From: Selaginella tamariscina
Lineage: Eukaryota > Streptophyta > Lycopodiopsida > Selaginellales > Selaginellaceae
Direction of reading: 5' to 3'
Assembly: GCA_003024785.1 (NCBI GenBank)
Contig: PUQB01000054.1
Span: forward strand, 715,291 to 779,290
DNA: 64,000 bases
The position numbers and the translations under genes are program-made. Below are positions 1-64,000 of this stretch, in pieces. The notes beneath the pieces were generated by a model that did no database searches, was not told the DNA's origin, and saw nothing but the letters and a program-made list of their open reading frames with translations. The number at the start of each line of letters is the position of its first letter. Position 1 is the first letter of the stretch.

Positions 1-589
1 TCTAGCTAATAATAAAGTTTAATGTATTTTTATTGCATTTTATGATATTCTTATAATATTTTATATTATTAATGATATAGAAACACATGCACACATGCAA
101 TTTGAAATCCTATGGCGTTTCCCACTTATCCTTAGTAAACATAAATTATGTAAAATTCTTAATAATGCAAGTAAATTATATCTTCACATGTCCTTAGCAT
201 GAATTTAATAAATGCATTTAAGAAAAAATATTTAAAGAAATTGCTTCTCACTAGAGTTTGCATATCTTTATATATACTTAATTATTACAATTTAGGATAC
301 AGGATCCCATTTATAATTTTCTTAACTTATTGCATAAATTAAGTAGTGCTTAGGTGGTTGGAACCACAAACACATTATAATTTAATTATATTTTTAAATT
401 AGTAATTTATAAGTGGTTTTTAAATAAGTTATTCTTTTCATAATATTTAATTTAATAAATTTTATTAATATTAATCATTAATAACTCAACCACAGCAAGT
501 ATGTGCAATGTGATCTAAAGAGCTAGTTATAAACATTAATTAATAATGGAAACAATGCTAACAATGTATATAATAACCAATATTTTATT
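1..589. other. AT-rich flank without genes
   Basis: No coding sequence seen. The first 50 bases are an imperfect reverse complement of 28318-28366, the stretch just right of the chromovirus's right LTR, so a small inverted copy of that boundary lies here. The rest is simple AT-rich DNA. Confidence 0.6.
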
Positions 590-1250
590 CTTTGTTTTAA
601 AGTAAAATTGAAGTTTTAATGTAAAAATTTGTGTTGCCACAATTATATTTCATTCAACTACTCAAAAAAATATATATAGTTTTTTATTTTAATAAATAAG
701 GTAACCTTCGTTGAATAATCAATAAATTTGATTGGTAAGAGTATATGTGATATAAAATGATTATTTAACTTTGTAAATAACATTGTTAACCTTATTAATG
801 ATAAGAAATAATCCCAGATGTTAACAATTTAATTTATTATATATTAGATTAATCAATTTTAAGATTAAGACAATTATCAATTAGAAAAATAAGAATAACA
901 TAATATTATCAATAACATCTCCCTAATCTTAAACACAATGTTAAGGATAAGTCAACTTTTTTTTAATATGACAAATACAGTTAAGATAAATGTGAATATG
1001 TAAATATTGACTTATTAAGAAATATATTAAGTTATTATATATGAATTTTATAATGACCAAAAGTTTGACACCATTATTTTATTAATATTTATTAAAATAT
1101 CAAAAGTATTACTTTAAAATTTAAATAGTATACTAAGTTTGATGAATGGTATCTACATAATAGCCTAAGAAGAGTTTGTATTTATTATTTAAAAGCTTGA
1201 ACAATTGTTTTTAAATTTTAAATAATAAATTAAAATTCATGTATTAAAAA

Positions 1251-1665
1251 GGAAAAATATCCCTGAAATTTATGATATTTACATATATATTCCCAGAAGT
1301 TTTATTTTATATATATACTCCTGAAACTTCAATTTAAAACTTCATAAATTTTAAAATTAAAAATTTTTAAAAATGTAATTAATAATAATTCCAAAATACA
1401 ACCTATTAAACATATAAATCACAATATAATATATTTATTTTAAAAAATATTTTATTTTTTCTATGATAATTTTTTATATTTAATATTTAATTATTTCATT
1501 CGCAATATATTATGAATTGAAAATTATTTTTAATTAATATTGTTATTTTAAAAGTCAAAATATTATGATAATTTATAACTTTTAAAAGGGTATATATGTA
1601 AATATAAAACTTCTAAATGTATATATGTAAATATAATAAATTTCAGGATATAAATATAATTTTCC
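1251..1665. mobile_element. Non-autonomous MITE-like element with 9-bp TSD
   Basis: The element starts GGAAAAATATCCCTGAAAT and ends with the rough reverse complement of it. It is flanked by a perfect 9-bp direct repeat, TATTAAAAA, at 1242-1250 and 1666-1674. Nine-base target duplications with short inverted ends and no coding capacity fit Mutator-type MITEs. A related copy lies at the matching place in the second segment (about 29070-29526), so this insertion predates the duplication. Confidence 0.7.
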
Positions 1666-2837
1666 TATTAAAAAATTATATAATTGAAACATCTCTTCTA
1701 CTATTAAATTCAAAATTTCATTACTTATGAAAATCTTGGTGCATGAAAAAAATAAATACATTTCAAAGAACTTATTCATCACAATTAAAATTAACTTAAA
1801 TCCGTTAAAATTTAATTTAATTTTATTATGGACTAATGAGTTTGAATATTCATAAGACTCATCATAAGTCTTCCAAATAATTTATATATGCCACAAATAA
1901 GATATATATTAATTTTTTAATATCAAACTTATAAAGAAAGTATCTTTTTATTTCTAAATTAAAAGAATAATATAAAATAGTTTAATATGAAAATTATATT
2001 ATATATGCTACATTTAGTTACACATTATTAATTTATAAATTAAAAAATAATAATTTTAAAATTAAAATTAATAATCATATAATAATAATGAGATTTTCAT
2101 AATCAATTATAAATCCCATTACTAATTAATGAATTAATGAATTCACTATGTTACTATGTTATTATTGCCCCGTAGTGCAATAGTATTTTTGTTCCATTAA
2201 GTATCACTGTATTGCCCTCTGGGTCGTTTAATACCCATACCTATGCCCAACCGAGATGGAATTAATCTCTATTCGCACCGGACAGCCATCGATCTATACC
2301 TGTCCCATACCGACATCTCATTATATTAAATCTTAATATTTATTATTAATAAATTAATTAATACTTAGTCTTCATTTATTAATTAATATTTATTATATAT
2401 AGTCATGTTAATTGGTTTGTGTTTCCTAACCAATACTAAATATATGTTATTAAATGTGGTCAATGAGACCTCAGCTGTACTGTGATATTGTTATGGCTGT
2501 ATTGCAAAATTCATGAATATATATTCCTCAGCAACTTTGTGTTTGGTCCAAGCGTGCACACACACATATAGGTCGTAATGTTCTAAGTAAACCAAACACA
2601 TGTTAGTTTCTAAACTAATTTATAAATATATTTTAAACTATTCAAAGTTGGTCCAATGTCGTATTCTATACGTACACGCACGTGTATGTTCTTTGTTAAA
2701 AGGAGACGATGTTCAGAGAAGTTTGACTAGCGTGGTGTGCACGCTACTCTTCTTTAATGTATACTCACCAAATTCATCATTTCATAGTTAGCCATATTTG
2801 CATAAGATTCTTCAGAATATACTGCACACTCTGTGGA

Positions 2838-3020
2838 ATGGGGTCACAAGTTCATGCAGAGAGCGGACAGAGCGAGGAGAAAGCTGAGGTGTCTTGTTTT
2901 GGTTGGAGGTCAAAACCAAAGGAGAACAAGCCACAGGAGAAAGAGGTGAAAAAGAAGCGGAAGAATGAAGCACCCATAGTTGTTAATTACAACTCAGCAC
3001 AGCGGCACTCTTTATTATAA
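2838..3020 (+). CDS. Small basic protein, type A (copy 1), unknown function
   Basis: A 60-residue ORF starting MGSQVHAESGQ, with a central SCFGWRSK, a Lys/Glu-rich stretch and a C-terminal tail ending QRHSLL. I do not recognise the family. Reality is supported by a near-identical copy at 31077 (first 26 residues identical, differences mainly in the Lys-rich part, plus one in-frame Phe indel) and by the paralogous type B ORFs, which share MG[S/A]QVHA, the CF[G/S]WR core and the HSLL end. There is no membrane segment or signal peptide. The N-terminal MG is suggestive, but residue 6 is His, so it is not a canonical myristoylation site. The ATG is chosen because conservation begins there. In copy 1 the TATA region (about 2755-2765) is altered compared with copy 2. 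Confidence 0.6.
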   Translation: MGSQVHAESGQSEEKAEVSCFGWRSKPKENKPQEKEVKKKRKNEAPIVVNYNSAQRHSLL

Positions 3021-3638
3021 AGGAGGGTTTTGTATAAAGGACCATAAATACATGAAAATTATTTATACTTGCTATGGGATTTTTACATCTGTGTGTGCGT
3101 GTGCGTGTGCGTGTGTAAATATAGATTTGCAACCCAAAAACTTGACCTCTAATGTTTTTAGCTTTAATAAACAGGTTATCTTTGAATAACATATTAACAA
3201 ACTTATGCATTGCCCCAGTGAAAAACAAAAGAGAGAGAAAGAGAAAATGTTCTAATATTGATATTAGATTGTGCTTTTATAATATAAAATATTTTATGCT
3301 TAAGTTTGAACTTAAAAATAATATTATTGATAATTCATAATAGCTCTACTTTTCATGTTTTTATGTTGCTCTGGTTCATACTTAATATAGGTTGTCAATT
3401 ATTTTAACTTTAATAATGTTTTAGTTTAACTCTGTTGAACTTGAAGAGGTAGAGTTTGTGATTTAATGTGTATGTGTGAGAATAGTATATTATATTTTCA
3501 AGGTTTTGTTATATAAATACTTTGTTTTAATAAGTTCGGTGGATAACTTTGTCCGTAATAGACAATCAAATTTCAATATTGTTATTGCTATAGTATGTAA
3601 AACGTTATTAATTTACTCATGTAACATAATTTATTTTA

Positions 3639-3879
3639 GGGAAAATTACCTTGAAATTTATTATATTGTGATATATATGTTTAATAGGTTGTATTTTGGA
3701 CTTAAAGATAATAAAATAAAAATTAATTATAAATTTTTATTAATTTCTCAAAAGTGTTTTTTAATTTTGAAATTTATGAAGTTTTAAATTGAAGTTTAAA
3801 GGTATATATGTAAATATAAAACTTCTAAGGATATATATGTATATAGGATAAATTTCAGGGATATAAATATAATTTTTCC
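3639..3879. mobile_element. Young MITE-like insertion, 9-bp TSD, empty site known
   Basis: A 241-bp AT-rich element starting GGGAAAATTACCTTGAAAT and ending with a similar inverted sequence (ATAAATTTCAGGG...TTTTTCC). It is flanked by a perfect 9-bp repeat, TTTATTTTA, at 3630-3638 and 3880-3888. Copy 2 of the segmental duplication has a single TTTATCTTA near 31546-31554 and no element, so this is a filled and empty site pair. Same family as 1251-1665. It has no coding capacity; an ORF across it is an AT-rich chance reading. Confidence 0.8.
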
Positions 3880-4131
3880 TTTATTTTAAAGCTGCAAACG
3901 TGGAAAGCAAACTTTGACTCGAAGAAATTTAGCATATAACACCTGGACTTATAGTGTTAACTTACATTAAGTTAATAAAACTGTATACCAATTTGACAAT
4001 TTATATTAGGAAAGTAAAACCAAGAAAAGAAACGAAAAATCTATAGGTCAGCTGTTTATGTTTAGATACTTAATTACACGGTTTAGTTAAATAAAACTTT
4101 GGGTTGGAGTGGTGCAAGGCACTCTTCCTTC

Positions 4132-4140
4132 TTATATAAC
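4132..4140 (+). promoter_or_regulatory. TATA box of type B gene (copy 1)
   Basis: TTATATAAC about 120 bases before the type B ATG. It follows a conserved block (GCAAGGCACTCTTCCTT) found at all three type B copies, in the right orientation each time (31725 on +, about 30594 on -). Confidence 0.55.
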
Positions 4141-4259
4141 AGGGAGCCCCAATTCAAAATGTGAAAGCATTACACATACATATAAACTTGTGTGTTTTAT
4201 TCATCGATTGAATCGAATTATATACATTTCCTGTGTGAATTCTTTCTAATAGTTCAGCA

Positions 4260-4472
4260 ATGGGGGCACAAGTTCATGCATCTGAGGAAGCCATGGAAGT
4301 TGGTAGCAGTGAGAAGGTAAAAATGTCTTGTTTTTCTTGGAGGCGAGCACCAAAAACAGAACAAGCCGGAGAAGAAAGAGATTAAAGAAGAGGAAAAGAA
4401 GCAGAAGACGAAGAAGGAAGCACCTATTGTATTGATTATTTCTATGCCGCACATCCTCACTCGTTGTTATAG
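4260..4472 (+). pseudogene. Small protein, type B (copy 1), frameshifted
   Basis: The reading starts MGAQVHASEEAMEVG, then SCFSWRRAPK. Here copy 1 has one extra A in an A-run (CCAAAAACAG against CCAAAACAG in the other copies), and the frame stops after 41 codons at 4383-4385. The downstream DNA still encodes the conserved tail (EAPIV...AAHPHSLL, stop 4470-4472) in another frame. All three type B copies in the window have a different single- or double-base indel, all in A-rich runs. This is either independent decay or uncorrected sequencing error. Function unknown. Confidence 0.6.
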
Positions 4473-7400
4473 TGGATAGCATATCAAGTTCAAGAGCAGA
4501 GTTCATTCTAGCAGGATTCTCCCCTGTTTTCAGTTTAAAACTTCAATCGGGATGAGAGATCTGTTGCAGAGGAGACCAAAGCTGCCCAGGAGAAGAATGT
4601 CAGATACAGTTTCCTTCGACAACCAGGGACATAGTGAAAATTAGTAAAATCTCACTTCCACGTTTTCTATTTCTATGCGTCTGCACGTTTATATCAATGG
4701 ATTAATAATTAATTAAATTATTAAGGAGAATATTCAGAAACATTTGAAGCTTTATATGAATATGTTATTTTTTATATATTTTAAGCTTATATAATATATA
4801 TTTTATTAAATATTCATGTTTAGATTACTAAAGGGTTCTGCTAGTCGAGCGATCTCAAATTTCATCATTAACACGTCTCTGTATATCATAGTATATATTA
4901 TTATGCACGATGCATGACGCAAATATAAACATGTATCATTGAACATGCAACCGCGATGTTTATGTGTGAAATACCATATATACATAATATTTACTGAGTT
5001 ATAAAATGATTTTGTAAACTGAGTAAAACATTAATGACTTAGTTTGCCTTTAGGTAAGTTATTGGTGAAGAATGGATAATATATAGTAAATTTTATATTT
5101 TTTTATAACTATTGAGTTAAATCTTAACTGTTAATACATCATATTATGTTAATAGTTATAAAAAATACAATTAGTTATAAAAAAATCTTAATGTTAATAT
5201 CATTAAATTATGAAATTAAATTTTCTTGAAATAGCAAAATTTTGATGATTTTTTATGACTACCGGTTTTATTAGTAATGAATATAGAACATTTTTAAATA
5301 GTATATACTACATCAACACAGTATTTCAAATAGTATAACATAGAAGTTAATACTCACTCTTAATGAGACATAATCTTTTATTAAGAATAATTATATTAAT
5401 CAAAGATTTAGCTTTCTTAGGAAAATTATAATTAAGAATCAAGATGTGTATATATTTTTTAATTCTTATTTTTATTATTTTTTATTTCACTCTAGACCTT
5501 AAGATCATGTTAAAATTCATTCTAGATCAATTTAATCTTAACAAAAAGAATAACAAGAATATTTTGGAGAAAATAATATTAATATCAAGGGCTGTATATA
5601 TTTATGTACTTGCATATGTATATAAAGAATATATAAACACTATTATTTAACAATTCGTAATACTTGCATTGACATAGAACATTATATAAAAAAGAAACTT
5701 TATAAATATCAATAGTTTTTAAGTTATAAAAATTTTAATGTTAATTTTATAAGCTAATTATAAATATTAAAAGATTTATGAAAATATACACACATATACA
5801 CATGCCTTGGCTTACATATGTTGATTAAGCTCTTTTTAACACCACCTTTATTGATCTTTCATATGCTTTGTTTTAGATTTTTTTATATTTATATTTTAAA
5901 TCAAGGTTTTAGCCAAACTAAAGTGCAAGTTAGATTGCAAGGTTTGTAAGCACATTAATTTTCTTTTTCTCCATTTATTTCATGATTTTTCTTCTTCTTC
6001 ATATTCTAAATTTTAATCATTATTATAATACAAGGTTTGTAAGCTTATTTTTAATTTATTTATTTCATATTTTATTTTCTGAAGACAAGGTGATTTATGA
6101 AAGTTTTTAATATCTTCTTGTTGATGTTCTTTTCTATTTTTAAATATTTACTTTTTGTCAATAAGAAATGATTCATAATCATAAATTTATCTATCAATTG
6201 TTTATTTATTATATATGGTTTATTCTGATTGTTTTTTCTTTCTTAGTTTATAAATTTAATTGTTATAATGGTTTATTCTAATTGTTTTTTTCTTTCTTAA
6301 TTTATAAATTTAATTGTTATATATGGTTTATTCTGATTATTTTTTCTTTCTTTTGGCATATACTTCATCAAAGTTAATTAAGTAGATAATTTACATGTTA
6401 CCTAAAGGTATAAAGGGTTATAAGTGGGTGAAGACTGAAATAATGAATATGTTGTTAGTTTGTACATATTCAATTATTTATATTTAGATAAATTTATTAA
6501 TTAAATAATAATTTCACTAAATTATAAAACATAATTAAATAATAATTATAATTAAAAATATTTAATAAAAACCCATTGAACAAAGAGTTAAAACCTATGC
6601 TTTGGAGGGTCCATTTGTGGCCACTTACTAACATGGCATAAAACCTTGCTAAAGTAGAAAGATAAGTGATTTGTGTAACACTTAAATTTTTGTGATCAAA
6701 CCATATTTAATCATTCTCATTCAAATTCTATATACAAAGGAAAAATCATTTCACACTATATAAACTTTCATTTCCTTATCAATTTTGAGGAATTTAATCA
6801 TTAAGGAAACTAGTTTCACATTAATTTTTTTTCTTTTTTTAAAATAAGAAAATTTAAATTTTTTCTTTGTTTACTTGGACAATGTCAATACACAATCTTT
6901 TAATTATAAATAAGGGTTGGTGAGAACCCATAACACTTAATTATTTTTTATATAATGGTGTAAATCAAATTCATTTGCATCACTTAATTATTCCTTTATA
7001 TAATAGTATAAGTTAAACTCATTTGCATCACTTAATTATTCTTTTATATAATGATATAACTTAAACTCATTTGCATCACTTAATTATTTTAAATTAAGGA
7101 AAAAAAATTAAGGGCAATGGAAATGAGTTTTTACCCTTTTATAATGTATTTACTATTAGAATAACATTCATACTTGTCTTAAGATTCACATAATAATATA
7201 TATATAAATCACATTAGACATTCATAATAATTTAATATAGTTATTAATGTAATAGGTTATACTTATTATACCATATTTTATTGTACCTTAATCTAACATA
7301 ATATATAGAAATTAACTTTACTTTTGTTATTTTAAAACTTTTTAATTTATTTATATTAAATTAAAGAATTTCAAGGTAAATTAAATGCATTACTGTAATT

Positions 7401-7782
7401 AGCACAACAACATTTTATAGTATGTTATATTGGAACTTAATTTTGTTAAAGTATAAATCATGTTTTAAAATTTATTAAAAGGAATACAAAGTTATACCAT
7501 ATCACGTATAATACTAAAATTTATTATATTAATAATACTGATGTGATTAGTTAATAATTAAAAGTATATAATTATTATTAAAATCATTATATATACATAT
7601 GTAAACTAGTGATTTTATATAAAATTTATATTGTAATATAACTAGATGATCAATATAACGAAAAAAAATATTTATTAACATATGAATTTAGCTTAATATA
7701 CTAAAATGGATTATTTGTTAATGTCTTAATATTAATAACCTATAATATATATGTTACATAAATTTACAAAACAACATTCTTA
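4473..7782. other. AT-rich spacer of the duplicated segment
   Basis: Only AT-rich DNA, matching 32057-36047. Short imperfect repeats occur, for example TTCTGATTGTTTTTTCTTTC-like units around 6220-6350 and a repeated cacttaattattcctttatataatg unit at about 6930-7090. I see no gene. Confidence 0.5.
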
Positions 7783-7998
7783 TGTCAAGCCACGATCCAG
7801 AAATAAAGAAGTGAGCAGGATTTCGAGAACAAGAAGTTTGACTCAGAAGCAGACAAGAAGCAGCACAGAGAGTAGACATGAACTAGGAACCAGGAACAAG
7901 ACAAGAGCAGGAGGCAAGGAGCAAGACAAGACAAGATTGATCGTAGAAAGACTGGTGTTGATATTAACTGATTGTACAACAATTAGGTCGAAGCTTTT
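7783..7998 (-). repeat. Chromovirus 3' LTR, distal part
   Basis: Matches 27921-28133 of the right LTR base for base with scattered differences, beginning tgtcaagccac. It is interrupted at 7999 by the DNA transposon and resumes at 16632. The small ORF across it is not a gene. Confidence 0.85.
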
Positions 7999-8025
7999 AT
8001 GCATGTTATAACTAAAATGGGCATG
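7999..8025 (+). repeat. Left terminal inverted repeat of the DNA transposon
   Basis: Begins ATGCATGTTATAACTAAA and continues to GGGCATG. It pairs with the reverse complement of 16605-16631, 24 of 27 positions equal. Confidence 0.85.
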
Positions 8026-8430
8026 GCTATAGTCCCATTTCCTAATAATTAGCAATTTTAGCTATTTAATTAGCATTTTCTAATATTAAAGGAATATTCT
8101 TTAGAATATATTTTGAAAACAGAATATTCTTTAAAATATTCTATTTTGTATTCTTAATATAACAATTAAGGAAGAGCATAAGAGGTACATTATATAAATA
8201 TTGATGTTGTTATTAAAATATTAATATTTAAATATAACATTATTAATTAAAAATTTGTAGTAGTAATAATATATATATAAAATCCTATAATAATATAATC
8301 AATCTTCCATATCATGTTTTAAATTTATATAGTTAAGTAAACAATTTGGTACTATTATTAAAGAGTTTATAATAATTATGAATATTAAATATATGATATT
8401 TTATAATTTTGTAATTGCTTTAAGCTTCAG
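8026..8430. other. Subterminal AT-rich part of the DNA transposon
   Basis: AT-rich, no gene seen. It lies between the left inverted repeat and the 3' end of the transposase gene. Confidence 0.5.
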
Positions 8431-10790
8431 AAAACATACATTCCTTGCAATTTTGTTAATCGTGACTTTATCAACACTTCTTGACATCCACCCATATCGA
8501 ATGGATTTAACATTTATAAAACATGCTGGGTCTTTTTGATTGGGAGACCATATTTTCTCTAGGCATCCATTATATCTTTCGCTCTCCTTCTCGTGTCGCC
8601 TTTTTTGTGGTTTGAACCATGCAACCTTAACAATATATTTTTTGTGATTACTTCAGGTGTGTCGATAATTTGACCCATCCAAATAGGTTGATTATATGAT
8701 GCATCTGGAGTAATGAGAACCATCATTAGCTTTTGAAGATCTTGGCAGCAATCAAAGTATGCTTTAGGTTTTTGGTTCCTTTATCCAACAAAGTGTGGGG
8801 TTTGCACTTCCACATCACTACTGGCTTCTATGTCGTCTATGCTCAATGATGTCATTTCAATCTCCTCTCGCCACCTTGTTTTAGGCCAAAAAGGGTGTTG
8901 CAATTCTGTACTTGTGACAGTAGGCCTTTCCAACTCTCGAACAACAGTTCCCAATAGTCAACCACATGCTTATATAGTTCTGAGTAACCAGTTGCCTTAT
9001 CAGAATTCTTTGGCATCGATTTTTGAACCCATGCCACATATTTTTTGACGCCATCAATAATAACCTCTTGTTCCTTGAGCTGGGCACTCAATGAATAGGG
9101 TCTGATTGTCCTTCTGGGAGAAGTGGCTTTCCATTCTCTCCACTTTTGAAGAGCATTAACCCCTCTTTCAGTAACCACTCATACTCTGATGGCCGTAACT
9201 TGTACTGCATAATAGGTATACCATCTCGTATGGAGAAAAAGAATTGTAACGGCACAAGGTGACCAACTAAAGAATCACTCCCCTCTTTTATATACTCCTT
9301 GAGAAATTTTTTGAAGTCTAGCACCTCAGTCACAAGCAAAGCAACAACTTTTTTTGGAGATGCAATTTTCAAAAAGATTCATCATATGCGGTAAGGTAAG
9401 TGCACTTGTCCTTTTTGTAGAGTTGGAGACCTTACTGAAGAACGCATCAATATCTTCATGAGTGTGACCAACCATAAGAAAACTGAGAGTGATTGTTTCA
9501 AACACACCTTTGGCAACAAGCATTGACAAGTATGCTAGCACATATCTAGAAAATAAAAGTAAGTATGAGCTTGAGAAACCCTTAAATAAAATGATTTACC
9601 TATTTTTGTTCTTGCCTGCACAATTATCCATCTGTAAAAGCAAATGACGAGGAAGCTTATTTGATGTTGAGGACACATGTACACTATTTGAGCTAGATCC
9701 CTCCACTGAACCTGAACTCTCAACATGGCCATCTGTTTTTTGTGCAGGTTGCTGACAATGCCTCTCATATTCCCAAGTAGCCTCAAGTGCAGACGTGTTC
9801 ATGAGAGCATTATGTAAAGGTTAAAGGTGTTGTTTCTTCACTTTGAGATCACCGATAGGACTTGTCTGTGAGTGGGCTTCAAGGTTTCTGAAACACATGG
9901 CCAATGACCCAATAGTGAAATTGGAGTCACTAGACCAATGTGGAAGTGAAAAGTGTCCATATGATTCACAACCGTGTCCATGTGTTAGCACACCTGTCAA
10001 TGAAATCGGAAGTTTCATGACATTTCCAAGGCACTTTGGTGTTGCAACGAGCTTTGGAATGCTAGTCTTTGAATGATTCATCTTGTCATGGATCAAGCAC
10101 AGGTACTCTGATGGGTGTGACACAGAAAGCATGCGGTGTGCATAGTACTGAGACCGGCAAGTTTGTTGCGCAATCATGTGGGCCTCCATCTTCTTTTAAT
10201 GGCAGTGATCTCCACCAAGGTTTTTGCACAAGCCTCTGCAGCCTTCAATGATGTACAAGTGTCACACTTGGAAAAGCTAGAGTGTTTTGCAATCTCCACA
10301 TCCTTAAAATAGTATTCCATATGTTGTTGAAGGCACCAGTGCAGATTGCTTGTAGCCCCATCAAGCTGAGGCACTTGTTCACATGTTCACACAACTTCAA
10401 TTGAGTGTAGATCGAAGGCAAAACCTTGAGATTTTCCCTGACCCTTGCATTTGTGGTTCGACATTTGTGAGGCATCTTGTTTGCATTTGCTTCCATAAAA
10501 GCCTTGAGTATCTCTATGGCTGCCATAATGTGAGAGCGGGTTTTGACCAAGCCAATGTTCCCATGTACTGAGGTTCGCGCTCCATCTAACCACTCATCCC
10601 TCCGACGGTAGAACGTGGTCTTTGGGATCCCATATATACTGTACCAAGCTTTGAAGCAGATGGCCACCTTATTAAATACCATGGATGTACTCTGATAACC
10701 TGTGTCCGAAGCCATTCCATCAATACACCCAGTTAGTGCAACATATACAAACTCATGCCTTTGCTTTTGGGTGAGTGTACCTGGAAGCAT
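8430..10790 (-). pseudogene. Transposase-like gene with VGHTHEDID motif, broken
   Basis: Start at ATG 10790 (MLPGTLTQKQRHEFV; a stop lies shortly upstream in frame). The N-terminal part (10245-10790) has a likely helix-turn-helix region (YSIYGIPKTTFYRRRDEW). Then come a Cys pair (SKCDTCTSLK) near 10260 and the core LLLQMDNCAGKNKNR near 9600-9650. A clean GT-AG intron (9546-9599) joins it to YVLAYLSML and VGHTHEDIDAFFS near 9450. The last part to about 8430 is fragmentary. The MDN...GHTHEDID pair with acidic residues is shared with a large eukaryotic family that I believe databases label DUF7869; a transposase role is inferred from its place inside inverted repeats. Several frame changes and stops show this copy is dead. 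Confidence 0.7.
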
Positions 10791-10875
10791 GTTGAAGCAT
10801 CTCCAAAAAAAGTTGTGCTTTGCTTGTGACTAAGGTGCCAGACTTCAAAAAATTCTGCTCAGGGCATTGGCGTCC

Positions 10876-11468
10876 AGCAGGATTAATCCCGCCGCCTAGG
10901 GCCCGAGTGAAGGGCCGGGGCGGCGGGATTAATCCCGCTGCCTTGCGCAATCGGGCGGATTAATCCGCCGCCAAAGGCCTGCCTAAGGGCCTAGGCGGCG
11001 GGATTAATCCCGCCCGATTTCGAGCAGGGAATTGGCGTCCGGCGGGATTAATCCCGCCGCATAGGGACCGAGTGAAGGCCCTGGGCGGCGGGATTAATCC
11101 CGCCGAGCCTTCAATGCCTGTTGGAGGAATGAATCCCACCCTTCCTTTTTTTCTCCATTGGTGAGTCGGACCAATCCCAAACGTTTCTGTCTGAGACGTA
11201 GAAGGTTTACAACATACCAATGGAGAGAACTGGGAAGGGTGGCGAAATTCATTTAACCATCCCTTACATGGTGGGCGAGATTAATCCCGCCTCCTTTCTG
11301 GAGTCACTGAAGGGGTGTGCCAAATAAATCCTGCCCAGTTCTCTCTGAGACCGAGAAGGGTGGCAAGATTAATTCCGCACTCCCGTTCAAGGCCTCCAGA
11401 AAGGTGGCGAGATTAATCCCGCCCACTCTTTCAGGAGGCATTGAAGGGGTGGCGAGATTAATCCCGCC
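10876..11468. repeat. Array of about 13 copies of an 18-bp palindrome
   Basis: Unit GGCGGGATTAATCCCGCC, a perfect palindrome. Copies: 10876-10893, 10922-10939, 10954-10969 (16-bp form GGCGGATTAATCCGCC), 10997-11014, 11041-11058, 11087-11104, 11123-11140 (weak), 11241-11258 (weak), 11274-11291, 11318-11335 (weak), 11362-11379, 11406-11423, 11451-11468. Spacing is irregular (32-118 bases centre to centre). A longer unit is duplicated too: about 10859-10940 resembles 11023-11105. The array lies between the divergent transposase and methylase-like genes, where a shared promoter would be. It is far more GC-rich than the surroundings. ORFs across it are chance readings of the repeats. Confidence 0.9.
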
Positions 11469-11584
11469 GCACCTTCCATGTGAATATATATGTGTATTAG
11501 TATATATAAGTTGCATATCTCATTTTATTTACTTTTATCATCTTATCATAATATTTCGAGTAAAAGCTAGGAAACTATGTAAAA

Positions 11585-11666
11585 CTGTCCAGAGCTCACA
11601 TTTGTGGTGGTTCTAAAACGAAATGTTATCTTTCTTTGCACTAGCACAAATGTGAGCTTTGGACAG
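11585..11666. repeat. 22-bp inverted repeat before the methylase-like gene
   Basis: Arms CTGTCCAGAGCTCACATTTG.. (11585-11606) and its reverse complement (11645-11666), 21 of 22 positions equal, 38-base loop. It lies 145 bases before the ATG of the plus-strand gene. It may be a hairpin or a paired binding site; function unknown. Confidence 0.75.
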
Positions 11667-11810
11667 TTAATTCCGTCTACTTCTCTCTGTGTATTATTTT
11701 TGTATATTCGGGTTTATACAAGTGTGTGTGCGTTTTTATATGATTTGTATTCATAGTGTATTATTTTGCAGAAGGACGATTTAATTAAACAAGGAGATCG
11801 AGTCATTAGT

Positions 11811-14800
11811 ATGGAGTCGTCGTCAAATTCTGGGTAAGAATTAAAATAAAATCTGTTATACTCGGATATGTGCTTAACTAATCATTTTTGTATTCAGATG
11901 TGGAATTGAGGTGACATTAAAGACGAGAGCAGGAGAAGAGATGGGCAGGGGGATTCTGGAATCAACTTGGCCATATTTCAAACTAAACGGGAAGCGCATT
12001 GGAACAACCATGGTTGCTGTCAAACTAACCTCTGTCACATCGCATGGACAAGCAAAACAATGGAAAGTGGGTGTGCTAGTCAAGCATCCGAAAGCATGCT
12101 GTGAACCCAGATTGAACGATGCTCGACACATATGCCTTGTTCCATCCAATGTCACGTTCTCGGATCCAGAGGTCGCAGTTACAACATTAATTTCGGGTGG
12201 TTTTGTCGACTTGTGGATAATGACGTTCACGTGTTCACTAATGATGTTGACCTGGAGTTCTTCTTCAACTCAACGAAAGCCCATCTATGGAGGGGATCCA
12301 ACTGGATGTCTACTTCGAAGATCTTCAGACTCATCGAGTAGGTGTATTGTCAGGAGATATTGCTTCACAATACAGAAAATCACAAGTGGAGCAATCGTCC
12401 CTCTTCACATTGAAGAAGAACACAGCGACATCATAAAGGAGATTGAGAGGGTGGCTTGGTCTCAGGTTCTTTACAGATCACGTTCAATTTGCTTAGCAAA
12501 TTTCGGGAGCTGGAAGAGTGTGCCGAGAACATTAGAACAGCATCAATCGGGGATCACACATGTTGATTCGGATCGTAGAAGAAAATCATTAGTCGTTTTG
12601 TCAGCTGCACCTGTGGCATCCATGCTGCCAATAAGCCACAAGGAAATGATTTTGGATGATAGGATTTACGGTGTTAAGTATTGTAGCGTCAACCCAAACT
12701 TCAATTACAAGCCACTCAATCAAGAACGTGTAGCTGAGCTCATGGAGAAGATGAAGGACGACAATTCTTACACCGTTCCATATAATGCTGTTTTGTGCGC
12801 ATACTACGAGAGAAACAAAGGAACTGACAAAGTGTGGATCATAATAGCGGAACAAATGAGGAAGGTTCAGACGGAGAATAGAAAATCAGTTAAGTACTAC
12901 ATCATTAGTGGCCAGCACATAACGGCACCCAACGACTTCTCGACGAACACAACAAAGGAACGATGGCAACAAAACTTTCGAGCATACTGTGAGAAGCTGA
13001 CGAAAAGATCGGCGTTTTTAGTGAAGCGAATCTCACAATCGAGCAGTACCATAAGTTATCGGCGGAATGGGACGCTGCAGACACCAACCACTACAACAGC
13101 AAAATATGGGAGAAGTTCAAACACACGCGAGCCGTGTGGGAATCTCTTTCAGCGACCACAAAGAGCTACCGCAGGGAATACACAATCTGCGGATACCGGG
13201 TAAGCAAATTGTTTGGGCGGGATTTATCTCGCCGGTATATTAATATGTCTTTTTTCTCAGAGAGTTGAAGAAATTGTAGCAGTTGATTTTGCCCAGGTGG
13301 GCGGGAAGGAAACATCCTTTTTGATGATGTTGATTTCTTGTCCGAGGATAGGATCTTTGCGAAATGGTTGGGATTATGGAATCCTTTGCAAAAGGAACAC
13401 TGAAGAAGAAGCAGACAAGTGAAGTGGAGCCCTCAGAGAAGTCTGCAAAGAAACCCAGTAAGACGTCGAAGGCTAAGTCTGTTCAATTTATAAAGGATGT
13501 AGACAACGATTTCAAGCTCACATGGTTGAAGCCTTTAAATAGAACAACGATGGAGGAGATGGAAGTCTTGGCTAATTTGGTGATTGGTGGCAAATTACAG
13601 ATTAACAACAGCAGCCCCACCTCTCCTTTTCATCTCAAGGCAATGGAGTTGAAGAGTCAGGCACTTCAAGGAGTGGTTGGGAATACACTGCCACAAACTG
13701 GGTTGGATTTCGGCTTCAACATACGAAGAGGTCAGCAAATATTTGCATGTGATAAATGATGATATGCTTGTCGAATGGGTGAATCAATCGGAAGATCTGG
13801 GCAAGAATCTATTGCATGCCAACGCCAAAAAAGGAGAACATTGCGATGACGCCTTCTCTTATGGCAGTTCTTCAGCAGCGGAGAACTGAGTTGAACCTTA
13901 TAAAGGAGGATGCTACGAATCATGACAAGCCCTACAGATGTTTGTTGTTGGATTCGGAGACTTTATGGGGTACCATCACTGCTTGTAGGAAACCGTTTCA
14001 ATTGTTCGTGATGGATCGGCGGGTGTTAAAAAATCCTTCGACAGACAGGACACTAAGAGGATTTGGTGGAGAAACTTAGTCGTGCAAGTATGTACAAAGA
14101 AGGTATTTATTATTAAATTCATACTTGCACTCTTGACTGATATCTACGTTTTTAGGTATTTATTTTTTGATTCTTGCTCATGTCACCGATACCTTTGCCT
14201 TCTCCTTTGCCAAGAGGAATAAACATCGTTGGACAGGATTTTATATGAATGATGCTGATCCGAAGTGCATTGATTCGGTTGTTCACTTGGTTGTTAGGAA
14301 TGCGCCAAACAGTTTCAAACTTCTAAATGACTGGCCAGGCATCTGTTTGCACTCCAACGGCCCTGAACCTCCATCCAATACACCGATAGGTGAGAGTGAC
14401 GTATTCGGCAATGTACATTATCCAAACATCACAAGTCAAGCGGCACGGAGCATCGTCAACTTGATCAGGGGTCCTCATAGTGATGCGTGGGTTTTTGACT
14501 ACTGCACTAGGGGTCCGTCTTGAAGGAGTGTTACCTTCGGCATACATGTGTATTTGCCGTTGAAAAGGATAAGGCCATGGTTGAGGACCTGAACAAGTGG
14601 ATAGATAGGTTCTCAACTGAATACCCCAACAAATCCATAAAGGAGTATTTGAGAAAGTTCCCTCCCTATAAGTGCGATAGTTCTGAAGATGAATCTGGTT
14701 CAATGTCGGAGTTTGAGGACGAACTTCAATCAGATATTAGACCGGAAGTTATCTCGAGGAGTACAGAACATTCGCACACTCCATTACCCATGGAAACATC

Positions 14801-14903
14801 AATAGAAGATACAGAAGATCTTGAACCATCTCACAAGCGACTTAGACCTTCTTCGCCTCACTCAGAAGGTAATAGCGAAGAAGAATTGTTAATGAGTTCT
14901 TAG
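11811..14903 (+). pseudogene. ParB-like / DNA-methyltransferase-like protein gene
   Basis: ATG at 11811 (MESSSNSG), a clean GT-AG intron 11834-11897, then a long reading. Around 12661-12918 it reads like a ParB-type domain: IYGVKYCSVNPN, then LNQERVAELMEKM, a valine/proline strand, and YYIISGQH (the GGQH/GHHR box of that fold). Further introns fit at 13200-13260 and 14103-14155, since frames join across them. Near 14460-14580 VFDYC, then GSVLKECYLR and FAVEKDKAMV, match motif I and the following acidic strand of DNA methyltransferases; the conserved motif itself is cut by a frameshift. No DPPY/DPPW motif was found, so the catalytic class is open. ParB-methylase fusions are known from bacteria and phages. 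The tail is acidic and Ser-rich (KRLRPSSPHSE). At least five frame breaks make this copy inactive. It is divergent from the transposase. Confidence 0.6.
13216..13233. repeat. 14th palindrome copy, inside an intron
   Basis: GGCGGGATTTATCTCGCC, two changes from the array unit, located in the inferred intron 13200-13260 of the methylase-like gene, about 1.75 kb from the array. Confidence 0.75.
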
Positions 14904-15202
14904 AGTGACGAATAGTTGTAAATGAGTGTAACATAAGGCATTTTTGTATATTTGTTTATATTTGTACAGAAAATAAATTCTCAAGGATTAATGAAGCTTT
15001 TAGTTCAAACATGGGTCACACATTAACAAGGTAAATAATATACCTTGATAATTTTAAGGTCAGCTAATTATCATTTTGCAGATGTAATGAAACAATTGAG
15101 AACATGGATTTTCAGCATTGGCATGAGGTAAGAGAGGGGTTTGGCGACAATTTCTTGTGCCACATGTCAGAATGACAGAGTTCATGCAGGAAATGGATAA
15201 TA

Positions 15203-16087
15203 ATGCAGCTCAAAACATCGTTATCACGGGGGCCACTTCAGTTTTTCATCATCATTTTTATTGGCTTCAGTTCGAAATCAATTTCTTTAGTGCATGCAAT
15301 ATCTGAATTTTGTAAGGATGATGTACAATTAAATGATGAAGGGATAGACAACGAGATAGTGTCAACGGATAAATGTGAAAGGGAGCAAACAAGTGATTTG
15401 CAAAGTATTCAAGAGGCAACGCTATCCCATGTTACTCATGGCCATATTGTGTTGTTGGATGTCAATGGTGTTCTGCTTCATCGACAAAGGCCGAGGATAG
15501 GAAAAAAGAAATCAAACAAGGAGATTTCATTCTTCATGGTAAATTTTGATATGATATTATTTTTCGTCTAGGGTTGGATCGTCTCTTTCAAAAGCTTAAG
15601 GAGATGGGTGCGCTTGTGGGGATTTGGTCATGCATGCAGATTCATAACTTAACACCGCTGTTGAATTTGCTTAAGAAACATTGTAGTGTTGCAGAAGAGG
15701 TGATTCGTAAAGATTGGATTTTTGACCAATGAATGTGTTATAAACCTCTCGAATTTCACAATATAAGAAAGGAAAGCAAGCCGTACTTCTTCAAGAATGA
15801 AAAAATAATTGGGACTCATGGGAGATCAATCGCTTAAGGATAATGAAGAACGCACAGATTTAGTGGTAGACGACTCTCCTCAGAAGGCTATGCTGAACCA
15901 AAACATTGCTTGTATTCATCCAATCACTTTTGATCCATATTCTGATACTGATATTATGGATGAGCTAGTGAATTACTTGGATACGTGCCTCAGAAAGAAG
16001 AATCTCGAAAACTTTTGTGAGCAGTATCCACCGTATCAAACATTTCCTGAAGCTTTTCTTTCTCGTGATTTGAATTTTATAAAATGA
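15203..16087 (+). pseudogene. FCP1/SCP-like HAD phosphatase, transposon cargo
   Basis: The first block (15203-15571) contains HIVLLDVNGVLLHR, the HAD motif I region with the two aspartates changed to DxN as in plant FCP1-like proteins. A middle block in another frame (15572-15720) reads LDRLFQKLKEMGALVGIWS. The last block (15809-16087) has LVVDDSPQKAMLN, the C-terminal HAD acidic motif, then IHPITFDPYSDTD and a Leu-rich helix, as in the NLI-interacting factor-like family. A GT-AG pair (15539-15571) may be an intron, but the frames do not join, and an internal TGA occurs near 15730. It is probably a captured host gene, since it lies inside the inverted repeats. Such enzymes dephosphorylate proteins; a role in transposition is not implied. 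Confidence 0.65.
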
Positions 16088-16356
16088 AGGATAGCAACCG
16101 GGCGCTTTATAATATTATTCTTAAGGAACGTCATTCTTTAGATGAGCCTTTATGCAGACCTGGTCTTATTACATCTTATGTATTAACAAGGATGGCAACT
16201 CCCAATTGCATTCGTGAGAGTGTTAGGTGGTGGCAACAACATCAAGATATTGACCAAAATGATTTGATTAATCCGGAGAGTGATGATTTAGACAAAATGA
16301 GGAAATTTCTCTGTATGGTTAGGAAGAAAGTATTTATAAATAAATTAACATGTTGA
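16084..16356 (+). CDS. Short ORF of unknown function in the transposon
   Basis: 90 codons starting MKDSNRALYN, overlapping the end of the phosphatase reading by ATGA. It may be a frameshifted continuation of that cargo gene or a separate remnant. It contains RESVRWWQQHQD. I recognise no domain. Confidence 0.3.
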   Translation: MKDSNRALYNIILKERHSLDEPLCRPGLITSYVLTRMATPNCIRESVRWWQQHQDIDQNDLINPESDDLDKMRKFLCMVRKKVFINKLTC

Positions 16357-16604
16357 TAAGGAAATGATTTCATTTGTAATTATGTTTGATAGTATTTCTT
16401 AATTATTGTAAACTATTTTTAGAATAATATGAATATTCTAAAGATATTTTAGAATATTCCTAACTAAGTAAGGTTATTGAAGGATTAATTAATTAATTAA
16501 TTAATAATATTTAAGGCTTAATTACATATTAATTGAATGATTAGTTAATAATTAAAACTTAAGTATTAATTAGTAATTTATTTTATATTCCCATTTTCAC
16601 GTAT

Positions 16605-16631
16605 CATGCCCACTTTAGTTACAACGTGCAT
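16605..16631 (-). repeat. Right terminal inverted repeat of the DNA transposon
   Basis: Reads CATGCCCACTTTAGTTAC.. to GTGCAT on the plus strand, reverse complement of the left end with three mismatches. The 250 bases before it are AT-rich without a gene. Confidence 0.85.
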
Positions 16632-16855
16632 TTTTATATTCACAACTCCAAGCTAATCTGGTGATGAGTCTAATCTGGTCATGAGCTAAAAATAGTGACC
16701 TTTATCCTCTAGGCATATCCTGTAGTATATCCTATAGGCATATCCTGTAGGTATATCTTGTAGGAATATCCTGTAGGCATATTTTGTAGGTAGATCCTAT
16801 AGGCATATCATGTAACCCGTATTCTGTATCCTGCATTATGTATCAGATCGTGATA
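16632..16855 (-). repeat. Chromovirus 3' LTR, proximal part
   Basis: Continues the LTR interrupted at 7999 and matches 28128-28317. It has a 17-base local duplication near 16660 and eight 13-bp tandem units against seven in the right LTR. The first base pair of the element end reads TA instead of TG on the minus strand. Confidence 0.85.
16712..16814. repeat. 13-bp tandem repeat in the left LTR (8 units)
   Basis: Unit about GGCATATCCTGTA, eight imperfect copies (one of 12 bases). The counterpart at 28187-28276 has seven. The core word ATCCTGTAGG recurs in the unrelated plus-strand element and in both pol regions. Confidence 0.85.
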
Positions 16856-16866
16856 GCACCTCTTCC

Positions 16867-19800
16867 CTAAGGACGAGTTCCACGAGTCTTAGGACCTAGT
16901 TTAGCAGGATAACGCTGATGGAAAGCAGAAGAAGCATGAAGTAAGTTAAATGTAGGTTCCCAAGTGCGATCGGTAGGCAAATAACCTTTCCAATCCATTA
17001 AGTATTGAAGTTGGCGGCGATGAAGACAAGAATCAAGGATGGCTGCAACTTCGTACTCAGGTTCACCGTTAATGACCACAGGAGAGGGAGGAGAAGAAGC
17101 ACGACCAGGAAGAGAAGAAGGATGATACAACTTCAATAAAGAGGTGTGAAACACATGATGAAGTTTCACCGTAGATGGTAACTCGAGTCAGAAAGTTACA
17201 GGATTGACCTTAGCCGCAATCCTGTAAGGGCCCAATCGTTGAAAATCCAACTTAGAAGAAGGCATATTGGTGCGAATATGCTGACGAAGAAGCCACACGA
17301 AATCACCAATCTTGTATGCAAGTGCCGGTTGACGATGAGCATCAGCATGTCGCTTGTACCGTTCTTGTGCCTACTGAAGATGAACCCGGAGATCCTCATG
17401 TACCTGACGAAGATGCTGAAGACGATCCTGTACTGCAGGAGCAGAAGAAGGAGAAGCAGGAGGAGCAAAGTCAAAACGTGGATGGTAGCCTATAAGAGCA
17501 AAGAAAGGTGTCTGGCCTATAGATGCATGAACGGAGTTGTTGTAGGCAAACTCCGCCATTGGAAGAAGGTCCAACCAGTTGTCCTGTTGGTAACTGATGA
17601 AACAGTGAAGATATTGCTCCAAGGTCTGAATTGTGCGTTCTGATTGCCCATAGTTTATGGATGGTATCCTGAAAAAAGGTCCGCTTTAACCTGTAGACTC
17701 CGGAGAAGTTCTCGCCAAAACTTGGACATGAATTATGGGCCTTGATCAGAAACAATGCTCTCAGGAAGACCATGATGTCGAAATACTTCACGGATCACCA
17801 ACTCAGCGGTTGTTTGGCATGTAGCAGTCTTGTGACATGGTAGGAAATGAGCCTGTTTGGTGAAACAGTCAACCACCACAAAAACTGCATCAAATTCACG
17901 AGGAGGAAGATTTGTGAGGAAATCCATAGAAATGGATCTCCAAGGAGCAGAAGGAACATGAAGAGGACGAAGAAGACTAGAGGGTGCGTGACGAGGCATC
18001 TTCGACCTATTGCAAGTGTCACAACTCTGTACAAACTTATCCACAAAACCTCACAACCCAGGCCACCAATAGTTGTGAGTCACCAACTCAACTTTTTTGG
18101 CCACACCAAAATGTCATGTAGCTGGGGTATCATGACAATCTTGTACCACACGAGTCCTACAAACACCAACAAGAACATATAGGAGACCTTCCCGGTACAT
18201 GAGTTCGTCCTGTATGACAAACAACTTGTAGTCTGTACGGGAACTGAAGGAAGAAGAATTGCGATGTTAGGACTAATGTGTGAAAACACATTCCTTGCCA
18301 AGTCGTCTATAGCCAACTGCAAACGGATGTCCTATAGGAGTGTGGAATCTGCTGAAGCCTAATGAACTTGTAGTGCTGCAAGCCGAAGTCGATCAAGACC
18401 CAACAACACTTGCTTTTGATAGTCATATGCAAGATTGCCCGGGGTCGGTCCAACCCTAAACTAGTTTCGTGAGTGGAAGTACACGCTTGGAGAATCCTGT
18501 ATGAAACGCATGTAGAAGTTTGCAAAGCCAAGGAAACATTGTACGTCTCGTACAGACTTAGGCCTCTCCCACTCCGCAATAGTCTTCACCTTGTGCATGT
18601 CCATAGAAACGCCAGCAGGAAACGATGTAACCCAAGAACTCCACAGTATCCCTGTCGAAGAAACACTTCTCCAACTTCACATACAGGCCATGCTCGCGAA
18701 GCCTCTATAGTATTAGTCGTACATGCTTGTCATGAGCCGTCTGGTCCTTGGAGAAAATCAAAATGTCATCGAGGTAGATTACTACAAACTGGTCCAAGAA
18801 GTCATGAAAGATGTCGTTCACCATACTTGGAACACGGCTGGGGCATTGGTAAGTCCGAAAGGCATCACCGTGTACTCAAAGTGTCCATACCTTGTACAAA
18901 AGGCAGTCTTTCACTCATCGCCTGGACGAATCTGTACAAGATTATAAGCCCCTTGTAAGTCGATCTTCGTGAACACCTTTGCTCCTTGCAGCCGATCGAG
19001 AAGTTTCAGGATCAATGGCAACGGGTACCGATTCCGAATGGTGACTTGATTCAAACTTCTGTAGTCCACAACCAAACGTAAACTCCATCTTTCTTCTTGA
19101 CAAAGAAGATAAGTGCTCCTGCATGGGACTTTAAGTGACGAATGAAGCCGAATGCCAAGTTTCCTCGATGTACTGACAAAGAACCTCCAATTCTGTAAGT
19201 GACAGTGCATAAATCGGTCTGAACGGTGGAGTCTTTCCTTCCACAAGATCGATAGGACAGTCGTAGGACCTGTGAATAGGAAGAACTGCAGCCTTGTGTT
19301 TGTCAAAAACGTTCTGAAGGAGGAGAAGAAGGAACAATTGAAAAACATGGGAGTTAGATACATGAAAGGTAGAAGAGGACGTAGGAGTTACTTGAAAGGC
19401 AAAAAGATGAAAAGGAGCAGTATCAGTGGCAAGTTCATGCATGGTAGTGGTAAGAAATCGAAGAGGAAAAGGAGGGAGCTGTGATTAAAAAAGAGGAAGG
19501 ATCTTGGGGGGTGGAACAGAAGAAGAGTAATGAAAAGAGGCAGAATTGAGATAAACATGTGTGGATGTTGATAAGTGTACAGGATTGGAAGAATCCTGTA
19601 CAGAAGTCCGTGGATGCACAGGAGTGAGGAGAGCCTGTGAGTGTGTTGACGAACCAATAGGAGGTAGATCCTGTTGAGGAGGAACCTTCGACACTGATAC
19701 ATGATTGGAAGAACCTTGTACAGGAATCCGCAAACTTATAGGAGTGGAGAGAGCCTACGGATGTGCTGAGGAATTAACATGAGGTAAATCCTGTCGAGGA

Positions 19801-20298
19801 GAAGTCTTCAACACTGATACAGGAACAGGCACGGTCAATCCTATAGCTTGTACTGCCTCAGACACTAAGGATGTATTCTGTACACATGAAGGTACAGGAT
19901 TGATCCTAGTTGCCAAAGAGGAAAACGTGAGTGTCTTAGACCTCCAGTCGATCTGAGGATTTGCAACAATGAACCATGGCATACCCAAAATAATGGGAGT
20001 TGACCGAGTCTTGATCAAGTTGAAGGAAATCGAATAGTTGAATGCGCCATGACTACAAGAGAGAGGTTTAGTAGCATGGGTAACTGTGCTAGAAGTAATC
20101 AGACAACCATCGGCCACATTTACAGGAATTGCACGCTTCAACTTCACCACCGGAATGCCATGTTGAGTTGCAAAAGTGTCATCCATGAAGCATGCATTTG
20201 CACTAGTGTCTAAAAAGGGCAAACTCCTTGAGCTCTGTTTGAGAAGGAAGAAACAGGAATCCTTTTGATAACAGAAGGAATGTTCCTTATACAGGAGG
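16867..20298 (-). pseudogene. Chromovirus pol: protease, RT, integrase, chromodomain
   Basis: Read right to left. Protease-like FLDTSANACFMDD (about 20180-20220) has the retropepsin DTSA. Reverse transcriptase near 18940-19060 and [15 protein letters not shown] at about 18750-18800 holds the YLDD active site. The zinc-binding integrase end and its core (CDTCNRSKMPRHAP, then SISMDFLTNLPP) are at 17733-18044. The chromodomain (LMDWKGYLPTDRTWEP) is at 16867-17169, next to the purine tract and LTR. Chromodomains in this position define chromoviruses. Many frameshifts and stops; not functional. Minor ORFs on the plus strand across it are antisense readings. Confidence 0.85.
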
Positions 20299-20309
20299 AG
20301 ATGATAGGC

Positions 20310-23300
20310 TGTATGAGGGAATCAAACTAGATATGCTCCACCATATAAGCCTAATATGGGAAGGAAGGAGACGTCCTACAGAGGACCAGAAAGATATCCA
20401 AGAAAAGAAAGTTATGGAGATCAAAATAACTATAGCAAAGACAAGTACAAGGAAGGAATTCTATTAATCTTACTTGTTATACATGTGGAGAGAAAGGACA
20501 TATTTCTCCAAATTGTCCTAAGAATCAGCCTTCCACCTCAAACAATGCTCCTAAGAGAGAGCTTGGAGCTCGGTTCATTGTGGAGAGAATGAGCTGGAAA
20601 ACCATCCTGCCGTGAGAGCAGTAATCTGTACAAAAAGAAATATATGTCAGAAACAGGAAAACCTTCCAGCAGAAGAAGGAAATTCTGTGTATCCATTGCG
20701 GGATAGTACAAACAATGGGAGAGATGAACACTCATCTCCAAGAACGAGATCTCCCTGAGTATATCTCGGATGATGATACACAACCGACGGATATACCTAA
20801 AGATCTAAAAATAACTGATTCTATTTTAGGGAAGAATATTCAAGAGAAAAAGAATATTCCTGTAAAACAGAGTAACCCTAGAAAACAGAGCATTCCTGTG
20901 AAACGGATTCAGGATGACGTGGCAGAATCAATGGCTCAAAGTGCATTGAGCCAAGAAATTACAATTACGTTGGGACAATTAATACATATTGCCCCATATA
21001 TTAAAAATCAAATCTTGGAAATGTTGAACATTGTTCCAAAATCCTTACCTGCATATACAGGAAATGAAATTCACCGAGTAGAAAAACATTATGAAAAAAA
21101 GGTGATTATGATGGGTATGTGCCCAGCATTACTGTATATATTGGTAAAACAAGATAAAAGAAGTCCTTATAGATGGAGGCTCAGGAGTTAATTTTATTGA
21201 GGAACATGCTTGTAAGAAAATGGGTTTAGGACCCATTGAGCCTGCTCCTTTTAATTTAAAAATGGCAGACCAGAGAAGTGTCAAGCCTACAGGTATAGTG
21301 AGAGGAGTGACTATATCTATAAAGGGTCTTAAATATAAGTGTCCCTTATTGTCCTCCAAATGGAAGGAAAAGATACTGTATATACTATGTTATTAGGTAG
21401 GCCTTGGCTGAAAACTGCTAAAGTTATACAGGATTGGGGAACAGGAAAGATGACGCTGGGAGAAGGAGAAGGAAAACCGGTGATATACAATCATACAAAA
21501 AGGTATGTTAAAAAGGAAAACAGACCCTTATTTTAGAAGGATATGACTGGTTTAATGGCTTAGACGATCAGGAAGAAGTAGAAATCCTGAAAGCATATCC
21601 TGACTTAAAAGTCCTGACAGATATAGACTTAAACGTAGTGCTGAAAGGAAAGAAAACTGTTCAGAAGGAAGAAGATAGGCCCGGATTGCAGGAAAAGTTC
21701 TATAAGGCAATCCCATATGAGATTGATTTACAGGAACAACCTGCGGAGTATACATATGTGTATACTACAGATCCTTTGCAGCAAGTGAATATAGGTACAG
21801 AAAATGAACCTAAAAACCTATTCATTGCTCAGGAATTAGATAAAGAATTCCGGGAAAAAGGATTGAATTTGCTTCAAAAATATCAGGATGTTTTTGCCTG
21901 GTCCTATAAAGATCTTAAAGGCATACCTCCTGAATTGTGTACACACACTATACAATTATTACCAGGAAGTGAGCCTGTGAAACAGAGAGCATATAGGATG
22001 AATCCTAATTATGCACAGCTTGTGAAGGAGGAGATAGATAAGCTGTTAAGTGTAGGTTTTATTTATCCTATACAGGGCACAATGGTTATCACCACTTGTG
22101 ATTGTTCCTAAAAAGAATGGAAAGTTGAGAGTATGTGTAAACTATAAGAAGTTAAATGATGCCACCAAGAAGGATGTTTTTCCTATCCCATTTACAGAAG
22201 AAATGTTGGATAGTGTGGCCGGACATGAGATGTATTCCTTTATGGATGGATTCTCAGGATATAATCAGATTCTAGTAGCTCCGGAGGACCAACATAAAAC
22301 AGCTTTTATAAGTCCATGGGGTGCATATGCATATAAAGTTATGCCATTTGGCTTATGTAATGCACCTTTTACTTTCCAAAGGATCATAACTGATACCTTT
22401 AGGGAATATTTATTGGATTTTATGAAAGTTTTTATGGATGATTTTAGTGTATATAGTGATAAAGAGAATCATCTTTATTGTTTAGAAAGGTGTTTTCAGA
22501 AATGTAAGCAAAATCAAGTTGCTTTAAATCCTGAGAAATGTAATTTTTTTGTAAAATCAGGAGTTCTCTTAGGACATGTAGTATGTAAGGAAGGAATCCT
22601 GGTGGATCAGGATAAGGTTAAAGTTATACTTACCTTACAATCACCGCAGGATCTAAAAGAATTAAGGCGGTTTTTAGGAAAGATTGGCTATCATGGAGGT
22701 TATTAAGGATTATGCCCAAATAGCCAGACCTTTAACTGACCTTTTAAAGGCAGGAAAATCCTATGATTGGACTCTTGCATGTCAGGAAGCTTTTGATACA
22801 TTAAGGAAATCTTTAGTAACAGCACCTATATTAGTAATCCTAAATGGGACAGGGAATTTCATGTGCAGGTTGATGCCTCAGACATCGCAATAGGAGCCAT
22901 CCTTACGCAGACGCAGGAAGATGGAAAGGACCGTCCTATCTACTATGCAAGTCGCAGGTTAACACCGGCAGAGGTAAACTATACTACCACAGAAAAAGAA
23001 GCTTTAGGAATGGTATATGCAATTCATAAATTCAGACACTATTTATTGGCTAATAAAGTCAAAATCTTTGTAGATCATAAGGCTTTGTTACATCTTTTAA
23101 ACAAGCCAGTCCTAACAGGACGTTTAGCTAGATGGTTTCTCCTGTTACAGGAATATGATTTTCAAATCATACATAAACCCGGTAGACAGCATGAACAGGC
23201 TGACCATTTAAGCCGCATTAAAACAGGAGAAGTTCCAATCCAGTATATGGATGACTTTCCTGATGCACACTTGTTTCATGTGCACATTCCTCCTACATGG

Positions 23301-24560
23301 ATGGAGGATATAAAAGTTTATTTGTCGACTGGACTAGTTCCACCATCCTATGAGACTAATGATCAGAAAAAGTTATTTGTCGTGAGGACACGACGTTATT
23401 CTTTGGTGGGAGGAAAGTTATATAAGACGGGTCAGGATGGAGTGTTAAGACGTTGGGTGGAACCTTTTGAGGTTATGGATATCCTGAAAGAGGCCCATGC
23501 GGGTCTAGCAGGAGGGCATTTTGCAGAGGAAATAACTGCAAGGAAAATATTACAGGCTGGGTTATGGTGGCCTACATTATGGAAGGATGTAGGAGATTTC
23601 TGTAGGAAATGTGATAAGTGTCAAAGAGCACATATACCACCTAAGAAACAGGTATATCCTTTAAATCCTATCCTACCGCTAGAACCTTTTCAAAGGTGGG
23701 GAATGGATTTTATAGGACCTATAAATCCTGCGAGTACAAAAAGGAATCAATATATTCTGGTACTTACGGATTATATGACTAAGTGGGTAGAAGCAGAACC
23801 TATGAGGAAAGCTGATGCTTATAATACAGCCCGTGCTATATATATATATGATTATAGTGGTATGGAATTCCTAAGGAAATCATAAGTGATAGAGGAAAAC
23901 ACTTTATTAATGAAACAATTCAAACACTTATGGAAGAATTTGTTATAAAACATAAGAAATCTACACCTTATTATCCTCAAGGGAATGGTCAAGCTGAATC
24001 TACAAATAAAGTCCTTAAGAATGTTTTAAGGAAAGTGATTCAGGAAAATGGAAAAGACTGGGATGAAAGACTTCCTGAAGTCTTGTGGGCTTACAGGAAC
24101 AGCCTATAAGGTTGTAACAGGAATGACGCCTTTTAAGTTAGCATATGGACTTGAGGCAATAACTCCTGTTGAATATATTGTGCCATCTTTAAGGATTGCT
24201 GTAAAGCATAATTTAGGTGAGCAAGAATCCTTACAACGTAGGTTACAGGATTTAGAAAAACTGGATGAGATAAGATTACATGCTTTATGGACTGTACAGG
24301 CAATTCAGAAAAGAAGGAGAGCCTGGTACAATAGGAAAAGGAAGAAGCATGATATAAGAGAAGGAGATTTGGTCTTGTGGTATAGAGGAAGTGTTGATAA
24401 ACCACAGATAAATTAAAAATGAAATGGTTAGGTCCATTTAAAGTCAAGGAGATAAGTGAGGAAGGTGTGGTAAATGTTGAAACCCTAACAGGAGACGGAA
24501 TGCAGGAAAGGGTAAACATAAATAAGTTGAGGAGGTATGAAGTATCATTTATAGACGTTG
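20310..24560 (+). pseudogene. Gypsy gag (part) and pol of the nested element
   Basis: In order: a CCHC knuckle (CYTCGEKGHISPNC, about 20474-20515) in a shifted frame; protease DGGSGVNF near 21174-21200 and LLGRPWLKTAK near 21390; RT (21820-22706) with VIVPKKNGKLRVC, YSFMDGFSGYNQI and VFMDDFSVYSD, the F-M-D-D active site; RNase H (about 22860-23215) with VDASDIAIGAIL and FVDHKALLHLL; integrase zinc finger CRKCDKCQRAH (23602-23634) and core MDFIGPINP; C-terminal WLGPFKVKEIS (24422-24454). Single-base frame breaks at about 20455, 21190, 21350, 22090, 22700, 22850, 23860 and 24090 make it non-functional. The lineage is non-chromoviral Gypsy; I cannot place it further. Confidence 0.85.
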
Positions 24561-24591
24561 AGATATATTCTATACGAATATTCCAATACAC

Positions 24592-26802
24592 TTGGAAATC
24601 AGCGCCAAACCTAGATCTAGGGTTTGTAGCTTCTTTCTTCGCGGATATGGCAGGAGGAAGAATACTCTTGTGGTGAAAAATTGCCGATCTCTGCATAAGG
24701 CGGCTGAGGATCTGGCATGTGGCCATTTTACAGTCATGTTGACGGGATGGGAGATCAATCCGGAGCTGGAGAACGCTCTTCAGGGATTGGGTCTTGAGAA
24801 GTACGCTCACCTTCTGGCGCAGGTAAATCCTGATGCGCTACAGTGCTATCATTTCATCATGATGGCAGAAAAGATGGTTGGGGATAACTTCGTTGCATAT
24901 GCCGAAGGGAGAAGGATGTTGATTAATGAGAAGGCAATCGCGGAGATATTCCGGCTGCCATTAGGAGAAGGAGAGTAGAGGTAGATAAGAAGAATCTAGA
25001 TATCTATCTGAAAGAGGGGAGGCAATACAATAGCAAGCTTGGCTTGCGTGTGGCGATTTGGAGGAAGAAGTGGAGCTTGTGGTAAATTTTTGGTGAACTC
25101 TTTTGAGTTCAGACTTTCTTCCACCACAGCTTCAAAGACAGTTATGTCGCTGTATGACGCACTTAAGACGGGGAAGTGTGCAGGAGTTGCACGTTATCTC
25201 CTCAGGAAACTGGGTGAGTATGTTTTTACTGCTCAGGAGAAGGAGATACAGCAGAAGGAGTCTCCGATGATGGCATTGGCGTGGATACAGATACTTGTGA
25301 ATCATGTGATGGAGTGTGGAGAGGAAGTTGAGGAGCAGGAGTATGCTAGTAAGTTGCAGAAGGTGCTCACACCTCAGAACAGGCTGATAGGAAAGAAGGT
25401 ACAGGAAGTGACTAGTGGGAAGCGTCAGGAGAGTACCAGTAAGGTGATGAAGACACCACCGGGGAAGAAGCAAAAGATATCACGAGTGATGCCGATGCGG
25501 AAGTCCGTGCGGAAGGGAAAGACGAAGCCCGCGACGGAGAGCATCCATTTGGATGATGAGGATTCAACAGGAACAGGAGAAGAGGAGGAGGAAGAGCATC
25601 GGAACAGGTTTTGAGGGTGAAGCCGCTGAAAACCAGAGAGCCGCAGAAGGTGGGACAGCGTCCGGAGAAGAAGACGTTGGAGGAAGTGGTACAAATGGAG
25701 CTAGAGAAGCCACATGAACAAGTACCAGCGACTCAGACGAAGGTAGCAGAGGATAAGTCGAAAGAACAGTCGCAGGATAGAACGTCTGGTGAACACAATA
25801 AGGAAGAGAAGTCGCCTGAGTTGCGGGAGGTGACGAAGGAGGAGTTACCAACAATGGAGAAAGGGAAATCGGTGGAGTTGTCACCGGAGCCGTTAGGGAA
25901 TAAGGGAAAGGAGATTCCCGGGGATATTCCAGGAACAGTTGAGGAGGCAACTGCAGTTTTGTTGCAGTTACCAACGGGCAAGATCAATCACCAAGTGAAG
26001 GTATGGGACGTGTTCCAATGACACGGCAGCCATGGTTCAACCGTGGAGCGGCAGGGCATTCTCCAAGAGGAAGAGGTACGTTTGCACGAGGAGGGTATCC
26101 TATGCATCACGTAGGTGGGGGAATGACTCATGGCTACGAAGCGGCGGCGGAAGAAATGGCAACAGAGTTTATGGAACCAGGGACGTTCATGGACGGTGGT
26201 AAGCGGCGGAAATCCTTCAGACAGGAGGAAGTGCCTATGGAGGTTGAGGTACAGCTGGCGCAGGTTTTGTCTCGTATGCAGCAGGAGATACTGGACAAAT
26301 CGGCGAAGGTGAGTTCAGCATCGCAGGATGTACCACAGTTGGCTTCAGCATTGTACAACCAGTTTGTGAATATGGGCTACACAGTGAAGGACAGAGCAGA
26401 AATTCGCAGGTTGATTGCAGAAGCGGTGGAGGCAGTGGTAATGCCGAAGATCAACACCATGCAGGCTACGGTTAGTAGGATAGGAGCACGACCGGTGAAG
26501 GCAAGGACTCCTAGTCCTACGGTTCTTGAGAGCAAGTCGGTGAGTGTTTCAGAACCTATGCGATGGCGCAGAAGATAGTCAAGACACAGGAAGAACTCCG
26601 ACAGGGAGGAGCATTACTGACGGTGCTGGGAGAGGAACTTCAACGACTGCAGATGGAGAACCAGGGTCTCCGACTGCAGGTGGCATCCATGGCACAGGAA
26701 ATGGAGAAGGTAAAGGCAGAGTTTGTGAGGTACAAGGAGGAATATGAGACAGAGTATCCTGAGGAGCCGCAGGAGAATGAGGGTGCAGGACAGGTGCAGT
26801 GA
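24592..26802 (+). pseudogene. Extra ORFs between integrase and 3' LTR
   Basis: Five overlapping readings (24592-24978, 25039-25614, 25611-26021, 26003-26578, 26563-26802) in changing frames, probably one former ORF of about 700 codons. The first part has a globular stretch (RMLINEKAIAEIFRLPLGEGE). The middle is Lys/Glu/Pro-rich with a basic patch (KSVRKGKTKPATE). An Arg/Gly-rich part follows (RGAAGHSPRGRGTFARGG). The end is a likely coiled coil with heptad Leu (EELQRLQMENQGLRLQ). Some Gypsy lineages carry an additional ORF here, sometimes env-like, but I see no signal peptide or membrane segment, so an envelope is not supported. Function unknown. Confidence 0.55.
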
Positions 26803-26831
26803 GGACACTGCAAATTCAAGGTGGGGAATAG

Positions 26832-27299
26832 TGTTAGAGGCCAAAAATATAGCATGTAGGAACTGCATACATAGGACTTTCCTACGGTGGAGGAATAACT
26901 TGTAGGAAAGTAGTAGTAGGAAATATCCTGTGTACAGGAAAAATCCTACAGTAGTAGGAAAATCCTACAGGGTAGGAAGGATCCTACGGTTGCAGGAAGC
27001 AGACAGTTATGACGGTTGGAGGAGGACAGGATTCGGTTAGGGCAAGAAGGGCAAGGAAGAGAGAGAGAGACTATGAAGGCTATGAAGGCTATGGAGAGCA
27101 ATGCATGAGAGAGAGAGTATCTTTGGGAGAGAAGTAAGTCTCCACACTTGCTATCTCTTTGTATTCATATAGTAATGCAAGTGCATATTTATGGGTATTG
27201 TGAATGCTTATACATGGCAATGGCCAAAGCAAAATCCTATCCTTGACCTTAGAGACGAATAAGTGTATATAGAGCTCTCTATTGGACGAAATCCCTACA
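26832..27299 (+). repeat. 3' LTR of the nested Gypsy element
   Basis: TGTTAGAGGCC at the start and CCCTACA at the end, about 468 bp. It is rich in TCCTGTA/TAGGA words (for example 26930-26990) and has a GAGAGAGAGAG tract near 27060. No second LTR is in the window. Confidence 0.7.
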
Positions 27300-27311
27300 C
27301 TTTAACTGCAA

Positions 27312-27822
27312 AGCTTTTCCTGCGCTGTGAAGTGTTTTCTGCACACAGGAAAGTTTTTCATGTTAACATCTCCAAAGCAAGCTTCAAAGGCAGCCACAAA
27401 ACTTTCAAAGTCTTCCATCAATGGGTCGTCACATCAATGGGTCGTCACACTCCAGCAAAGGGGCAACCCAAGCCCGTGGAAATCCAACTAGTAGGGATGC
27501 CAAAAGGCCAACCTTTTGTGCATCAGTCGAGTAGCGGTGTGGTTGCATGCGGATCAAAAGCCTGATCTGATTCAGGAACCCTTAGAAATCGGCACGATTG
27601 TCATTGAACTTTTCTGGCATGCTGATCTTCGGCTCCGAAGAAGTGTTCGATGGAGAGGAAACCATGGATGCTTGAGAGAGAGCCTGCGCAGCAGCCTTGG
27701 AGGATGCATCAACAGCTGCATGCGCCGCGTTGATGAACCTTGCAGATTTGACCACTTAACGCAAAGTGGCTAGCTCATGAAGCAATATTTGGTGTTCACA
27801 TTGAAATTACTCAAAATCAGCC
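27312..27822 (-). pseudogene. Chromovirus gag, N-terminal part
   Basis: ATG at 27822 (MADFE, then an immediate stop and a second one 16 codons later). The downstream reading includes FLNQIRLLIRMQPHRY and LLEDF/MEDFESFVAAFEACFGD, the capsid-type gag motif of plant Gypsy elements. A 17-base stretch (27423-27450) is duplicated in tandem (cacatcaatgggtcgt). The C-terminal half including any zinc knuckle is lost at the nested insertion. Confidence 0.75.
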
Positions 27823-27920
27823 ATGATCTATGAAAGAAAAAAGGAGGAAAACGAAGGAGAAGAATCAAGGAAAAAAAGTAGTTTGAAATCGAAAAGCTAT
27901 GAAATCAATTATTATCAAAC

Positions 27921-28317
27921 TGTCAAGCCACAATCCAGGAACAAGGAAGTGAGTAGGATTCTGAGAACAAGGAAGCTTAACTCAGAAGCAGGACAAGGAG
28001 CAGGACATGAACTAGGAACCAGGAACAAGACAAGAGCAGGAGGCAAGAAGCAAGACAAGACAAGATTGATCGTAAAAAGACTAGTGTTGATAGTAACTGA
28101 TTATACAACAATTAGGTCGGAGCTTATATACTCACAACTCCAAGCTAATCTGGTCATGAGCTAAAAATAGTGACCCTTATCTTCTAGGCATATCCTGTAG
28201 TATATCCTATAGGCATATCCTGTAGATATATCCTGTAGGAATATCCTACAAGCATATCCTATAGGAATATCTTGTAACCCATATCATGTATTTTGCATCA
28301 TGTATCGGGTCGTGACA
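27921..28317 (-). repeat. Chromovirus 5' LTR (complete)
   Basis: 397 bp, on the minus strand TGTCACGACCC to TTGACA. It serves as the reference that shows the DNA transposon boundaries in the left LTR. The sequence just inside it (minus strand GTTTGATAATAATTG) is not an obvious initiator-Met primer site, so the primer tRNA is unclear. Confidence 0.9.
28187..28276. repeat. 13-bp tandem repeat in the right LTR (7 units)
   Basis: Same unit as 16712-16814, one copy fewer. Confidence 0.85.
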
Positions 28318-29069
28318 AATATCATAAAATACAATAAAATACATTAAACTTATTATTAGCTAGAAAAACATATTTAACATTAAATCTTACATATTTATCC
28401 TTTCTTTTAAAGCAAAATTAAAGTTTTCATATAAAAATTTGTGTTGACACAATTTATTTTTCATTTAACTATTCAAAAATATATATATATAATGTCTTTT
28501 GTTTTAATAAATAAGGTAACCTGCATTAAATAATCAACAAATTTGATTGGTAAGAGTATATGTGATATAAAATGATTATTTAACTTTGTAAATAACATTG
28601 TTAACCTTATTAATGATAAAAAATAATCTCAAATGTTAACAATTTAATTTATTATATATTAGCTTAGTCAATCTTAACATTAATACAATTACCAATTAAA
28701 AAATAAGAATAACATAATATCGTTAATAACATCTGCCTGATCTTAGATATAATGTTAAAGATAAGTCAAATTTTGTTTAGTATGATAAATATAATTAAGA
28801 TAAATGTGACTATGTAAAGATTAACTTATTAAGATATATATTAAGTTGTTATATGTGAATTTTATAATGAATAAAAGTTTGACACCATTGTTTATTAATA
28901 TTTATTAAAGTATCAAAAGTATTACTTTAAAGTTTAAATGATACTAAGTTTAATGAAAATGATAACCTAAGGAGAGTTTGTACTTACTGTTTAAAAGCTT
29001 GAACAATCGTTTTTCAAAAACTTAAACAATAAAATTAAGATTTATGATCATTAATTACATTAATTATAA

Positions 29070-29526
29070 GGAAAATTACATTTATACCCTTGAAATTTAT
29101 ATAAGTTTTTTATTTATATATATACTTCTGAAATTTCAATTTAAAACTTCATAAATTTCAAAATTAAAAATTAAAAAATAGTTTTAAAAAATCAATAAAA
29201 ATTATAATTAATTTGCATTTTTATTATATTCATGTCCAAAATACAACCTATATCATAATATAATATAATTATTTTAAAAATATTTCATTTTTACTATGAC
29301 AATTTTTGATATTTAACACTTAATTATTTCATATGCAATATATTATGAATTGAAAATATATTTTTAGTTAATATTGTTATTTCAAAAGTCAAAATATTAT
29401 GATTGAAGTTTTTCAAAAGTATATATATGTAAATTTACAACTTTTATAAAGGTATATATGTAAATATAAAATTTTTAAGGGTATATATGTAAATATGATA
29501 AATTTTAGAGATATAAATGTAATTTC
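29070..29526. mobile_element. MITE-like element, copy 2 counterpart of 1251-1665
   Basis: Begins GGAAAATTACATTTATACCC and ends with AATTTCC, related inverted ends. The flanks are degraded compared with the perfect TSD in copy 1. It contains several tatatatgtaaat units (29420-29500). Confidence 0.5.
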
Positions 29527-30259
29527 CTTATTAAAAAATCATATAATTGAAACATTTCTTCTACTATTAAATCAACAATTTCATTACTTAGGATAATCTT
29601 AGTGCATAAAATAAAATAATACATTTAAAAGAACCTATTCATAACAATTAAAGTTAATTTAAATCTGTTAAAATTTAATTTAATTTTTATTGTGGGTTAA
29701 TGAGTTTGAATTATTCATAAGACTCACCTCCAAACGATTTATATATGCCACAAATATTTGATATATAATTATAAGTTTGGCAAATTTTTTAATATCAAAC
29801 TTATAAAGAAAGTATCTTTTTATTTCTAAATTAAAAAGCATAATATAAATATAGTTTAATATAAAAATTATATTATATATGCTACATTTAGTTACACATT
29901 ATTAATTTTAAAATTAAATTTATAAGTTAAAAAATAATAATTTTAAAATTAAAATTAAAAATCAAATATAATAATGAGATTTTCATAATCAATTATAAAT
30001 CCCATTACTAATTTAAATATTAAACACTTTAAATATCTAGCTAGTTTGCAGAATATGCCCCCCTTTATTCCATCTCATTATTGTTGTTTTCTCCAACAGC
30101 TCAGCAAAGCCCCAAGAAACTCTCGGCCACAGTATGCAACAGTGTAATTTAACATGGAATCTTCTTCTGTCGTAATCCAAATTGAGAATATTGAACAAAG
30201 AACTTCGTTTATATTTTACAATCCTTTCGTAAAAGAAGTTGATCAAACTGTGTATTCCA

Positions 30260-30471
30260 CTACAATAATGAGTGAGGATGTGCGGCATAGAAATAATCAA
30301 CTACAATAGGTGCTTCCTTCTTCGTCTTCTGCTTCTTTTCTCTTCTTTAATCTCTTTCTTCTCCGGCTTGTTCTGTTTCGGTGCTCGCCTCCAAGAAAAA
30401 CAAGACATTCTCACCTTCTCGCTGTTACCAACTTCCATGGCTTCCTCAGATGCATGAACTTGTGCCCCCAT
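30260..30471 (-). pseudogene. Small protein, type B, inverted extra copy
   Basis: ATG at 30471 (MGAQVHASEEAMEVGNSEKV). One G is missing in the Lys/Glu-rich part (GAGAAAAGAAG against GAGGAAAAGAAG), so the strict frame ends with RRKHLL and a stop near 30297. The conserved tail AAHPHSLL (stop 30260-30262) follows in another frame. The whole block 30030-30780, promoter included (TATATAAC on the minus strand near 30591-30600), is inverted relative to the other copies. Confidence 0.6.
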
Positions 30472-30994
30472 TGTTGAAATCTTATACAGAATTCAATAAG
30501 AAATGACAAGAATGTATATAATTCGATCAATTGATGAATAAAACACACAAGTTTATGTAATGCTTTCTTTTGAATTGGGGCTGACTGTTGTTATATAACA
30601 AGGAAGAGTGCCTTGCACATCAGTCCAACTCAAGAAACCGTGCTGCTTTTGAAGTTTTATTTAAGCTAAACCATTGCAATTAAGTATCTGAACAATACAC
30701 GTGAATAAAATAGAAGCTTCCTGCACACAACCTTGCATTGAAAGATGGTTTTCTTATTAAATAGATAATGTTCTTTCTAGTCAAATTGGATTCCTCAGCG
30801 TGAATGTGTTTGGTCCAAGCACACACACACATATAGGTCATAATGTTCTAAGTAAACCAAACACATGTTAGTTTCTAAACTAATTTTCAAAGTTGGTCTA
30901 ATGTCGTATTCTATACGTACACGCACGTGTATGTTCTTTGTTAAAAGGAGACGAAGTTTGACTAGCGTGGTGTGCACGCTACTCTTCTTTAACG

Positions 30995-31002
30995 TATATA
31001 AG
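30995..31002 (+). promoter_or_regulatory. TATA box of type A gene (copy 2)
   Basis: TATATAAG, 75 bases before the type A ATG at 31077, after a block (GTGTGCACGCTACTCTTCTT) shared with copy 1. Copy 1 has lost these bases (GTATACTC). Confidence 0.55.
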
Positions 31003-31076
31003 CTCACCAAATTCATCATTTCATAGATAACCATATTTGCATAAGATTCTTCAGAATATACTGCACACTCTGTGAA

Positions 31077-31262
31077 ATGGGGTCACAAGTTCATGCAGAG
31101 AGCGGACAGAGCGAGGAGAAAGCTGAGGTGTCTTGTTTTGGTTGGAGGTCGAAATCAAAGGAGAAGAAGTCACAAGAGAAAGAGATGAAAAAGAAGCAGA
31201 AGAATGAAGCACCCATAGTTGTTAATTATTTCAACTCAGCACAGCGGCATTCTTTATTATAA
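31077..31262 (+). CDS. Small basic protein, type A (copy 2), unknown function
   Basis: 61 residues, MGSQVHAESGQSEEK at the start, SCFGWRSKSK core, Lys/Glu-rich middle and a tail ending SAQRHSLL. Intact. Compared with copy 1 it has substitutions only in the charged middle and one additional Phe before NSAQ, so both ends look constrained. No known domain, no membrane segment. It keeps a good TATA box, so it is the best candidate for the expressed member of the family. Function unknown. Confidence 0.65.
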   Translation: MGSQVHAESGQSEEKAEVSCFGWRSKSKEKKSQEKEMKKKQKNEAPIVVNYFNSAQRHSLL

Positions 31263-31841
31263 AGGAGGGTTTTGTATAAATACATGAAAATTATTTATAT
31301 TTTTATGGGATTTTTGCATGTGTGTGTGTACATGTGCGTGTGTAAATATAACCTCTAATGTTTTTAGTTTTAATAAACTACATATGAACAAACGAAAGAG
31401 AGAAAGAGAAAATGTTCTAATATTGGTATTAGATTGTGATTTAATAATATAGGTTTAATAAGTTTGGTGGATAACTTTGTCCGTAATAGACAATCAAATT
31501 TCATTATTAGTACGTAAGACGTTATTAATTTACTCGTGTAACATAATTTATCTTAAACGTGGAGAGCAAACTTTGACTCGAAGAAATTTGAACTTTCGTA
31601 GCAAGTTGATAAAACTGTATACCAAATTGACAGGAAAGTAGCTGTTTATGTTTAGATACTTAATTACACGGTTTAGTTAAATAAAACTTTGGGTTGGAGT
31701 GCTGTGCAAGGCACTCTTCCTTGTTATATAACAGTTAGCCCCAATTCAAAATGTGAAAAGCATTTACAGGACATATAAACTTGTGTATTTTAATCATCGA
31801 TTGATCAATTTCTTGAGTGAATTTTTTCTAATAGTTAAGCA

Positions 31842-32056
31842 ATGGGGGCACAAGTTCATGCATCTGAGGAAGCCATGGAAGTTGGTAACAGTGAGAAGGT
31901 GAGAATGTCTTGTTTTTCTTGGAGGCGAGCACCAAAACAGAACAAGCCGGAGAAGAAAGAGGTTAAAGAAGAGGAAAAGAAGCAGAAGACGAAGAAAAGG
32001 AAGCACCTATTGTAGTTGATTATTTCTACGCCGCACATCCTCACTCGTTGTTATAG
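31842..32056 (+). pseudogene. Small protein, type B (copy 2), altered C-terminus
   Basis: ATG at 31842; the strict frame gives 57 residues ending KKRKHLL (stop 32013-32015). Two additional A bases in an A-run (GAAGAAAAGG against GAAGAAGG in copy 1) separate it from the conserved tail, whose stop is at 32054-32056. TATA box TATATAA at 31725-31731. It could still make a shorter protein, so it may be a gene rather than a pseudogene. Confidence 0.55.
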
Positions 32057-35000
32057 TGGATAGCATAAGTAGTTTTGATCAAGTTCAAGAGCAGAGTTCA
32101 TTCTAGCAGGATTCTCCCCTGTTTTCAGTTTAAAACTTGAATAATCTCAGTCGGGATGAGAGATGTTATATTACACTGTTTGCAGAGGAGACCAAAGCTG
32201 CCCAGGAGAAAAATGTCAGATACAGTTTCCTTCGACAACCAGGGACATAGTGAAATTAGTAAACTCTCACTTCCACGTTTTGTCTGCACGTTTATATCAA
32301 TGGATGGATTAATAATTAATTAAATTATTAAGGAGAATATTCAGAAACATTTGAAGCTTTATATGAATATGTTATTTTTTATATATTTTAAGCTTATATA
32401 ATATATATTTTATTAAATATTCATGTTTAGATTACTAAAGGGTTCTGCTAGTCGAGCGATCTCAAATTTCATCATTAACACGTCTCTGTATATCATAGTA
32501 TATATTATTATGCACGATGCATAACGCAAATATAAACATGTATCATTGAACATGCAACCGCGATGTTTACTGGAAGAAAATGTGAAATACCATATATATC
32601 ATAATATTTACTGAGTTATAAAATGATTTTGTAAACTAAGTAAAACATTAATGACTTAGTTTGCCTTTAGGTAAACTTATTGGTGAAGAATGGATAATAT
32701 ATAGTAAATTTTATATTTTTTTATACTATTGAGTTAAATCTTAACTGTTAATATCATCATATTATGTTAATAGTTATAAGAAAATACATTAGTTATAAAA
32801 AAATCTTAAATGTTAATATCATTAAATTATGAAATTAAATTTTCTTGAAATAGCAAAATTTTAATGATTTTCTTATGACTACCGGTTTATTAGTAATGAA
32901 TATAGAACATTTTTAAATAGTATATACTACATCAACACAGTATTTCAAATAGTATAACATAGAAGTTAATACTCACTCTTAATGAGACATAACTCTTTTA
33001 TTAAGAATATTATATTTAATCAAGTCAAACAAAAAGATGTTAGCTTTCTTAGGAAAATTATAATTAAGAATCAAGATGTGTATATATTTTTTAATTCTTA
33101 TTTTTATTATTTTTTATTTCACTCTAGACCTTAAGATCATGTTAAAATTCATTCTAGATCAATTTAATCTTAACAAAAAGAATAACAAAATATTTTGAGA
33201 AAATGATTAATATAAGTATTAATAATTTAGGGCTGTATATACTGCATATTATGTATATAAAGAATATATAAACACTATTATTTAACAATTCGTAATACTT
33301 GCATTGACATAGAACATTATATAAAAAGAAACTTTATAAATATCAATTTTTAAGTTATAAAAATTTTAATGTTAATTTTAAGCTAATTATAAATATTAAA
33401 AGATTTATAAAAAATACACACATACACATGCCTTGGCTTACATATGTCGATTAATCTTTTTTTAACACCTTCTATATTGATCTTTCATATGCTTTGTTTT
33501 AGATTTTTTTATATTTATATTTTAAAGGTCACACTAAAGTGCAAGTTTGCAAGGTTTGTAAGCACATTAATTTTCTTTTTCTCATTTATTTCATGATTTT
33601 TCTTCTTCTTCATATTCTAGCTTTAATCATTATAATACAAATTCAATTGTAACACATAGTTTATAAGCTTATTTTTTCTTATTTATTTTATATTTTATTT
33701 TCTAAATTCTAACTTGAACAATGCGTTAGATTGCATAAAATTTGTATAAAATATAATAAATGAAAGACCAAAGTGATTTATGAAAGTTTTTAATATTTTT
33801 TTCTCAATGTTCTTTTCCATTTTTAAAAATTTACTTGTTATTATAATTGTAAATTTATTTATCAATTTTTTTTCCTGATTAACATTTTAATTTTAAATTT
33901 TAATAAATTTTAGATATAATGTTAGTAATGCATGAAATCTTTTTGGTTTTTATTTTTATTTTATTTTCTTTTACAAATTAATAACATGAAACAAGTAAAC
34001 CTACAATTCTTTTTACATGGTTTTTTTATATATAATTTCTTACAATTTAGTGTTGCAAAAAAAATTGTATTAATGTTGGTCAAAAATTTGTAAAGTAAAT
34101 TTAATGAGAGCTTTATTTTTTTTCCATTACTGATACATCAGTTCATATCTTAAAAGTATTCTTTTAAATATAAATTTATATTGATTTTAATAGAAAGAAT
34201 TTGAAAACTTCAACAACATAAAAAAAATTAAAATAAGCATGCAACAAACCTTGTAAATTATATAAAATATAAAGAAGTCCTTAAATTATCAATTGAACAT
34301 ATAATGAAACATATCAACTTTATAAATCAATAAGAAACTTTGAAGAATAAACTCAAGGAAAAAATAAATTTATATAATAAGAATAAAATGAATATCGTAA
34401 GATATTTGAATATTAAAGAAAGAATAATGATAAATCTATTTTACTTTAATTAAAAATACTAATATCTTTTCTTTTATAAATGCGAGAGTTTGGGTTGGTT
34501 TTAAATGAGACTTAAAAACTTCTAGTAATAAAATAAAGTTTTAAGGTTGTAAAAATAATGCTTTAGCCATTAAATATAATAAAAGTCATGCACAATTACA
34601 AGAAATATATTGAAAATCTTATAAATTTAATTGTTATATATGGTTTATTCTGATTGTTTTTTCTTTTTTTTGGCACATACTCAATCAAAGTTAATTAAGT
34701 AGATAATTTACATGTTTTAATTATATAAAGGTACAAAAGTTACAAGTGGGTCAAGAATGAAATAATAATATGTTGTAGTTTGTACATATTCAATTATTTA
34801 TGTTTAGACAAATTTATTAATTAAATAATAATTGCAATAAATAATAAAATATAATTAAATAACATTTATAATTAAAAATATTTAATTAGAAATTCCATTG
34901 GATAAAGAGTCAAAACTCATGCTTTGAAAAGTTCATTTTGATAAGGATTGTAACTATTCATTAAGGTCCAAAGTCCTGTTAAAGTAAAAAGATAAGGCTC

Positions 35001-36047
35001 AATAATTTGTATAATTCTTAAATTTTATGATTAAACCATACTTAACCATTCTCGTTAAAATTCCATGTACAAAAGAAAAATCATATAAATTTTCATTTCC
35101 TTATCAATTTTAAGGAATTTAATCATTAAAGAAACTAGTTTCACATTAAATCTTTTTTATTTTTTTAAATAAGAAATTTTAATTTTTTCATTTTTTAAGA
35201 TAAAGTACTTGGACCATGTCATTACATAATCTTATAATTATAAATAAGGGTTGGTGAGAACCCATAACACTTAATTATTTCTTTATATAATGGTGTAAAT
35301 CAAATTCATTTGTATCACTTAATTATTCCTTTATATAATGGTATAAGTCAAACTCATTTGCATCATTTAATTATTTTTTTATACAATGGTGTAAGTCAAA
35401 CACATTTGCATTACTTAATTATTTTAAATTAAAGAAATTTTTTAAAGGGGCAATGAGAATGAGTTTTTACCCATTTATAATATAGAATAACATTCATACT
35501 TGTCTTGAGATTCACATAATATATATATATAATCACATTAGACATTCATAATAACTTAATATAGTTATTAATGTAATAGGATATACTTATTATATCATAT
35601 CTTATTGTACCTTAGAAATTAACTTTACTTTTGTTATTTTAAAACTTTTTATTTTATTTATATTAAATTAAAGAATTTCAGGTAAATAAAATGCATTATT
35701 GTAAGTGCACAACAACATTTTAGAGTACGTTATATTGGAACTTATTTTTGTTAAAGTATAGTCATGTTTTAAAAATTTATTAAAAGGAATACAAAGTTAT
35801 ACCATATCACGTATAAAATTAAAATTTATTATCTGATGTAATTAGTTAATAATTAAAAGTATATAATTATTATTAAAATCAGTGATTTTCTATAAAATTT
35901 ATATTGTAATATAATATAACGAAAGAAAAATTTATCAACATATGAATTTAGCTTAATATACTAAAATGTTATTATTTTTTAATGTCTTAATATTAATATA
36001 CCTGTAATATATACGTTACATAAATTTACAAAACAACATCCTTATAA

Positions 36048-36750
36048 ACCATAGTTTCATAATAGCTTTCTTTATCACAAGTACTATAAATATTTAAATT
36101 AGAACTTTGTTATGTAAACTCACCTGCATGTTATATTTCATGTTGTGTGTACACACTCCTCCACTATTTGTTAGTAGGAAGTTAATTTATAAAATGATTA
36201 TATTCTTAAATTCCGATTTATGAATTCACATCCATGACTTTATAATAAATGTATTGATCTTTATTTATCCTTGCATTTAAGTTACCATCTTATCTCATAC
36301 CATAACATATATACATTCACAAACACATTATCTTGTATACAAAAATGTGTTCATATATAAATAATTTAATCAAAACATAAACAAATATAGATACTATTTT
36401 CCAGGAAGTTTTGATGATAACCAAACGATTAACTAGATGATTATTAACAATGTGTATAAAAATTTCACATTTTTAAATAAAATAAAATAATGGATGGGTT
36501 ATTATGCCAAATAACAATAAATGTCATTCATATTGTATAATCTGTACAATAAATAAACATGTAGATGATATTTAATAATAAAACATAAAAGAGTATATAA
36601 TATATATATATAGTTTCATTAACACATATCATAAACATAATAGGCATATCATTTTATAGATTAGCGTATTATGGAGAAATACGGCGGGAAGAAATAGTGT
36701 CCATTCAACGGTCTACGGAACATTTCTGGTCAACATAACACGGCTATGCA
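36048..36750. other. AT-rich spacer
   Basis: No gene seen between the end of the duplicated segment and the hairpin at 36756. Confidence 0.5.
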
Positions 36751-36755
36751 TACCT

Positions 36756-36826
36756 AAGTTGACCAAGGCAGTCAGTCAAGTTTGTTGCGCCCTAAAACAA
36801 ACTTGACTGACTGCCTTGGTCAACTT
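36756..36826. repeat. Perfect 31-bp inverted repeat with 9-base loop
   Basis: Arms AAGTTGACCAAGGCAGTCAG.. (36756-36786) and the exact reverse complement (36796-36826), loop GCGCCCTAA. A transcript would fold into a long hairpin. The arms contain TTGAC cores on both strands. It is about 1.1 kb upstream of the CAF1 gene. Confidence 0.9.
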
Positions 36827-37005
36827 GACTTGACCAAGTCAACTCAGAATTGACGTATCAAATTCTACCACCCTTGATGTGAACACCTACGATTGATAAC
36901 CACATATTACCGTATACAAGATAATGTGTATGTGTATATGTACGTTATTGTATGTATGCGTATAAACTCATATAATCATATAAATTATATATATGGAGAT
37001 CTAAC

Positions 37006-37007
37006 AG

Positions 37008-37035
<28 letters not shown>
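37006..37035. repeat. (TA)n microsatellite
   Basis: About 14 TA units. A shorter one is at 37339-37357. Confidence 0.8.
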
Positions 37036-37038
<3 letters not shown>

Positions 37039-37379
37039 GATTTCTTTTTATTTTTCTTTTATATATATAATGTATAAAACAAATGAATGCATTTCCTTCC
37101 AGGAACATGCTTAAATATTTACAAATAAACGTGTTCAGATCCCTTTTGTCCTCACGAATATCTGTCCTGTATAGAACCTACGTGACACGTAAACAGACAC
37201 ATACATATACATGTATGTGCGTGGTGAAGGTAAATATATATATGTTTCTAGATAAGACACGTTGATTACATTATATATACGGTAATATTCGTATCCAAAT
37301 CGTATACATACGCGAGTCGGTTGCTTGCTGCTATATCAAATATATATATATATATATTATACGATATCTAAATACCGTA

Positions 37380-37938
37380 CAGTGGCCCACAATGCGCGGT
37401 ACGGAGTCGGCCCTGCCACAGCCTGTCACGCGTGGACGCGAAAGGGACTATCTAATCTGATTAAAGTCCGCCCGTGTGACGACGGACGCAAAGCACTCAT
37501 TCAAATCCGACTTAAGGCGGTCCAACACGTGGCAGATCTGACGGCGGAACTCGAAGACCCATTGCAAACCGACTTACTTAAACCAAATTTCCCCTTATAG
37601 AACCCTACTATTGTCCTATCGATCTATCAAGAATTGGAGGCCTGTGCGTCGATTTCTTCATAGATTCATAGGCGCCGTGTGTCGGAGTGCGCTAGATCGG
37701 TGGAATTCGCGTTACGGGGGATCTCGAGGTCTGTGATTCATAGGCGTCGTTGTGATTCGAATTGGCGTGTGAAATTCACCAAATCGGTGGATTTCGCGTC
37801 CACAGGGTTAGGGTCTGAGCGATCTGATGATTTTTAGCTGTTTCGGGGCTGTAGAACAGTTAGATCGTCGTCTCCAGAGAGGTTACAGGTCATATCGCTG
37901 CAAGCGAAAGCAACCGATCAGTCCAGATCCTCACTAGT
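37380..37938 (+). promoter_or_regulatory. GC-richer leader and promoter region of CAF1
   Basis: Base composition changes sharply at about 37380 from AT-rich to CG-containing sequence, without repeats. An open frame to 37600 has no similarity that I recognise, and its codons do not continue into CAF1. It is probably promoter plus 5' UTR. Two similar 15-base phrases (cataggcgccgtgtg, cataggcgtcgttgt) lie at about 37667 and 37739. Confidence 0.45.
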
Positions 37939-38769
37939 ATGTCAAATTTTCCGAAGGGCGGCAATTTAAAGATCAGGGACGTATGGGCCAGCAATTTGGA
38001 GGACGAAATCGCCTTTATACGCAACATAGTGGATGATTACCCTTACTTGGCTATGGATACGGAGTTTCCTGGGGTGGTAGTTCGTCCTGTTGGGACGTTC
38101 CGTAACAGTGCTGAGTACCACTACCAGACGCTCCGACAGAATGTCAACATGCTTAAGCTTCTCCAACTGGGACTCACGTTCTGTGATGAAGAAGGGAATC
38201 TACCCAAGTGCGAGACTGGTGAGTACTGTGTGTGGCAGTTCAACTTCAGGGAGTTCAACCTGCGGGAGGATGTGTATGCACAGGACTCAATCGAGCTTCT
38301 GAAGCAGTCCGGGATTGATTTCCAGAAGAATGAAGAGAAGGGCGTGGATTCACGTATCTTCGGGGAGCTCCTAATGTCATCCGGCGTTGTCCTGACCGAC
38401 TCGGTGCATTGGATAACTTTCCACAGTGCTTACGACTTTGGATATCTCCTGAAGCTGCTCACTTGCCAGAACCTGCCTGCGCAGGAGTCCGAGTTCTTCA
38501 ACCTCTTACGTTTGTACTTCCCGGTGATTTTTGATATCAAGTATATGATGAAATTTGTGGATCATCTACACGGGGGTTTGAACAGGCTAGCCGAGCTGCT
38601 GGATGTGGAGCGTATCGGACCGTGTCACCAGGCAGGGTCGGACAGCTTGCTGACCTCGTGTGCGTTTCGGAGGCTGAGGGATACATGCTTCAAGGACACC
38701 GCGCACAAGTTTACCGGTGTGCTTTATGGACTCGGCTCGGACAATGCGAGCAATGACAACACTAACTAA
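37939..38769 (+). CDS. CAF1: CCR4-associated factor 1 (CAF1/POP2) deadenylase
   Basis: 276 residues, single exon, the usual length for plant CAF1. It is the DEDD-type 3'-5' exonuclease of the CCR4-NOT complex, which shortens poly(A) tails of mRNA in the cytoplasm. Visible catalytic residues: Asp40 and Glu42 in AMDTEFPG, Asp166 in [10 protein letters not shown], and His230 plus Asp235 in [10 protein letters not shown]. The start [16 protein letters not shown] fits the family. No frame break, in contrast to the neighbours. The next gene, a PPR gene, is convergent. Plants have several CAF1 paralogues, many stress-induced and intronless; which one this is cannot be told. Confidence 0.95.
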
Positions 38770-38916
38770 GCTGGTTTGTATACACTGGAGAGAAATGTTG
38801 CCGCTCTTTGTACACTTACAGTGTGCGGACAAAGTCCGACAATTTTTCTTACATATTTAATGTTTAGTTTCTTTTATTTAATAATAGTCTCTAAAGTTTT
38901 TTTTATTGATTCTTTG

Positions 38917-38947
<31 letters not shown>

Positions 38948-39148
38948 CTGAGATGTTGTGAGTATCTTCTTTTTCAGGCTTTAGGTGGATGGGTTTGCGT
39001 GGTGGTGGCCGGCCGGTGCAGTGCAGTCCATTATATACGGATGCTTCAGATCCTCTAGGTGAGTTAGTTTTACTTGATAATTAAGTATCATAAACATATA
39101 TAGAATATACGAGGTTGGTGATCTATCATATTTCATAGCATGTATGTA
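38770..39148. other. Convergent spacer with (TA)n
   Basis: 3' region between CAF1 and the minus-strand PPR gene, with a (TA)n run at about 38918-38942. No gene. Confidence 0.5.
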
Positions 39149-41290
39149 TTAACACCCAGTCCAGACATCATCTGTTATGTAACTTAACCTCTTGCTAAAT
39201 CCGCCCTTCTTAAGGGCAAGCTGCTCCTTTAACTTCCCCTTAACTCCTCCACGCCAGTTAAGCCCATTAACGAACCGATGATTGTTAACCTTCCCAAGCG
39301 TATACCACGTCGGCTCCGGTGGTAGCTTCTTAAACCTCCCAAACTTCCATCTCAAAAACTTGACATCTTTCTTCCACTGGCGCTTCGCCTCTTGTAACCT
39401 CCGTACGGTTGAGTTGAGGTTGAGGAGCAGAATGTAGGGGCCTGGTTTGGAAGGGTTAATCTCTAAGGCTTTCTCTGCGGCAATCTTGCCGAGTTTGACG
39501 TCGCCATGCAGCCGACATCCACCCAGTAAGCTTGTCCATTCTGTATCCCCTGGTTCATACTCCATGCTCTCTATCACTCTCTTGGCACTCTTGAGATACC
39601 CAGCACGAGCTAGTACATATATCAAACACCTGTAGTGTTCGATCCCGGGGTGTATCCCGTAATCCACCTTCATAGACCGGAAAACCTCGGTTCCTTGTTC
39701 GTGGTAACCGCCCGACCACAGGCGGACAAGATCGACAGTAACGTTATAGTGTTGGGCGTGACCCCATCAAGCTGCATGTTCCTGAAGAACTTCAAGGCCT
39801 GCCCGGCGTGTCCGTAGAGACCATGGGCGGCTATGAGTGAGTTACAGTACCACGCTACAGGAGCTCCTCAGTACAAACTTCTTGATGTTCTTAGAGTTGG
39901 CACATCTGGCATACATGTTGAGGAGTGCGATCTGGATGCCTGGCGAGTGGTAGAGTTCCTTATCGGACGACCTTATCTGTGACTGAATCCGTCTCCCTTG
40001 GTCTACATCCCCAAGCCGCGCACACGCGCCGAGAATACTCGTGAATGTTGCCTCGTCCGGCTCGATTCCTCCGCGGGTTCCCATCTTTCCAAAGAAGTTG
40101 AGAGCGTCAGTCGCCTCACCTGAGTGTACGTATGCCGCAAGCATCCCATTCCACGACACCACGTCTCGAGTTTCGTCGGGAATGCGATCGAAGACTTCCT
40201 TGGCCTTCATTAGACTCCCGCATTTTGTATACATGTTCATCAGGGAGTTCATCAAAACAACGCCTGGTCGTGGATCGGTTAGAAGAATTCTCTCATGTAT
40301 CCGACACCCATCCGTGAGAGCTTCTTCCCCCAGTGCAGAACAGACCGTAAGCACGCTCGTGAACGTCACGTTGTTGGCTGCACGCCTTCGAGGCACATTC
40401 TATGGTACAGTTCTAGTCCCTTTGAGATCTCATCAACTTGGGCATACGCAGCAATCATCGCAGTCCAGCTTACCACACTCTTCCGCTCGATGCCCATGAA
40501 GACTTCCTCGGCGTCCTTGAGGCTTCCACATCTCGCATACATGTTTACAAGAGCAGAAGATACCGCATCGTCCTGTTGGACGCCGCTGGAGAGGACAACC
40601 CCGTGAACCGACTTGAGAGTCTTGAGGGTCGAGCACGCAGCAATCGCTGTGGAGAATGAAAACTCGTCGGGTTGAATCCCCTCGGAATGCATCCTGTGGT
40701 AGAGATCGATAGCCTCGTTGGTATGCCCAGCTCGGGCATACGCTGCAAGCATCGCATTCCATGCGATAATGTCCTTTTCTGGCATGCTACTGAACATGTT
40801 TCGCGCTTCGTTTACATGTCCGGATTTGGCATACATATTCAGAATCGCAGTCTCGACAACAAGGTTGCAGTTCAACTGCCCGGAGAGAACTCCGGAGTGG
40901 ATTTCTTTACCTGTTTCGAGGTCCCCGATATAAGCGCATGCACCAAGAACACTTGCCAGGATGAAACAGTCGGGCTTGACGTCTCCGTTTTTCTGCATTC
41001 TGTGGAAGAGCTCAATGGCTTCAGAGGGGTGGCCCTTCTGGGCATATGCCGAGATCATGAGTCCCCAAGAGAAGACATTCCGGATCGGTATTGATTCAAA
41101 CGCTAGCCTTGCGTCTTCGATGCTCCCGCATTTGCCATACATTTGTACCAGCAGGTTCCCCAGGAAGGAATCGTGTGAGTGAGCTGTGGAGATTATATGT
41201 GCATGGATCTTCTTGCCTTGAGACAATGTCCTGGTGTTCCCACATTGCCGGAGGAGAGCTGCATAATTTGCCTGGGAAGGATTAGTGCCA
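39149..41290 (-). pseudogene. PLS-type PPR protein with E-like end, frame broken
   Basis: Three long readings cover one gene: 40366-41226, 39842-40396 and 39149-39673. N-terminal part: NYAALLRQCGN, then GKKIHAHI and GNLLVQMYGKCG, typical of lycophyte PPR proteins. PPR repeats follow (VFSWGLMISAYAQKG, IIAWNAMLAAYARAG, VVSWTAMIAAYAQ). Near the end are an E-motif-like part (EWTSLLGGCRLHGDV) and a degenerate E+-like part (VNNHRFVNGLNW). No DYW domain. The family binds organelle RNA and acts in editing or processing. Frames change near 40380 and between about 39670 and 39870, and also upstream of 41290, so the true start is unclear. It is either decayed or affected by sequencing indels. Confidence 0.8.
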
Positions 41291-44200
41291 AGATGGTTGG
41301 GCTTCTTCTAAGCTATCTATGTGAAGAGTGCAGAAGAGTCTGTACTTCAAGTAGTGAACATTGCGTATGAACACTGAGCTGATCATTAAAATATTTGACT
41401 GGGCTTGACTTGTTATTGACCAAATGGCATTGACGAACATTGACTCGCGCTGTATGCTATGTTCCAGTCATATTCCATAAAATGCAATTATTGTAATACA
41501 TAACAATTATAAATTTAATAAAAATTAACGTTTAGAGTTTATACTTGTAATTAAGAAAATAAAAGAAATTCTAAATTTATATTTTTACTTGTGTTCATGC
41601 GCTAATAAAACGTAAATAATAGTTATAAATTTGATAAAAATCCTGAGGGTAAGTAAGAATATAAATTCTTCTAATTATAAAATTTTAAAATACTTAGTTA
41701 TTTCATTGACCAATAAATTATGTAACAATTACTATAGTTGGAATAATTATTAATACAATGGATAAATAATATGGTTTAAACATATAAAAATCCTAAGGAA
41801 AAATAAGGTTTTAGATTAGAAAGTTTATTCTTGTAATTAAGAAAATAAAAGGAATTTAAAACTAATATCTTTGGTTGTGTTACATACTATATATGGCTTA
41901 ATTAAAATTAAAAACAGAATTATAAATTTGATGAAAATCCTAAGGTTTTGGATTAAAGCGTTTATTCTTATAATTAAGAATATAAAAGAAATTAAAAAAG
42001 ACACACCCTTTAAGGTTATGAATTATCTTGTAATTAAGAAATTTAAAAATAATCTTTTTAATTATTCATTAAGCAATAAATTATGTAACAATTATTAATT
42101 TATTAGATAAATGGTGGAATAAATATTTTATAATGAATAAATAATATGGTTTACCAAACATTGTAATAGATTTGCTGTTAATATGATTCATTATATAATT
42201 TATATATAGTAATGTATTTGAATATATTAATTTTTAATAACTTTATTTAAAAATTTATGATTTTGTTTTATTTGTCTGAAACTTTGTTTTTGAAAAAATT
42301 GTTGAATAAAGTTTTTTAAAAATATTTACCTTTTGTTAAAAAAATTATTTTCATTTTTATTTTTAACATGTTTTATTGTGCCTTATTTTAACTGTAGGAG
42401 TATGAGCATGTGCTTGCTTGAAAGGTTTCCTGCATGCTATATCGGGTTCAGATCTTATTTTATATTATAAGTAAAATTAAATATAATATATAATCGAAAT
42501 AAAGGTTTAATTCTTTTTATTAATTTGATTAAAGTTGCATTATATAACATGTTTAATTAATAATTAATTTGAAATAATAAAGAGACTCGAAATAAAAAAT
42601 TTAATCGTAAATACCATGATATATTATTGTATACACACAGATGCACACATGCACACACCAATACATTGAGTAAATGACATGGTAACCTCACACCAATAAC
42701 ACTTGCTTAAACATGTATTGTATATTTTATAATTAATTATTTATAATCACAACTTTGAATAAATTATTGAATTAAATACATAAATTTGGAGTTGTTGTTA
42801 TCTTTATCATTTTAATTTATACTATTTTAAAACATTTATTTTTCCTTATTATTTTTAATCATGCATGTCATTTCATCTTTCACAACCAATTATAAATAAT
42901 CAATAATCATTGATTATATGTTCATCACCAATGTTTTTTTTTTTTTTTTAATATATATGTAAATTTATTATTATTATATCTTTAAAATGTCAACCCTATA
43001 GAGTTATTATTTTTTTGAGTAACTTTGTTCATGTTAGAATTGAGCATTTAATAATTCACTTTTAAATATGTTTAAATAATAAACTTTTATTATAACAATT
43101 AACCTTATTAAATAAATTCATTTGAGTTGGAAACAAAATACATATTTCAAACTTTTAAGAAAATAAAATACACATAGAACAAATGTTATTATGTAATGTA
43201 TTAAAAAGTTATGTAATTTTTATTAATTAGTATTTTTAATTTGAACCTTATTACATTTTAACTTAATTAATCATTACATGAAGAACATTATTTTATAATA
43301 AAAATAATTATTTTATTGATTTTTAAGTAAAGCACGAATGAAGAAAACATAAGTTATGAGAGTTGTTTTTTATATTATAAATCAAATTTAAGTTTGTTAT
43401 TAAAATAATAATAATAACAAATACCAAATAAATAAATAAAATAAAATAATGGATTGTTTATAAGTGGTAATGACCCATGTATAAGATTTCTTATTTAAAT
43501 AAGATAAATTCTTAATATTAATAATTTTTATTTGTCCTTAATTATAAAGATGTATTTTTATCCTCATATAAATCTTGTTCATGTATATTAAAAATAAAGT
43601 TTAAAATTTAATTTTATATAATTAAATAACATTATAAAATCAAATGAACCACATATTAATTTTGCATTTTGTAAGATTTATTGTTGTTATATCATTTTAT
43701 AGTTGTAAATCTTAAATTTTTATTATGTACTCTACTTTTATACCAAGAAAATCATAAGCTTAATATTAAATAAATTAAATTATACTTTATATAACCTTAT
43801 TTTTAATTATACGATTATGTTTTCAGTACTAGTTCCTTGAAAATAATAATGAATGATTAACATTAAAGATTTTAATGAAATGTAATTGTTTAAAATAGAA
43901 TAATAAATTCTTCATTTATTAAAGAATCTTCTTAATAAATTATAACTTATGTATTTTAATTTTTAAAAAATTTATAAACCTTTATCACGTAATAGTGCAA
44001 ACACATTATCTTATAAGAAGATTTGTGAAGAATTAATTTTCTTTATGTGGTCAATTGACATTTATTCTATATATTTTTTGTTAGGTTCAAAGGTTCTATA
44101 AACTTAAAATAAAAGCCAAATAAGAAATTATTCTTAATAAATTTTTTTTCCAAGCTAATATGACATGGTATATCATTAAATTCTTTATAATATTTATACA

Positions 44201-44835
44201 TAATAAATTTTATGATTGCTAGTACAATTTTTAATCACATTGACACTTCTTTTAAACATATGTATTACAACCCAAACACACCAATTATTAATTTTATAAC
44301 AAAGCAATGAGTTTTTTAATGCACCATTAAATAAATATTTAAGCTAGTTAAGCTAGTTGATTGACTTTGTTATAGGTCAAACTTAAGTACATGTGGTTGA
44401 AACAATAATAATGATTAATCTATTGAGAGAAAATATAATTAAGTTGGCTTAAATTATTTTATGAAAAGTTATCACATGCTTTTGTTAAAATTATTAACTT
44501 TTTGAAAGGAAAAAATTTAACCTAAGTTTTTCACATTCCATTAGATGTATTCCAATGTGTCGCATTGTTTAATTGACTTTTGTGAGTAATTTTTTAATTT
44601 TAAAAACACATTCATTAAGCAATAAGAATTATCATATAAAGAAAGTTAGAATAGACCATACTTTGAAATTATGATGATGGATTTATAAAATATATCTTAA
44701 TGATTTTTAAACTTTATTATTACTATATAGTGCCTTTTACACAATATTTAAAAATCACTTTGTAAGCTTTTCTTTATTTAATTTATAATAAAACAAAATA
44801 TATCAAATACATTATTATATATGTGTATTTGGTTA
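41291..44835. other. AT-rich intergenic DNA
   Basis: No gene. Five TTGAC cores occur within 41395-41444, just upstream of the PPR gene. Around 41480-42100 a loose repeat (attaagaaaataaaag...) recurs; ORFs here are AT-rich chance readings. Confidence 0.5.
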
Positions 44836-44839
44836 TCGG

Positions 44840-45390
44840 GAACTCTACATGCTAGATGGGTTGACTTAGGTGGTCTTGATGATCATTAGGATGTTGTTGC
44901 CAATGCCCAATCTTGAGGTTCTAAGTTAGGGGTCCGACCGTTACTTAGGATGTACTAGAAGGTGTAATAGTGGCCTCTGCCTGGATGTCATAAGGGTCCG
45001 TGTACTAGTGGAGTGAAACTCCCCTTTTATTGGTGTGCGGGTCGTTGAGGTGGGAGCAAGAAGAGAGAGAAAGGAGGATGGGAATGGCAACAATAAACAG
45101 AAAAGATGTATATATTGCTACTTAAAGATACAAGGTGGCCCCTTTTGCAACAAGACACACAAGAAGATGAATTAGAAGGACTCCTACTCATTGCTTACCT
45201 TCCTACTTATATAATGGGTTGGATGGTACTAGGATGTAGAACATATGGCACTCCCTCACTAACCCGCCGCCCTATCCCATGGTCTTATCTTACTGACTTA
45301 ATGCACCTCTCTCACATGTGCCGTCTTTAGTACCTTGGTAGTTGGTCCGGATGATCGGATTTAACATGTTATTAGCACCATCTAACAATC
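44840..45390 (-). repeat. GC-richer island, possible solo LTR
   Basis: A sharp island of mixed composition in AT-rich DNA. On the minus strand it begins TGTTAGATGGTGCTAATAACA (45387 leftward), has a TATA-like TATATAAG at about 45206-45213 and TTTATTG after it, in LTR-like order. The other end and a target duplication are not clear. The ORF 45106-45330 on the plus strand is not convincing. Confidence 0.35.
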
Positions 45391-46780
45391 GGTGTTGTCA
45401 GTTTGTACCTACTATACGTCCCCACTCCTCCATTTGGCCTTCCTTATGAATTGCCACTTAACTAGACATTTAAACATCAATATTATTTATATTGTACATA
45501 TAAATGCAACCCGAAGGTAAACATCTTTTAACATCAACATCAACAATTGTTTGGATCAACTCATGTGAGCTTCATGTCCCTCAAATATTAGTTATTTTTC
45601 AATGTATAATATAATAATTATATATAATTAAATAATACATTTATGATATTAAATTATTAATAATATTGATTACTCATAATATTACTTATAACAAAGCGGA
45701 AGTTTTGTATATTCTAAGATAAGATTAATTATTATTTTAAAAAAAAATTAATTATCTATGCAATTATTTAATGGGTGAGCAAGACGATTACTATCAACTA
45801 TAATGTTGTGAATAATTGATTTGTTATTTTAGTTTGATGTGATAAATGATCACATTAAGAGGTCCTAAATATGTTGTAATAATTTGTATATATTATGTGC
45901 ATGCTTCTTCAAGCACATATATGAAGAACATATTCTTAAGATAATTAGATTCGATAAATATGAAAATATAAAATAAAACTCATTTATTAACCAAAAATAA
46001 TCATGTCATAAGAAAATATGATATTTTAAATTTATGTGTGTGTTTGGGATTCCTATGTATCATCTCATGGATCTGAAGATACAAACTAAATATTTTCATT
46101 ATTTCATATAGAACCAATTGTTAACTTTAAATATTATTAAATTAATAAACTATAGTTTAATAAATGTTTAATGGCACTAACATCACTTAATAATAATCCA
46201 TCACAAATGATTAAGTTAGTTAAAGTTAACAACAAGAATTAATCATTTATAACTTTTTAATTATTGACGGCCCCCATTTTTTATGTTTTCTTCTCATGTT
46301 TTTCTATATTATTCATAAATACGATATCTTGACCACGTCATTGTATACCGATGATGTCCAATTATACAAATATTTAATAAGTAAATTGTATAAAAAACAC
46401 TTGCATCTTATTATGAGTTATGCTAAATTCACATAGTATTCACTCACCAAAATCTACTTCAATATTCAAATCTTCACCTAACATTATTAAATTTATTGCT
46501 GTACTTTATAATTTCATATTTAAAAAAAATTGTGTACTTTAAAATTTGAGTGTAAATTTCAAATAAAATTAAAATCAAAACTTGAAAATTCAATATTCCA
46601 AACCCATGAAAATCGTCCTAAGATTGAATGCTCAACTTAATTAAAAGGATTATGAAACCTGCCATTAAATTTGCTATGTTGATCATTACATATAATAGAT
46701 ACCTATTATGCTTAATATATTCCTTAAGCTAAATAAATAATACCTCGAATATTCCGATGGTATATGCTACACCAGGTAGT
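45391..46780. other. AT-rich intergenic DNA
   Basis: No gene seen between the island and the stop codon of TSR1. Confidence 0.5.
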
Positions 46781-47571
46781 CTAGTTACTGCTCTCTGACC
46801 ACTTTGGATATACACGCTTGTATAAGTTCACACATACGGCGTCTCTTTGCTGCACAACTCCATCAAATACACACTTCATGGCCCCTATAACAAGTTGAAA
46901 ATTAGTCGGCGTGTGTCAAAAGACGTACATCTCTCTCTCTCTCACACACACCCTGCGAGCGTGTATATGTGCATACACACTCTTGAAAGTACATTCAAAT
47001 GCATGTGTGCAGCTGCACACACACACACACACACACACCACACACACACATGCACATAGAACGAAACTAACCATGTGTGCCCACGGGCTCCATAATTCGA
47101 CCACGCCTTCCATATTTCGTCCATAACTCCAGCGGCTGCTCAACGAAATCTCTAATTAGACATACACATTAGACAAAATGTGTGGCGTACACACGTATAT
47201 ATACATGTAAGGGCGTATGTATATCCACGATAGTATCAAGTAATTATCACTACTAGAGTAAATGTAATATGAAAATGTAGGTTTCACATATATTACCTTA
47301 AACCATCGAACATCCTCCGGTTATGGAACATATACCGCACGATAGCTTTTCGTTTAGTAACCTTCAGAGGATACCTGTCCAAAAACATTAAAAGATTTAA
47401 CACAAAGATTGTATATATACTGTACATGTGATCTATTATAACAATACCCGGACAGAATTATTTTCTTTAATATTATTCTGTCTGGATCAGAATTTCTTAT
47501 GTTTCCGGAAGCAACAAAACTTAAATCTAAACAAAACGAAAAACAATCAATCGTCTATATATACAAGACTG

Positions 47572-47633
<62 letters not shown>

Positions 47634-50600
47634 GACCTTTCTCCCCACTTTTAAAAACTATAAGCGGTGAAGGAGGGAAATGAACAGGTAGAAATGCGGA
47701 GGCCACTGAGAAACGTCCTGGGTGCAAGAAACGTTCATATTTATGCTTGTTCATGTTATTGTCGTCTGTTGAGAATATAGGCCTGCATCAAATACAAAAC
47801 ATTGACATTTACATTATACGTGCGTATAACGAATATATATATATATATATGTACCTAAACATCCTACAGTGTTTGCCCGTGTGTTTTCTTATATATTATA
47901 TATATGAGTGTGTACCTGATTACATATGAACGAAAGCCTGTATGAAACACCAACGCATCTTTAGATTTGATAGGCTCCGTATAACTGTCGTGCTTCTTTA
48001 TACTACCAAAGAAACAAGAGAACTAAAATCATTGCATCAAAAAATAATGATCAATAAAATAAATATGAACCTTTACATATGCTATGTACCTGAAATGAAG
48101 AACGGACATCTTGGATTCGTGTTGAAATAAACCACAGGCCACGACGGGGCACGTTTGATAATTTTCCAATAGAATTGCTGCAGTTTTGCTCGGGAAATTC
48201 TTAATACGAAGTTTCACGTATTTCCCAACTTCGACCTTTATGAGTACCGAGGTAATAAAATAAACATTTGTATAATAAGAACAGTCATGAGAGTTATTCA
48301 CCTGAAATAGGAGATCTACGTCGTTGGATTTCCCAATAACGTGTTTCCTTGTCCTGTTGAAGTTGTCAAAAGCAAAGACCCTGGCATATTCCGGAGGTAA
48401 AGATTCCTGGTATAAGCAAGATTAAGCACATACTGTGAATACGTATGTACATATACAATTATATACGTATGTATGAGCATATAAGTGTGTTGTGTGTGTG
48501 TGTGTGTGAATTTGGATATGTTTGTATACGAGTAAGAAATTTTGAGAAAAAAGAATAATTAGATAGAAGAATGAGGGGTATCTACATATTTGCTCATACT
48601 ACTGTTTCGAGTACATATCACAACACACAAACACACCTTTGGATCCCATGCAGAGGTGCGGAAGGATTTCAAACCTCTGTATCGTGAAAATCGCTGTCTT
48701 GCAGGCATGTCCATAGGTGAATCCACCTCGTCCGGAAATTCTGAGCATATACTTTTTATTATTACAAAGACTACTAAATACATATGTATCAAATATCAAA
48801 TATATAAAGCCCAATCAACATTAATATATACCAGCTTATATATTGTATAGTACCTTCGTCATTTTGCACAGCATCTTTGAGTCGTTTTATTTCTTCTCTT
48901 TGTTGCTCCATGGTTAAAGTTTCATCATCCTGTTAAAATAAGGATTACACACACACACACAGATATATATATATATATATATATATAATGTATATATATA
49001 TGTATATAAGATGTGTATTATTACGATAATACCATCATTTCACTCGTTTCTTGCTCATCGTCGTATATAGTCCCTTCATCTTCAGATAAATCACTTGGGG
49101 CATCGTCAGCTTCTTCACATTCCATGTCGTCCATGTCAGCATTTTCATCATCATCGCTCAAGTCTTCACCTTCCGATTCATCTACTATCCAGGCTGCCTA
49201 CACAAAGGAAACACATACGTACATAAACAGACGTACATGGATACTTAAACACCAAATATTGATTATTCGATACCTGATATGTAGAAGTCCCTTTGGGAAG
49301 GTGCCGTTTTCTTCCGAGTTTTATTTTTTAAGTGCTCGGCTTGTGCTAGCTCCTCTTTTGTTGGCCATGTCTAAATAAACCATTTAATAAGTGAATATAA
49401 TAATAATATACTAAATATACAATATAAATTATGTGTGTATGCATCTGGCAGATGAATGATTAAATTGTGTGTGTGTGCGGTTATAATTGCAGTTACCTGC
49501 TCCCCAGCGAGCGTATCAGGTAAATTCTCAACAGTAAGCGGTTCTTGCAGGTCCGGATCTGGTAATATAGTCTGTAGAACAAATACCACCCATAACATCA
49601 CAAATATAACCATTATAATAAACCTAAACGGTATTATATTTCCAATACGATGGTTAAAATTGTGTGATGTACTTGCCTTCACAGTGTCTATGGCCATGCT
49701 TTTATCATTTGAAGTTAATGGAAAAGGATCTTCGAGAACTTGTATTTCCTCTATCTGAAAATCACCGACTCCTGAAACATGAACCTGCAAAGAGACACAC
49801 ACACATATACGTATGCATTAATATATATTAGTTTGAATGGACCAAAATGGAGGCACGTGGATGTGTATTCTGTTAAATATGAATTTATATATGCTTTTAT
49901 TACCAGTTGATTGACGGAAATGCTTTGCTCTCGCACGTAGCCAGACACAACAAGTGTTCCTGATGTTGGTGTATCAATACCTTGTTCAAACGACAGCTAC
50001 AAATATATAAATAAATAAATTACCAAAAATTAACAGTGAACAAATTAAATATATATTTTTAAAATACTTCGGAAAAACAACCTGTTCAGAAATCACATAT
50101 GGACGTTGTGAACGCCACTGTAAATGAGAAGAACGCTTCTCACAATATGCCTGAGTATCTGCAAGACTGCGTGCTAAGGAGATATGGACATTTATGTTAT
50201 CCTATATGTGTACCGGTGTATGTATATACCTGTTGCGATTCCTCGGCGGTATCACCATTGTAAATCTTGCTCTCAGATGGAAACTCTAACTCAACACGTT
50301 CAATACAGAGTTTCCTGACATCCGAACGCTTCTTAATTGGCACTTCATCCAGCCCCTATGAGGATATCTTAAAATTAAATTATGCATACATATATAAGCA
50401 CGCGCAGACATCACAGATACATTACAAACACACACATATAGTTTTCTCTTACCAGTACAATACCGACTGTAGTTGGTAGCCCTGAGCCCTTAACATGGAA
50501 AGAATTATGTTCCCACTACGGTCGATATATTCCTCACCATTCTCATGTGTTGCTGGAAATACAAAAGCAACAATATCTGCAACCTGTGACCATATCTATG

Positions 50601-51788
50601 AGTTTCAAGACTAAAAATGTACAGAGAGAGAGAAAGAGAGACGTTATCTTAAAACAAGAATCTACCTTTGCAACTTGTAGACACGTCTGAAGATCATCTC
50701 GTGGTGCTTCCAGAACCTAGAACAAACAGGAATAAGTACGTAGCACTAACAGTATTATACACAGACGTGTATGTGTATATGTGGAACTTACAGTTAATCT
50801 AAATTTGTGCCTACAAACACAGACGGGTGCAAAATTCCCTTTAGTGGAAGTTTCCATTTCCATGCCATCAACAGATGACTCATCGGTTGCCACAAGAATT
50901 CTCTGTCTGAGAGTGCCAGTTTGAACTCGAGCAGATAAAGGTATGAGAGCCTGATTAAATCCAATATAGATAAGAATCTATTAAACTATTACATACTGCT
51001 TGTTATGATTTCTTAGTTATACATGTAAGTATGTAGATTAATACAAATTTTTTTATATATGTACCAGTATACGAGGAGGGATTTTGTCTCCTTTGATTCC
51101 CCGCTTCTCAGCCAATAAAAGGGCCCGTTTGTGATCTCGAATCTACAAAACAAACATAATTCATCAACCCGAATGTAACAGCTACAGAAAGTCTTCAATA
51201 TTAATGTATACATAGCTTCAAATTCAGTTACATGCAAATATAATATATATATACACAACGGACATCACCCAGAAACACAAAGTAAGATTGAGAAATGGTC
51301 GTAAATACTGTCTCCCTCCCCTCCCAGTGTTTCCGTGTGTGTAATAGATGTGAATGCAGTTCTTATATATTCCTCATATATGTAATATACAGACACATAC
51401 GTGTGTTTGAAATACAGTAATGATTCATACATTTCTACAATTTCATTAACCTGAATGCAACACAAATACATTTTTAATATACACTTACAAACACACACAC
51501 ACACTAAGGTATGTCTGGTTCTATACAAGAGCTGTCTCTCTCTCTCTCTCTCATGCAACTTAATTAATATAGATATTATATAACTGAAACCTGTATGTAA
51601 AAGCTTCTGTTAACACACAAACACACGCCTAACGTGCGTAGATACACACATATGTAATAATGGGATATTTTGATGATTATCTTTACATTTTTGCTCCTTT
51701 GAATGCGGAGACCTTTGGCGGTTTGCTGGACTGTGACATTCTTTTGGAGATTTTCTCACCTGCAAAACAAGTGAATTGAGCTCCTGAA

Positions 51789-51835
<47 letters not shown>

Positions 51836-51929
51836 CTTGCTTCTTGGCGCCGAGCTTGTGATCGCGCCGTGAAGATTTGGAGGCGAATCGCGTCTTATGC
51901 GCTTTGTTCTTCTGCGCCCTGCCAGTCAT
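46781..51929 (-). CDS. TSR1: Pre-rRNA-processing protein TSR1 homologue, 23 exons
   Basis: GTPase-like factor for maturation of the 40S pre-ribosome in nucleolus and cytoplasm. Start [15 protein letters not shown] at 51929; family landmarks [93 protein letters not shown] and end [12 protein letters not shown]. Coding exons: 51836-51929, 51687-51759, 51065-51142, 50792-50950, 50666-50716, 50453-50583, 50230-50355, 50082-50150, 49904-49996, 49677-49784, 49497-49571, 49274-49370, 49033-49197, 48854-48929, 48637-48740, 48302-48406, 48090-48235, 47916-48002, 47637-47782, 47448-47526, 47297-47374, 47072-47135, 46781-46884. Phases join, except in exons 2, 6, 12 and 21, which each need one base more or less, mostly at homopolymers (about 51688-51692, 50481-50483, 49324-49329, 47319-47320). 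With these resolved it has about 769 residues, near family size. Exon 10 uses a GC donor. The breaks may be sequencing errors. Confidence 0.92.
51788..51835. repeat. (CT)n(CA)n microsatellite at the exon 1 donor
   Basis: About 12 CT then 11 CA units; on the gene strand intron 1 therefore starts GTGTGTGT...GAGAGA. A similar tract at 47571-47632 begins intron 19. Confidence 0.85.
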
Positions 51930-51930
51930 T

Positions 51931-51965
51931 TCTAGAACCCTAATTCCCAAGAACCCTAACCTAAA
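51931..51965 (-). promoter_or_regulatory. Telo-box-like motifs before TSR1
   Basis: Two AACCCTAA motifs on the plus strand (51936-51943, 51952-51959), 7 and 23 bases before the ATG. Telo boxes (AAACCCTAA) are known in promoters and leaders of plant ribosome-biogenesis and ribosomal-protein genes, which fits the gene. Confidence 0.5.
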
Positions 51966-51979
51966 CCTCCAAATCTCTT

Positions 51980-53209
51980 TATTAATTTTAATTGTTTTTC
52001 TACATAGATAATAACAATGTATATTTATAAAATAACTTTAATTACATCTTATACATATATGAAATGCATTAAGTTATGAAATATTATTATTATTATTAAC
52101 TACTGTTTAACGTCTGTACTGGCAATTAATATATAACTAAAATGGTGAATTAGCTTCCTTTGATTTTGTAGTTAGAATAAATATAAATTTTTTAATTCCC
52201 ATTAAAATAATAATATTAAAAGTTTAACATAATTAAAAAAAAACATAGTTTTCATTTACATACACATATGTATGTATTATATATATATGTCATCAACACA
52301 CCTATAACATTAAAACGTATATAATATATAACTCAAATATTCATATATATAGTTAGAAACAGTATTAAGAAAAATAGCTTTCACACATATGTATGTATTA
52401 CACTAAACCTTAAACAATTAAAACTGTATATAATTTAAAACTCAAATATTTATATATATAGTTAGAAACAGTATAACTTAGTCAACAGCTGTTAACATCT
52501 TGTAATGAACAGGAACCCCACACGCATACACATGCATACAACGGGAAGACATATCAACAAGTAAAAACAAACATGTACTACATAAATATAAAGAATGTTG
52601 GCTATAACTATATATATAATCATTCCACAGTAATATATGATATGTTAAACTCTAGTAAACACCAAGATAAACTTACACACCTGATGTTAATCCCCTCATA
52701 CACAAACGCGTGTATACACAGCGTCACTATCTTGGGATTTTATAAGTATTTCCCGCAAGATGACATGTTACCCGCGTCGTGACAAGTTGATTATGAATGG
52801 ATCACGTCGTATCGAAAGCAACCTTATAAACAATGCATACCACAGCTTGAGATTTTCTCCATATAGAGTATAAATAAGAATGCACAGATACATTGAAATT
52901 AGATATATCAATCCAACCAAACAAAACTGTACACACCCCCCTCTCGTCATCTAATCCATTCCCACTCATCTTTTCCCTTCTTTCTTTAATAAAACTTTAT
53001 ATCTTTTTTTATTTCACGCACAAGCGACATTGTCTTTCCAAAAGCATGCTACAGCATCTGTACTGCATTATTGGGTCCCTTTCTCCCTTGTATTGTTCTT
53101 CTATGTACAACACTGTCCAATCAACCTGCTAGTCTAGAAACTATGTTGAGTAGTCAACATGGATCCCCACCACCGTTGCATCCTAAACTACCCACGGGGA
53201 TGCCGTCTG
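51980..53209. other. AT-rich intergenic DNA
   Basis: Between TSR1 and GRAS. A segment with atatatatagttagaaacagtat is repeated (about 52340-52365 and 52452-52476). No gene. Confidence 0.5.
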
Positions 53210-55122
53210 TCACGCCACCCGCCACGCCGACACGGTGTTGAGCGGTAGCGTCCTCCAGCCGAGGATGAGAACACCTCGCGCGTTGTCTAGTGTGTATCCG
53301 TTAGTGTAATAGAGCCTCAAAAGGAGCTTTGCCTGGTTGATGGCCCTGGCGCTCAAGTGCATGGCTCGGAAACCAGCCAGCTCTAACCTCTTGCTCCAGT
53401 TGGTCATGCTCTCGTGTCTTTCCACGCGTTCCGGCCCCTCGCACGCGATTATGTTACGGATCTTCGGGGCGGCGAAGAGGCGCTCCATCTTCAGCCGCCC
53501 GGTGGGGAGCTCGCACAAGTGGCCATTGCATCGAACACAGCCGAGTAATACTTTAGGCACTCACCGAACCGGTTGAGGAAGTCCGGGTTGTTGTGGCTGG
53601 CATCGTTCTCGGCCATGACTAGCACTTTCGGACGCAATGCCCGGATGTGGGATATGAAGTTCCCGAACCGATCCTCCGCGCTGGTGGGGTCTGCGTTTGC
53701 AGGCCTGAGGAGATAGTGGAACTGGCTCAAGCTGTTTACTATAAAGGCCTCACCGGGATGGACGTCGACCATACTGGAATCGAACTGCTCGGCAAGGTTG
53801 GTGAGAAGTAGTTGCTTGTACTCGAGGTGCACACGGAGGGCCCGCGCGCAGTCCATCAGCTTTACGCCGGTTGCATGTAGATCGTGTCCGGATGTACCCA
53901 CCGCTGTGATCCTCACTTTGGGAGGCCCCCCTGGACGAGTAGCAAGCGCTTGCAGGAGCGCTGGCCACTGTGTTCCAAACCACAACTGGAGGTCCAGGAT
54001 ATGTATGGCACGCTCCCGCTCCACAGTATCCAGGATCACCTGGTTCATCGTCAGGTGATCGAACTTACCAATCGGGAGGTAGTCGTAGAATGTACTGAAC
54101 GCCTCCAACATGCTCGCTTGAGTGTTCTCGTCCGACTCTAGCAGCTTGTCACTGAGGAGGCCCTTGAAGAGCGCAGATGCCGTCCGTCTCTCTATCCGTG
54201 CAGCCAGCGCCTCGGCAAAGTAGGACGCCAACCTCTCCATGGGCGTGCCGCTGGGGCTGGTGAGATTCCTGAGACGCATCAACATCCCCTGTGCGGCACG
54301 CTCGTTCCCCTGCGCAACCGCCTGTGCACACAGCACCAGCAAATGCACAAGCTGTACCTGTGGATCCTCGTTTCCACGGTACACCACGGGCACCGCCGGC
54401 GGTGCCGGCGGTGCCGGCCGGATGTACTGCCAGCCCCGTGCAGAATCCGAGGAGGCGTAGGCTCCCCAACTGGCAAATGTCGGAGATATGGGCTGCTGCA
54501 GGTTGAAATCTACATGCTGCTGGAAATTGAAGTCCCGAACTGTCCCGAACGAGCCCTTAGCAGGAGGAGCTTGCACGAAACCGGGGGGTGGCGGGGGAGG
54601 AGGCATCTGTTGCTGTTCCTGCTGTACCTGATCCTCATCCTTACAAATCATGTCGTCCACATCGTCGTCGCTCAGGAGCTCGCTACTGAGCTCCTGCAGC
54701 TTCGACTTCATGACAGACTTGAGCAGGATGTTCTGTTGGGCATTCGAGGAAGATGAAGCAGAAGATGCAGGGGAGTCCAGATTGACATGAGGGCCGACCG
54801 AATTCGAGGAGAATTCCGAGAAAAACTGCTCGTCTTCCTCGCTAGTGATCCCCGAAGGATTGAAGCTGGTGGTATCTAGAGACGACATGGATATGATATC
54901 CTCCTCTGGCTGCGTGAAATATGTCTCACTCAGTGGAGAATAAGTGCTCATTGAAGGAGGCGCCTGCTCGAGTGACCATGGATTGTCCACTTCCTCCTTC
55001 ATGGTGGTGCTTAGAACTGGGAAAATCGCTCCCTGCCAGTAGCCTTCACTCTTTACTGTTGCGACCATCTTGGAATCATATGCATCTGCTAGAACGCCAT
55101 CGCCATACAAGTTCACCGGCAT
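53210..55122 (-). CDS. GRAS family transcription factor
   Basis: Start MPVNLYGDGVLADAY at 55122, single exon. The N-terminal 250 residues are disordered: acidic and Ser-rich, with a run of Pro (QQMPPPPPPPG). The GRAS domain follows: LHR I (LVHLLVLCAQAVAQGNE), VHIID as IHILDLQLWFGTQWP, LHR II, PFYRE-like region (EGPERVERHESM) and the SAW end (RTLPLNTVSAWRVA, stop 53210). The reading breaks at about 53523-53530, where one base is missing; the last 100 codons are in another frame but intact. It is most likely a sequencing or recent indel. GRAS proteins act in the nucleus in growth and stress signalling. The TQWPALLQALATR phrase recalls SCL4/7-like members, but I cannot assign the subfamily. Confidence 0.9.
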
Positions 55123-56108
55123 TATCCTCTAAAGCTCACAAAAACAGAACATAGATATCCTCATTTTCGTACTAGGGCTGGCGTGTAATGTGGACAGCCG
55201 GCCCATCGGAATTTACGCCATATGGCGTTGAAATGTTAGTAGATAATATGTGGAAATCTACCCCAAAAAGGGTGATTTTGCCCTTAACACCCCCAACCTT
55301 CAGCTACAATGAAGTGGACAACGAAACGGATATATGATTGTAATATACTCTATTTATATTGGAGCATCCATGTTACTGTGCCCGATCTAGTTTTGATTTG
55401 GATAATAACTAATGAGTTTATCTAATTATATTAAGTGTGGTGCGCCTTATTGGGATCGGACCCCCATAGTGGCCTACAACTTATCACTTCCGTTTACAGA
55501 GTAACGAGGGGATTCTTCGTATTGTACAGTGGACAAAAGGGCAAAAGGGTTTATAACAGAGTTAATAGATGCAGCTGCTAATGTATTCATAAGTGAAGTC
55601 AATGAACACTTCCCACGACCCTGGAACTCTTGAATAATTATTCATCATTAATGATCGAGTTTCGTATACACACAACTTTGTGGATAAGTTTCAAGTGGGA
55701 AACGACTACACAGCGTACACATGTCTCTGTCTACCACACGTACACGTTGTTTGGGAGGAAGAATTTACCCAGGGGAATAGACAAACAAAGGACAAATGGC
55801 TCCATTCTATTTACATCCACATGTCGTCTGGCCTACGGATATTCCCTCAGTATATGCTGGCTAGAATTGCTATCTTTACATAGACTGTGTACTTGTAAGT
55901 GGATAGATCATGTCTTTACAGATAAAAGCAGATAAATAAATTGATATTTAATATTATTTATTTAGTTGTACATCATAATAATATAAAAGCAGACACACGA
56001 AGCTCTCTACGAAGGGAGCAAGTAACAATCCTAATTATGTTACTACAGTCAATAATTAAAAAAACAACCCATCCAGGTGTTACATAACACAAGAATTGTA
56101 TGTATCCT
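55123..56108. other. Intergenic region between divergent GRAS and PPR genes
   Basis: Mixed composition; two small ORFs at 55630-55935 are unconvincing. It probably holds both promoters. I see no clear element. Confidence 0.4.
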
Positions 56109-58516
56109 GCTTGATGTATATGTCCGAGTACGTTATTTGAACCAACATTTGAATTCCGGCGGGAAAAAAATTTAAACCTGGCTGGGGTTGGGATAGTAGC
56201 CCAGTTTGCACAGCTTATACGGGAGTGCACAGATATACACAGGGCAAGGCTCATACATAAACACATATCTCAGAGTGCGTGGAGTAATGAGAGGTACCTT
56301 GGTAATCTCCTGGTGGGGATGTATGGAAGGCTGGGATGGATGGGGGGAGCCGAGCGAGTCTTTGAATCGGTCGTGGATAGAAATCTTTTCTCATGGAACA
56401 TCCTGCTGGCTGCATACGCACAGAACTCACGGATCCAGGAGGCTAGGTGGGTATTTGATAGGATGCCTCAGAGGGATGTTGTGTCATGGAACGCCCTCAT
56501 CTCTGCATTTGCCCATAATGGGCATCCGCACGACGCCAAGTACATGTTTATGTTGATGGAGAAGCGGGACGCTGTTTCATGGAGTGCAGTGATCAAAGCA
56601 TATGCACAAGGTGGATGTGTGAGCCAAGCTGAAGAAATTCTCTATCGGATGCCCAAATGGGATGTTCAGTCACTGACTGGCGTGCTTGTAGCATATACAC
56701 AGACTGGATATCTCGAGCATGCCAAGGAAATGTTCGATTCTATGAGAGAGAGAAATGTAGTGTCCTGGACATCTCTGATCAGTGGTTTCTCTGGGAGAAT
56801 GCAGATTGAAGAAGCAGAAGCCATCTTCGAGAAGATGCCTGAGAGGGATATTATCACCTGGAATGTCATGATGACGGGATGGCATTGCTCGAGCTTGCGT
56901 TTAAGGGACTTGTTCGAGAGAATGCCGGAGAGGAACGTTGTCTCGTGGACAACGCTGATCACTGCATATGGTGAGAGTGGGGAGATCGACCAAGCAAGAG
57001 AAATCTACGAGAAAATGCCATTTTGGAATGTGGTGTCCTCAAATGCAATGATTCAAGCATATGCACAGAATGGTTATCCCGAGGACGCCAAGAGCGTTTT
57101 CGATAGCATGCCTGAATGGGACCTTGTATCATGGAACTGTATGATCGCTTTGTACACTGAAGAAGAAGACTTAGAATCCGCTGAGAGTGTGTTTCTCTCA
57201 ATGCCCGAACCGGACACGGTGTCTTGGAACGCATTGCTTCAAGCCTTTGCGCACAACGGGCAGTTTGTGAAGACGAGAGAGGTATTCGATGCAATGCCGC
57301 AACACGACGTTGTCTCGTGGAACACATCGTGACTGCGCATGGGACAATGGGAGAAACGCATCGGGCAAAGGTTTTATACGATTCAATGCCGCAGTGGAAC
57401 TTCCTTTCGGTGGTTGCCATGCTTAATGCATATGCCCAGACGGGGCATGTTGAGGACGCCAGTGAGTTCCTCCGTGCGTTACCCCATCGAACGCTAGTTG
57501 CTTGCAACATAGTCATTGTCATGTTGAGCGGGAAGGGATACATGGAGGAAGCAAAGAGTTTGTTCGACAGGATTCCCCAGCGTGACCAAATCTCATGGAA
57601 TGCTCTCGTTTCGGCATACGCAGAGAACGGGCACGCGGATGAAGCGAGGATGACTGTCATGGAGATGCCTAAGAAAGACATAGTTTCATGGACCAGTCTC
57701 GTCTCGGCATACGCACGAAGTGGGGACATTGAGGGAGCGGTTCACATGATGAACAGGATGCCACTCTGGGACCTGGTATCGTGGAACGTAGTGATCGCTG
57801 TGTATGCGGAGATTGGAGACTCACATACAGCAAAGAGCATGTTCGACAGTAAGCAGCAGAAGAACCTCATATCATGGAACGGGCTCATCGGTGCGTATGC
57901 ACAGAATGGAAAGCTTGAGGACGCAGCAGAAGCTTTCGAGAGGATGCCTGAGTGGGACATCCTCTCGTGGACTGCGATGATCGTTGCATGTGCCCAGGGT
58001 GGTCATCTGATTCTCTCCTGGAGAATGTTTAACAAGGTCCCGGTGAGGAGTGTAATGGCATGGACGGCGATAATCGGTGCATACGCACACACTGGGCATA
58101 GTAAGGAGACCTTAGAGCTTTTCAGGCTTATGCAGCTCGACGGAATGAAGCTGAACAAGGTCGTCTACCTTGCAGTTCTTACAGGCTGCAGTTACAGTGG
58201 GATGCTCAGTGAATGCAGGGAGGCTTTCCTGGGAATGTTCGAAGCGGGGGTGCAACCTGGTGTCAGTCATTACCGGAGTATGATTGACGTTCTTGGTCGG
58301 GCTAAGCACCTAAAAGAAGCGGAGGACTTGATCAATACGATGCCGTTTCTTCCCGACTCTGTTATGTGGACTTCTCTACTCGGTGCGTGCAGAATGCACG
58401 GGGATGTCGAGAGGGCGGCCAATGCAGCTAAATATGTTGTGGATCTCGAACCACAGTGTTCTGTTCCTTATGTGCTGCTCTCTGATTTGTATAGGAGTGA
58501 GGCAGCTATTCTTTGA
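56109..58516 (+). CDS. S-type PPR protein without DYW domain
   Basis: Open from about 56109 with QLIRECTDIHRARLIHKHI and NLLVGMYGRLGWMGGAERVF, then about 20 repeats of roughly 31 residues of one type (RMPQRDVVSWNALISAFAHN, SMRERNVVSWTSLISG, EMPKKDIVSWTSLVSAYARS). The end has an E1-like part (GVSHYRSMIDVLGRAKHL, VMWTSLLGACRMHGDVERA), stop 58514-58516. Pure S-repeat (SS) arrays are typical of lycophyte and moss PPR proteins; they bind organelle RNA base by base. There is no in-frame ATG in the first part (the first is at 56319), so a 5' exon or start may be missing. At about 57325 one base is missing (AACACATCGTG) and the frame changes; both sides fit together otherwise. Confidence 0.85.
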
Positions 58517-59425
58517 ACAGCTTCTCTTTGTAACATACCATTTTGTCATTACATAGTATTAGGAGCATATTCCTTATTGTGCAGAATTTAAGAAATACAC
58601 TACACACGCATGAAGAGACCTGATTATTATCAATATATATATGGGTACAATATGAGTGAATCAAACAAGTTTCATACAGATTATCATATTTTTACTGATT
58701 TATATACTAAAAAGAATTTTGAATATATTATATATGCATTTTTATTCTTGTTTTAAGTCGATGTTCTTAATTAAATTTTTTTTTTTTAAAGTTATAAATA
58801 TTCAAAAATCCTCATTTAAACTTCATAAACTACATATAATTCTGAATTAGAAACGAGGATGTGATATTTAAACGCTACTGTATTTGTATATAATAAAAAT
58901 TAATCGAAAACAGTAGAGTAGGTTGTATTCAGGTCCACTTAGTGGAAGAACGAATCCTTTAAGCAACAGTTAAAATTAATGCTCCCATGGGGATTAATTA
59001 ATTATTTATAAAAATAAGATTACTTAATTTATTTTAATTAGGGGTTATGATTTAGTTCTTAAGTTTTATGTATTAATTATAATTGAAGTATGGTTCATAA
59101 CGAGTCTACATGAGGATTTGAACTTATTAATATACATGTATATGTTTCAAATATATGTTGTGTATATAAACTTTATTAAAAAGATTATAATCATACAATA
59201 CTAAAGTATGATAATAATAATAATTTGATTTCAAGGTACGATATAATATATTTGTAAACATATAATCAGTTCAAATTACATGTGAAACATTTCACATTGG
59301 TAATTTTGTATCCTATTTAATTAGTGCCTCATATATTTTAATTTTTTCCATGATTATTATTTCTGAAACAAGATTTAAAGCTAAAATAACATTTAATATA
59401 TACAATAAGAAACGACGCTCTTAAT
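58517..59425. other. AT-rich intergenic DNA
   Basis: 3' region between the plus-strand PPR and minus-strand XTH genes. No gene. Confidence 0.5.
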
Positions 59426-60643
59426 TTATTCAAATGTATGATACATACAGAAATGTTGAAATATGTAGATGTGTGGTGTATACATGTACATAATAAGTAG
59501 TATATGTGTGTGTACGTCCTCAAACCGACGAGAGCACTCCGCTGGACGCGTGGCAAACCTTGCATAGTCCGTACAATAGTCGTAGACCATGTAATTCTTG
59601 TTGACCCACTTAAGCTTGCCCACGTCAGCAGGACTAAGTGCCTGGTAATCCGAAGAGTCCCACCATTTCCCACTGTCGCAAGCTCCAGATGATGCCAGCA
59701 AGCGTCGATATCGAAATTCCTATAGGTGGCAATGAAGGGTGCATGACTCCAATCAGTTTTCACCAAACCGCCACGTGTTGCCCAGTCATCAGCATTCCAT
59801 AAGCTGGAATATACTCCCATGGATTGTCTCTTTGGGAATGGTAACCCCATGTTTTCGTTGTTTCTGAAAACTCTCACCGGTGTAGAATCCACGTAAAATC
59901 TGCATGTATACGTGTGCGTTTATCATTTTAATTATAATATATACAATATTAATTAATTAATTAATTAATTAATTAATATTTATTTAACTTACACAATTTG
60001 CTTCTTGTTCCAGAGAATGGAGTATGTGTGAAACTCAGTAGTGGGATCGAACCAGAGATAATGCCTTTGTTCGCGGTTTCCTATACCATTTGCATATATA
60101 TTCGTCTGAAGAATATATGGATTCCCACTTGTGTTACCAAGGAACTCAAGGTCAATCTCGTCCCTCGTCTTGTAATCATCAGACGACATCTGTATGTGAA
60201 ACCATACATTCTAATATATATCATTCTATAAATTAAAATAATTTACAATACTATGTAAATTATTAAACTATGCATACTGTGTAAACTTACGTAATAAGCA
60301 GCTACAGTTCCAGCAGAGTCACCGGGAACAAGTTTAATTTGCATGCTCACTTTTCCGAACAGGTAGTGATTCTTGGAGGCAAACCCAGCAGCTGTAAATC
60401 ATAATCAAAATCAATATATATATATAACAACAAAAGAAAATGTCAAACTCAATGTGAAACATCATATAATTTATATGAAAATGGGGAAATGTAGGCACCT
60501 GATTGCCTATCGAGGAGGAGTTTAACATGCCCATTGCCTTCTACACGGACATGATCGTTGTTAGCGACGAACAGACCATGGAAGGGCCCGGGAGCAGCAT
60601 CTACAAGCGCGATAATTAAGATTAAACACACTAAACTCCTCAT
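59426..60643 (-). CDS. XTH: Xyloglucan endotransglucosylase/hydrolase
   Basis: GH16 enzyme that cuts and rejoins xyloglucan in the cell wall. Exons: 60499-60643 (signal peptide [18 protein letters not shown]), 60291-60391, 59993-60189, 59426-59899; all introns GT-AG and phases fit. The active site is [10 protein letters not shown] in exon 3, with the nucleophile and acid/base Glu, followed by the NTS glycosylation site of the family. Exon 4 has [25 protein letters not shown] and the Cys-containing XTH C-terminal domain ([21 protein letters not shown]). At about 59698 a single base is missing in exon 4 (after DIDAC), so the strict frame is lost. Beyond RRFE the reading runs into AT-rich sequence up to 59426, longer than usual, so the true stop may have been shifted or lost. 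Confidence 0.92.
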
Positions 60644-60718
60644 GATTAACAGGAATATGTATATATAGCCAGAGAGAATGTGATTGCTTATATATGCAAG
60701 AACACACAACACATGTCC

Positions 60719-60728
60719 GTTATATAGT
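60719..60728 (-). promoter_or_regulatory. Possible TATA box of XTH
   Basis: ACTATATAAC on the minus strand, about 80 bases before the ATG. A second, closer candidate (CTATATATAC at 60659-60668) would leave a very short leader. Confidence 0.4.
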
Positions 60729-60769
60729 GAGTGATGATGGTCATGGGGATGACTCATCATGACTTGCAT

Positions 60770-62868
60770 GACGTCATATTAGGGACTGCCAGCTCATCAT
60801 CCACCTCATTAATAACAGGTAATAGTCAAAATGTCACATTCCCAGGTAGCACCGGTTCTAAAACAGGATATTATTGTTAATTGTTGTATTAATGAGTGAT
60901 TGACATCTAAGTTTTGAATGTTGTTAAAAAACACTACAATTTGCCAGCTAAGTCTTAGTTTAATTGAGTATACTAAATAATATTATTATTAATTTATTTT
61001 TAATATGGTTTAGAAGTATACAGCTTAGTTTGACTTTCCAATAATAAATGATAATTAAATATTTAAGCAACATAAAAATATGTGAATAACATTAGTACAA
61101 CAAATGCCAGGCTGGCTTGCGTGGTTGGCGAAGGCTGGCTCAAATGTACCTGCTCAGAAACGTGTTGTGTATGTGTATGTGTATGTGTCTACATATATGG
61201 TAATGAATAGCTCTATATAGTTAACATTTAGTTATATATTAAAAAAAATTTAAATCTTACCTTCATATTTTATATATATACCTTATAAGTTTTGAATTTA
61301 ATTACCCTTGGAACTTCATTGTTCATCTATTTAAAATTCACGGTTAACTTTAAATAATTAATAGTTAAACTTATATAAATGCCTTGATTTTTATTATGAT
61401 TATATTATATTGCAATTTATGTTAAATGGTATACATCTAAAAATTGAAATTTTAAGGATACATATTTAAATATGCAAAATTCGAGGGGTTAGATTTTAAA
61501 TCTTCTCTATATATTAACACATAATTAATATTTACGCATATATATATGAATTTGGTAGTATATTCTTCCTTCAATTATTGAGAGTACACCGTATAGAGTG
61601 TGGAGTATCGAGATTATTTGTTAGGAGGTCATGTCTACTTATGGGTTGGTATATTGTTTAGTTGGCAACAGTATATACATATATATTATAAAATGCATAT
61701 CCATACAAACACACTTTATGGAATTTTTTGTATTAAATTTTATATAAAATATGCATATATAATTTATATGTAAAATGCATATAAGTTATAAAATTTATAA
61801 TACGTACTGCATAACCCCGTATATACGTTAACACATTTGAAAGCTGTAAGGAATATCTTCGACCATATCAATCAAAGCATATTAATAAGATTAATAATTA
61901 AGTTTTAATTATCAATCTTACAAACAAAAGTGATGACAAAGACAGCTCACTATTCAATTATGATTAGTGAATTTTTTGATTTGATATATATGTCCATCCA
62001 AATTTTGCGGTTGGCTAGTTGATATCAAGGTAACTTATATATATTAATACGTAGTACACGTGTAATTCTCTTTCTTCACTTGTCAAAGTGTTATTTATAT
62101 TATTAATATATATAATATTTTATATAATCTTTATATTACTCTTTCTTTGGATGTTGATAATATAGAAAAAATATATTCTTATTAAATTGAGGTTGATTAA
62201 CATTTTTGTACCCAATTGTTGCACAATAGAATAATATACAAAACTTTTTAAAAATCAATTCAAAGGTTAAACCTTAAATCAGAACTATGTATAATGTGGA
62301 ATCGAAATATATCGACATCTTAATTACAATTCACTTTTCCATCTTTTATACCATTCTTTTTTCTTTTTTTCTTTTTAAAATTTTCCTTTCTTTACTTTAA
62401 TTTTTTTTTCTTAATTTTCTATAATTTTTTTAATTTTTTCCAATCATGTCTTTTCACAAGACCTTTTATATGATTCAAGCTTGTTATAATACACATGTAA
62501 CTAAACACTTTAATATTCAAAATATTACAATTTAGTTTAACACATGTTTTGATGGCCTTATACGTTAAATGATTTGTGTTAACATGCTAAGATTTTACAA
62601 CACCACCATTGAGTGTTCTCCAGTCTCTCCATGTACTTATTATCACATATTTATTAATTTGAGACTTTTTATGAATTTTAAAATTTTATTAATTATTTAA
62701 TTAATATTATTTAAATAAAAAGTATGTATTTTTAATTTGTTCTCAATTCTATAAAAATATAAAGAATTAATGTGAACTGGCAAAATTGCTTGTAATCTGT
62801 ATTAATATTTATTAAACATTATTTAATATGTTATAATAAATATGAGATTGTGAAAAAATTTCAAATTA
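60770..62868. other. AT-rich intergenic DNA
   Basis: No gene. A (GTGTAT)n stretch lies at about 61163-61187 and a T-rich tract at 62350-62430. Confidence 0.5.
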
Positions 62869-63450
62869 ATGAATATGTGCATTATAAGTCTTTTTAATGG
62901 ATTTTTTACTCATTTATCAATAGTTCATGGATTTGATTCTTTGGTGATGATTGATTATTTTTCAAAGATAACACATTTTATTTCATGTAACAAAACTTAT
63001 TCTAATTTTAATGTTATTGACTTGGATATATTAGGAGGTTTGTTATTTTCATGGCTTTTTAACGACATTGTTAATGATTATATTTCTTAGTTCACTTCCA
63101 AATTTTGAAGAGTTTATATATCAAGAATAAGTTGACCATAATTCATCACCCAAAAATAAATAGAATTAAATGGGTACATAAAAAGGACTCTTCAAACATT
63201 CAACATTTTTAATGTTTTACACAAACAGAATGTGAGTTGATTTATTTTTACTTATTGAGTTTGCTTCAACAAGCTCTAACATTCTTTTATGGGACATTAT
63301 TCATTTTTTATCAACTTTGATTTTCATTTTTAATGGTCTTACAACATTTCAATTGTGCTAACTTTAAAAGTTGTGTTGATGAACATATTGATCATTTCCA
63401 TTTTATTTAAAGTGAAGTCACTTATCATCTTTTACGAGTTTGAGCATCTT
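62869..63450 (+). pseudogene. Decayed Ty3/Gypsy integrase fragment
   Basis: HGFDSLVMIDYFSKITHFISC (62923-62985) is a weathered integrase core (usually FDS-VVVDRFSKMAHFIPC). After a stop come FTSKF, then HHPK in the place of HHPQTDGQTE, and CELIYFYLLSLLQQ, which lines up with the -LLP-AEFAYNSS part. It is very AT-biased compared with active elements, hence old. No LTR recognised. Confidence 0.6.
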
Positions 63451-64000
63451 AACAACATAAAACTAACATATCTCGTTATTTGTTGTTAAATATTAACTTG
63501 GGAACACATGGGATTTACAACGAATGAACCTTATAACCTACGTGCATGTACGGAACTGGGTTAAATTAAGGCTAACCCATGCAAATTCGTACCTGGTCGG
63601 GTTAATTGAGATTTCAAGTTTTTTGTATGTACGACTTAGGGATGGGTCTTCTGAAATAGAGGATCCATCGTATGTATGGGGTGGGTTGGGTGGGGGAAAT
63701 AGAGTAGAGCTGGGGTTGGGTTATAGTGGGAGGCTGTGGCTATGGCTAGGGATTGTAGTTGCAGATTCACACAGATTGATCAAATTTGCCTACAATGGTT
63801 AGGAGCAGTAGAAATGTCATTGTCTTTCTTCAACATGGACATCGTTGTGAGATGATAGGCTTCATTCGCATGAACAAGAATGCATCATTTGTTGCAATGA
63901 GGGGAAATTCATATATAAGCTTCCAGCTCTAGTTGGAAAAGAATGGCATTTCTTAGGGCCAATGCAACTTACTTTGACAACTTTGTAGGAGAAGCATCCA
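63451..64000. other. Window end, no supported gene
   Basis: An ORF of 92 codons (63524-63802) is Gly/Leu-rich because of G-tracts, and I do not recognise it. A stretch reading HGHRCEMIGFIRMNKNASFV (about 63837-63897) could be a coding remnant, but nothing confirms it. Confidence 0.3.

Follow-up and report, generated by a model that had tools for sequence, protein, structure and literature searches.

In the consulted portions of the published accounts (PMC10741241, PMC9033089, PMC3627910), Sola elements are described as transposons that encode a DDD-type transposase, carry terminal inverted repeats (TIRs) of 11-1124 bp and generate 4-bp target duplications, which are AT-rich in Sola2. According to the same portions, their lengths are mostly 2-9 kb, with some exceeding 15 kb; they occur in moss, with Sola1 recorded for Physcomitrella, and are uncommon in flowering plants, and the Sola2 chimeras of amoebae contain exchangeable passenger genes (Fanzor1). 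The VANDAL elements, which are MuDR-type, carry an accessory gene beside the transposase, and as far as the excerpted account extends (PMC5735166), their target motifs pile up as tandem repeats upstream of VANA and in the introns of VANB and VANC, and are gained and lost among copies. The motif of VANC21 has 9 bases (YAGTATTAY) and is arrayed in one orientation. In fungal DNA transposons with TET/JBP genes, the accessory genes are thought to counter silencing, according to the part of the source seen (PMC12730594). The parts seen of this and a further report (PMC10045372) describe a transposase and an alpha-kinase gene in opposite orientations for the TET-carrying IS3EU elements, and give the termini of IS3EU as TA..TA and its duplications as usually 6 bp long. 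Among the listed titles and abstracts of open-licence PMC papers (for the broadest listing, 10 of 327), none concerns a DNA transposon of a plant that carries a ParB/methylase gene or a NIF gene. To our knowledge, the evasion of plant silencing by transposons has been worked out in molecular detail for few elements only.

Results

Boundaries and insertion site of the element

The window, i.e. the whole 64-kb stretch of DNA that was analysed, contains an internally deleted DNA transposon copy of 8633 bp at 7999..16631, delimited by its TIRs, an empty-site LTR relative and full-length copies. The left TIR, ATGCATGTTATAACTAAAATGGGCATG (7999..8025, plus strand), and the right TIR (16605..16631, minus strand) are identical at 24/27 positions, and the element termini read ATGCA...TGCAT (ATGCAWG). 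The local alignment score of the two ends was 39, compared with a best score of 34 among 300 random window pairs, which bears out the 27-bp inverted ends of the original prediction. The left 81 bp of the element have matches of 96-100% in the genome (the best 40 of 215 candidates), and the right TIR is present at the right end of all six full-length copies.

The element is flanked by TTTT on the left (7995..7998) and on the right (16632..16635). An exact insertion into an LTR had been proposed, and this holds: the flanks at 7783-7996 and 16632-16814 both match an LTR-like stretch at 27921-28290 of the same window, and joining them with one TTTT removed gives a continuous alignment across the empty site. 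The TTTT, previously called a possible duplication, is a true 4-bp target-site duplication; exact 4-bp duplications were found in 6/9 family copies in which both ends were seen (TTTT in the window, AAAC in C1170, ACAA in C615, TACA in C1305, GTTT in C715 and TTAT in C1). The duplication of C911 agrees at 3/4 bases, that of C904 (TCAT) is shifted by one or two bases, and C202, with both ends seen, has no matching duplication. An alternative length of 6 or 8 bp for the duplication of the window copy (GCTTTTAT/ATTTTTAT) was dropped because the full copies have 4 bp. The 4-bp duplications fit Sola elements.

A deletion derivative of a larger transposon

The window element is a shortened, frame-broken deletion derivative of a 13-15 kb transposon. 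About 5 kb, together with the N-terminus of the transposase, are missing between 10780 and 10852, and the deletion junction (10781..10864) contains an inverted scrap of the transposase, with 10797-10864 being an inverted copy of 9297-9363. The same 300.7-Mb genome contains full-length relatives, six of them 13.2-14.2 kb long and C904 with a length of 14.9 kb, as well as internally deleted or rearranged copies (C202 and C915). For C1305, the length (13,713) and the positions of the arrays are measured with the inner left end as the starting point. About 0.8 kb outside this inner end, C1305 has an end with the matching duplication. An identical 8-base flank and an additional inner end are common to the left-end copies C1369, C1305, C453, C306 and C95, which were therefore taken as one insertion on five contigs.

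Both gene A, the divergent plus-strand gene, and the phosphatase-like gene B are present in 6/6 full-length copies with the window's ends. Same-ended copies without the plus-strand gene had been sought as a refutation, and the idea of a resident gene survives this search. Among the matches listed, gene A and a left end were co-located for 3/40 left ends. A genome search with the element ends, which had been suggested for finding intact copies, did yield full-length ones; gene A is frameshifted in 7/7 aligned copies of the window's subfamily. The original prediction had overlooked the internal deletion, as well as both the array of palindromes (10876-11468) and gene B (~15172-16356).

The transposase gene

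The predicted transposase-like gene was confirmed by a Pfam match in the window: the minus-strand gene with the VGHTHEDID motif belongs to DUF7869 (PF25273; E 1.6e-23). The remnant, recognized by Pfam and by its database homologues, covers 8437..10772 on the minus strand, an extent obtained by tblastn with the homologues concatenated as a single query; its N-terminus is deleted and its frames are broken. Fifteen database homologues were found at E <= 2e-72, the identity reaching 43% with 87% of the query aligned. DKMDQ is invariant in all 15 aligned homologues, and QxDN and GHTHED are present in at least 90%, with P0015 stopping short of both in the alignment. In C904 both transposase exons are open (646 + 375 aa = 1021 aa). 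The omega of exon 1 was 0.29 and 0.32 in two comparisons, a sign of purifying selection. The scans of genome and viral contigs revealed no relative of the transposase or of gene A.

Palindrome arrays

The noncoding part of the window element contains the remaining array of an 18-bp palindrome, GGCGGGATTAATCCCGCC, with 8 units at <=3 mismatches (10876..11468), and a solitary unit is located in intron 2 of gene A (13216..13233). All nine units are inside the element and none was found outside it within the 64-kb window, compared with 0 units in 100 shuffles. The choice of units at <=3 mismatches inflates the contrast between core and flank. Two arrays, one upstream of the transposase and one upstream of gene A, are present in 6/6 full copies, with 27-39 units per copy and one unit within gene A in each of the six. 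In 5/6 copies the arrays begin 154-155 bp upstream from the start codon of the transposase, for which no ATG was found in C715, and in 6/6 they end 354-364 bp upstream from the start codon of gene A; these positions are not independent, since the full copies are 95-99.5% identical over the right-hand half. The transposase is encoded on the strand opposite to genes A and B, and the two transcription units diverge from the noncoding middle, each with an array upstream.

Structure and selection of gene A

The GT..AG introns confirm the divergent, spliced plus-strand gene that had been predicted. Its four exons, all on the plus strand, are located at 11811..11833 (boundaries by comparison with the C904 copy), 11898..13199 (including the "ParB-like" stretch at 12586-12920), 13261..14102 and 14156..14903 (with the supposed methylase motif I at 14490-14570); exons 2 and 3 are frameshifted here. 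The complete reading of 976 aa is a composite assembled from two copies; none of the fetched copies was seen to be open over all four exons. A copy that is 97.7% like the window (C673) has a single 651-aa open frame spanning exons 2 and 3. The "ParB" piece was found at no fewer than 150 scored places on at least 132 contigs, and in 140/150 of the matches listed there is no stop inside the match. Deletions outnumber substitutions in 3/7 aligned copies, suggesting that some of the frameshifts may have arisen in the assembly.

Gene A was under purifying selection. Substitutions between the subfamilies are distributed over the three codon positions as 31/30/68 (p = 1.8e-5), and omega is ~0.35. The window read-throughs of gene A gave no protein homologue at E <= 10, among 7398 candidates for the one of 960 aa and 532 for the one of 328 aa, and comparison of its pieces with PHROGs and NCBIfam gave chance-level matches only. 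Alignment of its N-terminus with the N-terminal repeats of the transposase scored 25.6, below the best of 40 shuffles (26.4).

Gene B, a phosphatase-like gene

Gene B (15172..16356, plus strand, ends approximate) is a NIF/FCP1-like (HAD) phosphatase-like gene with broken frames in the window. A reading built mostly from a 7-copy majority matched PF03031 with 48.2 bits (E 1.2e-12; cut-off 21.8), and the window read-through, with 26.5 bits, also exceeds this cut-off. The catalytic consensus of NIF/FCP1-like phosphatases is DxDx(T/V). Motif I of gene B reads DVNGV, in which the first Asp is kept and the second is replaced by Asn, suggesting that the product may not be an active phosphatase. The omega value of 0.67 is based on only 12 changes and is weakly informative. 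Between the subfamilies, gene A differs at 129/2920 sites and gene B at 12/999 sites; this unequal divergence suggests that the module may be a mosaic.

Discussion

The explanation that we consider probable is that the window contains a deleted copy of a large Sola-like cut-and-paste transposon that encodes a DUF7869 DDE/D transposase and genes A and B, and whose palindromes are bound by an element protein that switches both promoters. The transposase would cut at the TIRs and insert the element with 4-bp staggers. We propose that an element-encoded DNA-binding protein, most likely the gene A product or the N-terminal part of the transposase, binds the palindromes and would control both promoters jointly, whether by activating them, by autoregulation or by relieving silencing. 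Gene B may have been captured from the host and may play a regulatory role.

The original prediction read gene A as a ParB-like domain plus a DNA methyltransferase, here taken to be of the beta class, with which the element could mark its own DNA. This now seems improbable, and the ParB/DNA-methylase identity is not supported by the sequence comparisons, which a strongly diverged fold may escape. By eye, we take IISGQHTITAAQRLL to resemble a ParB/DGQHR box and DAWVFDYCTRGSVLKECYLRHTCVFAVEKD a methyltransferase motif I, and the best hhalign motif X/I alignment does fall on the claimed stretch; however, its score is 7.5, compared with a shuffle maximum of 13.0. The profile search called for with an intact homologue, carried out with the 976-aa composite, gave neither ParB nor methyltransferase significantly: no Pfam family, ParB included, was found at E <= 10, and in PDB searches the ParB part had no match, the methylase part matching designed repeat proteins only. 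With home-made profiles, shuffles scored as high or higher in 508/1500 cases for ParB (a narrow profile built from ParB-like sequences) and, with profiles built from beta-class sequences, in 176/1500 for motif X/I and 504/1500 for the whole methyltransferase. The window copy itself also scores as chance, its stretch ranking 32 of 2318 scored (including 2000 shuffles and the window's frames) with the motif X/I profile (YhdJ relatives, 26 rows), and the copy ranking 833 of 2603 with the whole-enzyme profile. In hhalign the profiles likewise scored gene A at shuffle level, with the exception of one whole-methyltransferase score that exceeded 25 shuffles; this match is at the gene A N-terminus, off the claimed motif. 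The claimed motif I reads DYCTRGS, compared with [DN]xFxGxG in the beta class, and a DPPY-type motif IV was not seen in gene A, the expected place being occupied by FVMDRRVSKN in both subfamilies. The methylase piece had no match in tblastn searches against phages; three weak ones (E 2 to 6), to terminase and glycosyl transferase genes, came up with the ParB piece.

The arrays could instead be host transcription-factor sites, for example with E2F-like CCCGCC cores, which would time expression to dividing cells, with genes A and B as neutral or mildly useful passengers. The location of the arrays just upstream of the transposase and gene A agrees with this reading, and GGCGGG/CCCGCC resembles the E2F core. 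However, the palindrome reads AATCCCGCC and does not match the full E2F consensus, TTTCCCGCC, no array unit occurs elsewhere in the 64-kb window, and the purifying selection on gene A indicates that it was not a neutral passenger, so that we regard host sites as unlikely. Least probable, in our judgement, is that both genes are functionless fragments, captured from the host and since decayed, and that the transposase alone moves the family. The frameshifts in all seven aligned copies point in this direction, but they may be partly assembly error, as the excess of deletions in three copies suggests, and the stop-free matches at 140 of the 150 listed gene A places, the long open frame of C673, and the codon-position bias and omega of gene A all argue against decay.

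Within the preferred explanation of a Sola-like transposon with self-encoded control of its promoters, a more specific role for gene A can be envisaged, although we hold it to be rather doubtful. By analogy with VANC, gene A could be a sequence-specific factor that acts on its own array and on that of the transposase and shields or strips DNA methylation, and the phosphatase-like protein, as its partner, would target the transcription machinery; this would be an independent case of anti-silencing in a Sola-like transposon, probably one of a land plant outside the flowering plants. If true, it would help to explain the presence of at least 150 gene A places in one 300-Mb genome. A second, unrelated family with a selected accessory gene and promoter-side palindrome arrays would make silencing evasion directly testable. 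With its DUF7869 transposase, the family also enlarges the set of large plant elements, and it indicates that the apparent death of such transposon copies can come in part from the assembly.

Comparison with known systems

The window element and Sola share 4-bp target duplications (exact in 6/9 copies here) and TIRs (27 bp here, with the same ends in 6/6 full copies), an overlap in described features that makes the family a candidate member of Sola; the transposase carries conserved DKMD / QxDN / GHTHEDID. The parts of the Sola accounts seen make no mention of gene A, a NIF-like gene or palindrome arrays. The same Pfam domain occurs in DUF7869 proteins of the liverwort Riccia sorocarpa (P0016 and P0017; 34-36% identity, with 19% and 13% of the query covered), and a DUF7869 protein of the moth Dendrolimus (P0018) matched the element transposase at E 0.52 only; these matches are short. 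Membership in IS3EU was dropped in view of the ATGCA...TGCAT termini and the 4-bp duplications. The proposed parallel with the fungal TET/JBP elements stands insofar as a conserved accessory gene lies beside the transposase, but its other half, a DNA-modifying ParB-methylase, has no profile support; unlike the fungal elements, the window family has neither a TET/JBP gene nor a proven DNA-modifying enzyme. The family differs from the MuDR-type VANDALs in having an 18-bp palindrome instead of a 9-base motif in one orientation. On the other hand, its layout resembles that of the Arabidopsis VANDAL/VANC system, with an accessory gene and tandem motifs in noncoding parts, here two arrays and one intronic unit, all of them putative targets.

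Element boundaries and family of copies

The stretch at 7999-16631 is a transposon copy. Sequence comparison gave inverted-repeat ends of 27 bp with 24 matches. The two flanks match the same LTR-like sequence elsewhere in the window (27921-28290), to which they can be aligned as an empty site once the insert and one TTTT are taken out. The exact insertion into an LTR, the firm boundaries and the 27-bp inverted ends of the original prediction are thus confirmed. In the assembly of the same genome (300.7 Mb, 1391 contigs), NAC (PF02365), a family found in land plants and close relatives, has 50 exon-wise matches, against none in 14 control genomes of unstated kind. We therefore take the host to be a land plant, and the modest NAC count may suit a bryophyte. 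We searched this assembly with the left 81 bp and found at least 40 matches at 96-100% identity, 40 of the 215 candidates having been scored. Twenty left-end stretches were retrieved, two of them shortened by contig ends, and six were extended to full copies (C1170, C911, C615, C1305, C715 and C1). Both terminal inverted repeats (TIRs) are present in all six, with lengths of 13,235 to 14,195 bp, that of C1305 being measured from its inner left end. A seventh copy, C904, spans 14,894 bp end to end, and the sequence read leaves out about 4.8 kb of its middle. The genome-wide search for the ends that had been proposed as a check, run with the left end, led to the six full copies. The family, with its three genes and conspicuous promoter-side palindrome arrays, is real and fairly young, its copies being 95-99.5% alike over the right-hand half.

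The possible TTTT duplication also held up. Nine copies have both ends (the window copy, the six full copies, C904 and the internally deleted C202), and exact 4-bp duplications occur in six of them, namely TTTT in the window, AAAC, ACAA, TACA, GTTT and TTAT. The target-site flanks of C911 are AAAC/TAAC, the duplication of C904 is TCAT with the register shifted by one or two bases, and the flanks of C202 hold no matching 4-mer duplication. Five left-end stretches (L060-L064, on contigs C1369, C1305, C453, C306 and C95) have an identical 8-base flank, and on each contig a further left end lies some 0.8 kb inward. These shared features would point to a duplicated locus or redundant contigs.

When the window copy is aligned with the full copies, the alignment stops at 10780 and restarts near 10852. 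At this breakpoint the full copies hold about 5 kb, comprising the transposase N-terminus, a palindrome array and apparently noncoding DNA. An inverted scrap lies at the deletion, where 10797-10864 matches 9297-9363 in inverted orientation.

Transposase

The predicted transposase-like gene was recovered by Pfam as DUF7869 in two minus-strand frames of the window (E 1.6e-23 and 5.1e-06). In the full copies this gene has two exons; C911 has an open frame of 660 aa, and in C904 both exons are open (646 + 375 = 1021 aa). The 15 closest database homologues have E values from 3.8e-178 to 2.0e-72, and one of them, P0001, is 43% identical over 87% of the query. DKMDQ is common to all 15, and QxDN and GHTHED are present in at least 90% of them; we read the acidic residues of these motifs as the putative acidic triad of a DDE/D transposase. 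Two weak relatives were found in Riccia sorocarpa by protein database search. The long DUF7869 homologues P0003, P0004, P0005 and P0010 have additional N-terminal sequence bearing a CC..CC motif. The last three also carry a PF26133 annotation, and P0004 has a weak match to Transposase_23 (En/Spm; E 0.023).

Palindrome arrays

The perfect 18-bp palindrome GGCGGGATTAATCCCGCC was searched for in the 64 kb of the window and in the retrieved copies. With up to three mismatches it occurs nine times in the window, always within the element, against none in 100 shuffles. The full copies contain 35 (C1170), 39 (C911), 34 (C615), 29 (C1305), 31 (C715) and 27 (C1) units, in arrays at 3.2-4.7 kb and 7.0-9.0 kb that lie upstream of both divergent genes, and the part of C904 read on the left contains 16. 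The left array has 9-17 units, and in five of the six full copies its first unit lies upstream of the transposase ATG at a distance of 154-155 bp; in C715 this ATG was not found. The right array has 12-25 units, and in all six copies its last unit lies upstream of the ATG of gene A, 354-364 bp away. Each full copy has one further unit inside gene A, which in the window lies in intron 2. Of the two arrays the window keeps only that on the gene A side, at 10876-11468. In the three copies inspected, neighboring units are mostly 40-46 bp apart (commonest, 44-45). In these three copies the core columns show 79-100% conservation and most flanking columns 29-60%, a contrast that is inflated by the picking of units for their likeness to the core.

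Gene A: signs of selection and no support for a ParB-methylase identity

Gene A is frameshifted in the window and likewise in all six full copies, which belong to the window's subfamily. A genome protein search with its "ParB" piece gave at least 150 places on 132 contigs (5554 first-look candidates); the 150 scored are 78-85% identical to the window's piece, and 140 are stop-free within the match. In C673, whose gene A is 97.7% like that of the window, a single open frame of 651 aa spans exons 2 and 3. C904, C470 and C1353 belong to a second subfamily, whose DNA identity to the window is 93-94%. Exon 4 of C904 is frameshifted, and the complete reading of 976 aa in four exons is a composite of exons 1-3 of C904 and exon 4 of C1353; none of the retrieved copies was seen to be open across all four exons.

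We compared this composite with the majority reading for the window's subfamily (seven copies), which shows eight single-base gaps when aligned to it. Of 2920 sites, 129 carry substitutions, distributed 31/30/68 over the codon positions (p = 1.8e-5); 67 of these changes are synonymous and 62 nonsynonymous, for an omega of about 0.35. The codon-position bias and the low omega indicate that gene A encoded a working protein during the divergence of the subfamilies. Among the seven copies, deletions outnumber substitutions in C911 (25 vs 15), C715 (19 vs 13) and C1 (43 vs 34), with no such excess in C615, C1305, C1170 or the window. Because an excess of this kind is unusual for natural divergence, it suggests that some frameshifts are deletion errors in repeat assembly. 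Thus, the original statement that the window copy is dead is beyond doubt as regards the 5-kb deletion, but less certain as regards the individual frameshifts. The excess falls among copies that are 99% alike. Directly upstream of gene A lies an inverted repeat of 34 bp (85%) that encloses an 18-bp loop (11583-11668) and could form a hairpin in the leader or promoter.

Gene A had been predicted to encode a ParB-like domain and a methyltransferase motif I. By eye, IISGQHTITAAQRLL does resemble a ParB/DGQHR box, and the best hhalign alignment to motif X/I falls on residues 798-880, the claimed place, but its score was 7.5 against 13.0 for the best of 25 shuffles, and ParB scored 2.8 against 7.4. 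The whole-methyltransferase alignment exceeded its best of 25 shuffles (6.9 vs 5.35), at a probability of 0.22% and at the N-terminus, away from the claimed motif. In profile searches, shuffles scored at least as high as gene A in 508 of 1500 cases for the YbdM-like ParB profile, which is narrow, 176 of 1500 for motif X/I and 504 of 1500 for whole methyltransferases. The complete reading matched no Pfam family at E ≤ 10. The ParB piece alone gave a single weak, irrelevant Pfam match (BUD3 PH, 0.059) and nothing in the PDB; the methylase piece gave no Pfam match and only designed repeat proteins in the PDB. The window's own reading had no relevant match in Pfam, PHROGs, NCBIfam or the PDB, and scored at chance against methyltransferase profiles. 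A ParB-methylase is therefore not supported and seems unlikely; gene A is a gene without known relatives that is under selection.

Gene B

Gene B, at about 15172-16356, lies in frames absent from the original prediction. Reading through the window gives a match of 26.5 bits to PF03031 (NIF-like phosphatase), above the cut-off of 21.8, and a reading taken mostly from the seven-copy majority raises the score to 48.2 bits (E 1.2e-12). No PDB match was found at E ≤ 0.01. Its motif I, LLDVNGVLL, has the first Asp and an Asn in the second position. Because gene B differs less between subfamilies (12 of 999 sites) than gene A, the right-hand module may be mosaic; the omega of gene B is 0.67, from 12 changes only.

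Proposed mechanism and comparison with known systems

The domain of the transposase, together with the duplications, suggests that the enzyme binds and cuts the TIRs and inserts with a 4-bp stagger. The arrays look like binding sites common to both divergent transcription units, and we think that an element-encoded protein may read them and switch both units together. The gene A product is a candidate for this array-binding protein. The best alignment of its N-terminal residues 18-56 is with the pair of repeats at the transposase N-terminus, but the score of 25.6 does not exceed that of the best of 40 shuffles (26.4).

Sola elements, as outlined in extracts of PMC10741241 and PMC9033089, duplicate 4 bp of their target, encode a DDD transposase and end in TIRs of 11-1124 bp. 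Most measure 2-9 kb and some exceed 15 kb; they are known from the moss Physcomitrella and seem uncommon in flowering plants. Sola2 in amoebae carries exchangeable passenger genes (PMC3627910, in extract). Duplication length and size fit our element, the comparison being by description. An IS3EU identity was ruled out, the termini of IS3EU being TA..TA in the extracts of PMC12730594 and PMC10045372. The parallel drawn with fungal transposons carrying TET/JBP genes is fair for accessory genes that meet host silencing (PMC12730594, in extract).

The nearest described system is that of the VANC proteins of Arabidopsis VANDAL elements. In the extract of PMC5735166, these proteins bind a short motif arrayed as tandem repeats in noncoding regions, among them the region upstream of VANA and introns of VANB and VANC; the repeats are gained and lost between copies, and the proteins cause loss of DNA methylation. 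Similarly, the units of the present element lie upstream of the transposase, upstream of gene A and, for one unit, in a gene A intron, and their number varies between copies.
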